Source of the DNA: a virus
IMG/VR virus record: IMGVR_UViG_3300032308_001717
Location: 1 to 43,697 of that record
Strand: one strand, 5' to 3'
Length of the DNA stretch: 43,697 nt
Shown: piece by piece, positions 1-43,697 of the stretch
How the letters are laid out: each line of letters starts with the position of its first letter
How positions within the stretch are numbered: the stretch's first letter is position 1
The notes under the pieces: model-generated
Seen by the model: only the letters and a program-made list of their open reading frames with translations
Told to the model about the DNA's origin: nothing
Databases searched by the model: none
Position numbers and translations under genes: made by a program

Positions 1-60
1 AGCATAAATACCATCTATGGACCCACAGCAGTGGATGTCGCAAACTACAATAACTACTAG
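1..60 (+). CDS. 3' end of baseplate wedge gene (duplicate of 43575-43634)
   Basis: Partial reading frame, 19 codons plus a TAG stop, starting in frame at base 1. It is the same sequence as the end of the gene at 43269-43634, cut by the linearisation point. The full gene should be read at the right end of the window. Confidence 0.9.
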   Translation, partial: SINTIYGPTAVDVANYNNY

Positions 61-123
61 GGGCCTGTGATGAATTTGTCAGAGCTAGTTTACATCGACG
101 ACACCGGATACTATTTTGCTGAC
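1..123. repeat. Terminal direct repeat, left copy (circular overlap)
   Basis: Bases 1-123 are identical to 43575-43697. The copy holds the last 20 codons of the baseplate wedge gene (1-60) and the first 18 codons of the J-like gene (70 onward), so both genes run uninterrupted through the junction. This is what a circular assembly, or a circularly permuted genome cut at an arbitrary point, looks like. It is not a packaging repeat at a gene boundary, although the sequence alone cannot fully exclude a short physical redundancy. Confidence 0.95.
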
Positions 124-1257
124 TTCCCGGCATTCCAGACCTGGGTCAATGATCAGTATCGACTGATTTACGGTGACGACGTTTATATCGAACCTGACTC
201 CCAGGACGGGCAGTTCCTCGCGATCCTCGCCCTAGCATTTTACGAGACTGCAGCCCTTGGCGCATCCGTATACAACTCCTTTTCGCCCAGCACTGCTCAG
301 GGTGTAGGGCTTTCGCGAAACGTAAAAATCAACGGTCTGACCCGTCGGCAAGCTACCCTTTCCACGGTAGACCTGACGATCGTCGGCCAGGCCGGCACGG
401 TACTAGGCGTCACCGGGGCACCTGCTGTCGCTATCGACACTCTAGAGCAGAAATGGAACATCCCGATAGGTACGACGATCCCAGGCGGGGGATCGATCAT
501 TGCGACTGCTGTGGCTCAGGATGCGGGGGCAGTTCAAGCGGCCTCGAACACTGTAAACCGCATATTCACGCCGACCCGTGGCTGGCAGACTGTCAACAAC
601 GCTGGAGCAGCTACCCCAGGGATTGCTGCGGAGACCGACGCCGAGTTGCGCCTACGCCAGGCCAGATCGACGGCAAACCCGTCCCTCACGGTATTCGACG
701 GTACGATCGGGGCAGTGGCCAATCTGGCTGGAGTTACGCGCGTGCGCGGGTATGAGAACGACACCAATGCCACTGACGCCAACGGAATACTTGCTCACTC
801 GATCAGCCTGGTTGTCGAGGGTGGTGATGCCACGGAAATCGCAGAGACCATCCTGCTCCACAAGACACCTGGATGCGGGACGTTTGGCGACACCACTCAG
901 GTCGTAGCGGATCCACGAGGAATCCCAGCCACGATCAAGTTCGAGCGTCCGGCGCTCGTGACCATCGATGTACAGGTCATCATCTCCGTCAACTCTGGGT
1001 ACACCGCAGACTATGCCACCCTGATCAAGCAGGCCGTAGCCGCGTCGATCAACAGTATCGGCATCGGTAGCGATGTCCTCTATACGAAGCTTTTCATTTC
1101 GGCGTACCTGCAGAACACTGTCGCTTTCAACACGTTTGACGTGGTCAGTGTGGAGATCGCGCGCGACAGTAACCCCGTCGCGGCCGCAAACGTGGACATA
1201 GCATGGAACGAAATCGCAAGCTGTGATCCCTTGACTGACGTGGTGGTCGTAGATTGA
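70..1257 (+). CDS. Baseplate J-like protein
   Basis: 395-residue structural protein matching the baseplate J family, which builds the outer baseplate wedge of contractile tails and anchors the fibres. The N-terminus has the usual 'GTPEG'-style region of J proteins in a diverged form, a Gly/Ala-rich middle, and the ETDAELRLR motif (about residues 196-204) that typifies the family. An AGGGG ribosome-binding site ends 6 nt before ATG 70; a GTG at 67 is a less well-spaced alternative. It lies directly after the gp25-like wedge gene across the circular junction and overlaps the next gene at its stop, as in other myophage baseplate operons. Confidence 0.9.
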   Translation: MNLSELVYIDDTGYYFADFPAFQTWVNDQYRLIYGDDVYIEPDSQDGQFLAILALAFYETAALGASVYNSFSPSTAQGVGLSRNVKINGLTRRQATLSTVDLTIVGQAGTVLGVTGAPAVAIDTLEQKWNIPIGTTIPGGGSIIATAVAQDAGAVQAASNTVNRIFTPTRGWQTVNNAGAATPGIAAETDAELRLRQARSTANPSLTVFDGTIGAVANLAGVTRVRGYENDTNATDANGILAHSISLVVEGGDATEIAETILLHKTPGCGTFGDTTQVVADPRGIPATIKFERPALVTIDVQVIISVNSGYTADYATLIKQAVAASINSIGIGSDVLYTKLFISAYLQNTVAFNTFDVVSVEIARDSNPVAAANVDIAWNEIASCDPLTDVVVVD

Positions 1258-1916
1258 GCACCATAGAGCAGTACCTCAGCCTAGTTACCTCTGAGCATAA
1301 GCAGCGGATTAAATTCATCGCCATGCTGACTACTGACGTCAGCCCGCAGGTCCAGGTCCAGGATCTGATGACGTCCATGAACCCGAAATTCGATGTGGAC
1401 GTGGCCACAGGGAATCAGCTCGACATCATCGGTCAGTGGGCGGGGATCTCGCGAAACATCCCGATCCCTATCCCAGGGGTGTACTTCAGCTGGGACGGCG
1501 CCGATCCATTCCTCGGGTGGGACTTTGGCGTGTGGCAGGACTCCTCCGCGCCTGTAGACATCACAGTTTTGCCTGACGATGTTTATCGTACGTTCATCAA
1601 AGCCAAAATCGCTGCAAACCGGTGGACGGGTACCCTAGAGGACCTTTACGCGGTGTGGGATTCGGTTTTTACGGACATCACCATTTTTATTCAAGACAAC
1701 CAGAACATGACCTACAACATCGGGTTCGTGGGCCGACCGGTCGACACTCTGACGCTGGCCCTGATCCAACAAGGGTATTTGCCTCTGAAGCCAGAAGGTG
1801 TCAGAGTAAATGTGATCTACTCGCCCGTTGACGACAATCGACTATTCGCGTGGGATATTGAAAACACCGTACTGGCTGGATGGGACGAAGGGTCCTGGGC
1901 TCGTGAGCTTTCTTAA
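1254..1916 (+). CDS. Tail protein, DUF2612 / tail protein I analogue
   Basis: 220 residues resembling DUF2612 proteins, which follow the J protein in many myophages and play the role of P2 gpI (inner baseplate wedge/fibre connector). The region around 'NQLDIIGQWAGISR' and the repeated 'W.G...F.GWD.G.W' aromatic pattern are characteristic. The start appears to be TTG at 1254, overlapping the TGA of the J gene; no strong ribosome-binding site is visible, so translation is probably coupled. Function is by family and position. Confidence 0.82.
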   Translation: MSTIEQYLSLVTSEHKQRIKFIAMLTTDVSPQVQVQDLMTSMNPKFDVDVATGNQLDIIGQWAGISRNIPIPIPGVYFSWDGADPFLGWDFGVWQDSSAPVDITVLPDDVYRTFIKAKIAANRWTGTLEDLYAVWDSVFTDITIFIQDNQNMTYNIGFVGRPVDTLTLALIQQGYLPLKPEGVRVNVIYSPVDDNRLFAWDIENTVLAGWDEGSWARELS

Positions 1917-1933
1917 ACATGGAGGATCTCTGA

Positions 1934-3346
1934 ATGGGTACCAATAATTTTCTTACGTTCTGCCCGACCGACTCTGGCACCAATCTACTTACCCAGAGCG
2001 AGTACGCTATTGCAGCCGACCGCACCGTGGGCAACCAGCCGGGTGTCGCCAGCTCCAAGCTCGTGAACAAAGCTATCCGTCAATCCGCGTTCATCACCTC
2101 ACAAATCGCACAGTATCTCGCCAACAAACTGAATGCCAACGTCCTGGATGACGCGGATGTCGCAGTACTCCAGGCACTTTTTGTTTCGGCCTTTGCGATG
2201 AACGCGTCCGAGGGAATCGAAAATGTCACGGTCACCGCTACCGTAGGGGCCAGCGCTTTGACCGTAGCTTTAAAAACTAGCTCAGGAGGCAATGCCTCAG
2301 CAGCAGAACCCGCGTTTATCGGATTCAGATCCTCCACCCTTACATCGGGAGTCTACAATCGACGAATGATTTCCGGAGCCCTCTCCGTTGTCGTTTCGAG
2401 CGGATCGACCTTGGGTCAGTCCAGTGGTCAGCCTGCTGCGATTTACGTTTATGCGATCGACAATGCCGGGACTGTAGAGCTCGCGGTATCGCATAGAAAG
2501 TTCCGCGAGGACGAGCTAGTTTCAACAACTGCCGAGGGTGGCGCGGGTGGCGCGGACTCTCCGATTATCATGTACTCAGCGACCGCACGCTCAAACGTCC
2601 CCTGCCGATTGATCGCAATCCTGACGAACAGTCAGACGACCGCTGGGACATGGGCAGCTGTACCGACGCAGATTCAGCTGACTCCATTTCAAGGTGTCAA
2701 AGCTCCAACCGTGACCGTATTCAGCGGCGGCACTAGCGGGACGTATTATCGTCCGGCTGGTTGCACGAGAATAGTTTATCAAATGGTCGGCGGTGGCGGT
2801 GGTGGTGCGGGATCAAGCACTGGCGCAGCGGCAGCCGGTGCAACCGGGTCTAATTCCACTTTTGGACCGAGCACTGCGAATGGCGGCGCTGGGGGCACGA
2901 CTAATGGCGGCGGTGGCTCAGGTGGCGGCGCTACTCTCGGGACTGGCGTCATTGGATTTGCATGGGGTGGTGGCGCTGGCGGTGGCGCGGGTACCGGTCC
3001 TGCAAACGTAACTACCATCGGTGGTGTCGGTGGCGCCTCCTTTTTCGCTGGCGGTGGTCGCGGTGGAGGCGGGACGTCATCCGGTGATTATTTGGGTTCG
3101 AGTGGAAATCCAAATACAGGCAGCGGTGGCGGTGGCGCCGGTTTGTATGGCGGACTTACTTACTCCGGATCTGGCGGCGGATCTGGTGGATATTTGCAGG
3201 GTCAGATTGATGGGACAAGCTCCGCATTTGCATCATCATATTCTTATTCCGCTGGCGCTGGTGGCGCGGGGAATACGGGCGCTGGTGGATCAACTGGCGG
3301 TGGCGGTGGAAGTGGATCAATCACAATTTTTGAATTCTACGATTGA
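1934..3346 (+). CDS. Tail fibre / glycine-rich adhesin
   Basis: 470-residue fibre. Residues 1-100 look like a virion attachment region. The C-terminal half (about 275-465) is extremely glycine-rich, with GGGGGAG-type runs, and ends in a short beta-rich 'GGGSGSITIFEFYD' tail. This architecture is known from phage host-range adhesins in which polyglycine helices form the tip, as in T2-type gp38 and Gly-rich tail collar proteins. GGAGG lies 8 nt before the ATG. Its place after the DUF2612 gene fits a fibre on the baseplate. The host receptor cannot be inferred. Confidence 0.8.
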   Translation: MGTNNFLTFCPTDSGTNLLTQSEYAIAADRTVGNQPGVASSKLVNKAIRQSAFITSQIAQYLANKLNANVLDDADVAVLQALFVSAFAMNASEGIENVTVTATVGASALTVALKTSSGGNASAAEPAFIGFRSSTLTSGVYNRRMISGALSVVVSSGSTLGQSSGQPAAIYVYAIDNAGTVELAVSHRKFREDELVSTTAEGGAGGADSPIIMYSATARSNVPCRLIAILTNSQTTAGTWAAVPTQIQLTPFQGVKAPTVTVFSGGTSGTYYRPAGCTRIVYQMVGGGGGGAGSSTGAAAAGATGSNSTFGPSTANGGAGGTTNGGGGSGGGATLGTGVIGFAWGGGAGGGAGTGPANVTTIGGVGGASFFAGGGRGGGGTSSGDYLGSSGNPNTGSGGGGAGLYGGLTYSGSGGGSGGYLQGQIDGTSSAFASSYSYSAGAGGAGNTGAGGSTGGGGGSGSITIFEFYD

Positions 3347-3357
3347 TTTTAATTTCT

Positions 3358-3379
3358 GGGCGGGGGTAGATCCCCGCTC
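3358..3379 (+). terminator. Possible hairpin terminator after the fibre gene
   Basis: GGGCGGGG (3358-3365) pairs with CCCCGCTC (3372-3379) over 8 bp with one G-T wobble and a 6-nt loop. T-rich sequence follows about 10 nt later rather than immediately, so it is not a perfect intrinsic terminator. It sits between the tail genes and the lysis cassette, where a terminator or attenuator would make sense. Confidence 0.45.
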
Positions 3380-3432
3380 GAAGTGGAATTTTGTTTTTGA
3401 ATCGGTCACTAAATAACTATAAGGTGGGTTCA

Positions 3433-3699
3433 ATGACAACAAAGAGCCAAGACCACAGTCAAAAAACGCTTTCGCAGATTTTCAATCTCGAAATTTTAAT
3501 CACCATCATCACCCTCGTCATAGCAGCGGTGATCTACTCCTTTACTACTTTCAGCTATGCCAACTCGACCTATGTGACTAAATCAGAATCAGAGATACGA
3601 GAGCAGAGCTGGAGCAAGGACATCCAGTCGCTGAAGGACACGTCAAAGCGAATAGAAAACAAGCTGGACAAGGTTCTCGGGCTGCCCACGGACGATTGA
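3433..3699 (+). CDS. Small single-span membrane protein, lysis region
   Basis: 88 residues. A short polar N-terminus is followed by one hydrophobic segment (about residues 17-40) and a charged helical C-terminus likely to form a coiled coil. The start at 3433 is chosen because GGTGGG lies just upstream; an in-frame ATG at 3391 has no ribosome-binding site. It opens the lysis cassette, so it may be a holin, antiholin or pinholin, but its topology does not prove this. Confidence 0.65.
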   Translation: MTTKSQDHSQKTLSQIFNLEILITIITLVIAAVIYSFTTFSYANSTYVTKSESEIREQSWSKDIQSLKDTSKRIENKLDKVLGLPTDD

Positions 3700-3708
3700 A
3701 ATCAGGCC

Positions 3709-3740
3709 TTGGCAGGCTATCGATAGAGTGGTCATATAGT
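3709..3740 (+). promoter_or_regulatory. Possible promoter of lysis genes
   Basis: TTGGCA at 3709-3714 resembles a -35 box. CATATA (3733-3738, spacer 18) or TATAGT (3735-3740, spacer 20) could be the -10. The site falls in the 73-nt gap before the membrane protein at 3773. The match is imperfect and the call tentative. Confidence 0.3.
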
Positions 3741-3772
3741 ATTTTGGCTGAAAAGTACTCCAAGGAGGATGT

Positions 3773-4195
3773 ATGAAAAGATTTATGACTTTGCCGATGG
3801 CGGCACTGATGTTCATGATGGCTTTTGTTTTTAACGCTTTCGGTCAGGATGTGAGTATCCCGGCTGAGCCATCGACTGTAAACGATGTTTTGCAGAGCAT
3901 CGGGAATCTAATCGGGATCGCCTCTGGTGGCGCGGCCGCGACCACTCTCGCGATCGTTCTCGCCGTATCGCAGATCATCAGCAAGTTCGTGCTAAGCCCT
4001 CTATGGGACTCTCTGAAACTAGATCCTAAATACAAATTTCTGGTGTTCGCAATGATGAGCTTGGTCGGCGCGGTCGTACCCCTGATGATGCAGGGTGCGT
4101 CGTTTGTGGCTGCAGTAATGTCTGGTGGTGTGCTCCTCCTCGCGATGCAGTACGGTCATCGGATCTACGAATTGTTTATCGAAAAGCCTAAGTGA
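3773..4195 (+). CDS. Membrane protein with signal-like N-terminus, holin candidate
   Basis: 140 residues. The N-terminus is a basic stretch and a hydrophobic core ending AFGQD, which reads as a Sec signal peptide (cleavage near residue 24). Three further hydrophobic segments follow (about 47-68, 85-103 and 108-128). AAGGAGG sits 6 nt before the ATG. It is followed by spanin and endolysin genes, so a holin or holin-like role is the best guess. A cleavable signal on a multi-span phage holin would be unusual. Confidence 0.65.
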   Translation: MKRFMTLPMAALMFMMAFVFNAFGQDVSIPAEPSTVNDVLQSIGNLIGIASGGAAATTLAIVLAVSQIISKFVLSPLWDSLKLDPKYKFLVFAMMSLVGAVVPLMMQGASFVAAVMSGGVLLLAMQYGHRIYELFIEKPK

Positions 4196-4578
4196 AAAAT
4201 TTCGGATCTATAGGAAAATTCTTCGTAGCACTATTTACGAACAGGTCGAAGGACCTGTTCGTTGCACGTTTGGGATCATCACTGCTGCTCGCAAACTTTG
4301 GGATCGTCGGCCCTTGGGCTGAGTTTCTGGGGTTTCCGATCCGCGCTGTGATCGGTGTGCTCCTCGATGAGGCCATCTACACGATCGATGTGACTCTGGA
4401 CTCGATTAAGGCGGCCATGAGTATCCCGGAGTTTAAGGCCCGGGCTAAACTAGAATACGACAAAGCCAAGAGCCGGAAGGGTCTGACCGATGCCGAAAAA
4501 GCTAAGATTCGCAAAGAGTATCTTGACACTCTGGATCGTTTTACTGAGCTGCGGATGCGGCACGATGCCAATCCCTAA
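4192..4578 (+). CDS. Probable inner-membrane spanin subunit (Rz-like)
   Basis: 128 residues from a GTG that overlaps the preceding TGA. The N-terminal half has hydrophobic stretches (about 27-70) and the C-terminal half (85-128) is a long charged helix rich in Lys, Glu and Arg. A membrane anchor plus helical periplasmic domain is the i-spanin plan, and the lipoprotein gene beginning inside its 3' end matches the classic Rz/Rz1 overlap. The primary sequence is not recognisably Rz, so the call rests on architecture and position. Confidence 0.5.
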   Translation: MKNFGSIGKFFVALFTNRSKDLFVARLGSSLLLANFGIVGPWAEFLGFPIRAVIGVLLDEAIYTIDVTLDSIKAAMSIPEFKARAKLEYDKAKSRKGLTDAEKAKIRKEYLDTLDRFTELRMRHDANP

Positions 4579-4855
4579 TGTAGAGTTTATCCGCGTCATC
4601 CCGTTTGACCCACCAGAGGCCGCGTCGGTAGAGCTAGTCAGCCGCAAGCGCAGGCTGTACACGCCAGCCGAAACTGAAAATCTACTCCCATACCTGACAT
4701 GCCTGACTCCGGAGGGAGTCCAGGAGATCATTACAAAAAGCAAAATGCAGTGCCGCCAGGATGGTGATGCGTGCTCGCAAAAGCTAGATTCAGTTCGTGA
4801 CACTGTCGAGGCTCTTGATAGCATCGCGGATTCAATTTTAAAAACAATTCCCTAA
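4490..4855 (+). CDS. Probable outer-membrane spanin lipoprotein (Rz1-like)
   Basis: 121 residues with a lipoprotein signal: Lys/Arg n-region, hydrophobic segment 10-19, then LLSC (Cys21) or the following Cys23 as lipid acceptor. The mature part is helical and carries two further Cys residues (in the CLTPEG region and at the MQCRQDGDAC stretch). It starts 89 bp inside the upstream gene in another frame, the arrangement known for o-spanins. It would bridge to the i-spanin and disrupt the outer membrane at lysis. It is longer than typical Rz1. Confidence 0.65.
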   Translation: MPKKLRFAKSILTLWIVLLSCGCGTMPIPNVEFIRVIPFDPPEAASVELVSRKRRLYTPAETENLLPYLTCLTPEGVQEIITKSKMQCRQDGDACSQKLDSVRDTVEALDSIADSILKTIP

Positions 4856-4864
4856 GGAGGAACT

Positions 4865-6373
4865 ATGGGAGCAGTGAAGAAGTTAGCGCCGTATGGGTAC
4901 AAATCATCCGCCGGCATCCAGCTCTATGATGTCGACTCTCGTCGAGCGAAAAATATGCCCGATGCTCTCGACGACATCATCATCGCGAAGATGCTGGAGA
5001 TCGATCCCAAAGGCTTCGGCCTGGCGTACTCCACAAAGGATGGCAACTATCTGACCGGTCTCGCAGCGCGGGCTCTGACAGCCCTGCAGGTCCGTGAGAA
5101 GTCCAACAAAAACGACGGCTATATGGTCGAGATGATCCAGAAAGTCAGCGGCGGCCAAAAGGGCTGGGCATGGTGCATGTATCAGCAACAGGCCTGCGTC
5201 GGCATCGCAGAGACTCTCACCGGTATCGCCTCCCTGTTCCCGTACTCAGGCTCATGTGCCGCGGTACGGAACGGATCGAAGAAAATCCCTGGCCTGGTCG
5301 TACCCATCAAAGATTCGCAGTTCGGAGACGTGTGGATCAAGGTGTACTCAAACGGAACGGGCCACACCGGAAATTTCGATAGCTGGATCACCCCTGGACT
5401 GACCGCATACCTGAACGAGGGCAATACGACCGCCGGCAGCGAAAAGCCTGGTGGTCCAGTGGTGCGTGAGGGTGGCGGATCATACCGCGTCGCCCGCGAC
5501 ATCAAAAAGGACAACTGGATGATGGCTGTGCGTCCGTTCAAGTTGATCCAGGGTGGCGTGAAGGCAGAGCCCTCGCCTATGCCTGATGTGCGTCCGGACG
5601 AATCAAATATCCCGAGCTATGGAGAGATCTCGGATCGCGTCCTAGCTGCGCAGCGAGCACTCAATCGCTACGGTGCGGGTCTAAAAGAGGATGGCGATTT
5701 CCAAGAACTCACCAAGGCAGCGTTTGCGAAATTCCAAAAGCAAAACGGTCTCCGCGGCACCGGCATCCCTGGCGAGAAGACGATGGCGCTCCTGTTTGGC
5801 GCGATTGCGATGCCGCCCGAGATCGCGGGCACACCCACGAATCCGAACTGGGCCTCGCTGCTAAAGTACTGTGTGATCGACTCAGGTCGCGTCGAGGAGG
5901 TTCGTCGGGCCTGTACTCGTATGCGCAGAAACCAGTCCACCTATATGAGGATCGCCAGCATCCTCGACACCAAGTGGGAGTATATCGCACTGACTCACTA
6001 CCGCGAGAGCAGCGCACTGACTCTGGACGTGTATCTCCACAACGGTCAGAAGCTAGGCAAACCGACGACGATCGTACCGAAAGGGATTTTATTCCGAGCC
6101 GATCAGTTCATCGAGGCTGCCGTAGATGCCTGCAAATCGTTCCGTGGCATTAAGGATGACGGGGTATTCCTAGGGCTGTCTGAGCGATTCAACGGCCTGG
6201 GCTACCGTAAAAAGGTGGGGGACCATGGCGTAGTCGAGTACTCGCCTTACATCACCGCTGGCACGAACCACTCGGACGAGACCGGCAAGTACATCGCTGA
6301 CGGAAAATACAGCGCAACAGCTATCGAAAAACAGCTGGGTGTGATGGCTCTGCTTAAAGGATTTGCGGCTTAG
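4865..6373 (+). CDS. Multidomain endolysin (CHAP-like, peptidoglycan-binding, muramidase-like)
   Basis: 502 residues behind an excellent AGGAGG. Three parts are visible. First, an N-terminal region to about residue 175 with WAWC (Cys104) and GHTG (His167), matching a CHAP-type cysteine amidase/peptidase. Second, a PG_binding_1 domain (about 255-312). Third, a C-terminal domain (about 327-500) with HYRESS (Glu381), LHNG, RFNGLGYR and GTNHSDETGKYIADG, typical of a phage/bacterial lysozyme-like hydrolase family. The enzyme would cut both peptide and glycan bonds. There is no signal peptide, so it needs a holin. It is much larger than usual Gram-negative phage lysins. Confidence 0.85.
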   Translation: MGAVKKLAPYGYKSSAGIQLYDVDSRRAKNMPDALDDIIIAKMLEIDPKGFGLAYSTKDGNYLTGLAARALTALQVREKSNKNDGYMVEMIQKVSGGQKGWAWCMYQQQACVGIAETLTGIASLFPYSGSCAAVRNGSKKIPGLVVPIKDSQFGDVWIKVYSNGTGHTGNFDSWITPGLTAYLNEGNTTAGSEKPGGPVVREGGGSYRVARDIKKDNWMMAVRPFKLIQGGVKAEPSPMPDVRPDESNIPSYGEISDRVLAAQRALNRYGAGLKEDGDFQELTKAAFAKFQKQNGLRGTGIPGEKTMALLFGAIAMPPEIAGTPTNPNWASLLKYCVIDSGRVEEVRRACTRMRRNQSTYMRIASILDTKWEYIALTHYRESSALTLDVYLHNGQKLGKPTTIVPKGILFRADQFIEAAVDACKSFRGIKDDGVFLGLSERFNGLGYRKKVGDHGVVEYSPYITAGTNHSDETGKYIADGKYSATAIEKQLGVMALLKGFAA

Positions 6374-6533
6374 AGACCTGGCGGATCGGCGGCGTGATCA
6401 TGACCACTGTGGATCCGCACGCATTACAGTTCAGATACAGCAGGTCGCGCTCTCCACAGGGGAGGCGGCCTAGTTTCGCCACGCTCTTGGTGGTCAGCAT
6501 GATCTGGCAGCAGGTACATTTTTTCAAGTTCAT
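6354..6533 (-). CDS. Small zinc-ribbon protein
   Basis: 59 residues. CTCC near the N-terminus and LNCNAC in the middle give a CxCC...CxxC zinc-ribbon pattern. The chosen ATG overlaps the TGA of the HNH gene and has GGAGG 5 nt upstream, which rules out the longer in-frame start. It is the last gene of the leftward operon and its 3' end overlaps the endolysin stop by 20 bp. Function unknown; possibly nucleic-acid binding with the HNH partner. Confidence 0.6.
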   Translation of the reverse strand: MNLKKCTCCQIMLTTKSVAKLGRLPCGERDLLYLNCNACGSTVVMITPPIRQVSKPQIL

Positions 6534-6829
6534 TTGGCCTCCAGCTCGGCGTTCCACATGCGCCCGTTTTGTTTATGCCAACCTAATCGGCTCAGCTCAG
6601 AAAAGACTTTAGGGTATTTTCGGAGCATGGTGTCCCAGCCAATCGTGTGCTGCTCGGTGTGATGGCGACGACATAGAGGCACGAGGTTCCAGGGTGTATC
6701 GGGCCCACCAGCCCCTCGGGATCGTATGTGGCAGGGATCGGAGGGGCGAGCGCCGCACGCGAGACACGCGCGGTCATGGTAGGTGTCGAGGAGCTTACGA
6801 TCCTCGATGCGCTGAAAAGTGTCGGTCAT
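6530..6829 (-). CDS. HNH endonuclease-like protein
   Basis: 99 residues. CLACG (first zinc pair), DPCHI, then NLVPLCRRHHTEQH is the HNH/beta-beta-alpha-metal core in order. A longer in-frame start at 6877 adds a Cys/Ser-rich stretch unlike the family, so ATG 6829 is preferred. It probably cleaves or nicks DNA; free-standing HNH proteins in phages are homing enzymes or packaging helpers. Its position in an antisense accessory island favours a homing or accessory role. Confidence 0.8.
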   Translation of the reverse strand: MTDTFQRIEDRKLLDTYHDRACLACGARPSDPCHIRSRGAGGPDTPWNLVPLCRRHHTEQHTIGWDTMLRKYPKVFSELSRLGWHKQNGRMWNAELEAK

Positions 6830-6928
6830 GGAGAGGCTACCCAAAATCGATACAGAGTCTGAGCAGCAGCATACCACAGGCGATTCCTATGACAAATGCA
6901 GGCAGAACCCAGTGCGCGTGCGGATCAC

Positions 6929-7537
6929 TCATAGAGAGATGACCAGGGTGCCGCACGTCAGAGTCTGCCCAGAAAGTGTGCACGAGGTATTTGTCGCAGT
7001 GCCTGTCGCGAGGATGTGATCGATCTCCTGGCCTAGGGTTCCACCGAGTACGACCATGCTGATGTTACGGTACGACGTCACATCCCTGATGGTGGACATG
7101 TAGGACGCATTGCACGACAGTTTGCAGGTCTGCGGATTACCAGTCGTGGCATGAGCCTGCAGCCCGAAGTAGTTGTCATTGAAAGTGATCGGCCCACCGG
7201 TGGTCTGATGCAGCCCATCGTCCCAGCAGTACTGGCGACTGTCGTACTCCACGCAGGAAGCTAGGGCCGTAAAAGTCAGGGAGGGATAGGACGTCGATGG
7301 CGCTATGGTACGGCTCAGGGTGTAGATCGTTAGGGGTATGACTGTGGGCTCGACCACGGGATCGCCGGGATCGGCGAGTACAGGATCAGGATCGCCGCCA
7401 GGATCGAGGGCGGGCGAGCCACCATCTACCGGGGCGCTCGCGACCGCAGGACCAGTACCCGACTCGTTACAGGCCGTCAGGCACACCAGGGACATGACCA
7501 GCGCCAGGAATCTCGTAGAGCAGTTTAGGGTTCTCAT
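6929..7537 (-). CDS. Secreted lipoprotein of unknown function
   Basis: 202 residues with a clear type II signal: hydrophobic core then LTAC, Cys23 as lipid acceptor. The +2 residue is Asn, so outer-membrane sorting is expected. Residues about 25-65 are a Pro/Asp/Gly/Val linker. The rest is a small domain with several Cys residues in pairs (CVEYDSRQYC, CKLSC, CTLSGQTLTC) that probably form disulfides. A phage lipoprotein outside the lysis cassette suggests superinfection exclusion or host-surface alteration; this is inference. A GGAG-type ribosome-binding site lies in the end of the preceding gene. Confidence 0.75.
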   Translation of the reverse strand: MRTLNCSTRFLALVMSLVCLTACNESGTGPAVASAPVDGGSPALDPGGDPDPVLADPGDPVVEPTVIPLTIYTLSRTIAPSTSYPSLTFTALASCVEYDSRQYCWDDGLHQTTGGPITFNDNYFGLQAHATTGNPQTCKLSCNASYMSTIRDVTSYRNISMVVLGGTLGQEIDHILATGTATNTSCTLSGQTLTCGTLVISL

Positions 7538-7539
7538 GG

Positions 7540-7689
7540 TTATTCCTGCTCCGCTTTCGCTTTTTTGATGACGGTCTGCAGCTCCTGATTCAGCTCCTGT
7601 CCGTATGTGCCAAGCTCTAAAACCGTATGGGCGGCACGCTCTAGGGCGGCGACCAGCTCAGCTATGGTCTGTGCATTTTTGTTTTCCAT
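7540..7689 (-). CDS. Small coiled-coil peptide (49 aa)
   Basis: 49 residues, almost entirely helical, rich in Ala, Glu, Leu and Gln, with heptad-like spacing (AELVAALERAA, LNQELQTVIKKA). AGGTGG lies upstream of the ATG and the stop is 2 nt before the lipoprotein start, so it leads the leftward operon. Function is not recognised; a small helical partner protein is plausible. Confidence 0.6.
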   Translation of the reverse strand: MENKNAQTIAELVAALERAAHTVLELGTYGQELNQELQTVIKKAKAEQE

Positions 7690-7724
7690 GAGATCCACCT
7701 TGCGTTTCAGCGGGTTATTCCGCC

Positions 7725-7730
7725 TATACT
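7725..7730 (+). promoter_or_regulatory. Weak candidate -10 box
   Basis: TATACT differs from the consensus -10 by one base, but the only -35-like sequence (TTGCGT at 7700-7705) is poor and 19 bp away. It lies 5' of the two operator dyads in the 128-nt divergent gap. Confidence 0.2.
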
Positions 7731-7744
7731 AAGAGAATATCAGT

Positions 7745-7786
7745 GTCTCATCTGCGAGACTAATATAAAAACTCAGTCACGAGTTT
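7745..7786. promoter_or_regulatory. Two tandem dyad operators in a divergent control region
   Basis: GTCTC-N6-GAGAC (7745-7760) and AAACTC-N6-GAGTTT (7769-7786) are both perfect inverted repeats with 6-nt centres. They share the core CTCA-N4-CGAG (7747-7758 and 7772-7783), offset by 25 bp. A third copy lies at 10804-10815. AT-rich TAATAT follows the first dyad at 7761, where a -10 would be. The sites lie between the leftward lipoprotein operon and the rightward ParB/mom operon, so they probably control one or both. Confidence 0.65.
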
Positions 7787-7817
7787 ATGTCCTAACTAGC
7801 TGAAAAGAGGCGGTCGA

Positions 7818-8633
7818 ATGTCTAATTTTAGGTCGATAGTCATTAAGTGCAAAGGGGCCGGCACCCTCGCCCTGGACGCGATCACTCCCCTGCAGGGTCG
7901 TTTTAAAATACTCACCGACGACAACAGGAAACGCCTATGTCGAGAGATCATGGTCGACGGGTACCTAGAGCCGATTTCCGTATGGGAGGACGCCACCTCG
8001 GCGAAAATCTACATTCTTAACGGACACCAGCGGCGCGAGGCTCTGCTGTGGCTGAGGGATCATGGGTGGACTGACGATGATGGTGTGCACTGGAACGTAA
8101 AGATACCCCAGCTGCCGGTAAACTATGTCGACGCAAAGGACCTGGCCGAGGCGAAGCGCAACGTACTGGCTCTCGCTAGTCAGTATGGATCGGTCAGCAC
8201 TCAGGGCCTACGCTCCCTAGTCGAGGAGCTCGGGATCACCCACGAGGACCTCGCCAGCCAGTTCAATTTTCCGGAGATCGATATAGCCGCCCTCATGTCG
8301 GGTCTAGAGGTGCCGGCCATGATCGGTATGGACTTTGAGACGAATCCGCGGCTCACCGACCGCGACATCACGACCATCGGCCCTACGACTGTAAAGAACA
8401 CCACTCCCCAGGAGATGCCGGCGCTAAACACTGGAGACCGCGAGCCGTACCAGCAGAAAGCGTTTCACTTGCACGACGAGCAGGTGGCCATAGTGGACGA
8501 AGCGATGGCACTCGCCATAGAGCTGTTCGGCGCAGAGGCGACCGACTCGGATCTCACTGAAAACAAAAACTCGAACACGCTGGCTTTCATCTGCCAGAAA
8601 TTTATTGACGAGAACTCGGGCGATGAAAGCTAA
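7818..8633 (+). CDS. ParB/Srx-fold protein linked to Mom
   Basis: 271 residues. Residues 18-110 show the ParB N-terminal (ParB/sulfiredoxin) fold: ITPLQGRFK, a LTDDNRKRLCREIMVDGYLEPISVW stretch, and the signature GHQRREAL at 69-76. The C-terminal half is unassigned. There is no ParA partner, so chromosome-type partition is unlikely. Phage ParB-like domains often sit beside DNA-modification genes and may act as nucleotide-dependent DNA-binding or nuclease modules. It overlaps the Mom-like gene by 11 bp and is probably co-translated with it. GAGGCGG lies upstream of the ATG. Confidence 0.75.
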   Translation: MSNFRSIVIKCKGAGTLALDAITPLQGRFKILTDDNRKRLCREIMVDGYLEPISVWEDATSAKIYILNGHQRREALLWLRDHGWTDDDGVHWNVKIPQLPVNYVDAKDLAEAKRNVLALASQYGSVSTQGLRSLVEELGITHEDLASQFNFPEIDIAALMSGLEVPAMIGMDFETNPRLTDRDITTIGPTTVKNTTPQEMPALNTGDREPYQQKAFHLHDEQVAIVDEAMALAIELFGAEATDSDLTENKNSNTLAFICQKFIDENSGDES

Positions 8634-9429
8634 AGACATGCAGGTGCGGATCATCGGCAGGCCCGATGCCGTCGCCTTCATAAAGAAATGGCACTACTCC
8701 GGCAAAGTGGATCCGCGCTCACAACTCCATTTCGGCGTTTTCTTCGAGGATAAACTGTACGGGGTACTGCAGTACGGCCCGAGTGTGGACAAGCGCAAGA
8801 TGCTGCCCCTGCTCCCGGGCATGGGGTGGAACGATTTCCTAGAGCTCAATCGGCTGGCACTCCACCCATCGGCACCGAAAAACAGTGAGAGCCGGGCCAT
8901 CGGGATCACTCTCCGGATGATCCGCAAGGCCTACCCAAACATGAAGATGATCATCAGCTTTGCAGACGGGACTCAGTGTGGCGACGGTACGATCTACCGC
9001 GCCGCTGGCTTCCACCTGACTCAAATCAAAAAGAACACATCGATGATCCAGATGGCCAACGGAGATGTCCACTGCAAGCTGGTGTTCACGCTCCACTCGT
9101 CAGGAGGTCTGCAGCGTCGACTCGGCAAGTCGCCAGGCGAGTCGCTAAAAGCGTTTATGGATCGGGTGGGGGCGAAGGCGATACCAGGGTTCCAGCTCAG
9201 GTACATCAAAATCCTGGACCCTGCGTGGGAGGATCGGCGCGGCTTTCAGGTCCTGCCGTATTCTGAGATAGACCGGGTGGGAGCTGGTATGTATCTTGGA
9301 AAGCAGAGACATCGCGCGCCGGAAGCAGAAGCCTCAATGCGCCCCGCTTCCAGTGGGGAGATAGGCGGTTCGAGTCCGACCCCGGCGCTCCACCTACCTC
9401 AGGCAGGTGAGGACATCATCAATAAGTAG
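8623..9429 (+). CDS. mom-like: Mom-like DNA adenine modification enzyme (GNAT fold)
   Basis: 268 residues. The body (1-228) resembles phage Mu Mom and its many phage relatives: KKWHYSG (21-27), FGVFFEDKLYGVLQYG, ELNRLAL (74-80), ISFADGTQCGDGTIYRAAGF (111-130), and a closing LPYSEIDRVGAGMYLG. Mom converts adenine in phage DNA to an N6-acetamido form that blocks host restriction; the donor has long been unclear. ATG 8623 is chosen over 8605 because of its coupling overlap with the ParB-like gene. From codon 232 the frame runs through a tRNA-Gly-like element, and these last residues (Pro, Ala, Ser, Gly-rich) look like read-through of the RNA gene rather than a protein fold. Confidence 0.8.
   Translation: MKAKDMQVRIIGRPDAVAFIKKWHYSGKVDPRSQLHFGVFFEDKLYGVLQYGPSVDKRKMLPLLPGMGWNDFLELNRLALHPSAPKNSESRAIGITLRMIRKAYPNMKMIISFADGTQCGDGTIYRAAGFHLTQIKKNTSMIQMANGDVHCKLVFTLHSSGGLQRRLGKSPGESLKAFMDRVGAKAIPGFQLRYIKILDPAWEDRRGFQVLPYSEIDRVGAGMYLGKQRHRAPEAEASMRPASSGEIGGSSPTPALHLPQAGEDIINK
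9316..9392 (+). tRNA. tRNA-Gly(UCC)-like element inside the 3' end of the mom-like gene
   Basis: 77 nt fold as a complete tRNA. The acceptor stem is GCGCCGG (9316-9322) with CCGGCGC (9382-9388), perfect. A 3-bp D stem GCA/TGC (9325-9327, 9338-9340) follows. The anticodon stem is CCCCG/TGGGG with loop CTTCCAG (9347-9353), giving anticodon TCC. The T arm is GGCGG (9364-9368), loop TTCGAGT, CCG then CC with one bulged A (9379). T73 and an encoded CCA (9390-9392) complete it. Glycine identity elements known from E. coli (G1-C72, C2-G71, G3-C70, U73, C35, C36) are all present. Odd features are A instead of U8, no G18-G19 in the D loop (C-T instead), and the T-stem bulge. It may be a charged but non-translational tRNA, or a decayed one. 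Confidence 0.75.
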
Positions 9430-9618
9430 TTTGTTTTTCCGATCCGAGGCCAGCAGGTGATCGCGCACGCTGATGGTCCACTCGTCAGGAGACTCGCACT
9501 CATGGGCGCTTAAAAAGGCGGAGATCGAGAGCCGATCCGCCGCCGTCAGTTTTTTGTTGATCACCGGGCCATAGAAAGCATCCGACCGGAGCTGGAGGTA
9601 TCGATCTTTGCGGGTCAT
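9394..9618 (-). CDS. Small hypothetical protein (74 aa)
   Basis: 74 residues, charged and helical, no recognised family. The ATG overlaps the stop of the 91-aa gene upstream, so it is the third gene of the leftward regulatory operon. Its 3' end lies opposite the last 36 bp of the mom-like gene and stops 2 nt from the tRNA-like element, so the convergent transcripts overlap. Confidence 0.6.
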   Translation of the reverse strand: MTRKDRYLQLRSDAFYGPVINKKLTAADRLSISAFLSAHECESPDEWTISVRDHLLASDRKNKLLIDDVLTCLR

Positions 9619-9890
9619 GCGGCCAGGTCCTTAAAGTGAGCACGTATCATCTTTAGAGCGATTTTCTTTTCGGCATCGGTGAGACGCCACATCAGGTGGT
9701 CGATATTGTCGAGGGCGAACTCCTCCGCAGCACGCGGGAGCTGTCGTTTAGACACCCCGACTTTCAGCATCTCGCTAAGGTACTCGTCCCCTGCGTAGAC
9801 GCTGGCCTCGCGCACGACGGCGTTGACAAAGACATTCTCGACGTGCTTCTGGTCCAGAAATATATTTGGTTTTGGTTGCTTTTTCGCCAT
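9615..9890 (-). CDS. Small hypothetical protein (91 aa)
   Basis: 91 residues, mostly helical, with a basic N-terminus (MAKKQPKPN) and a central acidic/hydrophobic helical stretch. No family recognised. It starts 3 nt after the stop of the XRE-type gene and overlaps the next gene by 4 bp. Likely an accessory of the regulator (anti-repressor or partner), which is inference from operon position. Confidence 0.6.
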   Translation of the reverse strand: MAKKQPKPNIFLDQKHVENVFVNAVVREASVYAGDEYLSEMLKVGVSKRQLPRAAEEFALDNIDHLMWRLTDAEKKIALKMIRAHFKDLAA

Positions 9891-9893
9891 GGG

Positions 9894-10190
9894 CTACGCT
9901 CCCTTTTTCTTTTTCGACTTGGCTGCTTTTTCGGCACGCTCTGCGCGGTATTTTGCATAGAAAGCCTTACCGACTTTATTTCTGGCCTCGATCGCCTCCT
10001 CCAGCTTCGTCTTAGGGATGCCTAAAACTATGGCAAGGTTTTCACGTAGCCGGTCACTCACTATGGTGCGTGGGTTCGACTGTAGGTGACGGGCATAGTT
10101 TTCCGAGCAGTCAATCTCTTTTGCGAGTTTTTCGATAGACACGTCGCGCGTCTCGCGGGCCTCGGCGATCAGTTTTCCTAGTTTATCCAT
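9894..10190 (-). CDS. XRE-type helix-turn-helix regulator
   Basis: 98 residues. Residues about 3-65 read as a lambda-repressor/XRE domain: LIAEARETRDVSIEKLAKEI, the turn DCSENYARHLQ, then a run typical of the third to fifth helices ending VLGIPKTKLEE. A very basic Lys-rich tail (85-98) may bind DNA or RNA. AGGAGG precedes the ATG. It leads a leftward three-gene operon and lies between the two regions carrying the CTCA-N4-CGAG dyad, so it is the best candidate to bind them. Whether it represses early genes or lysogeny functions is unknown. Confidence 0.75.
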   Translation of the reverse strand: MDKLGKLIAEARETRDVSIEKLAKEIDCSENYARHLQSNPRTIVSDRLRENLAIVLGIPKTKLEEAIEARNKVGKAFYAKYRAERAEKAAKSKKKKGA

Positions 10191-10267
10191 ACTGGTAGTA
10201 CCTCCTGGGGTTTGTTGTCTCCATTATGAGGCACCATGTCATATAAAGAAAGCCCAAAAGGTTTTAG

Positions 10268-10305
10268 GTATCTGTTTGATACAGCTCAGTTTTTCTGGGT
10301 AGTTT
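10268..10305 (+). promoter_or_regulatory. Dyad and candidate promoter upstream of the structured region
   Basis: GTATC-TGTTT-GATAC is a perfect 5-bp dyad at about 10268-10282. TTGATA (10276-10281, one mismatch to a -35) overlaps its right arm, and TAGTTT (10300-10305) is 18 bp downstream as a modest -10. Rightward transcription from here would start near 10312 and enter the hairpin-rich region. The dyad also lies upstream of the leftward XRE operon and could serve as its operator. Confidence 0.35.
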
Positions 10306-10311
10306 GTGGTC

Positions 10312-10790
10312 AGAAGGGCGATCCCCCTCCTAGATGAGCTTGGCGGCTTTCGGAGGGGGACGTGCTGATGAGACAGGTCCACACTATCGGACCCACGCCA
10401 CCCTGGCAAGAACCCTCATCATATAAAGCTGCCGAATCCACATGTCCGGGACCGTAAAGCAGACCATCCACTGGGGGGCCCAGCGGGCAGGGGGGGCGAC
10501 GTGTCCGGTGATGCCGCGACAGCATCCTATCTCGATTAAATGTCGCGGCTATATGCACGACTGGCAGCCGACCGATCAAGGCGCCAGCGGGAGGCCCGCT
10601 CATGTGGAGCACCATAGGTACTCAGCGAAACACGCCAGATTCGAATGTAGTTGAGTACAGGCTAAGCCAAAGCGTTTTAAACGTGTCCATGGATTGGACG
10701 GCGATAGCTACAGCTATGTGCAAAACTGGGGGCTCCTCCCCCAGTGCCCCCGGTGCCGGCCATCTCCTGATGTCCCGGCCCTGCAGAAAA
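10312..10790 (+). ncRNA. Candidate large structured noncoding RNA
   Basis: About 480 nt with no convincing ORF but many perfect helices: TCCCCCTCC/GGAGGGGGA (10322-10330 with 10352-10360); TGATGAG/CTCATCA (10366-10372 with 10415-10421) enclosing GGTCC/GGACC and GCCA/TGGC; CTGGG/CCCAG (10471-10483); GATGC/GCATC with its loop paired downstream (10510-10548); CTGGC/GCCAG (10561-10587); AGCGGG/CCCGCT (10586-10600); GTACTCA/TGAGTAC (10618-10658); GTCCA/TGGAC (10684-10698); ACTGGGGG/CCCCCAGT (10725-10745); CATC/GATG (10761-10772). Phages carry large ornate RNAs such as GOLLD and ROOL; this is not recognisably either. The strand is inferred from the upstream promoter-like site and is uncertain. Confidence 0.5.
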
Positions 10791-10792
10791 GC

Positions 10793-10825
10793 TTGGACTC
10801 TGTCTCAGGATCGAGACTATATGAT
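10793..10825 (+). promoter_or_regulatory. Putative rightward early promoter with third dyad operator
   Basis: TTGGAC (10793-10798) is a -35-like box. GTCTC-AGGATC-GAGAC (10802-10817) repeats the operator seen at 7745-7760, with core CTCA-N4-CGAG at 10804-10815. TATATG (10818-10823) or TATGAT (10820-10825) could be the -10 with a long spacer. The dyad lying between the two boxes suits repression by occlusion. It precedes the recombination operon that begins at 10932. Confidence 0.55.
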
Positions 10826-10833
10826 ACCTGCGA

Positions 10834-10923
10834 AGCGTGACCTTCAAACTAAAATTTAAATCAGCCGGTCTCAGGGAATCATTGGTCACGCTCTGTCCCT
10901 GGGGCCGTGCTTCCTTTCGGAGG
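10834..10923 (+). promoter_or_regulatory. Structured 5' leader with ribosome-binding-site hairpin
   Basis: AGCGTGACC (10834-10842) pairs perfectly with GGTCACGCT (10884-10892), a 9-bp helix closing a 41-nt AT-rich loop. Just downstream CTTCC (10910-10914) pairs with GGAGG (10919-10923), which is the ribosome-binding site of the gene at 10932, through a TTTC loop. The leader could limit translation until something opens it. Structures are read by eye. Confidence 0.45.
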
Positions 10924-10931
10924 AGATAGCT

Positions 10932-11156
10932 ATGGCGGAGATCGGTATACCAATAGATCAGGAAACCGTCCTGACTACGAGAATTCAGGAGCTGGAGAAG
11001 AAAGTATCCGTACTAGAGCATGACAACCGGAGAGATCGAGCAGCACTGACCGCTAAGCAGTTAGAGCTCGACAAAATTAATTATGCTTGGGAGCGAGCCG
11101 AGGAGGTCTTTATGACTGTCCTTGATCGTCTTTTGGAAAAACTGGACGACCGATGA
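10932..11156 (+). CDS. Small coiled-coil protein (74 aa)
   Basis: 74 residues. Residues 12-55 form a long charged heptad region (RIQELEKKVSVLEHD...), so a coiled coil is likely. It begins the rightward operon with a GGAGGAG ribosome-binding site that is itself in a hairpin, and overlaps the next start by 4 bp. No family recognised; oligomeric regulatory or scaffold roles are possible. Confidence 0.65.
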   Translation: MAEIGIPIDQETVLTTRIQELEKKVSVLEHDNRRDRAALTAKQLELDKINYAWERAEEVFMTVLDRLLEKLDDR

Positions 11157-11368
11157 GCCAGGATTTCTTTGAGTGTGTGAAATGCGGACATCCTTACGGA
11201 CCTGATGACGAGCGCCACGAGTACATCGATGGCTACGTTTGTCAGGGATGCTATGAGGGTATGGCCGAGGATCAAGAGGAGCGTCAGCGCGAAAATGGGC
11301 CCGCGATCCCGTACTACGAGTTGCCACGCTTATCAATTAATAAAGGAGAATCGTATGCAACAAGTTAG
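11153..11368 (+). CDS. Small zinc-binding protein
   Basis: 71 residues with CVKCGHPY and CQGCYEG, two CxxC pairs about 20 residues apart, giving a zinc ribbon. Coupled to the preceding gene by an ATGA overlap and overlapping the next gene by 14 bp. The C-terminus is acidic and polar. Role unknown, possibly a DNA- or RNA-binding accessory to the recombination genes. Confidence 0.65.
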   Translation: MSQDFFECVKCGHPYGPDDERHEYIDGYVCQGCYEGMAEDQEERQRENGPAIPYYELPRLSINKGESYATS

Positions 11369-12314
11369 TGAGTCCGACGGTAGACCATTCGAGCCGCGCG
11401 ATTTGATCGTGCCGCCCGACTATAAGAACCACTGGCGTCCGGATCAGACCGAGGATGAGTACCACGCCGACAAATCAGCCATCGGATCGAGCAGCCTGCG
11501 CCTAGCACTCTCGTCACCCAAAGCGTTTTTCGAGGGACATTTCAAAGGCCGACAGCAGAAGGTCACAAATGACATGGAGCTGGGGCGGATCATCCACATG
11601 GCTCTGCTGGAGGGTGAAAAATTTAAAAATCGCTATGTCGTAATGCCTGAATTTCTGGGCCCGACGCTCGACGGAAAGATGAGTGCCCAGTCAAAGTCGG
11701 CCAAAGAAAAGCGCGCCGCATGGCTGGCCGACCGGAGGCCGGAGGAGGTCGTAGTCACTGAGGATCAACTAGAGATGATTACCGGGCAGATCGAGAGTGT
11801 ATCGCAGCATCCTCAGGGATGGGGAGTCTTCGCACATGGAGTGACCGAGCAGTCCGGGTACTACCGCGATCCGCGCACTGGTCTGCTGATGAAAATCAAA
11901 CCCGATTTCCGGGGCCACGACCTCTTCCTGATCACCGATTTCAAAACGGCTCAGTCATGTGACGCGAAGCTGTTCGGTGCCAAAGCGTTTGGCGCACTCC
12001 GCTATGACATCCAGGTGTGGATGTATGCCTACGGGACCGGACTGATCGAGGGCTGTCCGATGCCTGAGAACCTGTTTTTTATGGTGGTGGAGAAGACATG
12101 GCCCTATGAGTCAGCGGTCTACTTCATGACCGACGAGCAGAAAAACCAGGCGAGATATGACTACCAAAAGGCGCAGGATCGCGTGATTCAAGGGATCGAG
12201 TCCGGCCAGTGGCCACAGCGGCAGACTAAAATGGAGCCACTATGGACTCCCAGATTCTTTATCGATAACGACGTGGAGATGCACGAGAAGGAGCTAGACG
12301 ATGCAGGTATTTGA
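11355..12314 (+). CDS. RecE-like PDDEXK exonuclease
   Basis: 319 residues. The RecE/Cas4-type nuclease signature is present: SSSLRLALSSPKAF (45-58), GRIIHMALLEG with His81, IKPDFRG with Asp184, and ITDFKTA with Asp195 and Lys197. Such enzymes resect one strand from DNA ends to feed a RecT annealase, which is encoded just downstream. The start at 11355 follows AAAGGAGAA; a longer in-frame ORF has no fitting start. About half the size of E. coli RecE but equal to its catalytic part. Confidence 0.85.
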   Translation: MQQVSESDGRPFEPRDLIVPPDYKNHWRPDQTEDEYHADKSAIGSSSLRLALSSPKAFFEGHFKGRQQKVTNDMELGRIIHMALLEGEKFKNRYVVMPEFLGPTLDGKMSAQSKSAKEKRAAWLADRRPEEVVVTEDQLEMITGQIESVSQHPQGWGVFAHGVTEQSGYYRDPRTGLLMKIKPDFRGHDLFLITDFKTAQSCDAKLFGAKAFGALRYDIQVWMYAYGTGLIEGCPMPENLFFMVVEKTWPYESAVYFMTDEQKNQARYDYQKAQDRVIQGIESGQWPQRQTKMEPLWTPRFFIDNDVEMHEKELDDAGI

Positions 12315-12507
12315 CGACCTTTCAAAAAGCAAAGAGATGGGGGATCGGTTCCTCGAAATGTGGGAGGGGCAGACGCCGCTGTCATGTGCACTGGCCCTCG
12401 CTGCGCTAGTAAAAACAGCAGAGGACGATGAGAGCCCCATTTTTAAAGGTGCATGGGCTCAGGCAAAATTCTATGCGGACATCGAGGTTAGAAATGTCGG
12501 AAACTAA
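12301..12507 (+). CDS. Small hypothetical protein between exonuclease and RecT
   Basis: 68 residues, helical, no family recognised. It starts within the 3' end of the exonuclease gene and overlaps the RecT start by 14 bp, so it is translated as part of the recombination operon. A role with the exonuclease/annealase pair is inferred only from position. Confidence 0.6.
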   Translation: MQVFDDLSKSKEMGDRFLEMWEGQTPLSCALALAALVKTAEDDESPIFKGAWAQAKFYADIEVRNVGN

Positions 12508-13297
12508 TCTAGACCAGGAGCAGCCACCGGCACCAGATATCCCACCCGAACAGCCCAAACGTGAGGTCAGCGTCATCCCTATCGACTCCACCGGTCGCGT
12601 GGTCGCACGGAATCACACCGAGCTGCTGCGATACTGCGGCGCCCTGATCCAGGGTGGTGGTGTCCCAGAGCGGTTTAAAACTCCTCAGCAGCTGTTTGGC
12701 GCTATCGCCTACGCGCGCGAGTTGAGGCTGCCGGACACCGCGATCCGCCAGATCGCAAACATCGAGGGGGTCATGTCGATTTTCGGAGACCTCCCGCTGT
12801 CTCTAGTCCAGAGATCTGGAGATCTGACGCATTTCAAAGAGCAGTGGTTCGACGATGATCAAAATGTGATCTGCTTCGAAAACAAAAACCTGAAGTCACC
12901 GGTCTACGGATCAGTCACGTTCATCTCCCGCGGCAAGGGTGAGATCCAGAGTTTTTCATTCACCATGGACGATGCGCGGAAGGCGGGGCTGTACCCAGCG
13001 AAAAAGCGAAACGGTGAGGCAAACCCGAGCTCTCCGTGGGAGAAGTATACGGCCCAGATGCTCCGGTATCGGTCGCGCGGTCTCGCTCTCAAGTCAGTGT
13101 TCGCCGACGCCATCAACGGAGTCAGTATCGCGGAGTTTGATTTCCCAGATTCCGCTCCAGAGCTGACAGGGATTAAGGACGTGACGCCGTCTCAGGATCG
13201 TGATGAGCTAGCCGAAAAGCTCGCAAAGCGGGCAGAGCAGCATAAGGGAAAAGTCGAGAGTAGTCCGAGCGTGAGCGAGACACAGGAGCCAAGTTAA
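12494..13297 (+). CDS. recT: RecT-family single-strand annealing protein
   Basis: 267 residues. The RecT core covers about residues 45-225, with FKTPQQLFGAIAYARELRLP, then a Trp/Phe-rich middle and SPWEKYTAQMLRYRSRGLALKSVFAD, which is characteristic of the family. The N-terminus is Pro/Glu-rich and the C-terminus is a charged tail. GAGG upstream of ATG 12494 fixes the start. With the adjacent exonuclease it would carry out phage recombination and end repair. Confidence 0.88.
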   Translation: MSETNLDQEQPPAPDIPPEQPKREVSVIPIDSTGRVVARNHTELLRYCGALIQGGGVPERFKTPQQLFGAIAYARELRLPDTAIRQIANIEGVMSIFGDLPLSLVQRSGDLTHFKEQWFDDDQNVICFENKNLKSPVYGSVTFISRGKGEIQSFSFTMDDARKAGLYPAKKRNGEANPSSPWEKYTAQMLRYRSRGLALKSVFADAINGVSIAEFDFPDSAPELTGIKDVTPSQDRDELAEKLAKRAEQHKGKVESSPSVSETQEPS

Positions 13298-13302
13298 ACC
13301 GG

Positions 13303-13322
13303 GGTCGGTAACACGGCCTTTT
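13303..13322 (+). terminator. Weak intrinsic terminator after recT
   Basis: GGTCG (13303-13307) pairs with CGGCC (13314-13318) around a 6-nt loop, followed at once by TTTT. The 5-bp stem with one wobble is short, so termination would be partial. It separates recT from the run of small genes. Confidence 0.35.
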
Positions 13323-13335
13323 CGACGGAGAGATT

Positions 13336-13434
13336 ATGGAATCAATTTTGATGTGGGCGGTACGCATCACGATATTTGGCGGGTTCATCTGGTTGCTAGT
13401 CGCGATCGTGACGTCAGACATGGTGCTGAGATGA
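13336..13434 (+). CDS. Tiny membrane peptide (32 aa)
   Basis: 32 residues, nearly all one transmembrane segment (about 6-26) with a short polar tail ending VLR. GGAGAG precedes the ATG. Its stop overlaps the next start in an ATGA. No family recognised. Confidence 0.55.
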   Translation: MESILMWAVRITIFGGFIWLLVAIVTSDMVLR

Positions 13435-13709
13435 GTGTCCAGCCACGATGCCGAGGGTGCAACAAAGTGATCGAGTGGATCGAGGTCATGGAGGAGACCC
13501 CTCAGGGGGTTTCGACAAAGAGGATACCCCTTGACCCGAGAGCGCCGACCTGGCGGTTTGACGGACGGGCATGGGTACGATCCGACGCTCGCGTCAGCCA
13601 CTTCGCCACATGTCCGATGGCCGACCAGTTCTCCGCATCGAAGCGGGGGCAGCCGGAGCAGCCGGAGCAGGGTGATCTGCTCGCCCGTCGACCATACAAG
13701 GAAGACTGA
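13431..13709 (+). CDS. Zinc-finger-like small protein
   Basis: 92 residues with CRGCNKVIEWIE at the N-terminus and HFATCPMADQF later, a likely zinc site (Cys, Cys, His, Cys). The C-terminus is Gln/Glu/Pro-rich. The start is fixed by the ATGA overlap with the membrane peptide; the longer frame overlaps it. Function unknown. Confidence 0.6.
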   Translation: MSVQPRCRGCNKVIEWIEVMEETPQGVSTKRIPLDPRAPTWRFDGRAWVRSDARVSHFATCPMADQFSASKRGQPEQPEQGDLLARRPYKED

Positions 13710-13870
13710 TGTTCACCATAGACATGTTAGAGTTGATCGACATTCATAGTCTGATCGAGCGGGTAAAACAAAATGTGGATGAAGTGATCTATGAAGAGAT
13801 GAGTGTAGTGGTAGAGTATGAAGGGGTGAAGTATAGGCTAGAGTTTATTCTGAAAAAGGAGCTGGATTGA
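13709..13870 (+). CDS. Small acidic protein (53 aa)
   Basis: 53 residues, rich in Glu, Val and Ile with an alpha/beta feel (HSLIERVKQNVDEVIYEEM, VVVEYEGVKYRLEFIL). The ATG overlaps the TGA of the preceding gene. No family recognised. Confidence 0.5.
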   Translation: MFTIDMLELIDIHSLIERVKQNVDEVIYEEMSVVVEYEGVKYRLEFILKKELD

Positions 13871-13996
13871 ATGAGATGCGAACACAACCGCGACGACTAT
13901 CGCACTTGTCCGCATTGCTTGGGTATCGGCGCAGCAAGCGTCAAACCCCCCGCGCTAGCGTCGGCGGATGAGATTGTGGGAGGAAAAGATGAGTGA
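13871..13996 (+). CDS. Tiny zinc-knuckle protein (41 aa)
   Basis: 41 residues. MRCEHNRDDYRTCPHCLG gives Cys3, His5, Cys13 and Cys16, a compact zinc site. It starts directly after the preceding stop and ends 8 bp inside the next gene. Role unknown. Confidence 0.5.
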   Translation: MRCEHNRDDYRTCPHCLGIGAASVKPPALASADEIVGGKDE

Positions 13997-14150
13997 TGCA
14001 CAATTTGCCATATTCTGCGTAGCGGTAATTGTTTGTTCTTACGTTTTGATGATTGTGGGAGCGATTCAGCAAGCGCGAGGAATTACCTTATCCTATCTAA
14101 TTGAGAGATTACTTGTCGCACTCCGAAGAGTCTTGGATGGTGTGAAGTGA
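13989..14150 (+). CDS. Small membrane protein (53 aa)
   Basis: 53 residues with one transmembrane segment (about 6-27) and a basic C-terminal helix (LIERLLVALRRVLDGVK). GGAGGAAAAG upstream of the ATG decides the start. Overlaps both neighbours. Function unknown. Confidence 0.55.
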   Translation: MSDAQFAIFCVAVIVCSYVLMIVGAIQQARGITLSYLIERLLVALRRVLDGVK

Positions 14151-14287
14151 GCGACGATGAACAATGGCGCAAACACGTGATCGAGAATACTAAAACCCAC
14201 GCTAGGCGAATAAGACGGCTTCACATATGCTTATTTGCATTACTCATAGCGGATTTACTCATGTTCGTTTTTTGGGAATTAATATGA
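14147..14287 (+). CDS. Small membrane protein, GTG start (46 aa)
   Basis: 46 residues from a GTG overlapping the previous stop. A basic N-terminal half (KTHARRIRRLH) leads into one hydrophobic segment (about 27-44), so the N-terminus would stay inside. Composition is more AT-rich than most of the genome. Function unknown. Confidence 0.5.
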   Translation: MSDDEQWRKHVIENTKTHARRIRRLHICLFALLIADLLMFVFWELI

Positions 14288-14613
14288 GAAAGAAGGGTAA
14301 AATGACCAAACCACCCGCGCACAATCACCTCACGCGAGATATCAAACCGCTCGGCCAGTGTCCAGCGTGTGATAAGTACCACGACCGGCATATTCCCAAA
14401 CCACCCCGCGCAAGCGTCGGCGTAGACAGTGGTCAAAAATACTTTATTGATTCAGACGGTAAGATGAAGCCCAGCGAGAGCGCGGACGAGGCGCGGAATC
14501 GTTACGTGCGCGAGCTCAAGGACTCCGGCGCCAGCGCAGATGAAACAACTGGAGCGCGGTATGCGTGGAACGCAGCTCTTGAATGGGCAAGGAAGAACGG
14601 GGGGGTTAAGTGA
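14284..14613 (+). CDS. Hypothetical protein with zinc-like motif (109 aa)
   Basis: 109 residues. CPACDKYHDRH near residue 25 resembles a zinc-binding motif. The C-terminal half (about 60-105) is charged and helical with an 'EARNRYVRELKDSG...ARYAWNAALEWARK' stretch seen in small phage proteins. ATGA coupling with the upstream gene supports ATG 14284; ATG 14302 is an alternative. Confidence 0.55.
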   Translation: MRKKGKMTKPPAHNHLTRDIKPLGQCPACDKYHDRHIPKPPRASVGVDSGQKYFIDSDGKMKPSESADEARNRYVRELKDSGASADETTGARYAWNAALEWARKNGGVK

Positions 14614-14792
14614 GGCACTACCCCCAACAAAAGGACCCTCTAAAAATTCATTTCTATTACCGCACTGGTCCGATCTGCAGGCAGTCGGCTGGGTTTGCGA
14701 TGCAGCCAATCGCCACAGAGATCAGGCTGAAAGTGACCTGTGGCAAATGCATCAAGCTGATGAGCAAAATAAAGGAGCATCCACCGCTATGA
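14610..14792 (+). CDS. Small basic protein (60 aa)
   Basis: 60 residues from a GTG that overlaps the preceding TGA. Basic, with two cysteine-containing stretches (GPICRQ and TCGKC). No family recognised. Ends with an ATGA overlap onto the next gene. Confidence 0.45.
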   Translation: MRHYPQQKDPLKIHFYYRTGPICRQSAGFAMQPIATEIRLKVTCGKCIKLMSKIKEHPPL

Positions 14793-15010
14793 AAGTCGTG
14801 CGCCTATACCGCGTTAAAATGAACTCACTCGGACTACTCCCGAAAGGATTCCCAGAGGGGATGCTGACCGGCATGACCTCCGATGAGTTTAAGCAAATTC
14901 AAAATATCCCCCACATCCGCGAGTGCTTCGAGGAGGTTCACCTGGACCAGGGATGTATCAACGGAGAGACACATGGACCAACAGAACCGACCGGCACTGC
15001 GACTGTATAA
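14789..15010 (+). CDS. Hypothetical protein (73 aa)
   Basis: 73 residues (MKVVRLYRVKMNS...), no recognised family. AAGGAGC lies 11 nt upstream and the start overlaps the previous stop. A larger ORF in this frame begins far upstream but overlaps two coupled genes, so the short form is chosen. Confidence 0.5.
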   Translation: MKVVRLYRVKMNSLGLLPKGFPEGMLTGMTSDEFKQIQNIPHIRECFEEVHLDQGCINGETHGPTEPTGTATV

Positions 15011-15230
15011 ACCCTCGGCCCTACCCTGGATCGCAAAACGAAAGGGCGCTGGGAATCTGGTGTGGTACTGTATATTCGACGCTTACGGCGACGAGGTGTT
15101 CAGTACCGGATCTGATCTGCGCTCTGAGGAGAGCAAGATGATGACCCAGGTGGCATGGACCCTCTCCACAGCTAATGGCTCACCGCTCGTCGAGATCGAC
15201 GGCGAGGTCATAGATGTCGAATGGGTTTAG
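14973..15230 (+). CDS. Hypothetical protein (85 aa)
   Basis: 85 residues with beta-rich central part (NLVWYCIFDAYGDEVFSTGSDLR), no family recognised. GGAGAG precedes ATG 14973. The last gene of the chain of overlapping small genes that starts at 13336. Confidence 0.55.
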   Translation: MDQQNRPALRLYKPSALPWIAKRKGAGNLVWYCIFDAYGDEVFSTGSDLRSEESKMMTQVAWTLSTANGSPLVEIDGEVIDVEWV

Positions 15231-15322
15231 GGTTTGGACCGACAGGTTGAAGTTGACACGTAAGTCAGACTGGGCGCGTACCTCGTCCACCTGAGCCTGT
15301 CGATCCAATTTAATAAAAATAC

Positions 15323-15360
15323 GATTCCCGCGCCAGGTTCGAAACCTGGGGGCTGGCCCA
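15323..15360 (+). other. Isolated tRNA 3'-half-like sequence
   Basis: Lies in the 175-nt gap 15231-15405. CCAGG-TTCGAAA-CCTGG (15333-15349) is a perfect 5-bp T arm with a canonical TTCGA loop. GGGCTGG (15350-15356), a C discriminator and CCA (15358-15360) follow in exact tRNA register. I could not find a convincing 5' half: no CCAGCCC-like strand, U33 or D arm within tRNA distance. It could be a relic tRNA, an attachment-site core copied from a host tRNA 3' end, or a chance hairpin. A perfect TTGACA (15253-15258) lies upstream without a good -10. Confidence 0.5.
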
Positions 15361-15405
15361 TGTCGGCATTGTTTAGGAACGGCGGGAGCTTTTAAAGGGG
15401 ATCGC

Positions 15406-15930
15406 ATGGACGACATGGCAGTCATTCACGCATTATGGGTCGGCGAGCCGAAACCTGATTTCGGCAGTGGCCTGATCCAGCGAGTCATCGGAGCGAACTA
15501 CTCACACAACTGCTTCATATACGAAAAGACGGGGATGCTCTGGGAAGCCACCTTTGACCAGGATGACCGCAACTCTGGAGTGATCTCTAGGCCGCCGCGG
15601 CTGGCGCTTCAGGGATCGATCATCCGCGCGCACAAGCGGATCCAGCTCACCATCACCAACGACGGTTTCGAGGAGTGGCTAGACAGGGAGCGGAGCAAGC
15701 CGTACTCGCACGGCCAAAATGCCGGCGCAGTGTGGCCATGGACGCGATGGCTGTTTGGAAACGGCCCTGACCGGCGAAACTGCTCGGAGCTGCTTGCGGC
15801 CGCGTGTCGCTGGAGTCAGTACAAGTTTCCGAAATGCACGGACTACATTAAACCGACGGATACCTTCCGCGTCATCAAGCCGGATGTCGTCAATCAGGTC
15901 GTTGACAGCAGCTGGCGATTCCGCCCATAG
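15406..15930 (+). CDS. Permuted papain-like (NlpC/P60-type) hydrolase
   Basis: 174 residues. His34 in NYSHNCFIYE precedes Cys126 in RRNCSELLAAA, the reversed His-then-Cys order of circularly permuted papain-fold enzymes (YiiX/YaeF-like). The stretch between holds a Trp/Glu-rich beta region. These proteins act as amidases, peptidases or lipid acylases. No signal peptide. In phages their job is usually unknown; here it is between small accessory genes, away from the lysis cassette. AAGGGG lies upstream of the ATG. Confidence 0.65.
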   Translation: MDDMAVIHALWVGEPKPDFGSGLIQRVIGANYSHNCFIYEKTGMLWEATFDQDDRNSGVISRPPRLALQGSIIRAHKRIQLTITNDGFEEWLDRERSKPYSHGQNAGAVWPWTRWLFGNGPDRRNCSELLAAACRWSQYKFPKCTDYIKPTDTFRVIKPDVVNQVVDSSWRFRP

Positions 15931-15963
15931 TTTCGGGACTGAGACACTTTCGAGGACCGAGAG

Positions 15964-16134
15964 ATGGCACGGCGAAAACGTAAGAAGCAGACATGTAAAA
16001 AGTGTGGGCGTGCGCTCACCGATGGGGAGAGCATTTCGCGCGGGTATGGTCCGGTGTGCTTTTTCAAGATGCCGGCGATGGTCACAAAGGAACTAGAGGA
16101 GGCGGGTCAGCTCCGGCTACCCGGCATAGTATGA
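15964..16134 (+). CDS. Small basic zinc protein (DUF6011-like)
   Basis: 56 residues: an RRKRKK basic start, CKKCGRAL, then GYGPVCFFKM. The Cys-x-x-Cys followed by 'S.GYGPVC' resembles small phage/actinobacterial DUF6011-type zinc proteins. GAGG upstream. ATGA overlap with the next gene. Function unknown, probably nucleic-acid binding. Confidence 0.6.
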   Translation: MARRKRKKQTCKKCGRALTDGESISRGYGPVCFFKMPAMVTKELEEAGQLRLPGIV

Positions 16135-16313
16135 TTTTGAAACATACCCAGGAAGAGGCCGAGTTGTGGCGGATTCATGCTCTGCAACTCGCAGCGACAC
16201 TGCGCGCAGTGATCGAGAATGTCCCCGAGGGGCACCCGATCCGAAAAACTCTTCAGGCCTCTCTCGATAGATTCAATCAGTTTTACGGGCCCATGGTGAA
16301 TAATGAGCGATGA
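16131..16313 (+). CDS. Small helical protein (60 aa)
   Basis: 60 residues, one or two amphipathic helices (HTQEEAELWRIHALQLAATLRAVIENV). The start is coupled to the preceding gene by an ATGA overlap; the longer frame is not used. No family recognised. Confidence 0.5.
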   Translation: MILKHTQEEAELWRIHALQLAATLRAVIENVPEGHPIRKTLQASLDRFNQFYGPMVNNER

Positions 16314-17289
16314 AAAGTTCCACGTAGAACAACTGAAGGTGCCCATGGTCGAGGTTCCTGCTCGTCAGATTCCGGGCCTACGGTACTCACTCGCGATTAA
16401 AGCCGGGGTGAAGCAAATTATGATGACCACCTGGGGTGGACTCGGCGATCAGGTCTGCGCCGAACCCACTCTGCGCTATGCGGCAAAGTTGTTCGATGGG
16501 TACGATATTTGCCTTATGACGAGTTATCCACAGCTTTTTACACACATAAAGTTCAAAAAGGTTTTTACTAAGGGGGATCTCGCGGTCTTGTCCGACGATG
16601 ACTGGCTAGTCCTGCACACCTATATGCCTCCCCACAATATGGGTGGGGAGTTCGTAGTGCACCACTACACGCAAGCAGTAGATGCGGCGTCCCTATACGC
16701 CTTTCAGCGCCAGCTTCCGGTACAGGACCGCGAGATCAGTCTACCAGGCGCGCCCCTCACATTTCGACAGCCGGACATTGTGATCCACCCGGGCAGACAC
16801 TGGCCCTCAAATACATTTCCAAAGCACTGGTGGAGCGAGGTCATCGCGAGGATCGCGAGCTCTGGAGTAACCGTGGGCATCGTAGGCAAGGATGTGAGTG
16901 AGGATATAGGGACGGTCGACGTTGACCTACCGAAAAACTGTCTCGATCTGCGCAACCGACTATCTCTCGAAGAGCTGGTGTCAGTGCTCCAGATGACTAG
17001 AGTAGTACTGACCAACGACTCGGCACCGCTCCACATCGCGGCATCAGGCTGGGCCAAGATTCTTTTCCTGGCCGGTGCGAAGCATCCGGACTACATCACG
17101 CACTGGCGTAATGGAGTTTTCGGTGCACGCATGGAAAATCTGACCACCGGAGGTCTGTGGGACTCTCAGGAATCGAGCCCGGCCCGAGAGACGCCGCTAT
17201 CTGTGGACGCCATGGACCCGAGTGAGTACGACCGCATCCTGCCGACGCCGGCCCATGTGGCTGGTCGAGCACTGGACTCCCTCAGATGA
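16303..17289 (+). CDS. GT9-like glycosyltransferase (heptosyltransferase family)
   Basis: 328 residues resembling ADP-heptose:LPS heptosyltransferases and related GT9 enzymes. GGLGDQVCAEPTLRYA (45-60) matches the GxGDxV acceptor-side loop; the C-terminal domain has DIVIHPGRHWP and TNDSAPLHIAASG, the classic donor-site motif with a TNDS/GP.H. pattern. No membrane segment. In a phage it may glycosylate LPS to exclude rivals, modify DNA or decorate a virion protein. Overlaps both neighbours, so it is a genuine operon member. Confidence 0.8.
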   Translation: MSDEKFHVEQLKVPMVEVPARQIPGLRYSLAIKAGVKQIMMTTWGGLGDQVCAEPTLRYAAKLFDGYDICLMTSYPQLFTHIKFKKVFTKGDLAVLSDDDWLVLHTYMPPHNMGGEFVVHHYTQAVDAASLYAFQRQLPVQDREISLPGAPLTFRQPDIVIHPGRHWPSNTFPKHWWSEVIARIASSGVTVGIVGKDVSEDIGTVDVDLPKNCLDLRNRLSLEELVSVLQMTRVVLTNDSAPLHIAASGWAKILFLAGAKHPDYITHWRNGVFGARMENLTTGGLWDSQESSPARETPLSVDAMDPSEYDRILPTPAHVAGRALDSLR

Positions 17290-17471
17290 TCGTCGGCCAG
17301 CTGTGTTATAAATGCGGGAAGAGTGTGCTCGGCGCGATTGTCGGTGATGACCAGTGCCGGTATTTTAAATTTAAATGTTCCTGCGGAGCCGGGTGGACCG
17401 TGCTCGCACCATCAGTGACCCCGGGAGGGCAGAGTGGGCCAAATGAAAAGAAAAATGGCAATAAAAGTTAG
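17286..17471 (+). CDS. Small zinc-ribbon protein (61 aa)
   Basis: 61 residues with CYKCGKSV near the N-terminus and FKCSCGAGW mid-protein, a two-pair zinc ribbon. The ATG overlaps the glycosyltransferase TGA. Polar, Gly/Asn/Lys-rich tail. Function unknown. Confidence 0.6.
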   Translation: MIVGQLCYKCGKSVLGAIVGDDQCRYFKFKCSCGAGWTVLAPSVTPGGQSGPNEKKNGNKS

Positions 17472-17634
17472 CATGGAAGAAATGCGGGAGCGCCGCAGGA
17501 ACTATCTAGCGTCTATACCGATCCGGACAGTCAAAGCGATTGCCGCCGCTTTTGGCTTCATACCCCTGACCATGGTCTCGTTTGCCGTCGTATGTTTTCA
17601 AACAAATAAATGGCCGTGGAGCCGGGATCTCTGA
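17434..17634 (+). CDS. Small membrane protein, basic N-terminus (66 aa)
   Basis: 66 residues. Residues 1-34 are highly basic and one transmembrane segment follows (about 35-57). GTG 17434 is chosen because GGAGG sits 5 nt upstream; ATG 17443 is possible. Overlaps the zinc-ribbon gene by 38 bp. Function unknown. Confidence 0.5.
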   Translation: MGQMKRKMAIKVSMEEMRERRRNYLASIPIRTVKAIAAAFGFIPLTMVSFAVVCFQTNKWPWSRDL

Positions 17635-17888
17635 TGAGACTTTTCAAGCCGCACCAGTCGATGACGCCTGACGAGATCAAGTCAAAGGCCGACGGTATCG
17701 TCGATGGATACGAAAATTCAGGGTTTGCCGGCCCGGATGACCTGCGAAACTGGATTGTATCCGCGATGACAGAGTGTGCCAGGAGAGCGACGGCTGCCGA
17801 GCACGACCGGATCGAGCAGTACATCGGGACCAGAAAGGCGACCGAGATACGCACTTTTGTCAATCGCTGCAAGCTAAAATGGAAATAG
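17634..17888 (+). CDS. Hypothetical protein (84 aa)
   Basis: 84 residues, charged and helical (MTPDEIKSKADGIVDGYENSG..., MTECARRATAAEHDRIEQYIG), no family recognised. Stop/start overlap with the preceding gene sets the ATG. It ends the run of small genes before the second adhesin module. The 56-nt gap that follows holds only a ribosome-binding site and no clear promoter. Confidence 0.55.
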   Translation: MRLFKPHQSMTPDEIKSKADGIVDGYENSGFAGPDDLRNWIVSAMTECARRATAAEHDRIEQYIGTRKATEIRTFVNRCKLKWK

Positions 17889-17944
17889 AGGACTGGCTAA
17901 CATAGCTGGCTCCGGTTACACTTTCATTTTCAACTGGGAGGACT

Positions 17945-18292
17945 ATGGATCTCACGGTGACTCAGGGCACTACTTACGAGATGATTCTCACGATCAAGGA
18001 TGGGGCCGTGCCTCCGGTCCCGATCGATATCACAAGCTGGGTTTTCGCTGGGCAGGTCCGCGAGTTCTTCTACAGCCCCGATGCCGCCGCGGATTTCACT
18101 TTTGAAATCCAGGATCAGGTCACGCAAACCGGACAGGTCATCGTCACGCTGAGTGCTGCGGAGACCGCAGCGATTCCCGCGAAGGGCATCTCGACTCCAT
18201 ATAGCTACGAGATACAGGCGACGTTTAGCGGGACTGTACGCAGTCTTTTGCAGGGTACTCTGAATCTGCTGGCTGGAGCCGTAAAACCATGA
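17945..18292 (+). CDS. Virion-type beta protein (BppU-like)
   Basis: 115 residues, beta-rich. The opening 'DLTVTQGTTYEMILTIKDG..VPIDITSWVFAGQVRE' is typical of the N-terminal domain of phage baseplate upper proteins and related fibre-base proteins. GGGAGG precedes the ATG and the next gene overlaps by 4 bp. Probably the base of the adhesin set encoded by the next two genes. Confidence 0.65.
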   Translation: MDLTVTQGTTYEMILTIKDGAVPPVPIDITSWVFAGQVREFFYSPDAAADFTFEIQDQVTQTGQVIVTLSAAETAAIPAKGISTPYSYEIQATFSGTVRSLLQGTLNLLAGAVKP

Positions 18293-18645
18293 GCTGCGAC
18301 AACATCACCATACAGGTGGTGACCCCGCCCCCGATCTCGATTGAGGTCGAGCCGATAGTCAATACAGTGATCGAGGTCGGTCCAGTGGGCGCGAGAGGTC
18401 CAGTCGGACCACAGGGTCCACAGGGGCCTCCAGGATCGCCACAGATCCCAGAGTACTCGTCAGATCCTATCGCCCCTCAGCCAGAGGACGCTTGGGTATT
18501 AAAAACTACCGTCTACCCACCAATTGTTTTAAGTCACACACTGCTGCAGATAGGTCTGACTGCGCCTGGTCAGCTTGTTAATTTTCAATATGCGTTTAAA
18601 TATAGAACACAAAACGGCACGACGGTATCGGTTGCGCTAACTTAA
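18289..18645 (+). CDS. Collagen-like fibre protein
   Basis: 118 residues. A beta-like start is followed by a collagen-type run of Gly-x-y triplets with Pro and Gln (about residues 42-65), then a small C-terminal domain. Short phage collagen-like segments trimerise and join a fibre base to its tip. The gene is coupled to the BppU-like gene before it. Confidence 0.65.
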   Translation: MSCDNITIQVVTPPPISIEVEPIVNTVIEVGPVGARGPVGPQGPQGPPGSPQIPEYSSDPIAPQPEDAWVLKTTVYPPIVLSHTLLQIGLTAPGQLVNFQYAFKYRTQNGTTVSVALT

Positions 18646-18659
18646 TTTAGGAGAGAATC

Positions 18660-21600
18660 ATGGCTGACAATATTTCAGTGACCCAGGGTAGTGGAACCAC
18701 GATGGCGACGGATGACGTTAGTGGCGTCCAGTATCCTCGTGTCAAAGTGTCTGTTGGTGTCGATGGTGCCGCCACGGATGTGTCCACCAGCAATCCGATG
18801 CCGGTCGAGGCCGCCTCCCTACCACTCCCGACTGGTGCTGCCACCCAAACCACACTCGCGGCACTCCTCGCTGAACTGGAGCTGAAAGCCGATCTCACGC
18901 AGACCCAGCCAGTGTCAGGCCCCCTCACCGATGCCCAGCTTCGCGCGGCCGCAGTACCAGTGAGCGGTCCTTTGACGGATGCACAGCTCAGAGCAGCGGC
19001 CATTTTAGTCAGTGCATCGGCCCTGCCCCTGCCGGCGGGTGCGGCGACTCAGGCGACTCTGGCAGCTTTGTTGGCCGAACTTGAACTCAAAGCCGATCTG
19101 ACTCAAACGCAGCCGGTATCGGGTCCAGTGACTGATGCTCAAATCAGGGCGACGCCTCTGCCGATCAGCGGTAACGTGAACACTGGACTGACTCAGCCAC
19201 TAACGGATACGGAGCTGCGAGCCAGTCCTGTACCAGTCCTAGGTGAAAAAGAAGTAGTCACCGGCGTAACTCAAAACACGGTGGACACAAATATCATTGA
19301 GTCGACCGATGTTTCCGATTATTCGATGATGAGCCTGCAGATCTTAGGTCCATTTACGGCGCAGATAAATTTTCAGGGATCAAACGACAATACAAACTGG
19401 GTTCCCGTCATCATGCAGAGGACCGACTCGGCAAACTCTTCGCCCGCGTCGACGACCACAAACCCAGCGGGCTACGTCTCGCCAGTGCTTTTCAAATACT
19501 TCCGCGCGCGAATCACTTCATACACAGATGGCGACGTCACCGGCATTTTGAGCCTTACTCAAGGATCAATCGACTTTCCGGGCCAAATTCAAATCGCAGC
19601 GGCGATGCTTCCAAACGGGACGGGCGGAGCGACCGCAGCCAACCAAAACACTCAGACCACAGCATTGCAAATACTTGATGATGTAGTGGGCGCGGTCGGC
19701 GCTGTCGCTCCTACGAGCGTCCAAGCGATGGGTCTAGTTGATCCCGATGGAAATTCGATCCAGGCTCCTTCGACGGAGAATGGTGCATTGGCTATCGGAA
19801 ATGCCGTTAAAAAATTCCGCGATGGCTTCGCGGATCTTCCTCAAGGCGATCCTCCTGATACCTTGATCTGGGATGTGGCTTTTGAGAATCAAGGTTCTTC
19901 GAGCATTGGCCGCGCAGGGAATGCTCAAGGCGCTTCGTACATGAAATTGTCACTCTGCCCGATTACTCCCGGATCACAGATTTCAATGACCACCAAGCGC
20001 ACTTTCAAATTTCCGATGCGCTTCATCAATTTGCTCTCAATCTCTCAGCGTATCATTGGCCAAGAGCTTGAGGTCAGCATTGTCGGTGTTGACGGTAGCG
20101 ATGTGGTCACCCAGCTTACTCCAAAGGCCGACCTTAGCATTCTTGGGACGGTTTCGCTCACCTCTAACGTGGCGACAATTAACTTTTCGACGTCTCATGG
20201 ATTAGTGAACGGAGATCGAGTTATCTTGGTCGGCAACACTGAGCGCAGACTAAATGTCGGCCCGGTTGTCGTCACTATTCTAACCGCAACTTCGATCACG
20301 GTCCCACTGGCTTTGGCAAACGGCACCTATACAGCAGGTGGAGTTGTTCGCTGGGCCGACCCTTTGGCCTACGCCAAGAACGGCGCAGGGCTATTGCACG
20401 AGAACGCGACCGCAACGAACGCCACATTTTTGACTCGCAGAAATGGTTTCAATACTCGCTTGCTAAACCAAACGATTGTGACCACGGCAAACGGCACGAA
20501 CTTGGCTTTCAGCGATCCTTTCAACGCCACATCAATGAATCAGGTCATTGCAAATCAGGAGGAGTTTACGATTGTCCCACGGTCTCCGGACGCGATTACA
20601 GCTCCCGGCAACCCTATGAAGTGGAGTCAAACGCTACCCGATGAAGAGTTAGAGTTTAAAATCCGTGTGCGTGCGAAGAATCTGGACAACTTGACCGTAC
20701 CAATAGCCCGCATCACCGCGATTTCAAAGACCGGCACCACTACGGCTACGGTTACGACCGACGTGGCTCACGGTCTTGCTGTGACTGATTTTGTTCAGAT
20801 TTACGGTGTAAGGGACATCGTCAGCTTTCCAAACTTAACGGCTTCTACTGTGGTCGCTTCTATTGTTTCGCCGACTCAGTTCACAATTATCATCGGTGCG
20901 GCCTTAACAGTTTCGAGTGCTGGTGGAACTGTATTCCTAAACCAAGGCTCTGTCCTCGCTCCCGGTATTTCAGCAATCAACGTACAGTCGATTTCGCGCA
21001 CAAATAACGTCTTAACTCTCATCGGTAACACCAACTGGGCCGTTGGTCTCCCTGGGGAGACCGTTCATCTTTACGGATGTGACGCCACGTCGATGGGCCT
21101 TTACGACGGTGCCTATAAGGTCCTTCGCCTTAGCACCACGACCATGGACCTTGAATCGGTCGGCGCTGATTTCGGTTCAATAAACTGTGGTGGCGCGATT
21201 ATGCGACGCACCGACTTGCGTGTCCACGGGATTTCAGAGATTGAGCATACTCGATTGATCGCCGAACTTTCTGCTCAGCAGGGGTCTGCTGATAACGGCA
21301 AAGCCTTGCCGGTGAACATTCCCGGTGGGACGGTGATCAATTCAGGGACGGTGACGACGGTAAGCACGGTAACCACAGTGACGACGGTCGCAGCAGTCAC
21401 GGCAGCGAACTTAGCACTACCGGGAACAATCGCCGACGTGGCGAGTGCGGCACTGACGACGACCACAACGACGGCAGCAATCACGCCGACTTTCGGGACT
21501 GCTTATCAAGTAAACATTCCGGTCACGGTTTTTACGGCAACATCGCTGGATATTAACATAGAAGAGAGCACGGACAACGGAACGAACTGGTTTGTGGTTT

Positions 21601-22064
21601 ACTCCTTCCCAAGGATTACTGCGACAGGATTTTACAATTCACCAATTTTAAGAATGCGCGGAACTCGCGTCCGCTATGTTCAGACATTTGCAGGGACTAC
21701 TTGCACGAGAGCAATCAACCGCTCGCAGATCAGTCATGCTGCAAGCCAGATAGTGCAGATAATTGATCGAACGATTGTACCGAACACTTTGAATTCAGTT
21801 AGCCCGTCACTACTAATCGAAGGCTGTCAGGATTTTAACGCATCGGTTCGCTGTACGGCTCAGACGACTCCTGCAACGATTTTAATTCAGTTCTCTGCTG
21901 ATGGCACAAACTGGTTCTCTTCTGCGGCTTCGATCACGACCGCGGTGGGAATCGTTCAAGCCAAGATTGCGAACGAACAATGGAAATTTGCCCGCTTAAT
22001 TGTCTCCGCCGCTGGTTCAGGTATTACTTTGGGCGAAGCGATGATCACAGGAAACGGAAGGTAG
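18660..22064 (+). CDS. Large tail fibre / adhesin
   Basis: 1134 residues, the longest protein in the window. The N-terminus carries two near-identical units, about 53-96 and 121-164 (68 residues apart), sharing LPLP.GAATQ.TLAALLAELELKADLTQTQPVSGP. Beta-rich modules follow, including two similar 'TVSLTSNVATINFSTSHGLVNGDRV' and 'SKTGTTTATVTTDVAHGLAVTDFV' blocks and Thr/Val repeats near 900. No enzymatic motif seen. AGGAGAG precedes the ATG. From about base 19560 onward codon choice looks less GC-rich than in neighbouring genes, consistent with a swapped receptor-binding part. Confidence 0.75.
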   Translation: MADNISVTQGSGTTMATDDVSGVQYPRVKVSVGVDGAATDVSTSNPMPVEAASLPLPTGAATQTTLAALLAELELKADLTQTQPVSGPLTDAQLRAAAVPVSGPLTDAQLRAAAILVSASALPLPAGAATQATLAALLAELELKADLTQTQPVSGPVTDAQIRATPLPISGNVNTGLTQPLTDTELRASPVPVLGEKEVVTGVTQNTVDTNIIESTDVSDYSMMSLQILGPFTAQINFQGSNDNTNWVPVIMQRTDSANSSPASTTTNPAGYVSPVLFKYFRARITSYTDGDVTGILSLTQGSIDFPGQIQIAAAMLPNGTGGATAANQNTQTTALQILDDVVGAVGAVAPTSVQAMGLVDPDGNSIQAPSTENGALAIGNAVKKFRDGFADLPQGDPPDTLIWDVAFENQGSSSIGRAGNAQGASYMKLSLCPITPGSQISMTTKRTFKFPMRFINLLSISQRIIGQELEVSIVGVDGSDVVTQLTPKADLSILGTVSLTSNVATINFSTSHGLVNGDRVILVGNTERRLNVGPVVVTILTATSITVPLALANGTYTAGGVVRWADPLAYAKNGAGLLHENATATNATFLTRRNGFNTRLLNQTIVTTANGTNLAFSDPFNATSMNQVIANQEEFTIVPRSPDAITAPGNPMKWSQTLPDEELEFKIRVRAKNLDNLTVPIARITAISKTGTTTATVTTDVAHGLAVTDFVQIYGVRDIVSFPNLTASTVVASIVSPTQFTIIIGAALTVSSAGGTVFLNQGSVLAPGISAINVQSISRTNNVLTLIGNTNWAVGLPGETVHLYGCDATSMGLYDGAYKVLRLSTTTMDLESVGADFGSINCGGAIMRRTDLRVHGISEIEHTRLIAELSAQQGSADNGKALPVNIPGGTVINSGTVTTVSTVTTVTTVAAVTAANLALPGTIADVASAALTTTTTTAAITPTFGTAYQVNIPVTVFTATSLDINIEESTDNGTNWFVVYSFPRITATGFYNSPILRMRGTRVRYVQTFAGTTCTRAINRSQISHAASQIVQIIDRTIVPNTLNSVSPSLLIEGCQDFNASVRCTAQTTPATILIQFSADGTNWFSSAASITTAVGIVQAKIANEQWKFARLIVSAAGSGITLGEAMITGNGR

Positions 22065-22066
22065 TA

Positions 22067-22276
22067 ATGGAATTCCAAATTTTTAGAAAGACCGTCGACG
22101 AAGCCGGAAATATCGGTTTCGTTTTTGACGAAGACTTCGAAGGCACCGAGGAGGATTGCTTATCCTTTTTGGTGCTTTTAAATACCTCCGAAGGGTATGA
22201 GCACGTCGCAGAAATAAAAAACTGCGGTGGGTGTCGATTGATTTCGGCCCCAGAGTTTTATTCGGGTGACGGGTGA
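22067..22276 (+). CDS. Small acidic protein after the fibre (69 aa)
   Basis: 69 residues, acidic, with a GFVFDEDFEGTEEDCLSFL stretch. No family recognised. GGAAGG precedes ATG 22067. Its position right after the large fibre suggests a fibre chaperone or assembly partner, which is inference. Base usage resembles the distal part of the fibre gene. Confidence 0.5.
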   Translation: MEFQIFRKTVDEAGNIGFVFDEDFEGTEEDCLSFLVLLNTSEGYEHVAEIKNCGGCRLISAPEFYSGDG

Positions 22277-22812
22277 GCCACACCTGGCTGGCAAACTTTC
22301 CTTTGCCGCCATCCGTCAACGAGTATCTGATGCCGGTGGCGGGACAGTGGGCTGTTTCGAAGGCCGGCAAATCATACCGCAAGGGGCGGTTCGTAAAAAC
22401 AAAGCTCCATGTACAGTACCTAAACCGCTGTCAGATCTGGCGCGCACAGAACAGCGAGGCATTCGATAAAATAAAATCGGAGCTTCTGCGACTGCAGGCC
22501 CAAGCTCAGGCCAATGGGCAGCCATTCGCCCTCAGGGTAGACTGCTATTTTGCTTTTGAGCATTCGAGACTATGGAGCAAGGCCGGGGAGGCGAAGTCTT
22601 TGGATTCTGACAACCGACTCAAGCCCTGCCGAGATGCCTTGGCCAAACTGCTTTCAATTGACGATAAGTACTTTTTTAGCGGATTCTTTGAAAAAGTCTC
22701 TACCCACTCAAAGGATTTAGAGTGTGCATACCTGAAGATCAGCCTGATGACACCCCGATCACTGACAAACCTGAAAGATCAGATACGACAGGAAACGAGC
22801 CTGGCTACTTAG
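22273..22812 (+). CDS. rusA: RusA-type Holliday junction resolvase
   Basis: 179 residues from a GTG overlapping the previous TGA. The RusA signature is present: LPPSVNEYL at the start, then SLDSDNRLKPCRDAL (Asp111, Asp113, Asn114, Lys117, Asp121) and a SIDDKYF stretch (Asp130, Asp131). The enzyme resolves four-way junctions formed in replication and recombination before packaging, and works with the exonuclease/RecT pair. Length is somewhat above the 120-residue E. coli protein. Confidence 0.85.
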   Translation: MSHTWLANFPLPPSVNEYLMPVAGQWAVSKAGKSYRKGRFVKTKLHVQYLNRCQIWRAQNSEAFDKIKSELLRLQAQAQANGQPFALRVDCYFAFEHSRLWSKAGEAKSLDSDNRLKPCRDALAKLLSIDDKYFFSGFFEKVSTHSKDLECAYLKISLMTPRSLTNLKDQIRQETSLAT

Positions 22813-22814
22813 TC

Positions 22815-22940
22815 ATGAGAGTCATGGTGGGAGAGACGGTGCGCGTGGGAGAGATGACATTCTCGCTCAGAGCCACTAAGGCTGGATGTGCCAAAATCGC
22901 AGTGAAGGCCCCTCGGTCAGTTTCAATCCGCCGCGTCTAG
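22815..22940 (+). CDS. csrA: CsrA-like RNA-binding regulator
   Basis: 41 residues (MRVMVGETVRVG...). VGETVRVGEMTFSL matches the first strands of CsrA (VGESIVIGD..I), and KIAVKAPRSVSIRR matches its conserved IGIDAPKDV.VHR RNA-binding segment, including the conserved Arg. CsrA dimers bind GGA motifs in mRNA leaders. The usual first strand is short here and the C-terminal helix is missing. The ribosome-binding site is weak, and a longer GTG start (22722) within rusA would give an acidic N-terminal extension. Placed just before late genes. Confidence 0.7.
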   Translation: MRVMVGETVRVGEMTFSLRATKAGCAKIAVKAPRSVSIRRV

Positions 22941-22969
22941 AAGTACAGTATGCAGATGAGGAACATCGC

Positions 22970-23599
22970 ATGAGTCGCAAATTGATAGACGGGAAGCATC
23001 CAGTACCTCGGAAGGGCGCGAACCCAGGTGGTCGCCCGACTAAATTCGAAATCGATCCGGACCTAGTCCAACGCCTACGCCAGGCCATACTCATGGGAGC
23101 ACCGGTACTGACTGCCGCGGCACTTAATGACATCTCATACGACACGATGCGTTCATGGGTACTCAAGGGGAAGGAAAACCCAGAGTCTGAATATGGCGCG
23201 TTAATCAAGATACTGCAGAAGGCCATCGCCGAGTGGGAGATCAGGGATCTCTCTGTGCTAGATGCTCACGCTCTAGGGAGACCAGCAGAGTATGTACAGG
23301 AGCAAGTCGTTGTAGACGGTAAGCCTCTATTCGGTCCCGATGGTAAGCCCATCATGCGCATTGTGACGGATGCCGAGGGTCGCCCGATCATCAAACGATC
23401 TGAGATCAAATCGGACTGGCGTGCGGCTATGGAGCGGATGGCCAGGAGGAAGCCGAAGCAGTGGGGAGCCCGTCTGGGTATAGACCTCGATGCGGTCCTT
23501 ACGTTCGATAACAAAGAAAAAGAAGTGAACCCAAAAGAGGCCATGACATTCGAGCAGCGTATCGCCGAGGCCGTGCGCGAACTGGAGGACGAGGTATGA
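22970..23599 (+). CDS. Probable terminase small subunit / HTH protein
   Basis: 209 residues. PGGRPTKFEIDPDLVQRLRQAILMGAPVLTAAALNDISYDTMRSWV is a helix-turn-helix segment typical of phage terminase small subunits (residues about 15-65); the central and C-terminal parts are charged with a coiled look. GAGG precedes ATG 22970. The large subunit lies 3 kb downstream in the same direction, with DNA-processing genes in between. An alternative is a generic transcription factor. Confidence 0.65.
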   Translation: MSRKLIDGKHPVPRKGANPGGRPTKFEIDPDLVQRLRQAILMGAPVLTAAALNDISYDTMRSWVLKGKENPESEYGALIKILQKAIAEWEIRDLSVLDAHALGRPAEYVQEQVVVDGKPLFGPDGKPIMRIVTDAEGRPIIKRSEIKSDWRAAMERMARRKPKQWGARLGIDLDAVLTFDNKEKEVNPKEAMTFEQRIAEAVRELEDEV

Positions 23600-23811
23600 G
23601 ATATCGAGTGCAAACCAACGGGGTGTATTTCAGAGCACAGGCAAAACGCTGGATCTTTTGGGTAAGCCTCAGTCGGTGGTGCGACCGTGTGACGGCAGAA
23701 AAGATTATCGACAGTCACATCGAAGACAGAAAGCCATGGAGAACCTTATGGGAGGCCCATGAGTCCAAAATAGAGGGGAGAGTGGGAGACCATGAGTTTA
23801 GACAAACGTGA
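23596..23811 (+). CDS. Small hypothetical protein (71 aa)
   Basis: 71 residues, basic and Trp-rich (AKRWIFWVSLSRWCDRV), no family recognised. ATGA overlap with the preceding gene supports the start. It ends inside the next gene by 20 bp. Confidence 0.5.
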   Translation: MRYRVQTNGVYFRAQAKRWIFWVSLSRWCDRVTAEKIIDSHIEDRKPWRTLWEAHESKIEGRVGDHEFRQT

Positions 23812-24064
23812 GCTATTCGCGACTCAGATGAAAGCACACATGGAGAGGTTGACCGCCCAGCTTGCGGCATCGCTCTCCAAAGATAAGATGATGACCACCC
23901 TCGACGCAGTGGCTCTGGAGTCGATCCGTCTACAGATACCTGGGTGGGATCAGATGACCCTGGCGGCACTCCGCGAGGAGATTCGTACTCGTCGCGCTGC
24001 GGAACGTGATGCACTATCGTCGGCGTCGTGTCTCACTATGGGGACACTCAAGGAGATGAAATGA
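23792..24064 (+). CDS. Hypothetical helical protein (90 aa)
   Basis: 90 residues, helical and charged (ATQMKAHMERLTAQLAASLSKDKMMT), likely coiled coil. No family recognised. A purine-rich GAGAGTGGGAGA stretch precedes the ATG. It overlaps the Fis-type gene by 4 bp. Confidence 0.5.
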   Translation: MSLDKRELFATQMKAHMERLTAQLAASLSKDKMMTTLDAVALESIRLQIPGWDQMTLAALREEIRTRRAAERDALSSASCLTMGTLKEMK

Positions 24065-24456
24065 GAGCCACGTGCCAAAAATGCGGCAAAGAATTAAGCG
24101 TAGTCTGGGGGAGCCCGGGAGTCGCGTGCCCACTAGGGTGCGGTACTGCAGCAACGGCAGGGTCACTGATCCCGCCGACTGAGCGATATACGATAGCCGG
24201 AGACGGCACACGAATCCCAGACAGTGAACATCCGTTTCGCGGGCCTCAGAATGAGGCCGAGCCGATTTCGCCGATACTATCGCTAGACGACATGAACCGG
24301 AAGCATACCCTAGAGACGCTGGACCGGCTCCATGGGAACAAATCCGAGACGGCTAGGGTCCTCGGGATCACCGTCAGGACTCTATACAACTGGCTCAACA
24401 GGTGGAACGTCAGAGACAAATATGCCCAGCAGACCAGGCATCGCGGGAGCCCCTGA
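24061..24456 (+). CDS. Zinc-ribbon plus Fis-type HTH regulator
   Basis: 131 residues. An N-terminal zinc ribbon (Cys5, Cys8, Cys23, Cys27) and a C-terminal Fis/NtrC-type helix-turn-helix (about 82-114: TLETLDRLHGNKSETARVLGITVRTLYNWL) are joined by a polar linker. The Fis-type domain is the DNA-binding end of sigma-54 activators but there is no AAA+ domain. A late-gene regulator is plausible given that packaging and structural genes follow. Coupled by ATGA to the preceding gene. Confidence 0.7.
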   Translation: MRATCQKCGKELSVVWGSPGVACPLGCGTAATAGSLIPPTERYTIAGDGTRIPDSEHPFRGPQNEAEPISPILSLDDMNRKHTLETLDRLHGNKSETARVLGITVRTLYNWLNRWNVRDKYAQQTRHRGSP

Positions 24457-24737
24457 TGATCGTAGGCGTAGCGTTTTACAACCCGGAGACTCAAATGCTG
24501 GTCACGATGCCAAAGCCAAATCGACATAGCGACATCATCGGAAACCTCCATGCAATATCTGGTAAGCAGGTCGGCTCTCCGTGGAAACAGGGCTTCGTGA
24601 CGGACCAGGGTGAGTTTTTGAATCGGAACGAAGCTGCGCGCTATGTCGTCCGTGTAGGTCAAACGCTTACCCAGTACGCCCGTGACGAGTATATGACCCG
24701 GACTCTGACAACCCTGTACAGTGAGGACCTCTGGTGA
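24456..24737 (+). CDS. Hypothetical protein (93 aa)
   Basis: 93 residues (MIVGVAFYNPETQMLVTMPKPNRHSD...), reminiscent of small phage proteins with a 'GFVTDQGEFLNRNEAARYV' stretch seen in uncharacterised NUDIX-adjacent or capsid-neighbour families, but not assignable. Stop/start overlap on both sides. Confidence 0.5.
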   Translation: MIVGVAFYNPETQMLVTMPKPNRHSDIIGNLHAISGKQVGSPWKQGFVTDQGEFLNRNEAARYVVRVGQTLTQYARDEYMTRTLTTLYSEDLW

Positions 24738-25507
24738 AGCGCCCAGTGCTTAGATATTTCGGTGGCAAGTATCTGCTGGCTCCGTGGATCGTGAGTCACT
24801 TCCCCGCGCATCGCGTGTATGTCGAGCCTTTCGCTGGAGCGGCATCGGTCCTCATGCGCAAAGAGCGGTCCAAAGTAGAGGTCTGGAATGACCTTGATGA
24901 TTCGGTGTATCATCTTTTCAAACTGCTGCGTGACGGTCGGGGCCCAGAGCTGGAGCAGGCCCTCCGGCTCACGCCCTACAGCCGCAGAGAGTTCGAGCTG
25001 TCCGGCTCGCCACATCCTGACCCACTAGAGAGTGCCCGTCGCCTCATAATCAGATCATTCATGGGGTTCGGTGGGGATGCTGTCGGCAGCGCGAGCACCG
25101 GCTTTAGGTCGTGCTCGAATCAGTCGAACCGTGCGCCGGCCCTAGACTGGATCAACTACCCAGCCGCGATTCAGGGGTTTATCGGCAGGCTGCAGGGGGT
25201 CGTCATCGAGAACAAAAATGCGTTCGAGGTGATGTGGCAGCACGACTCTGACACCACGCTTCACTATGTGGATCCGCCGTACCACCCGGAGGCGCGCTCG
25301 AAGCGCCAGCGGTACAAGCACGAGATGTTCGACCACGACGAGCTGCTGGCGAAACTGCCGGCCCTCAAGGGGAAGGTGATCCTCAGCGGGTACCACTGCC
25401 CGACGTACGATCGATGGGCCGAGCATCATGGTTGGAGATCCGTGGAGCGTTCTGCCCGAGCTGATGGCGCGAAGAAAACCACCGAGGTCCTATGGATGAA
25501 CTTTTAG
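24734..25507 (+). CDS. D12-class N6-adenine DNA methyltransferase
   Basis: 257 residues from a GTG overlapping the previous TGA. FGGK (9-12), EPFAGAASV (31-39) and DPPY (180-183) are the SAM-binding and catalytic motifs of Dam-type D12 methylases in canonical order. The product would methylate adenine, perhaps in GATC, as protection from host restriction or to regulate transcription. Specificity cannot be read from sequence. Confidence 0.9.
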   Translation: MKRPVLRYFGGKYLLAPWIVSHFPAHRVYVEPFAGAASVLMRKERSKVEVWNDLDDSVYHLFKLLRDGRGPELEQALRLTPYSRREFELSGSPHPDPLESARRLIIRSFMGFGGDAVGSASTGFRSCSNQSNRAPALDWINYPAAIQGFIGRLQGVVIENKNAFEVMWQHDSDTTLHYVDPPYHPEARSKRQRYKHEMFDHDELLAKLPALKGKVILSGYHCPTYDRWAEHHGWRSVERSARADGAKKTTEVLWMNF

Positions 25508-25830
25508 GGGATAAATTATGCGATAGATGCGGTTCCATGATGACCCGTAAGAGGTACGGGAAGCGCCTAGAAGATGCTGGAGTTTTCAGAAAGCGTCGCT
25601 TCTGTTCTCTGTCGTGTGCGAACAAACGTGGGAACTGGGGAAGCTCGAGCGCGGCGAGGCATAGGGCGTCTCAAAAATTTCGCAGGGATTACTGTGAAGA
25701 ATGTGGGCAGAAGGATCACCTGCACGTTCACCACGTCGACGAGAACCATCACAATAATGACCCGAGCAACTTAAAAACCCTATGTCCACGATGCCACAAA
25801 CTAGCTCACATGGAGGTGCGCAATGCATGA
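25492..25830 (+). CDS. HNH endonuclease with zinc sites
   Basis: 112 residues. N-terminal CDRCG and CSLSCANKRG form one zinc site. DYCEECG, HVHHVDENHHNND, and LCPRCHKLAH form the HNH core with its own zinc pairs. It overlaps the methylase by 16 bp. HNH proteins near terL often assist cos-type packaging or are homing nucleases; its colocation with a methylase could also mimic a restriction pair. Confidence 0.82.
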   Translation: MDELLGDKLCDRCGSMMTRKRYGKRLEDAGVFRKRRFCSLSCANKRGNWGSSSAARHRASQKFRRDYCEECGQKDHLHVHHVDENHHNNDPSNLKTLCPRCHKLAHMEVRNA

Positions 25831-26587
25831 GTCAGAGGTGGACACATATCCAAGGTGGCCACGTCAGGGGCAGGTCATCGGGTGGTGGTCTGCCGGAGTG
25901 ACGTCTGCCGTGGCGATCAAGATGGCGCTCGACTCCGGGCTGCGAGTGGTACCTATCTATTTCGATACCGGATCATCTCACCCCGACAACGCGAGGTTTC
26001 TGGCCGACTGCGAGCGATGGTACGGTACCCAGATCATAACTTTTAAGCACCCCAGATATACCGACGTCATGGACGTAGTACGCAAAGAGCGATACCTCAA
26101 CGGGCCCAGCGGAGCCAAATGCACTGGAGTCCTGAAAAAAGAGGTCCGGCAGGCCATAGAGCGGTGGATGCCATACGACGCGCAGATATTTGGGTTTGAG
26201 TTTGAAAAGAAGGAGATGGCCCGGGCTGTCCGATTCGTGGAGCAGTACCCGACGGCTAAGGCGACGTTCCCGCTGATCGACCGCCAGCTCACGAAGGCAA
26301 ACTGCCTCTATCTCCTGGAGTCCGCTGGCATCGCAAAACCAGCCATGTACACGCAGGGCTACCACAACAACAACTGCATCGGATGCGTCAAAGGTGGGAT
26401 GGGGTACTGGAATAAAATCAGAGTCGACTACCCGGCAGTCTTCGATGAGATGGCGAAGGCGGAGCGGGACATCGGCCACAGCTGTATCAAAGGAGTGTAC
26501 CTCGATACTCTCGAATCTGACCGTGGGCACTACCCGACAGAGATTACTCCCGAGTGTGGAGTTTTCTGCCCGGTGGAGGAGCCATAG
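25823..26587 (+). CDS. PAPS-reductase-family protein
   Basis: 254 residues. The PP-loop is WSAGVTSAV (22-30, SxGxxS form). A GAKCTGVLKKEV stretch, NNNCIGCVKGGMGYW and a C-terminal VFCPVEEP provide a four-Cys set as in iron-sulfur PAPS/APS reductase relatives. Phage members of this family are common and are linked to sulfur transfer or nucleotide thiolation rather than assimilation. It sits between HNH and terL, near methylase and ParB/Mom genes, so a DNA modification role is possible but unproved. Confidence 0.75.
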   Translation: MHESEVDTYPRWPRQGQVIGWWSAGVTSAVAIKMALDSGLRVVPIYFDTGSSHPDNARFLADCERWYGTQIITFKHPRYTDVMDVVRKERYLNGPSGAKCTGVLKKEVRQAIERWMPYDAQIFGFEFEKKEMARAVRFVEQYPTAKATFPLIDRQLTKANCLYLLESAGIAKPAMYTQGYHNNNCIGCVKGGMGYWNKIRVDYPAVFDEMAKAERDIGHSCIKGVYLDTLESDRGHYPTEITPECGVFCPVEEP

Positions 26588-28168
26588 GTGGATGAGTTTA
26601 AATCGGCGGCCGCAAAGGCCAAATGCAATGACTCCCACCTATTCTTCACCCGCTACTTTTTTAAGCAGAGGCAGGGCGCCAAATTCTTAGTAAACTGGCA
26701 CCACCACTATCTGTCCGACGAGCTGGAGAAGGTCTACACCGGAGAGACCGAGAACCTGCTGGTCAACGTCCCGCCAGGGTCCTCGAAGACTGAGATGGTC
26801 GTGGTCAATTTTGTTGCCCGGGGCCTGGCCCGAAACCCGCGCGCCCGCTTCCTCCACCTGTGCGGATCCAACGACCTAGCGAAACAAAACTCACAGAATG
26901 CCCGGGAGATCGTGACCTCGGACGAGTACCAGGCGCTTTGGCCGATGGCGCTCGCTACGGACACAAAGGCAAAGGCCCGCTGGAATATCATGCAGGACGA
27001 CCGTCTCGCTGGTGGGCTGTATGCGACATCCCTAGGTGGTCAGATCACCGGGTTCCGTGCCGGCCACATGGCTCCGAACTTTCAGGGAGCCATCATCATC
27101 GATGACCCGGTCAAGCCGGAGTTCATGTACTCGAAAACCAAAATGGACGCGGCGAATCGTACCCTGATGACCACGGTCAAATCCCGCCGAGCGAAGCCCA
27201 AGACGCCGATCATCCTCATCATGCAGCGCATCTCGGAGAACGATCCCACGGCCTTCGTCCTGTCCGGTGGGCTGCAAGTCAAAGTGAAGCACGTCATCAT
27301 CCCGGCACTGCTGACCGATGAGTGGGTGGTCGAGAATATCCCGCCAAAGTACCACGACATGATCGACCGCTCGGTGCGCGATCCCAAGGGACGGTTTAGC
27401 TATTGGGAGTTTAAGGAGCCGTTGACTGAGCTACTGGCCATGGAGGCCGGAGAAGGTGTGGATGCCCAAGGTGGCCGGATCAGCCGCCACGTCTTCACCT
27501 CCCAGTATCAACAGGCGCCGCGAGCTCTGGGCGGTAACATCATCAAGTCTGCGATGTTCGTCCGCTACACGATCACCCCGAAAATTAAGTACCGGATGAT
27601 CTACGCCGACACCGCGCAGAAAACAAAAGAGGCAAATGACTACTCGGTCTTCCAATGCTGGGGTATGGGCGAGGACCACAGGATCTACCTGCTCGATCAA
27701 ATCCGCGGCAAATGGGAGGCCCCAGATCTGCTGAATCGCGCGCGAGCTTTCTGGGCGAAGCACTCAGCTTTGAATGGAGACCAGTGGGGGCACCTGCGGC
27801 AGATGAAGCCGGAGGACAAGTCGAGCGGCACCGGTCTGATCCAGCAGCTCCGTACCGGTGAGCCGCGCCTCGGCATCCCACCGATCCCCGTCCCCAAAGA
27901 GGGTGAGGCGCTGGTTCGAAACAAAGATAAGTTGACCAGGGTAATGGATGGGCTCCCATACTTAGATCTCGGTCAGGTGTGTATTCCTGCTGACGCACCG
28001 TGGGTGAACGACTACATTGAGGAGCACGAGGCCTTCACCCCGGACGATTCGCACGCTTTCGACGATCAGGTGGATGCAACGATGGACGCTATTGATGATA
28101 TGCTGTCAAATAATAACATACTGAAAACGTGGGAGAGGCTCGCAAATGGACAACAAAACCCTGGCTGA
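26588..28168 (+). CDS. terL: Terminase large subunit
   Basis: 526 residues from a GTG. ATPase: PPGSSKT (62-68) Walker A, AIIIDDPV (168-175) Walker B. Nuclease domain: IYADTAQ with Asp341, YLLDQIRG with Asp370, and HAFDDQVDA near residue 495. It cuts and pumps DNA into the prohead. Order matches Gp17/T4-like and headful-type terminases, which could explain the circular permutation implied by the overlap at the window ends. Confidence 0.92.
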   Translation: MDEFKSAAAKAKCNDSHLFFTRYFFKQRQGAKFLVNWHHHYLSDELEKVYTGETENLLVNVPPGSSKTEMVVVNFVARGLARNPRARFLHLCGSNDLAKQNSQNAREIVTSDEYQALWPMALATDTKAKARWNIMQDDRLAGGLYATSLGGQITGFRAGHMAPNFQGAIIIDDPVKPEFMYSKTKMDAANRTLMTTVKSRRAKPKTPIILIMQRISENDPTAFVLSGGLQVKVKHVIIPALLTDEWVVENIPPKYHDMIDRSVRDPKGRFSYWEFKEPLTELLAMEAGEGVDAQGGRISRHVFTSQYQQAPRALGGNIIKSAMFVRYTITPKIKYRMIYADTAQKTKEANDYSVFQCWGMGEDHRIYLLDQIRGKWEAPDLLNRARAFWAKHSALNGDQWGHLRQMKPEDKSSGTGLIQQLRTGEPRLGIPPIPVPKEGEALVRNKDKLTRVMDGLPYLDLGQVCIPADAPWVNDYIEEHEAFTPDDSHAFDDQVDATMDAIDDMLSNNNILKTWERLANGQQNPG

Positions 28169-28313
28169 TGCTGAAAAGGGCGCACTGATCGCCGCATGTA
28201 AAGCGCACCCGACGTCGCAGGCAATCGCCAACGCTCTAGGGGTCTCGCGCGCGACCCTCTACCGACTACTCAAAAAGCACGGACTGACTCGTCCCGAGGT
28301 CACCAATGGCTGA
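28146..28313 (+). CDS. Small helix-turn-helix protein (55 aa)
   Basis: 55 residues. ALIAACKAHPTSQAIANALGVSRATLYRLLKKHGL is a compact Fis/Hin-type helix-turn-helix. It starts inside terL and overlaps the portal start by 8 bp. A second short HTH beside terminase could regulate late transcription or bind DNA during packaging. Absent from most comparable clusters I know. Confidence 0.65.
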   Translation: MDNKTLADAEKGALIAACKAHPTSQAIANALGVSRATLYRLLKKHGLTRPEVTNG

Positions 28314-29769
28314 TGAGTCGCAGATGTTTTCGACTGCCGACGCAAAGTCTGCGCGCACCGTAGACGGGTTCGACAATTTCGTCTCGCGCCTCGGCCTGAA
28401 CAACAACAATACGCTGAGTGCCGGGCTGTACATTTTCAACCTGATGACTCGAAACCGCATCCAGCTGGAGGCCGCTTACCGTGGCTCGTGGATCGTCGGC
28501 CAGGTGATCGATACCGTCGCCGAGGACATGACTCGCGCCGGGATCAGTATCACCACAAACGAGGCCGAGGACGACATCAAGGATTTGCAGGCTGCCATCC
28601 AGCGGCTCCAGATCTGGTCCAGCCTCAGACAGAAAACAAAGTGGGAGCGTCTCTACGGAGGAGCTCTTGCGGTCATGGACATCGAGGGCCAGGACCTAGC
28701 GACTCCTCTCAAAATCGACACGGTCACGAAGGGTCAGTTCCGCGGCCTCCAGGTCTACGATCGATGGCAGCTAAACCCCGATCTAACTCGCACAATCCAG
28801 CATGGCCCGGACATGGGCCTCCCAGAATTTTACAACATCGTGACCACTGAGACCGGCATCGAGCCAGTTCTGCCGACCGCGACCGGCCAGATCAATGTCC
28901 ACCACTCTAGGGTCATCCGCGGCATCGGTATCGAGTTGCCCTATTTTCAGGCAATCACTGAGATGATGTGGGGTGAGTCGGTCCTAGAGCGTCTCTGGGA
29001 TCGGCTGATCGCGTTTGACTCTGTCACCATGTCCACCGCGAATCTAGTCGAGCGGGCCAACAACCGCACCATCGGTGTCGCTGGGTATCGCGAGATCATC
29101 GCTGCTGGAGGCAAGGCCAAAGAGGGTCTAGCCGCCATGTTCGAGGCTATGCGTGAATTTCAGACCAACGAGGGCATGACCGTCATGGACAAGGAGGACA
29201 CGTTTCAGACCACGAACTACACGTTCAGCGGTCTAGGGGACGTCCTGCTCCAGTTCGGCCAGCAGCTCTCCGGTGCGTCTCAGATCCCCCTGGTCCGGCT
29301 ATTTGGCCAGTCGCCTGCCGGCCTGAGTGCCACGGGCGAGAGCGACCTACGGATGTACTACGACAACGTCAACGCTCAGCAGGAAAGCCGACTCCGCCCA
29401 GGCTGGACAGTGATGCTCCACGTACTCTGGCGCTCAGTTTTTGATAAGGCTGCGCCTGGTGACCTAGAATTTACTTTCACGCCTCTATGGCAGATGTCCG
29501 CCATGGACAAGGTCACGATCGCCAAAACTAAAACGGAGACCATCGTCGGAGCCTTCGAGGGTGGGCTGATTGATCGTGCGACAGCCATGAAGGAGCTTCG
29601 CGCGAGCTCTGCCGAAACTGGACTGTTCTCGAACATCAGCGACGAGGACGTCCAAGAGGCCGAGCAGGAACTGCCACCCGAGGCCCCGATCCCTGAGGAC
29701 ATCGACGATCCGCAGCCAGTCGGTGATTCAAAGTCGTGGTACCGATTCCTCCAGAAGAAAATAAAGTGA
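28306..29769 (+). CDS. Portal protein (DUF1073-type)
   Basis: 487 residues. The DUF1073 portal signature is visible in AAYRGSWIVGQVIDTVAEDMTRAGI (about 53-78), YDRWQLNPD, and LVRLFGQSPAGLSATGESDLRMYYDNV (about 332-358). It forms the dodecameric vertex for DNA passage. An acidic C-terminal tail (about 450-475) may touch DNA or terminase. Confidence 0.88.
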   Translation: MADESQMFSTADAKSARTVDGFDNFVSRLGLNNNNTLSAGLYIFNLMTRNRIQLEAAYRGSWIVGQVIDTVAEDMTRAGISITTNEAEDDIKDLQAAIQRLQIWSSLRQKTKWERLYGGALAVMDIEGQDLATPLKIDTVTKGQFRGLQVYDRWQLNPDLTRTIQHGPDMGLPEFYNIVTTETGIEPVLPTATGQINVHHSRVIRGIGIELPYFQAITEMMWGESVLERLWDRLIAFDSVTMSTANLVERANNRTIGVAGYREIIAAGGKAKEGLAAMFEAMREFQTNEGMTVMDKEDTFQTTNYTFSGLGDVLLQFGQQLSGASQIPLVRLFGQSPAGLSATGESDLRMYYDNVNAQQESRLRPGWTVMLHVLWRSVFDKAAPGDLEFTFTPLWQMSAMDKVTIAKTKTETIVGAFEGGLIDRATAMKELRASSAETGLFSNISDEDVQEAEQELPPEAPIPEDIDDPQPVGDSKSWYRFLQKKIK

Positions 29770-29886
29770 CGAGGATGGGTGACTGCCCAGTATGTGCTCA
29801 TCCGATAAGCATGGACTGGCAGTGCTGAAACCCAGACTGCCCGTTAAATACGCAACTAAGTCCGACGGAACATAAGGTACAATCGC
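29770..29886. other. 117-nt gap between portal and head gene
   Basis: No gene is confidently present. A 20-codon frame from GTG 29767 with a CPVC motif is too short to support. GGCAGT and ACTGCC form a 6-bp dyad around 29818-29843 without a T-run. The upstream ribosome-binding site of the next gene is weak (AAGG). Confidence 0.4.
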
Positions 29887-30762
29887 ATGGTGAGCAGGAC
29901 GATCCGCAGCCTCTCGTTTGACGCACGGAAAGCTGATCGCGAGAGAACAAAGCAAAAGTACAAGGCCAGCTCGAATGCCGAGCGGGAGTTCTATCGCGCT
30001 TTGAAGCGGGTTGCAGAGCAGTCCGGCCACATCGTAGACGCCTACACATCGGGCGCCAAAATCATAGACCTGCAAAAGATGACAAAGGCTTTAGAGGACT
30101 ACTCTCAGCGGCTAGGCCCCTGGGCGACTCGACAGTCAGCTAAACTCCTGGAGCAGGTGTCCAGATCGAATCAGCGTGCATACAATAATCAGTCGAAGGC
30201 GATGGGGCGGGCTCTCCGCGCCGGCGTCGCAGAGAGTGAGACTGGCCGGGTCGCCATCGCCTTACTTAACGAGCAGGTCGCACTCATCAAATCGCTACCG
30301 ATCGAGGCTGGACTCCGAGCACAGAGGATCGCCGCGGAGAACTTTCTAAAAGGTACTCGGGCCGAGGTGGATCCGCAGACCGTAGAGAGATTCCTGCGCG
30401 AACGTCGATACATGATCGAGATGAACAATCTGTTTGCCGAGCAGGCCGGCACTGAGCAGTTCGCCGAAGAAATGGAGCGGTCCACAGAGGTCGCGGTCAA
30501 CCGTGCGAAACTGATCGCCAGGACAGAGACAGCCCGGGCGAATGCATCCTTTGTTCAAGCGCGGGCCATTGCCGTAGGGGTCACTCATTATATATGGAGG
30601 ACCACCATGGACGGGGCCGAGCGAGACTCCCATGCCGAAATGAACACCGAAAAAGTCGCCTACGCAGAGCCGCCCCGTCTCAGTGATGGGACAGTCGGAC
30701 ATGCCGGAACCTTTCCGAACTGCCGATGCTGGCAGGATCCGGTTTTGCCAGACATCGATTAG
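29887..30762 (+). CDS. Head morphogenesis protein (Mu gpF / SPP1 gp7-like)
   Basis: 291 residues. The C-terminal domain has ARTETARANASFVQARAIAVGVTHYIWRTTMDGAERDSHAEMN and FPNCRCWQDPV, the classic Mu gpF/phage head morphogenesis signature (His, Asp, Cys-x-Cys). The N-terminal half is helical. It is a minor head protein bound near the portal. ATG 29887 precedes a basic start. Confidence 0.85.
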   Translation: MVSRTIRSLSFDARKADRERTKQKYKASSNAEREFYRALKRVAEQSGHIVDAYTSGAKIIDLQKMTKALEDYSQRLGPWATRQSAKLLEQVSRSNQRAYNNQSKAMGRALRAGVAESETGRVAIALLNEQVALIKSLPIEAGLRAQRIAAENFLKGTRAEVDPQTVERFLRERRYMIEMNNLFAEQAGTEQFAEEMERSTEVAVNRAKLIARTETARANASFVQARAIAVGVTHYIWRTTMDGAERDSHAEMNTEKVAYAEPPRLSDGTVGHAGTFPNCRCWQDPVLPDID

Positions 30763-30820
30763 GACTTGCGACCGTTGATTGATTCGTTCAAGATGATGCT
30801 TTGAAACCCAAGGAGACAAT

Positions 30821-31387
30821 ATGAAGTTGATCACATCGTTCTTAGCCCTGGCAGTACTCACGATGAGCGGAGCGGCTTTCGCGCAATCGAAAACTTTAAT
30901 TCTGAAAAACCAGTTCGGCGAGCAGAGCACGAATGCGGTGATCGGTGGAAGCTCGGCAGCTGCGGGTCAGTTTGGCCCATACCTCCAGCGCGTATCGATC
31001 GGATTCGCTGCTTTGAATGCTGCGGGCACCGGTGTCCCAGTATCTCTGGGTGTGGATATCCCCGACAAAGCCATCATCAAAAACGTATACTACAACGTGC
31101 TGACTACCTTTTTAGATAGCGGTACTGCAGGCAATGCGGACACCTCGACACTGTCAATCGGAGCCAATACCAACGTAGATTTGAAAGCTGCCGTCTCGAT
31201 CGCCAACGGTGCGAATGCCTGGGATGCTGGGATCGTCGCCGGTATCCCTCTTGGGACTGTGGCCACCTTCGTAAAGACCACTGCAGCTCGCAAAATAAAA
31301 GTGGTATGGACCGCAGGGACCGGAAACGCCACGGCTCTGACTGCTGGAGCCATGGACATCTTTGTCGAGTATGACCTCGGACAGTAA
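30821..31387 (+). CDS. Signal-peptide protein in the head gene cluster
   Basis: 188 residues. A canonical Sec signal (MKLITSF... to AFA, cleavage after residue 21) is followed by a small beta-rich, Ala/Thr/Val-rich domain without cysteines. AGGAG precedes the ATG. Genes between gpF and the protease/scaffold usually encode cytoplasmic head proteins, so export is surprising. Possible roles: periplasmic/outer-membrane protein altering the infected host, or a head protein with a signal-like start. Confidence 0.65.
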   Translation: MKLITSFLALAVLTMSGAAFAQSKTLILKNQFGEQSTNAVIGGSSAAAGQFGPYLQRVSIGFAALNAAGTGVPVSLGVDIPDKAIIKNVYYNVLTTFLDSGTAGNADTSTLSIGANTNVDLKAAVSIANGANAWDAGIVAGIPLGTVATFVKTTAARKIKVVWTAGTGNATALTAGAMDIFVEYDLGQ

Positions 31388-31396
31388 GGCTCACCC

Positions 31397-32722
31397 TTGA
31401 AGTACTACGCTACGCAGATCAGTGAGAACTTGCACGAGACGCCGGAGGGATACCTCCTGGCGCTCGGCGTTCCCATCGGTCGGACTGGCGAAATGGAGTA
31501 TGGACATGGTGAGACACCTCTAGAGCCGGGCAGTGATGGCGTCGTGCGTATCAGCCGCGAGGCCGAGGAGCTTTTCAAACCTGAGACGATAGCGTCATTT
31601 GAAGGCAAACCCTTCACCATCAGGCATCCCAACGAGTTCGTGAATTCAAAAAACTGGAAGGATCTCGCCAAAGGGACGATCAAAAACGTCCGCAGGAAAG
31701 GTGATGATCTAGTCGCCGACATCCAGATCACCGATGACTTTGCAATTTCCCTTGTGAAGAATGGGATGCGTCAGTTATCGTGTGGGTATGAGGCAGAATA
31801 CATTCAGACCGGCAAAGGTACAGGACTGCAGAAAAATATTGTGGGGAATCATTTAGCCCTTGTCGAAGAGGGTCGAGCCGGTGATGCTTACGCAATCAAC
31901 GATGAAAAAGGAGTCTTCCGTATGAATAAAAAAGTGGCTGACATGATGAAATCTCTCTTCGGGAAGACCGTAGACGAAGCCGTCGCTGCAGAGGAAAAAG
32001 CCGCTGCCAAAGCGAAAAAGGCCGCAAAGAAGACCACCATCGATCATAAAGCAATTGACAATGCATCGCGCGATGAACTTGTAGCGATGGCAAAAGACCT
32101 CATGGAGAAGCTTGCCGGTAAGGACTACGACGGCATGGATGAGGACATGCCCGAGAAGAAAGAAAAGCCCGCACCTAAAAAAGAGGGTGAGGACGAAGTC
32201 GAATTGTCTATGGAAGAGCGCATGAAGGCTCTCGAGGCCGCTGTACAGAAACTGCTTGAAAAGGGCAGCGAGGCTGGCGACGAGGAAGAAGAAGAGGAAG
32301 TCATCGAGGATGAGGACATGCCCGAAGAAAAGTCAGAGGACGAGTCCAGCGAGGAAGAGGAGTCCGAGGACGAAGGTCCCAAATTGACTGGTGATGAAAA
32401 ATCCCGTGTAGAGATCCTAGCACCCGGCATGGCCGTGTCGACCAAGGACTACAAGCGCGCGGCTTTGAAAGCTGCATACAAAACTGAGGACGGCAAGAAA
32501 GCCATCGAGACGATCTGCGGAGGCAAGCCCACTTTCGACTCGGCTCCCCAGGTAGAGATGCTTTTCATCGCCACCTCTGAGTTGCTGAAGTCGTCGCGCG
32601 GTAGCCAGCTGGCTCGCACGAAAAAGACCTCGGATTTCAGCTCGGCCATCTTCACCGATGACTCGGTGATGACGCCGGAAAAGATGAACGAAATTAACGC
32701 TAAGAAATATAACTCTAAATAA
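31397..32722 (+). CDS. DUF2213 scaffold/prohead protease-like protein
   Basis: 441 residues. The N-terminal 170 residues match DUF2213, with GTIKNVRRKGDDLVADIQITDDFAISLVKNGMRQLSCGYEAEY and NHLALVEEGRAGD, a region related to phage prohead proteases. Then a Lys/Ala/Glu helical segment and a very acidic run (about 285-330) typical of scaffolds. Start codon TTG at 31397. Supports assembly and then cleavage of the prohead. Confidence 0.8.
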   Translation: MKYYATQISENLHETPEGYLLALGVPIGRTGEMEYGHGETPLEPGSDGVVRISREAEELFKPETIASFEGKPFTIRHPNEFVNSKNWKDLAKGTIKNVRRKGDDLVADIQITDDFAISLVKNGMRQLSCGYEAEYIQTGKGTGLQKNIVGNHLALVEEGRAGDAYAINDEKGVFRMNKKVADMMKSLFGKTVDEAVAAEEKAAAKAKKAAKKTTIDHKAIDNASRDELVAMAKDLMEKLAGKDYDGMDEDMPEKKEKPAPKKEGEDEVELSMEERMKALEAAVQKLLEKGSEAGDEEEEEEVIEDEDMPEEKSEDESSEEEESEDEGPKLTGDEKSRVEILAPGMAVSTKDYKRAALKAAYKTEDGKKAIETICGGKPTFDSAPQVEMLFIATSELLKSSRGSQLARTKKTSDFSSAIFTDDSVMTPEKMNEINAKKYNSK

Positions 32723-32734
32723 GGAGATCGCACC

Positions 32735-33238
32735 ATGGCATCTTATCTGTATCAGGCCCCCGCAGGAGTACCGGGTGACATCACTCGACCCGACGACACA
32801 AATGTCGAACCGGCTCGTTTGATCGCGATCTCCGGAACCTTCGCTCAGGCTTTCGGTATCCCCATGAAGTACGCCACTGGCGGCATCAGCCAGATCGCAG
32901 CGGGCGACGCTGCCACCGTTTTCGCTGGAGTCCTCGTCCGCGAGGTGCCCTCGATCAGCGGCAACTCGAATCAAGGTCTTGACGATACTATCCCGAACTC
33001 AAACCAGATCAACGGTTTGGCCGTTCGTGGATACGTTAGCGTGAAGTGCAAGCAAGGCACTCCCGCTCGCGGTGGTGTGGTCTACATGCGCGTCGAAGCC
33101 GACACCGGCAAACTTGTGGGTGACTTCGAAGCCGTATCTGACACCACCAAATCTGTGGCACTGACAGTGACGCAGGCCACTTGGGCCAGTGATGGTAAAG
33201 ATGCTGACAATAACGCCGAACTCCGCATCGCGCGGTAA
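32735..33238 (+). CDS. Head cement / decoration protein
   Basis: 167 residues, beta-rich, located between scaffold and capsid. The composition and the 'GDITRPDDTNVEPARLIAISGTFAQAFGIPMKYA' and 'GLAVRGYVSVKCKQGTPARGGVVYMRVEADTG' segments resemble phage structural cement proteins (Gp24/DUF2190-like). AAGGAG precedes the ATG. Confidence 0.8.
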   Translation: MASYLYQAPAGVPGDITRPDDTNVEPARLIAISGTFAQAFGIPMKYATGGISQIAAGDAATVFAGVLVREVPSISGNSNQGLDDTIPNSNQINGLAVRGYVSVKCKQGTPARGGVVYMRVEADTGKLVGDFEAVSDTTKSVALTVTQATWASDGKDADNNAELRIAR

Positions 33239-33262
33239 CTAGAATAGGAAAGGGAAACCTAC

Positions 33263-34255
33263 ATGAAGTCTCCAATGTTATACGGTAAGAAATTCCGCAC
33301 GAGAGATTCCGCCCTCTCCTACTTCGTCAACCAGCTCGACAATCTCGACAAGAGATTGTACGAACCCCTGGTTAGCGTAAGCTGGGGCCGCGACATCAAG
33401 CTGCGCGCTGGTATCACCATGGCGAACGAGAGCACCTCGTTCATCCGCTCGGCCTTTGCGGCCGCCGGCAGCTTGGCGAATCAGGCGACGGCAGCCAACG
33501 GCGGTAACATGCCTTGGATTTCGGCAGAGACCACGGCGATCCCGGGTGTGTCGATCAACGGTGAGCGCGTAGTATTACCGCTCCGCTTGTTGGCTCGCGA
33601 GGTCAGCTACACCAGCCCCGAGCTGGAGCGTAGCAACTTGTTGGGTCAGCCCATCGACGCTCAGAAAGTCGATGCTCTGAATATCCTCTATCAAATGAAC
33701 ACGGACCAGATGGTCTACATCGGATCGAATGACGTCGGTGCGACCGGCCTGTGCAACAGCTCACTGGTCACCGCGGCAAACGTAGCAAACGGTGCCGGTG
33801 GATCTCCCCTGTGGGCGAACAAGACTCCGGTCGAGATTCTCGCAGACGTGAACACTTTGTTGACGAACACCTGGACGGCATCGGCCCTCGCACTGTGTCC
33901 CGACAAATTGTTGCTCCCCCCGGTCCAGTTCAGCTACATCGCTTCGCAGTTGATCTCCAGCGCGGGCAACATGTCCATTCTGGAATACCTCAAGAAGAAC
34001 TCTATCGCTTTGGCGATCAATGGCCGCGAGCTGGACATCCAGCCGGTCAAGTGGTTGACGGGCCGTGGAGACAGCAGCACTAACCGTATGGTGGCCTACA
34101 CCAACGACGAGAGCCGCGTTCGCTTCCCGATGGTACCGATCCGCCGCGAGACTCCGTACTACCAGGGCATCCGCTTCACCGCGCCGTACCTCTGGGCATT
34201 CGGAGAAGTCGAATTTGTATATCCGGAGACCGTGCGCTACGCTGACGGGATCTAA
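33263..34255 (+). CDS. Major capsid protein (DUF2184)
   Basis: 330 residues with HK97-fold features of DUF2184 capsids: ELERSNLLGQPIDAQKVDAL, NTDQMVYIG, and a C-terminal RRETPYYQGIRFTAPYLWAFGEVEFVYPETVRYADG. The strong expression signals and location after cement fit the main head subunit. Confidence 0.9.
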   Translation: MKSPMLYGKKFRTRDSALSYFVNQLDNLDKRLYEPLVSVSWGRDIKLRAGITMANESTSFIRSAFAAAGSLANQATAANGGNMPWISAETTAIPGVSINGERVVLPLRLLAREVSYTSPELERSNLLGQPIDAQKVDALNILYQMNTDQMVYIGSNDVGATGLCNSSLVTAANVANGAGGSPLWANKTPVEILADVNTLLTNTWTASALALCPDKLLLPPVQFSYIASQLISSAGNMSILEYLKKNSIALAINGRELDIQPVKWLTGRGDSSTNRMVAYTNDESRVRFPMVPIRRETPYYQGIRFTAPYLWAFGEVEFVYPETVRYADGI

Positions 34256-34277
34256 CCGTTAGCCGAGGAGGCACACA

Positions 34278-34670
34278 ATGAAGGTATTATTCAAAGTACC
34301 CCGTAACATCGACGGGGTCGACTATTCGAAGGGGGTCCATGAGGTCCCCGATTCTTTAGAGAAGCACTGGTTTCTTCTCGCTCAGCTGCAAAACGGAAAC
34401 GCCTCGATCGTTGAGAGGGCTGGAGTGAAAGTCGAGCAGCCTGTCGTCGCAAAGCCTCCAGAGGCACCCGAAGCTCCGGCTGCGAGCTATCGCGAGCACA
34501 TGGAGAAGTGGGAGTCTAAAGAGGACCAAGCCCCACAGGCGCCATCAGAGGATGAGGCCGAAGCAAAAGACGGAGACGTCGAGACGCCGAAGCAGCGCAA
34601 GGCACGCATGAAGCGAGAGCAGCGTGCGGCAGAAAAAGCCGAAACCAGTGAGGCTGAGGCCGCAAAATAA
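34278..34670 (+). CDS. Hypothetical protein with charged tail (130 aa)
   Basis: 130 residues. The N-terminal 55 residues look like a small compact domain (VLFKVPRNIDGVDYSKGVHEVPDSLEKHWFL) common after capsid genes; the rest is Pro/Glu/Ala/Lys-rich low complexity and probably unfolded. AGGAGG precedes the ATG. Likely a small head or neck accessory. Confidence 0.6.
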   Translation: MKVLFKVPRNIDGVDYSKGVHEVPDSLEKHWFLLAQLQNGNASIVERAGVKVEQPVVAKPPEAPEAPAASYREHMEKWESKEDQAPQAPSEDEAEAKDGDVETPKQRKARMKREQRAAEKAETSEAEAAK

Positions 34671-34684
34671 AATAGGAAGGCCGG

Positions 34685-35068
34685 ATGATACTCGCGAATT
34701 TTAGGACTAATTTTCCAGAGTTTACGGACATCACGGCCTATCCTGATTCACAACTGACATTTTGGTCTGGCGTAGCAGAGAAGCTGTTGGACGAGGATAT
34801 ATGGCAGGACATGTATACCGATGCCGTCATGCTCTATACGGCTCACGAGCTGGTCCTCGCCCGTCAGGCACTACTCTCTGCCACAGTCGGTGGCGTCCCC
34901 GGTCAGTCCGGAGGGATCGCAAACACTAAAACAGTCGGATCTGTATCTGTAGGGTATGACTCTGCTGGCCAGTCTGAAAAGGACGCGGGCTGGTGGAACA
35001 TGACAAACTACGGGAAGCAGCTCTATCGCCTGATTAAAGTTTTCGGTGCTGGGTGCATCCAGCTATGA
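34685..35068 (+). CDS. Head-tail adaptor (DUF4054)
   Basis: 127 residues. FRTNFPEFTDITAYPDSQLTFWSGVAEKLL and MYTDAVMLYTAHELVLARQAL match DUF4054 neck proteins that cap the portal (gp6/gp15-like role). The next gene begins in the stop (ATGA). Confidence 0.82.
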   Translation: MILANFRTNFPEFTDITAYPDSQLTFWSGVAEKLLDEDIWQDMYTDAVMLYTAHELVLARQALLSATVGGVPGQSGGIANTKTVGSVSVGYDSAGQSEKDAGWWNMTNYGKQLYRLIKVFGAGCIQL

Positions 35069-35553
35069 GCAAGCCGTTTTTAAAAATCAGCGACTTCACG
35101 AAGGTCGTCATGGACGGTGTCGCTGCTCTGAAAAGCTACGAGACTCTCGTGGGTATCCCCCAGGACGAGGGCCCTCGGGAGGAGCAGGGCGGCATCAACA
35201 ACGCGGCTCTGCTGTTCATAAACAATTTCGGAAGCCCAGGTCAGAACATCCCACCGCGACCAGTCATGGATATTGGTATCCGTGGAGCTCAGGACGAGAT
35301 CGCGGACGAGATGAAAAATGCGGCCAAAGCGGCTCTGTCGAAGGGATCAAAGGCTGTCGCTATGTACTACGAGCGGGCCGGCATCATCGCATCAAACTCC
35401 GTCAAGAGAACGATCAACGATCAGATCGACATAGAGGGCCCAGCGGACTCCACCTTGCGCGCGCGCGAGGCACGGGGATTCAAAGGGACTAAATCTCTGG
35501 TCGTGACCGGTCAGCTCAGAAACGCCATCACCTATGTCGTGAGGACCAAGTAA
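35065..35553 (+). CDS. Neck/minor virion protein (HK97 gp10-like)
   Basis: 162 residues. VGIPQDEGPREEQGGINNAALLFINNFGSP...IPPRPVMDIGI is typical of HK97 gp10/Mu gpG-like tail-completion proteins. ATG 35065 is coupled to the preceding gene; the longer frame from 35053 is not preferred. Confidence 0.75.
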   Translation: MSKPFLKISDFTKVVMDGVAALKSYETLVGIPQDEGPREEQGGINNAALLFINNFGSPGQNIPPRPVMDIGIRGAQDEIADEMKNAAKAALSKGSKAVAMYYERAGIIASNSVKRTINDQIDIEGPADSTLRAREARGFKGTKSLVVTGQLRNAITYVVRTK

Positions 35554-35921
35554 TGGCCAACATCGACGTCTCAGAGCTACTCCTGGACCCTGACTTCACG
35601 AATCCGATGTCATTGATCCACCGCACCACATCAGTCAGCTCTACCGGAAAGAATCAGCTGGTCGAGTCGAGTATCGCGACCGTGGGATCGATCCAGCCTG
35701 CGAGCCAGAAGGACATCATGCGTCTCCCTGAGGCGATGCGAGTCCGCGACCTCCGTGGGTTTTGGGTCAAAGCACCCATACTCGCCGATGGGACATCTCA
35801 GTACCCAGACATTATACTTTTTGCCGGTCGCCGCTTTCAGATCATCTCTACAGAGCAGTGGAACAACTACGGCTCAGGGTGGAACAAAGGCGTTTGCGTA
35901 GCCGAGGAGCCAGCAGGATGA
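35553..35921 (+). CDS. Head-tail joining protein
   Basis: 122 residues, beta-rich. LIHRTTSVSSTGKNQLVESS and SQYPDIILFAGRRFQIISTEQWNNYGSGWNKGVC resemble head-closure proteins in this gene position. Stop/start overlap with the upstream gene. Assigned by position and sequence resemblance. Confidence 0.65.
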   Translation: MANIDVSELLLDPDFTNPMSLIHRTTSVSSTGKNQLVESSIATVGSIQPASQKDIMRLPEAMRVRDLRGFWVKAPILADGTSQYPDIILFAGRRFQIISTEQWNNYGSGWNKGVCVAEEPAG

Positions 35922-35927
35922 TGAACT

Positions 35928-36515
35928 ATGCCGAGTAATTTACGCGGGTATCTGACGCCTACCTCTAGTGATCCACTGCCCGGGAGCCTGTCCCTAGAGG
36001 ACTTCATCCAGTCGGTCATCGTCGGGATCTCTGGCTACAACGGCACGCTAGTCCGCCCGAAGTGGCAGACCAATCCCCCGAAACAGCCGGGGATCACTAC
36101 GAACTGGATCGCCTTCGCCATCGCAAACATCATTGGCGACTCGAATGCCTACACAGGACTGACCCCTGGGAACGTGGACATCCTGCAGCGCAACGAGTCG
36201 CTAGAAATTCAAGTGGCCTTTTACGGCCCGAATGCACAGGAAAATGTTTCGGCGTTTCGCGATGGCTTTCAGATTCAGCAGAACCTAGAGGCACTGCGCC
36301 TGGCTAATATGGGATTCACGGGGACGACGTCAGCCATCCGTGGTCCAGATATAGTCAACGAGCGATGGGTCGACCGGTACGAGCTGACGCTCATCCTCAA
36401 CAGAATGGTCCAGAGAGTGTATCCCGTGCTTTCATTTGCATCTGTCCTTGGTAGCATTCATACTGTGATTGCAAATGTAGATATCGATCAGTCATTCGAA
36501 GCGGAGGACCCCTAG
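35928..36515 (+). CDS. Neck / tail terminator-like protein
   Basis: 195 residues. The YLTPTSSDPLPGSLSLEDFIQSVIVGISGYNGTLVRPKWQTNPPKQP start resembles the phage neck-terminator (gp12-like) family, which ends the tail tube and joins it to the head. Several start codons lie close together (ATGATGAAC then ATGCCG); 35928 is used. Confidence 0.65.
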   Translation: MPSNLRGYLTPTSSDPLPGSLSLEDFIQSVIVGISGYNGTLVRPKWQTNPPKQPGITTNWIAFAIANIIGDSNAYTGLTPGNVDILQRNESLEIQVAFYGPNAQENVSAFRDGFQIQQNLEALRLANMGFTGTTSAIRGPDIVNERWVDRYELTLILNRMVQRVYPVLSFASVLGSIHTVIANVDIDQSFEAEDP

Positions 36516-36917
36516 ATGAAATTCATTTTAGCAATCCTGTTTTTATTCAACGCCAAAGTGGCTGCGCAATCGTACCAGAGTAACCGTGGCCAGATGATCG
36601 TCGGTGCTGTTGGTATCGGCGCCTCGTCGAACACCAGCGCGGTCATTGAAACAAAGGGTATGGCCCTAGTCGGGATCAAAACCCCTGCTGCTTTTACGGG
36701 CACCACTCTCACTTTTACGATGTGCGATACGATCGATGGGACCTATGTGCCGGTCAGATCGACAGCCTCAGGCACGGCACTCTCGCAGACTGTGACCACC
36801 TCAAACTACTACGCGATTGACCCGACTGCGTTTCAAGGAATACCGTTTCTAAAAATTGTTTCGGGGAGTACGGAAGCGTCCGCCCGAACCCTAGTCTACT
36901 CTCTGAAAGGACTCTAA
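36516..36917 (+). CDS. Signal-peptide protein in the tail gene cluster
   Basis: 133 residues. A Sec signal (MKFILAILFLFNAKVAA, cleavage after residue 17) precedes a beta-rich domain with features of virion proteins (GTTLTFTMCDTIDGTYVPVRSTASG). GGAGG is 9 nt upstream. Between neck terminator and sheath, this is an odd place for an exported protein. A structural protein carrying a signal, or an exported host-modifying factor, are the two readings. Confidence 0.65.
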   Translation: MKFILAILFLFNAKVAAQSYQSNRGQMIVGAVGIGASSNTSAVIETKGMALVGIKTPAAFTGTTLTFTMCDTIDGTYVPVRSTASGTALSQTVTTSNYYAIDPTAFQGIPFLKIVSGSTEASARTLVYSLKGL

Positions 36918-36918
36918 G

Positions 36919-38379
36919 ATGGCACTGCCCGTATCGAGACTCGTCCGCGTCATTGTCAATTTGGCTCCCGTCGCGGCCGCACGCCGATCCTTTGGGGTCC
37001 TCATGGTGGCCGGTGACTCTATCGTCATCGACTCTGCCGAGCGGTTTCGCTCATACGATAGTTACGAGGGAGTCGTTGAGGACTTCGGCACGGAGGCTCC
37101 GGAGTCGAAAGCCGCGGCCCTCTACTTCGGTCAGACCCCGAAGCCCCGCACCATCATGATCGGGCGATGGCTCCGCACAGCCTCCTCTGGATTCAATAGA
37201 GGGGCGATCCTCAGCACTGCTCAGCAGGCAATGTCTAATTTTACGGTCATCAGCGCAGGTACCCTGACCATCTCCGTAGACGGTACTCCGCAGAACTTGA
37301 CGGGCATCGATCTAAGCGCACAGACAAATTTAAACGGAGTTGCTTCGGTCATCGATGCAGCTTTGACAGGCGCCACGGTAACCTGGACTGGCAGTCGCTT
37401 CCTGATCACCAGCTCCACCACCGGTGCCAGCTCGACGATCGGCTATGCAACAGTCGGAACTCTGGCTACGGCTATGCGAATCACTCAGGCTGGCGGAGCA
37501 TACCTCCTCAGCGGCGCAGTTGCAGAGACTCCAGTTCAGTGTGCCGCGGTACTCTCGAATATGTCCTCGGCATGGTACGGCCTCATGTTTCAGGCATCCA
37601 CTCAGCCTACCGACATCGAGAGCTTGGCCGTATCTGATTTCATCGAAGCCTTGGACATCCGCCGCATCTACGGTGTGACGATCTCGGTAACGACGGTCTT
37701 GGATTCTACGGTCACCAATGATCTGGCCAGCCTGCAAAAGGCTGCCGGGTATCTCCGCAGTTTCTGTCAGTACAGCGAAAACGTCTACGCAGTGGCCTCC
37801 ATGTTTGGCCGCGCATTCTCCGTGAATTTCAACGCTCAGAACTCGACCATCACTCTGATGTACAAGCAGGAGCCGTCGGTAGTACCTGCGACCCTGACGA
37901 CCACTCAGGCAAATACGCTCAAGGATAAGCGCTGTAACGTGTTCGTCGAGTACGACAATGACACTGCGATCATCCAGTACGGCGTGATGAGTGGGCCGGC
38001 GTATATCGACGAGATCCATGGACTCGACTGGCTCCAGAATGCGATCCAGAATGCCTGCTACAATCTACTTTACACGTCGACGACCAAGATACCGCAGACC
38101 GACGCTGGATCAAACCAGCTCGTAAACGCGATCAACGGCGTGTGCGCCGAGGCTGTAAACAACGGCTTGGCCGCACCTGGGACGTGGACCTCGGCAGTCC
38201 AGTTCGGTCAGCTCTTGACTGGCACGTACCTGAAAGCCGGGTACTATGTTTACGTTCAGCCGATGGCTCTGCAGTCGCAGGCTGACCGCGAAGCACGCCT
38301 CTGCCCGCCGATCCAGGTCGCCATCAAGTTAGCGGGCGCGATCCAAGAGCTTGATGTAAGTATCGAAGTAAACCGGTAA
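36919..38379 (+). CDS. Tail sheath protein (DUF3383)
   Basis: 486 residues matching DUF3383 sheaths, with SRLVRVIVNLAPVAAARRSFGVLMVAGDSIVID at the start and QPMALQSQADREARLCPPIQVAIKLAGAIQELDVSIEVNR at the end. The contractile sheath proves myovirus morphology. It is followed by the tube gene, as expected. Confidence 0.9.
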   Translation: MALPVSRLVRVIVNLAPVAAARRSFGVLMVAGDSIVIDSAERFRSYDSYEGVVEDFGTEAPESKAAALYFGQTPKPRTIMIGRWLRTASSGFNRGAILSTAQQAMSNFTVISAGTLTISVDGTPQNLTGIDLSAQTNLNGVASVIDAALTGATVTWTGSRFLITSSTTGASSTIGYATVGTLATAMRITQAGGAYLLSGAVAETPVQCAAVLSNMSSAWYGLMFQASTQPTDIESLAVSDFIEALDIRRIYGVTISVTTVLDSTVTNDLASLQKAAGYLRSFCQYSENVYAVASMFGRAFSVNFNAQNSTITLMYKQEPSVVPATLTTTQANTLKDKRCNVFVEYDNDTAIIQYGVMSGPAYIDEIHGLDWLQNAIQNACYNLLYTSTTKIPQTDAGSNQLVNAINGVCAEAVNNGLAAPGTWTSAVQFGQLLTGTYLKAGYYVYVQPMALQSQADREARLCPPIQVAIKLAGAIQELDVSIEVNR

Positions 38380-38392
38380 GGGGAGAGACACC

Positions 38393-38845
38393 ATGGCAAC
38401 TTATTCTTTTCTGAATGTGAATGCAGCTATCGCCGGACCTGGCGGCGCTGCGAATCTGGCCTCCGGTGCTGCGGTCTCCGAGGAGGGGATCACGGTCGAG
38501 GCGGCAGAGGACAAGAACATCATGACCATCGGAGCAGACGGTGCCGGCCAGCACTCGCTCGTCGCCTCTGACGCTCGGACGGTCACCATCAGACTTTTGA
38601 AAACCTCGCCGATCAACGCGATCCTGATGGCCATGTACAACGTACAGTCATCTAGCTCGTCGCTCTGGGGACGCAACGTGATCACCATCGGAGACACCGG
38701 TGCGGGTGATGCGATTGCACTCCAGCAGGTAGCTTTTAAAAAGGTCCCCACGATCACCTACGCCAAAGAGGGTGGGATGAACGAGTGGACATTTGATTGT
38801 GTGAAAGGTGATGCAATCCTCGGAGCTGGTCTAGTCCTCGCCTAG
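38393..38845 (+). CDS. Tail tube protein (DUF3277)
   Basis: 150 residues matching DUF3277 tube proteins: GITVEAAEDKNIMTIGADGAGQHSLVASDARTVTIRLLKTSP and AIALQQVAFKKVPTITYAKEGGMNEWTFDC. It forms the inner tube inside the sheath. Ribosome-binding site GGGGAGAG. Confidence 0.88.
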   Translation: MATYSFLNVNAAIAGPGGAANLASGAAVSEEGITVEAAEDKNIMTIGADGAGQHSLVASDARTVTIRLLKTSPINAILMAMYNVQSSSSSLWGRNVITIGDTGAGDAIALQQVAFKKVPTITYAKEGGMNEWTFDCVKGDAILGAGLVLA

Positions 38846-38886
38846 GCCCGCCCAGGATAATTAAAGGATTTAGAAAGGAGGCCTAG

Positions 38887-39318
38887 ATGGCCGACAACAG
38901 CTTTAGCATAGGTGACCGCGCGTTTAAGGTTTCAAAAATCAACGCGATGAAGCAGTACCACATCGTCCGTAGGATCGCGCCGATCCTCTCGGAGATGCTC
39001 CCGGCGATGAAGGATATCGCTAAAATCAAATCAAGCACGGAGATGTCGCAGGACGACCAGCTCGATCAGGCCGCCAAAATCGCGGGACCGATCATGATGG
39101 GACTCTCAAAGCTGTCCGACAAGGACTCGGAGTTTGTACTCTACGCACTGCTTTCTGCCGTAGAGATTCGCCAGGCCGAGGGCAACTATGCCTTTATCGT
39201 GCGTGACTCCATGCTCATGTTTGAAAACCTAGAGTTGCCGATACTGCTACAAGCGGCGGGGAGGTCGTTCATGTACAACATGGCCGGTTTTTTCGACGTC
39301 CTCCAGCGCGGTTCGTAA
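38887..39318 (+). CDS. Tail assembly chaperone, unshifted product
   Basis: 143 residues, helical with a Met-rich middle, in the slot between tube and tape measure where tailed phages encode two chaperones through a frameshift. Ends MAGFFDVLQRGS. The TAA stop lies inside the loop of a hairpin just beyond a slippery heptamer, so a fraction of ribosomes should continue in the -1 frame. AAGGAGG precedes the ATG. Confidence 0.8.
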   Translation: MADNSFSIGDRAFKVSKINAMKQYHIVRRIAPILSEMLPAMKDIAKIKSSTEMSQDDQLDQAAKIAGPIMMGLSKLSDKDSEFVLYALLSAVEIRQAEGNYAFIVRDSMLMFENLELPILLQAAGRSFMYNMAGFFDVLQRGS

Positions 39319-39524
39319 GCGCTGGAGTTGAAACTAAAACTGCCGTCACATTCGTCTCGATGGCCGACGGCGAAGACTGGTTGATGCAGCCGGTGTCTGA
39401 GGGGTACTGTAAGTACGAGAGCCTCCTCGACTGCTCGCTAGATCTCGAAGATATTGCGCGCATGAACGAGGCAATTGACGTAAAATACGAGAATCAAGCG
39501 CGATACCGAAAGGCAAACGAGTGA
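38887..39524 (+). CDS. Tail assembly chaperone, -1 frameshift fusion
   Basis: Predicted 212-residue fusion. 136 codons of the chaperone frame through TTC at 39292-39294, then a -1 slip and 76 codons in the frame ending at TGA 39522-39524 (the frame that reads MADGEDWLMQPV from 39360). The tail part alone has no ribosome-binding site. In lambda (G/GT) and many myophages the longer minor product bridges tape measure and tube. The fusion fits the family because both frames meet with no gap. Confidence 0.7.
39288..39327 (+). promoter_or_regulatory. Programmed -1 ribosomal frameshift signal
   Basis: T TTT TTC (39288-39294) is a canonical slippery heptamer in the correct zero frame. After a 6-nt spacer, CTCCAGCGC (39301-39309) pairs perfectly with GCGCTGGAG (39319-39327) around a 9-nt loop that contains the zero-frame TAA. 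Heptamer, spacer, stem and downstream open frame are all in register. Confidence 0.85.
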
Positions 39525-40765
39525 ACGGCGATACCATCAAGGAATTCTTAGTCGGCCTCGGCTTCGGAGTTGATGATGCGTCGCTCGCAAAATTCAACAA
39601 GTCGATCCAGTCGGCGTCCCTTCGAGTCACGGCCCTCTATGCCTCCGTGAAGGTGCTCGCTGCGGGCATTTTCTGGTCTATCTCTAAAATATCTGAAGGT
39701 TTCGAGCAGATGGGCTACGAGTACCGGATCATCGCGCCGGCCATAAATAAAACTCTGGTGCTAAGGCAGGAACTGCTGAAAGCCTACCGAGCGGCTGGAG
39801 TCGACATCACAAAGGTGATCCAGCAGTCGGTGAAATTTAACATGTCCCTAGCCAAAACCCAGTTTGCCTTCAAGGCCCTGGCCGGGTCACTGGCGTCTAA
39901 ATTCTTCCCGATGCTTACGAAGCAAATGGACGTGTTTCGAAAAAATATCTACGCCAACATGCCTGTTATTTTGGCAGCTCTCGAAAAATTCGTGAACTTT
40001 ATTTTCAAAGCTTTTGAGGTCACTACCATCCTAGGGACCCGTGTATGGTCGATCCTCTCGCGGATCTACGACTTCTTTGTTACCCTACACAAGGCCACGG
40101 ATGGCTGGTCTACAATCCTCATGGGTGTGATCGCAGCATGGAAGCTGCTCAATCTATCGTTCCTCGCCACCCCACTGGGGATGCTCCTGACGGGCCTGCT
40201 TGCGATCCTCGCACTCTGGGATGATTTTCAGGTATGGCGCGAGGGCGGCAAGTCCCTATTCAATTGGTCATCGTTTATCCCGACGATCGATGCGGTAGCC
40301 CAGGTCATCCGCTCAGTGCGTGATGCCCTGGACGGAGTTTTCACTGTCATTTTTAACGTGTGGGGGATGCTCAAGGCGCTCATCGCGCTAGACTGGAGCG
40401 CATTCGGTGACCGTGCCGCAGATGCTTTCGGAGGTCTGGTCCAGATCGTCACCAAGCTCTGGGAGACCCTGAAAAACCTGTTTGGCACTGCTGGCGCTCT
40501 AGGCGAGTGGGCTATGCAGCTATTCGGTGGGGCTGCCCCGCAGGCGACCAGTGAGCAGTGGAAGAACTGGGGCCAGGTCGGAGTCCAGCAGCCGCTCGGC
40601 ACTCAAGCGGCCGCAGGTGCCCAGACAAATCAAAACGTAACGCAGCAGACCGAGATCAATGTGATGGGATCGGCAGACGCTCAGGCGACGAGCAAAGCCG
40701 TAGCCTCGCAGCAGAGTCGAGTTAATTTCGACATGGTCAGAAACCTAAAAGGGGCGACTAGGTAA
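39521..40765 (+). CDS. Tape measure protein (short)
   Basis: 414 residues from a GTG overlapping the chaperone stop. It has hydrophobic helices near the middle (about 205-240) and long helices elsewhere, plus a Gln/Ala-rich C-terminus. Its place after the frameshifted chaperones defines it. At about 0.15 nm per residue it predicts a tail around 60 nm, short for a myovirus. No lytic domain seen. Confidence 0.82.
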   Translation: MNGDTIKEFLVGLGFGVDDASLAKFNKSIQSASLRVTALYASVKVLAAGIFWSISKISEGFEQMGYEYRIIAPAINKTLVLRQELLKAYRAAGVDITKVIQQSVKFNMSLAKTQFAFKALAGSLASKFFPMLTKQMDVFRKNIYANMPVILAALEKFVNFIFKAFEVTTILGTRVWSILSRIYDFFVTLHKATDGWSTILMGVIAAWKLLNLSFLATPLGMLLTGLLAILALWDDFQVWREGGKSLFNWSSFIPTIDAVAQVIRSVRDALDGVFTVIFNVWGMLKALIALDWSAFGDRAADAFGGLVQIVTKLWETLKNLFGTAGALGEWAMQLFGGAAPQATSEQWKNWGQVGVQQPLGTQAAAGAQTNQNVTQQTEINVMGSADAQATSKAVASQQSRVNFDMVRNLKGATR

Positions 40766-41289
40766 TGAGCTTTTTAAGCGTACCCATTTCCCTTTTCGCC
40801 GTCCGCCCCACTCGTAAGATTGGAGAGATCTCTGCGAATGTGGTCGTTGATGAGAACACAAACGACACGCTGACCATCACAAAGCAGCCGGTCCAGCAGG
40901 GTGCGTCGATCACCGATCACGCATACAAAGAGCCCACGGTGTTCTCGACGACGATCTACTTCAAGGACAACCCGGCCAAGTCGCTCTCGAAAATATACCG
41001 CGAGCTCCTCGATCTCCAGGAGTCCAGGGTACCTTTTACTATCATCACTCCGAAACGGATCTACAACAACATGCTGATCTCATCGATCAGTCAGACCACG
41101 GACAAGTCGACAGAGAACTGCTTAAAAATTAATCTCTCGTGCCAGGAGATCCTGATCGTATCGGTGACCACTACCCAGGTGCCGCGGTCAAAGCAGCGCA
41201 ACCCAGGGACGACCGGCAAGACTGAAAATGTAGGCAAGAAATCTGCGCTTTCCGTCGCTGGCGATGCCGTCATAGGACTTTTCCGATGA
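40765..41289 (+). CDS. Tail hub-proximal protein
   Basis: 174 residues. ISANVVVDENTNDTLTITKQPVQQGASITDHAYKEPTVFSTTIYFKDN resembles phage baseplate proteins located after the tape measure (DUF6046/LysM-type neighbours). Start overlaps the TMP stop. A hub or tube-initiator role is inferred. Confidence 0.65.
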   Translation: MSFLSVPISLFAVRPTRKIGEISANVVVDENTNDTLTITKQPVQQGASITDHAYKEPTVFSTTIYFKDNPAKSLSKIYRELLDLQESRVPFTIITPKRIYNNMLISSISQTTDKSTENCLKINLSCQEILIVSVTTTQVPRSKQRNPGTTGKTENVGKKSALSVAGDAVIGLFR

Positions 41290-41612
41290 GTCAATTTAAA
41301 ATACCACTCAGCAATATCCCGCAGAGTTTTCAGATCGCCCTGGCTGGCAAAGAATACCTGTGCACATGTCGATACAACTCAGCTGTAGATGCTGGCTGGG
41401 CAGTTGATTTCGCAGATGCCGACAGTGGCCTCCCTATCGTCTTAAATATACCTCTTGTGACTGGAGTCGACCTACTCGACGGCCTCCAGTATCTCGGCTT
41501 TCAGGGTGTGCTATTTGTGTACACCGCTGGCGATCAGTTCGCCGTACCTACGCTTGAAAACCTAGGGCTGGAGTCGAACCTGTATTTCGAGACGGACGTG
41601 GTCGATGGCTGA
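41286..41612 (+). CDS. Baseplate-associated small protein (108 aa)
   Basis: 108 residues, beta-rich. IPLSNIPQSFQIALAGKEYLCTCRYNSAVDAGWAVDFADADSGLPIVLNIPLVTGVDLLDGL is typical of short baseplate plug proteins in this position (gp53-/Pfam 'phage baseplate plug'-like). Overlaps both neighbours. Confidence 0.7.
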   Translation: MSQFKIPLSNIPQSFQIALAGKEYLCTCRYNSAVDAGWAVDFADADSGLPIVLNIPLVTGVDLLDGLQYLGFQGVLFVYTAGDQFAVPTLENLGLESNLYFETDVVDG

Positions 41613-42537
41613 TGGGGCACAACAGTTTGGCCGAGCCTTTAGCCTGATAGTTTTCGGCACTGATCTAAACGGCCTCGATCTATCTGAGCTCCGCTGTAAA
41701 TTTGTAGTGAAGCGGTCGGACACGATGACGCCAAATATCGCCGACATCCGCGTCTACAATCTGGAGGAGAAGACGGCACTACGAATTCGCCAGGAGTTCA
41801 AGCGAGTGATCCTGCAGGCTGGGTATGAGGGCAACTACGGAGTCATATTCCAGGGCAACATCAAGCAGGTCATTATCGGTAGGGAGTCGGCCACCGATAC
41901 CTATATCGACATCGTCGCAGGCGACGGGGATCGTGCCTACAATTTCGCCATCCTGAATACGACCATCGCCGCCGGCAGTACCCAAGGGGATCAGGCTGCC
42001 GCGGCAATCGCTGCTATGACCGTCAAGGGTGTGGGATCTGGTCACATGGGAGAGATGCCAAAAGAGCAGCTCCCGCGCGCGAAGGTCATGTACGGAAACG
42101 CTCGCAACTATCTCCGCGATGTGGCTCAGACCTCAGACAAGACATGGTCGATCCAGGACGAGAAGGTCACGTTCGTTTCTAAAAAGTCCTATCTCCCGGG
42201 TGAGCGCGTGGTGCTGACATCAAAAACTGGGATGATCGGCACACCCCAGCAGACCAACGAGGGGGTCAATATCAAGGCCCTTTTAAATCCGACACTGAAA
42301 ATCGGCGGGCGCGTCGAGATCAACAACGCGTCGGTAGAGCGGTTAAAAATTAATTTATCGGTCCCAAACTCCGCGGCAAACATCCCGGCCCCGCTGACCG
42401 CTGATGGCGTGTACTATCTCCTGGTCATAGAGCATCAGGGAGACACCCGCGGCGTCGACTGGTACACCAGTATGCTCTGCCTGAATGTGGACGTTACCTC
42501 GAATCCGATCAACTCTGTCCAGACAAACTACGGGTGA
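41605..42537 (+). CDS. Baseplate hub protein
   Basis: 310 residues with hub features: KFVVKRSDTMTPNIADIRVYNLEEKTALRIRQEF at the start, a long beta-rich body, and a MIGTPQQTNEGVNIKALLNPTLKIGGRVEINNASV stretch. This matches gp27/gpD-like hubs of simple myophages. It overlaps the plug gene by 8 bp and is followed by the spike. Confidence 0.8.
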   Translation: MADGAQQFGRAFSLIVFGTDLNGLDLSELRCKFVVKRSDTMTPNIADIRVYNLEEKTALRIRQEFKRVILQAGYEGNYGVIFQGNIKQVIIGRESATDTYIDIVAGDGDRAYNFAILNTTIAAGSTQGDQAAAAIAAMTVKGVGSGHMGEMPKEQLPRAKVMYGNARNYLRDVAQTSDKTWSIQDEKVTFVSKKSYLPGERVVLTSKTGMIGTPQQTNEGVNIKALLNPTLKIGGRVEINNASVERLKINLSVPNSAANIPAPLTADGVYYLLVIEHQGDTRGVDWYTSMLCLNVDVTSNPINSVQTNYG

Positions 42538-42540
42538 CGA

Positions 42541-43269
42541 ATGGCTGATCGCGCACAGCTTTACAACGACGCAGAGGAAGCCTTTAGGCTCGCATTTGAG
42601 GGTAAGCAGTCAAGTATGTGGACTGCGCTCCCGGGAGTGATCACTGCAGTCAACCTGTCGGCGATGACGTGCACGGTACAGCCTACGATCCAGGGTGTGG
42701 TCGAGGATGAAAATGGAGTTAAAACGTACGTTAACCTACCGCTCCTAGGCGACGTCCCGATCTGCTTTCCAAAGGCCGGGGGGTTCGTCCTTACCCTGCC
42801 CATCGCCGTAGACGATGAGGTCCTCGTAGTTTTCAGCTCACGCTGTATCGATGCGTGGTGGCAGTCGGGAGGCATCCAGAAACCCATGGAGGCACGGATG
42901 CACGACCTGTCCGATGGGTTCTGCATCCCCGGGCCATGCTCTCGGCCAAACGTCATCACGAACATCAGCGCCACGGGGGCGCAGCTTCGAAACGAGGCCG
43001 GGACCACTTATGTGGAGATCGCCTCGGACGGAAAAATCAAAATGCTGTCGCCGACTGAGATTGCGCTGACTGGCCCTGTTAAGATTTTAGGCAACCTGGA
43101 CGTGACGGGCACGATGACGTTCACCGGAGCACTATCTATTACCGGAGCTTTGATCGTGAGTGGTACAGTGACGGCACTAGACTTTATCGCCGGAGCACTC
43201 GGATTTTCGACACATAAACACTCGGGTGTTACGACCGGACCCGGCACATCAGGAGGGCCAGTTCCATAA
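42541..43269 (+). CDS. Baseplate spike protein (Gp138 N-terminal family)
   Basis: 242 residues. The OB-like Gp138 N-terminal domain (MWTALPGVITAVNLSAMTCTVQPTIQGVVEDENGVKTYVNLPLLGDVPICFPKAGGFVLTLPI) leads to a repetitive beta-helical C-terminus (LDVTGTMTFTGALSITGALIVSGTVTALDF) and HKHSGVTTGPGTSGGPVP at the tip, typical of membrane-piercing spikes, with His residues that bind iron in relatives. Confidence 0.88.
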   Translation: MADRAQLYNDAEEAFRLAFEGKQSSMWTALPGVITAVNLSAMTCTVQPTIQGVVEDENGVKTYVNLPLLGDVPICFPKAGGFVLTLPIAVDDEVLVVFSSRCIDAWWQSGGIQKPMEARMHDLSDGFCIPGPCSRPNVITNISATGAQLRNEAGTTYVEIASDGKIKMLSPTEIALTGPVKILGNLDVTGTMTFTGALSITGALIVSGTVTALDFIAGALGFSTHKHSGVTTGPGTSGGPVP

Positions 43270-43634
43270 TGCGCTACAGAAAACTAACAGCAGATGGGGA
43301 TTACTCGTTCGGTGCCGGCCAGCTCGATTTCTGGCGAGATGTACCCGAGGCAGTCGGACAGGCCGTCCAGACCAGACTTTTGCTCTGGACCGGAGAATGG
43401 TTTCTGGACACCGACGAGGGTACGCCGTTTATGATCGGGATACTGGGTAAGCATAGCAAGGAGATGGCCGACGCCACGATCCAGGACCGCATCAATGGCA
43501 CGCAGGGCATGGTGGACATTTCCGACTACACCTCAGTGATAAACGGGGAGACTCGGCAGATGCAGGTGGACGTGAGCATAAATACCATCTATGGACCCAC
43601 AGCAGTGGATGTCGCAAACTACAATAACTACTAG
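43269..43634 (+). CDS. Baseplate wedge protein (gp25-like)
   Basis: 121 residues. GDYSFGAGQLDFWRDVPEAVGQAVQTRLLLWTGEWFLDTDEGTPF matches short wedge proteins (W/gp25-like) that precede J. It starts in the spike stop and leads into J across the circular junction. Confidence 0.82.
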   Translation: MRYRKLTADGDYSFGAGQLDFWRDVPEAVGQAVQTRLLLWTGEWFLDTDEGTPFMIGILGKHSKEMADATIQDRINGTQGMVDISDYTSVINGETRQMQVDVSINTIYGPTAVDVANYNNY

Positions 43635-43697
43635 GGGCCTGTGATGAATTTGTCAGAGCTAGTTTACATCGACGACACCGGATACTATTTTGCTGAC
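43575..43697. repeat. Terminal direct repeat, right copy
   Basis: Identical to 1-123. Includes the end of the wedge gene (to 43634) and the first 18 codons of the J-like gene from 43644, which is truncated here by the window end. It marks where a circular map was cut. Confidence 0.95.
43644..43697 (+). CDS. 5' end of J-like gene (duplicate of 70-123)
   Basis: Partial frame of 18 codons identical to the start of the J-like baseplate gene at the left end. The complete copy is 70-1257. Confidence 0.9.
   Translation, partial: MNLSELVYIDDTGYYFAD

Follow-up and report, generated by a model that had tools for sequence, protein, structure and literature searches.

The modified base of phage Mu is said to have been identified by Swinton in 1983 as N6-(carbamoylmethyl)adenine, a glycinamide. 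To our knowledge, the donor used by Mom has been unclear ever since the Mu modification was described. Glycine is also found on a phage DNA base in Synechococcus phage S-B43, as the 5cxmC-glycine amide hypermodification. There, in the CmoX/CmoY system, free glycine and carboxymethylcytosine are joined by an ATP-dependent ligase and no tRNA is involved (PMC12783734). In Staphylococcus aureus, non-proteinogenic tRNA-Gly species in which G18-G19 is replaced, and in which the T stem weakens EF-Tu binding, feed the cell wall (PMC4052509). No paper in the open literature was found to join Mom with a tRNA or with glycyl-tRNA (preprints and most subscription papers lay outside the search). As far as could be found, tRNA-borne glycine as a route to viral DNA modification has not been described before.

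Here we analysed a viral DNA of 43,697 nt (IMG/VR record IMGVR_UViG_3300032308_001717, the whole stretch being referred to below as the window), in which a tRNA-Gly(UCC)-like element overlaps the 3′ end of a mom gene. The window Mom is of the same family (PF25680; sequence E = 8e-19) and fold as Mu Mom, and S124, the position changed in the inactive Mu Mom mutant, belongs to a QSFAD motif for which the window protein has SFAD in the alignment. The loci differ in that no tRNA-like element is present in Mu or its close kin, and in that Com lies upstream in Mu whereas a ParB-like gene precedes the window mom. With the S. aureus tRNA-Gly that supplies FemXAB, the element has in common the UCC type, the absence of G18-G19 and an altered T stem; those tRNAs are considered to evade EF-Tu and supply a transferase (PMC4052509), as we propose below for the element. 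However, the acceptor is peptidoglycan there and, by our proposal, DNA here, and the partner is a Fem transferase there and here mom, whose product belongs to a different GNAT-fold family. The T-stem A bulge and the loss of the D arm, the latter seen in short forms of the mom element, have not been described in S. aureus. The element is clearly derived from canonical tRNA-Gly (RF00005), with which it shares the cloverleaf, CCA, the UCC anticodon and the glycine identity set. It departs from it in scoring below the cut-off, in being missed by ARAGORN, in its bulged T stem, in the drift of U8, U33, D loop and T loop, and in its linkage to mom.

The mom gene and tRNA-like element of the window

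The PF25680 family model matched the window Mom over its full length (profile positions 2-201 of 202) with 163.5 bits against a cut-off of 27.1 (E = 7e-48). The last residue of the domain, 214, corresponds to nt 9264, upstream of the element. The predicted structure (pLDDT 92.7) had as its best PDB match Mu Mom S124A (8bv8; Foldseek E 6e-19, Z 22.8, rmsd 3.9, 200 residues), and the matches ranked below it were GNAT acetyltransferases. FemX-type enzymes were absent among the PDB matches listed, which proves nothing. A CoA-loop pattern (Q/RxxGxG/A) was matched by 9 of 158 Mom proteins, through a later SRAIGIA, most having a PRNSES-like beta4-alpha3 turn; this test is soft and is not taken as proof.

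The full element reads GCGCCGG AA GCAG AAGCCTCA ATGC G CCCCG CTTCCAG TGGGG AGATA GGCGG TTCGAGT CCGACC CCGGCGC T CCA. It forms a cloverleaf with a 7-bp acceptor stem, a reduced D arm, an anticodon arm and a bulged T arm, followed by U73 and CCA (Table 1). All 7 acceptor pairs (GCGCCGG/CCGGCGC) are perfect, with T73 and the encoded CCA directly after them. The anticodon stem CCCCG/TGGGG closes a loop, CTTCCAG, that holds the anticodon TCC and retains U33, and the T arm (GGCGG TTCGAGT CCG-A-CC) contains a single bulged A. A occupies position 8, and GG is lacking from the D loop, AAGCCTCA. Every detail of the 77-nt cloverleaf described by a sequence-only reading of this DNA (7-bp acceptor, T73, CCA, TTCGA T loop, anticodon TCC) could be verified, as could the absence of U8 and G18-G19. 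Thus U8, G18-G19 and an unbulged 5-bp T stem are all missing, and of the translational marks tested only U33 is there. The complete bacterial glycine identity set (U73, G1-C72, C2-G71, G3-C70, C35, C36) is present, again as had been claimed.

Table 1. Coordinates of features at the mom locus of the window.
Feature	Position	Strand	Evidence
ParB-like gene	7818..8633	+	directly upstream of mom, overlapping; similar gene before mom in 155/158 loci
mom (Mom, PF25680/phrog_1384)	8623..9429	+	conserved domain 8638-9264; ORF reads through element
tRNA-Gly(UCC)-like element	9316..9392	+	sequence; Rfam tRNA 25.6 bits; family model R1 76.9 bits, E 1e-14
acceptor stem 5′ strand GCGCCGG (G1, C2, G3 = glycine identity)	9316..9322	+	G1-C72, C2-G71 invariant, 54/54 pattern-free unique copies
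reduced D arm (GCA/TGC), loop without G18-G19; A at position 8	9325..9340	+	sequence; helix covaries in family
anticodon arm CCCCG-CTTCCAG-TGGGG; anticodon TCC 9349-9351	9342..9358	+	C35-C36 in 50/50 parseable unique copies
T arm GGCGG-TTCGAGT-CCGACC, bulged A 9379	9364..9381	+	bulged A 54/54 in A3, 41/58 in A7
acceptor 3′ strand CCGGCGC, U73 9389, encoded CCA 9390-9392	9382..9392	+	U73 53/54, CCA 46/54 in A3

Detection and covariation of the element

ARAGORN called no tRNA gene on the window element, and the score of the Rfam tRNA model (RF00005) lies under its cut-off of 29. Because both the search at the Rfam cut-off and ARAGORN were negative, these annotation tools are blind to the element family, a few copies of which do get called by ARAGORN. 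BLASTN of the window locus against phages gave no match, and BLAST with a probe similar to an idealised element retrieved, among the matches listed, only ordinary phage tRNAs. Folded as a single sequence, the window copy had no more than a small advantage over shuffles (z -2.05). By itself it would therefore prove little, and it is the comparison across relatives that supplies the proof. A family covariance model (R1), built from an alignment of 48 copies (A2), recognised the window element with high significance (Table 1), the window copy being itself a seed member (L001). Unrelated stretches from 85 mom loci gave zero matches to the model at E<=0.1.

Covariation was assessed in two sets of unique copies, A3 (54) and A7 (58), which were picked via mom and not via the element and are in this sense pattern-free. 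Standard pairs made up 96.4% of pair cells in A3 and 95.8% in A7. Changes on both sides were seen at 18 of 21 pairs in A3 and again in A7, and the observed covariation score was reached by 0 of 500 shuffles. In controls with a slid structure the paired cells fell to 31-44%. These alignments lean towards the model because they were fitted to it; however, the MAFFT alignment A2, which was not model-fitted, agrees (86.6% paired against 38-50% when slid). Covariation and conservation among mom homologues, which the sequence-only reading had proposed to look for with a covariance model, are thus very clearly present, with stems that covary and an element that is family-wide. On this comparative evidence from sequences, the cloverleaf at 9316-9392 is confirmed as real and conserved.

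Linkage of the element to mom in phages and bacteria

When three Mom proteins served as query in a profile-like search, IMG/VR yielded 538 relatives, of which the best 80 were kept; an earlier protein scan of IMG/VR with over-strict peptide patterns had returned zero, and it was the alignment query that retrieved them. R1 found the element in all of these best 80 of 538, at the mom 3′ end and on the same strand, and nothing more at E<=0.1 in 605 kb. A DNA pattern blind to mom (T arm plus acceptor end) identified 120 viral copies. Of these, 117 had a same-strand mom close by, and the remaining 3 sit at contig ends, where the mom side is truncated. On whole phage records, R1 matched the exact 3′ end of the mom of Arthrobacter phage BarretLemon, which is only about 25% identical, and the element was present at the end of mom in 75 of 80 IMG/VR relatives of that gene. 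One match among these relatives (L387) was not counted, being on the opposite strand and looking like an ordinary tRNA-Gly. The element is carried beside mom in hundreds of phages, and its tie to mom holds over most of the family.

The association does not extend to every mom. In the ICP1/RaK2-type clade the element was found in 9 of 80 loci, just upstream of mom, and most of the clade is without it. Among loci with a Mu-type mom, 0 of 56 had the element, one ordinary tRNA-Gly aside, and R1 found none in the phage Mu record. Matches of R1 in L324 and RaK2 were rejected as ordinary tRNA-Gly, and the stronger of the Synechococcus matches as an ordinary tRNA-Ala. On a tree of 168 Mom proteins, element-bearing members clustered strongly, 12 changes being needed where shuffled labels needed 65. 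A small element-free Mu group is sister to the group of the window; many forks are weakly supported.

The best cultured relative is Psychrobacter phage vB_PmaS_Y8A, in which mom stops ahead of two tandem elements. Their acceptor stems differ yet are fully paired (GCGTGTA/TACACGC and GCGTATA/TATACGC), and both have the UCC anticodon, U73, CCA and the same T-stem bulge as the window copy. The paper on Y8A reports no tRNA genes (PMC10434257). Y8A has a second annotated mom (L206 394-1158; OQ059336 39393-40157), far from the first, and both tRNA-like elements are beside the first only. Tandem pairs after a single mom were also seen at L028 (1391-1459 and 1467-1534), L223 (1499-1567 and 1574-1642) and L002 (6653-6720 and 6725-6793), the acceptor stems differing within the pairs of L028 and of L002.

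Bacterial genomes contained 50 copies of the element, 34 of which share a contig with mom, mostly less than 100 nt apart. Solitary, well-paired copies with no mom in the available stretch were seen in MAGs of acidophile Bacillota (L214 6492-6567, L218 7142-7217, L241 4003-4078, L245 86-161 and L256 193-268, with further mom-free copies in L217, L227, L242, L246 and L255). Those of L217, L242 and L245 lie close to the end of the available stretch, and two MAGs with solitary copies also have a mom-adjacent copy (L243, L244). A mom on a Bradyrhizobium plasmid (L003 6004-6849) nests among the element-bearing Mom proteins; inspection by eye reveals, over its 3′ end, a decayed element (GCGTGGC ... 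GCCACGC TCCG) that the model does not find. Immediately upstream of the mom of Pseudomonas phage PAN70, a match to the NiCo riboswitch (L005 3714-3800, minus strand) scored 29.3 bits, under the cut-off of 37, and is probably due to chance.

The RNA rather than a peptide is conserved

The 158 loci (near-copies counted) fall into three groups: in 137 the mom ORF spans the whole element, in 12 its stop lies within the element, and in 9 it ends ahead of the element. Where mom overlaps the element, all three reading frames are used (80, 46 and 23 loci, near-copies counted), and therefore it is the RNA, not a peptide, that is conserved. A conserved 'GGSxPTxAL' peptide tail was rejected for the same reason. 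The sequence-only reading had described the element as built into the mom gene. In the window the element does occupy part of the last 38 codons of the ORF (stop included). It is not built in in the strict sense, however: it follows the conserved domain, and in the wider family it is found beyond the mom stop in some phages and immediately ahead of mom in others.

Glycine identity and translational features

The bacterial glycine identity set consists of U73, G1-C72, C2-G71, G3-C70, C35 and C36 (PMC9976931), and the positions kept in the element coincide with it. In A3, both G1-C72 and C2-G71 were invariant (54/54 each), G3-C70 was present in 47 and U73 in 53 of the 54 copies, C35-C36 was found in all 50 parseable copies, and CCA was encoded in 46 of 54. 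In contrast, U8 was present in just 10 of 54, U33 in 27 of 50 and a D-loop GG in 17 of 54, and the T loop mostly has TGC in place of TTC. The features that are lost are those for use by the ribosome and EF-Tu and for contacts between the D and T loops. An invariant identity set with drifting translational features is what would be expected of a charged, non-translational tRNA, and the sequence data support this reading. By the criteria for a translational tRNA-Gly (Rfam gathering score or ARAGORN call) the window element fails both. The sequence features of a non-proteinogenic tRNA-Gly of the S. aureus type (no G18-G19, altered T stem) are present, weak EF-Tu binding being inferred from them. 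The bulged T-stem A occurs in all 54 copies of A3 but is missing in 17 of 58 unique copies of A7; therefore the bulge noted in the window copy is the commonest derived mark of the family and not a universal one.

These invariant positions also bear on whether the element acts only in cis, as a tRNA-like structure at which binding of RNase P or GlyRS processes, stabilises or represses the mom mRNA, the RNA being no donor. mom is toxic, and in favour of such a role, the ORF passes through the element in most loci (137/158), so that cutting there would destroy the stop codon. However, the element also occurs after the mom stop, as two tandem copies in Y8A, or just 5′ of mom, and a mere processing signal needs no invariant U73, C35-C36 or C2-G71, nor a CCA encoded in most copies. 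We regard a purely cis-acting role as unlikely.

The descent from tRNA-Gly(UCC), seen in upstream-class copies with near-canonical D arms and in the few copies that ARAGORN calls, could be read as pointing to a degenerate tRNA of the phage, retained for translation or a relic of tRNA-targeted integration. Strong covariation and the invariant identity set speak against decay, U8, U33, G18-G19 and the TTC consensus are not maintained as translation would require, and the constant same-strand neighbour is mom, not an integrase; we find a degenerate tRNA highly improbable. An attachment-site remnant was rejected, as covariation is present and the window record has no match to a tyrosine integrase (PF00589), with the proviso that the record may be incomplete.

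A proposed glycyl donor for Mom

We consider it likely, with good confidence, that the element is a dedicated, non-translational tRNA-Gly, charged by GlyRS, that serves Mom as glycine donor on phage DNA. The element RNA would be transcribed together with mom and then excised by host tRNA-processing enzymes, both of which are inferred. Since the bacterial set of glycine identity positions is intact, host GlyRS is proposed to charge this RNA with glycine. The bulged T stem, the weakened contacts between D and T loops and the missing U8 would presumably keep the RNA off EF-Tu and the ribosome. Mom, a GNAT-fold enzyme, could then use the glycyl-RNA as aminoacyl donor to adenine N6 of phage DNA; TacT-class GNAT toxins are known to act on Gly-tRNA (PMC9177977). 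The inferred primary product of this transfer, N6-glycyl-adenine, is an isomer of N6-(carbamoylmethyl)adenine, so that attack on C6 by its free amine via a five-membered ring (a Smiles-type shift, likewise hypothetical) would yield the known Mu product.

That the charged RNA is instead a decoy or inhibitor target, directed at host tRNA nucleases or Gly-tRNA-acetylating GNAT toxins and co-inherited with mom in a counter-defence block, draws on the wide distribution of such toxins (PMC9177977) and the frequent clustering of counter-defence genes in phages, but we give it very little credence, as it leaves unexplained the near-exclusive one-to-one coupling to mom across very divergent Mom proteins and the chemical match between glycine and the glycinamide product.

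The donor proposal has difficulties of its own. A donor role for every Mom is contradicted by Mu and its close kin and by most of the ICP1/RaK2-type clade, which are without the element. As Mom of Mu and its close kin is functional nevertheless, the element is not needed by every Mom, and host Gly-tRNA, or another donor, would have to serve in those phages. The solitary, mom-free copies in acidophile Bacillota MAGs remain unexplained, and the absence of the T-stem bulge from part of the family also counts against the proposal. Moreover, excision of the RNA would in most cases sever the mom mRNA upstream of the stop, and therefore one transcript could give either Mom or the tRNA.

If the donor proposal is true, charged tRNA would be a substrate of DNA modification, linking translation to DNA chemistry; we know of no link of such kind elsewhere. 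It would explain the glycinamide nature of the Mu base, and use of host Gly-tRNA by Mu-type Mom would settle the long-open source of the Mu modification. The non-translational tRNAs encoded by phages would gain a new class, one that tRNA finders overlook, and mom plus element would offer a handle with which to find and study DNA hypermodification. With reasonable confidence, we further think that Mom is an aminoacyl-tRNA:DNA transferase with the element as its dedicated donor, in a widespread class of phages and prophages that make their own glycyl-tRNA solely for DNA modification, and that the product would be the first DNA base built from a charged tRNA.

Neighbouring genes

The ParB-like gene is part of a conserved parB-mom-tRNA block, in which it may be a specificity or targeting factor. 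ParB-like (ParB/sulfiredoxin) genes 5′ of mom were also seen at L002 (5388-5999) and L340 (1208-1783). Elsewhere in the window, DNA methyltransferase and PAPS-reductase-like genes lie near each other (24734-25507 and 25823-26587), and a PAPS reductase is likewise encoded close to the mom region of Y8A.

Follow-up and report, generated by a model that had tools for sequence, protein, structure and literature searches.

We propose, at a probability of roughly 40%, that the longest intergenic gap of an apparently complete phage genome (positions 10191-10931, 741 nt) is the structured leader of an early rightward transcript. The gap, than which the genome has no larger, separates a leftward operon headed by an XRE-type regulator gene from a rightward operon that includes RecE-like and RecT-like genes. 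This tentative reading is favoured by the noncoding character of the gap, its excess of long stems, a lean towards the + strand, a 12-bp stem with G-U pairs, the absence of an internal terminator on the + strand and the position and orientation between divergent operons. Against it stand a weak strand difference over the whole region, a 3' part that is not stable, the lack of a sigma-70-type promoter upstream, the failure to find a homologue, and coding windows of the same genome that fold nearly as well.

The window, by which we mean the whole 43.7-kb stretch of DNA analysed, is IMG/VR record IMGVR_UViG_3300032308_001717. Since its first 123 bases are identical to its last 123 (a 123-bp terminal repeat), it looks like a complete phage genome of ~43.6 kb to be read circularly. 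It encodes a contractile-tailed phage gene set (terminase, portal, major head protein, tail sheath, baseplate proteins and endolysin), together with RecE-like, RecT-like and RusA-like resolvase genes. Among named phages, Burkholderia phage BgManors32 has the most similar terminase (56%); the nearest IMG/VR record by terminase is 75% identical, and the phage is only distantly related to any sequence compared. This one genome also encodes a Mom-family protein (8605-9429), a DNA methyltransferase (24734-25507) and a phosphoadenosine phosphosulfate reductase family protein (25823-26587), a combination suggesting that the phage DNA may be modified. The Mom-family ORF is overlapped at its 3' end by a tRNA-Gly(UCC)-like gene (9315-9392, + strand), whose acceptor stem has 7 bp (GCGCCGG/CCGGCGC) and whose CCA end is encoded. 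The Rfam tRNA model gives 9316-9388 a score of 25.6 bits, below the cut-off of 29, and ARAGORN makes no call; this is possibly a decayed tRNA.

On its left, the gap is bordered by the XRE-type transcriptional regulator (9894-10190, - strand; phrog_2439 transcriptional regulator, E 2.5e-5), which heads the leftward operon 9394-10190. On its right lies the first early gene (10932-11156, + strand; coding score +0.14), whose 74-aa product had no known family and no homologue in our searches, followed by the RecE-like exonuclease VIII gene (11355-12314, + strand; phrog_412, E 2.3e-51; PF12684). A 91-aa protein of the region likewise had no relative in these searches. An earlier note had singled out 10312-10790 as hairpin-rich and free of any credible gene. 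The latter point holds on the gene map, the gap list and the six-frame scores: sliding coding scores are negative in all frames from ~10200 to 10750, and coding signal resumes only close to the 74-aa gene. Per-codon scores are -0.08 to -0.12 for ORFs within the gap, +0.09 to +0.28 for the yardstick of 19 training genes and, for adjoining genes, +0.05 to +0.23; none of the ORFs in the gap has a convincing match in Pfam or PHROG (best E 0.61), so that coding scores, Pfam and PHROG reveal no conserved ORF across the region. The natural limits of the structured part are wider than those first drawn, at ~10285-10931. Exact-word matches to coding DNA (e.g. L063, L074, L064-L072) do fall in the frame of a 70-aa ORF, as would be expected if the gap were the remnant of a protein gene. 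We regard this as very improbable, and disfavour it: the proteins that share these words are unrelated, every frame has a negative codon score, no family is recognised, and tblastn of the 70-aa ORF returns only matches at E 9.

No relative of the region was found by blastn against phages and plasmids, by searching IMG/VR for two exact 18-19-base words of it, by comparison with 299 bacterial genomes (from the family of the Hydrogenophaga strain that carries a terminase relative), or among all loci gathered in this analysis. The short-word matches that did turn up are counted as chance, because they are located inside unrelated coding genes. A covariance model built from the single sequence of 10316-10430 matched only itself. 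The terminase search yielded 33 IMG/VR loci, one Hydrogenophaga contig and three Acinetobacter contigs; from such relatives a host in the Burkholderiales may be guessed. The nearest complete relative, a phage of 42,187 nt (G001), has the late genes in common at 56-75% (terminase 75% identical) and an exonuclease gene at 58%; the genes upstream of the latter are different and there is no comparable gap.

The claim of at least ten perfect helices in 10312-10790 is borne out in part, the excess over chance being confined to long stems. With loops of <=60 nt, this segment has 23 perfect Watson-Crick stems of at least 5 bp and seven of at least 6 bp, compared with 22.7 and 6.5 in shuffles. Five stems reach at least 7 bp against a shuffle mean of 1.56, a number attained by 21 of 1000 shuffles; the three stems of at least 8 bp and the two of at least 9 bp are each equalled in 5/1000. 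Over 10285-10931 there are six stems of at least 7 bp, four of at least 8 bp and three of at least 9 bp, matched by 10, 0 and 0 of 1000 shuffles, respectively, and among 181 genome windows only that of the hairpin region had five stems of at least 7 bp.

Folding energies, expressed as z against dinucleotide shuffles, are -3.0 on the + strand and -2.1 on the - strand for 10312-10790, and -4.1 and -2.8 for 10285-10931. For folding energy, the genome's own windows are a fairer yardstick than shuffles: across 79 windows of 552 nt the mean z is -0.46 (sd 1.11) and the region scores -2.85 in the same run, in which several mostly coding windows reach -2.2 to -2.8 and window 22081 reaches -4.0. In 240-nt windows the hairpin region attains just -1.8 and -2.7. 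The folding signal of the region is thus real but moderate, ranking high among the windows of this genome and not standing apart from them. Its 3' part folds no more stably than shuffled sequence (z -1.06 for 10790-10931; -0.44 for 10790-10960). The strongest-folding stretch of the genome lies elsewhere, at 22067-22276 (+ strand; z -6.9 in the 240-nt window 22081, -4.4 for 22060-22285), and includes an 18-bp hairpin at ~22139-22179 inside a 69-aa ORF without a convincing family match. The 240-nt window 16561 also folds strongly, on both strands.

These comparisons bear on the view that the gap is unconstrained or decaying sequence, its long stems being a modest chance excess in GC-rich DNA that was picked out by eye. 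Stems of at least 7 bp have a p of only about 0.02 within 10312-10790, a region chosen for its hairpins, and no excess is seen among short stems. Similar folding z values occur in coding windows, and the nearest relative phage lacks the region. We nonetheless hold such an origin to be unlikely, as phages seldom carry 740 nt of noncoding filler in their genomes, no shuffle matched the stems of at least 8 bp in 10285-10931, and no other of the 181 windows had five long stems.

The most robust elements, all given here for the + strand, are local hairpins. A 9-bp perfect stem, TCCCCCTCC/GGAGGGGGA, closes a hairpin at 10322-10360 (pairing probability 1.0), and a second 9-bp perfect stem, GCCGCGACA/TGTCGCGGC, closes one at 10513-10549 (0.99 on either strand). 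A branched module at 10613-10718 is closed by CATAG/CTATG and has an inner 9-bp stem, GTACTCAGC/GTTGAGTAC, with one G-U pair (stem probability 0.99-1.0). Complementarity and folding further point to hairpins at 10725-10779, formed by ACTGGGGG/CCCCCAGT (or alternatively ACTGGGGGC/GCCCCCGGT) and by GCCGG..CCGGC; that these are an intrinsic terminator was ruled out, as no T run follows them. Between the first two hairpins, a possible three-way junction at 10366-10421 consists of a 7-bp stem, TGATGAG/CTCATCA, enclosing GGTCC/GGACC and GCCA/TGGC, and is uncertain because it loses to other pairings in the longer fold of 10285-10931. A CTGATGA motif at 10364 raised the possibility of a hammerhead ribozyme, which was rejected: the core GAAA is misplaced and Rfam gives no match.

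Towards the 3' end, a 12-bp stem, CGGTCTCAGGGA/TCCCTGGGGCCG, pairs 10866-10877 with 10896-10907 (probability 1.0), and a 9-bp perfect stem recognised by complementarity, AGCGTGACC/GGTCACGCT, pairs 10834-10842 with 10884-10892. The two would be mutually exclusive or would form a pseudoknot, since the latter crosses or excludes the former. Downstream of both, a small hairpin with a TCCT/AGGA stem is predicted at 10910-10923 (probability 0.84) over the GGAGG ribosome-binding site of gene 10932. Two exact 10-base repeats occur in the gap, TCATATAAAG at 10239-10248 and 10419-10428, and CTTTCGGAGG at 10347-10356, in the 5' hairpin, and 10914-10923, over the ribosome-binding site; arm 10322-10330 could therefore pair with either copy of CTTTCGGAGG. 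GGA motifs suggested a CsrA-binding RNA, a candidate rejected because by eye the motifs are not enriched.

Finally, in the fold of 10285-10931 a possible closing stem, seen in this one sequence, joins a 5' arm (TAGTTTG at 10300-10306 and GGTCA at 10308-10312) to a 3' arm (TGACC and CAAACTA, 10838-10851), with 10300-10312 predicted to pair with 10845-10851 and 10839-10842 at a probability of 0.93-0.95. Nine nucleotides of the 3' arm could instead pair with 10884-10892. As this stem, 10300-10312/10838-10851, would enclose the whole domain, it speaks for a free-standing large structured noncoding RNA, a new 'ornate' family with a long-range closing stem and its own role in infection. The size, noncoding nature and several robust hairpins of the region also fit, as does the tRNA-like gene 900 nt away, given that genes for the large phage RNAs GOLLD and ROOL are frequently found near tRNAs (PMC12286853). 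Such an RNA is nevertheless distinctly unlikely here. The region has no homologue in our searches and no promoter or terminator that would delimit it, pairing outside the best hairpins shifts with the length of sequence folded, the folding energy is unexceptional for this genome, and a single tRNA-like gene that ARAGORN does not accept is no tRNA island. That it represents a new class of large phage RNA, ~550-650 nt in size and expressed early from between the repressor operon and the recombination genes, we consider improbable.

The strand of a putative transcript was addressed with five modules chosen by perfect complementarity, a strand-neutral property, after which the folds of both strands were compared. 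Module 10316-10430 has a z of about -3.4 to -4.1 on the + strand and -1.4 to -1.6 on the - strand, module 10610-10720 has -2.7 and -0.9, and module 10860-10931 has -2.2 and -1.1. The strands are about equal for modules 10508-10555 and 10720-10790 (one pair of z values being -3.6 on + vs -3.0 on -); if that small difference is counted, the + strand leads in four of the five modules. In stem 10866-10907, two of the 12 pairs are G-U and possible only in RNA of the + strand. Taken over its full length, the region shows a weak difference between strands (z about -1.1 to -1.2), and loop composition, with A-rich loops as a strand clue, equals that of shuffles and is uninformative. Taken as a lean and not as proof, these values mildly favour a rightward (+ strand) RNA.

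Signals for transcription are sparse. A scan of 10191-10931 for sigma-70-type promoters found none (promoters of the host may be of another type), and no U-run intrinsic terminator was found on the + strand in 10301-10931. There is a weak terminator-like site at 10284-10300, and the totals of the promoter and terminator scans are at chance expectation. A palindrome, GTATC-N5-GATAC, at 10268-10282 is the sole exact match in the genome and is a possible operator of the XRE protein, a candidacy suggested by sequence; similar palindromes occur once per 700 nt, about as expected by chance.

The same inverted repeats could be protein-binding sites if the gap acted as DNA, either as an origin of replication or as a dense regulatory region. 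The gap, being the largest in the genome and lying between divergent operons, is a usual place for such an element; perfect inverted repeats are identical whichever strand is read, and the - strand, too, beats shuffles. Yet the gap has no iterons or tandem repeats in our searches and its repeated words are few and short; it has one exact DnaA-box-like site, at 10717, in a genome where the total is at chance, and the cumulative GC skew does not turn within the gap. DNA-level roles, which we judge to be on the unlikely side, thus have less support than the leader reading. Elsewhere, gene 16303-17289 contains a pair of exact DnaA-box-like sites, TTATCCACA and TTTTACACA, set 12 bases apart at 16524-16544 (+ strand). 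A mobile element was also considered for imperfect 10-nt inverted repeats at 10288-10297/10784-10793 and rejected, as no target duplication is seen by eye.

For the structured leader that we prefer, we infer transcription of the gap, its strand and its start from gene arrangement and predicted folding, and the steps would be as follows. Transcription may start near the putative XRE operator, at about 10200-10300. The transcript would cross ~600 nt of hairpins in which it meets no intrinsic terminator, and go on to cover gene 10932 as well as the RecE/RecT genes. It is as RNA that the hairpins would act, the bulk of them perhaps keeping RNA polymerase going or protecting the message, and the last ones (10866-10907, the competing 10834-10892, and 10910-10923) may control whether the first early gene is translated. 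Should the region prove to be transcribed and folded, phages would have one more large RNA beside the few already known, and its position at the start of the early genes would make an effect on transcription or translation directly measurable. If not, the lesson is that in GC-rich phage DNA counting hairpins by eye exaggerates structure, unless shuffles and the genome's coding windows serve as yardsticks.

The earlier note saw no resemblance to GOLLD or ROOL, and Rfam covariance models agree: the whole window has no match at gathering score, and no ROOL or GOLLD match appears at E <=5 in 9250-11000. The matches at E <=5 are chance or sub-threshold ones, namely archaeal sR32 at 10317-10370, MEG8_3 and the tRNA-like stretch 9316-9388. 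Known ornate RNAs were established by covariation across many sequences, and GOLLD and ROOL are defined by ordered multimers as well (PMC12286853). The region is similar to these in being large, hairpin-rich, noncoding and phage-borne, with a tRNA-like gene ~900 nt off; unlike them, it is known from one sequence and lacks a covariance-model match, homologues and a tRNA island, and it is not known to covary or to form multimers. In phage HK022, RNA itself can modify RNA polymerase through put RNA antitermination (PMC6256539). As with put, a structured RNA would be expected at the start of the early transcript, beside the immunity region. Put sites are short, about 70 nt, whereas our region spans ~600 nt and matches no family in Rfam, and nothing that we found ties it to HK022 put RNAs. 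Because GOLLD and ROOL are unmatched and a link to HK022 put is lacking, our reading is of an ordinary kind of region, namely structured intergenic or leader sequence of a phage; the chance that it is a new large RNA is small. Leaders that hide a ribosome-binding site offer a further comparison. Unlike these, the gap has no ligand, conserved aptamer or relatives and its 3' part is not significantly stable, but it shares with them a predicted hairpin over the GGAGG that precedes the ATG at 10932, with alternative stems upstream.
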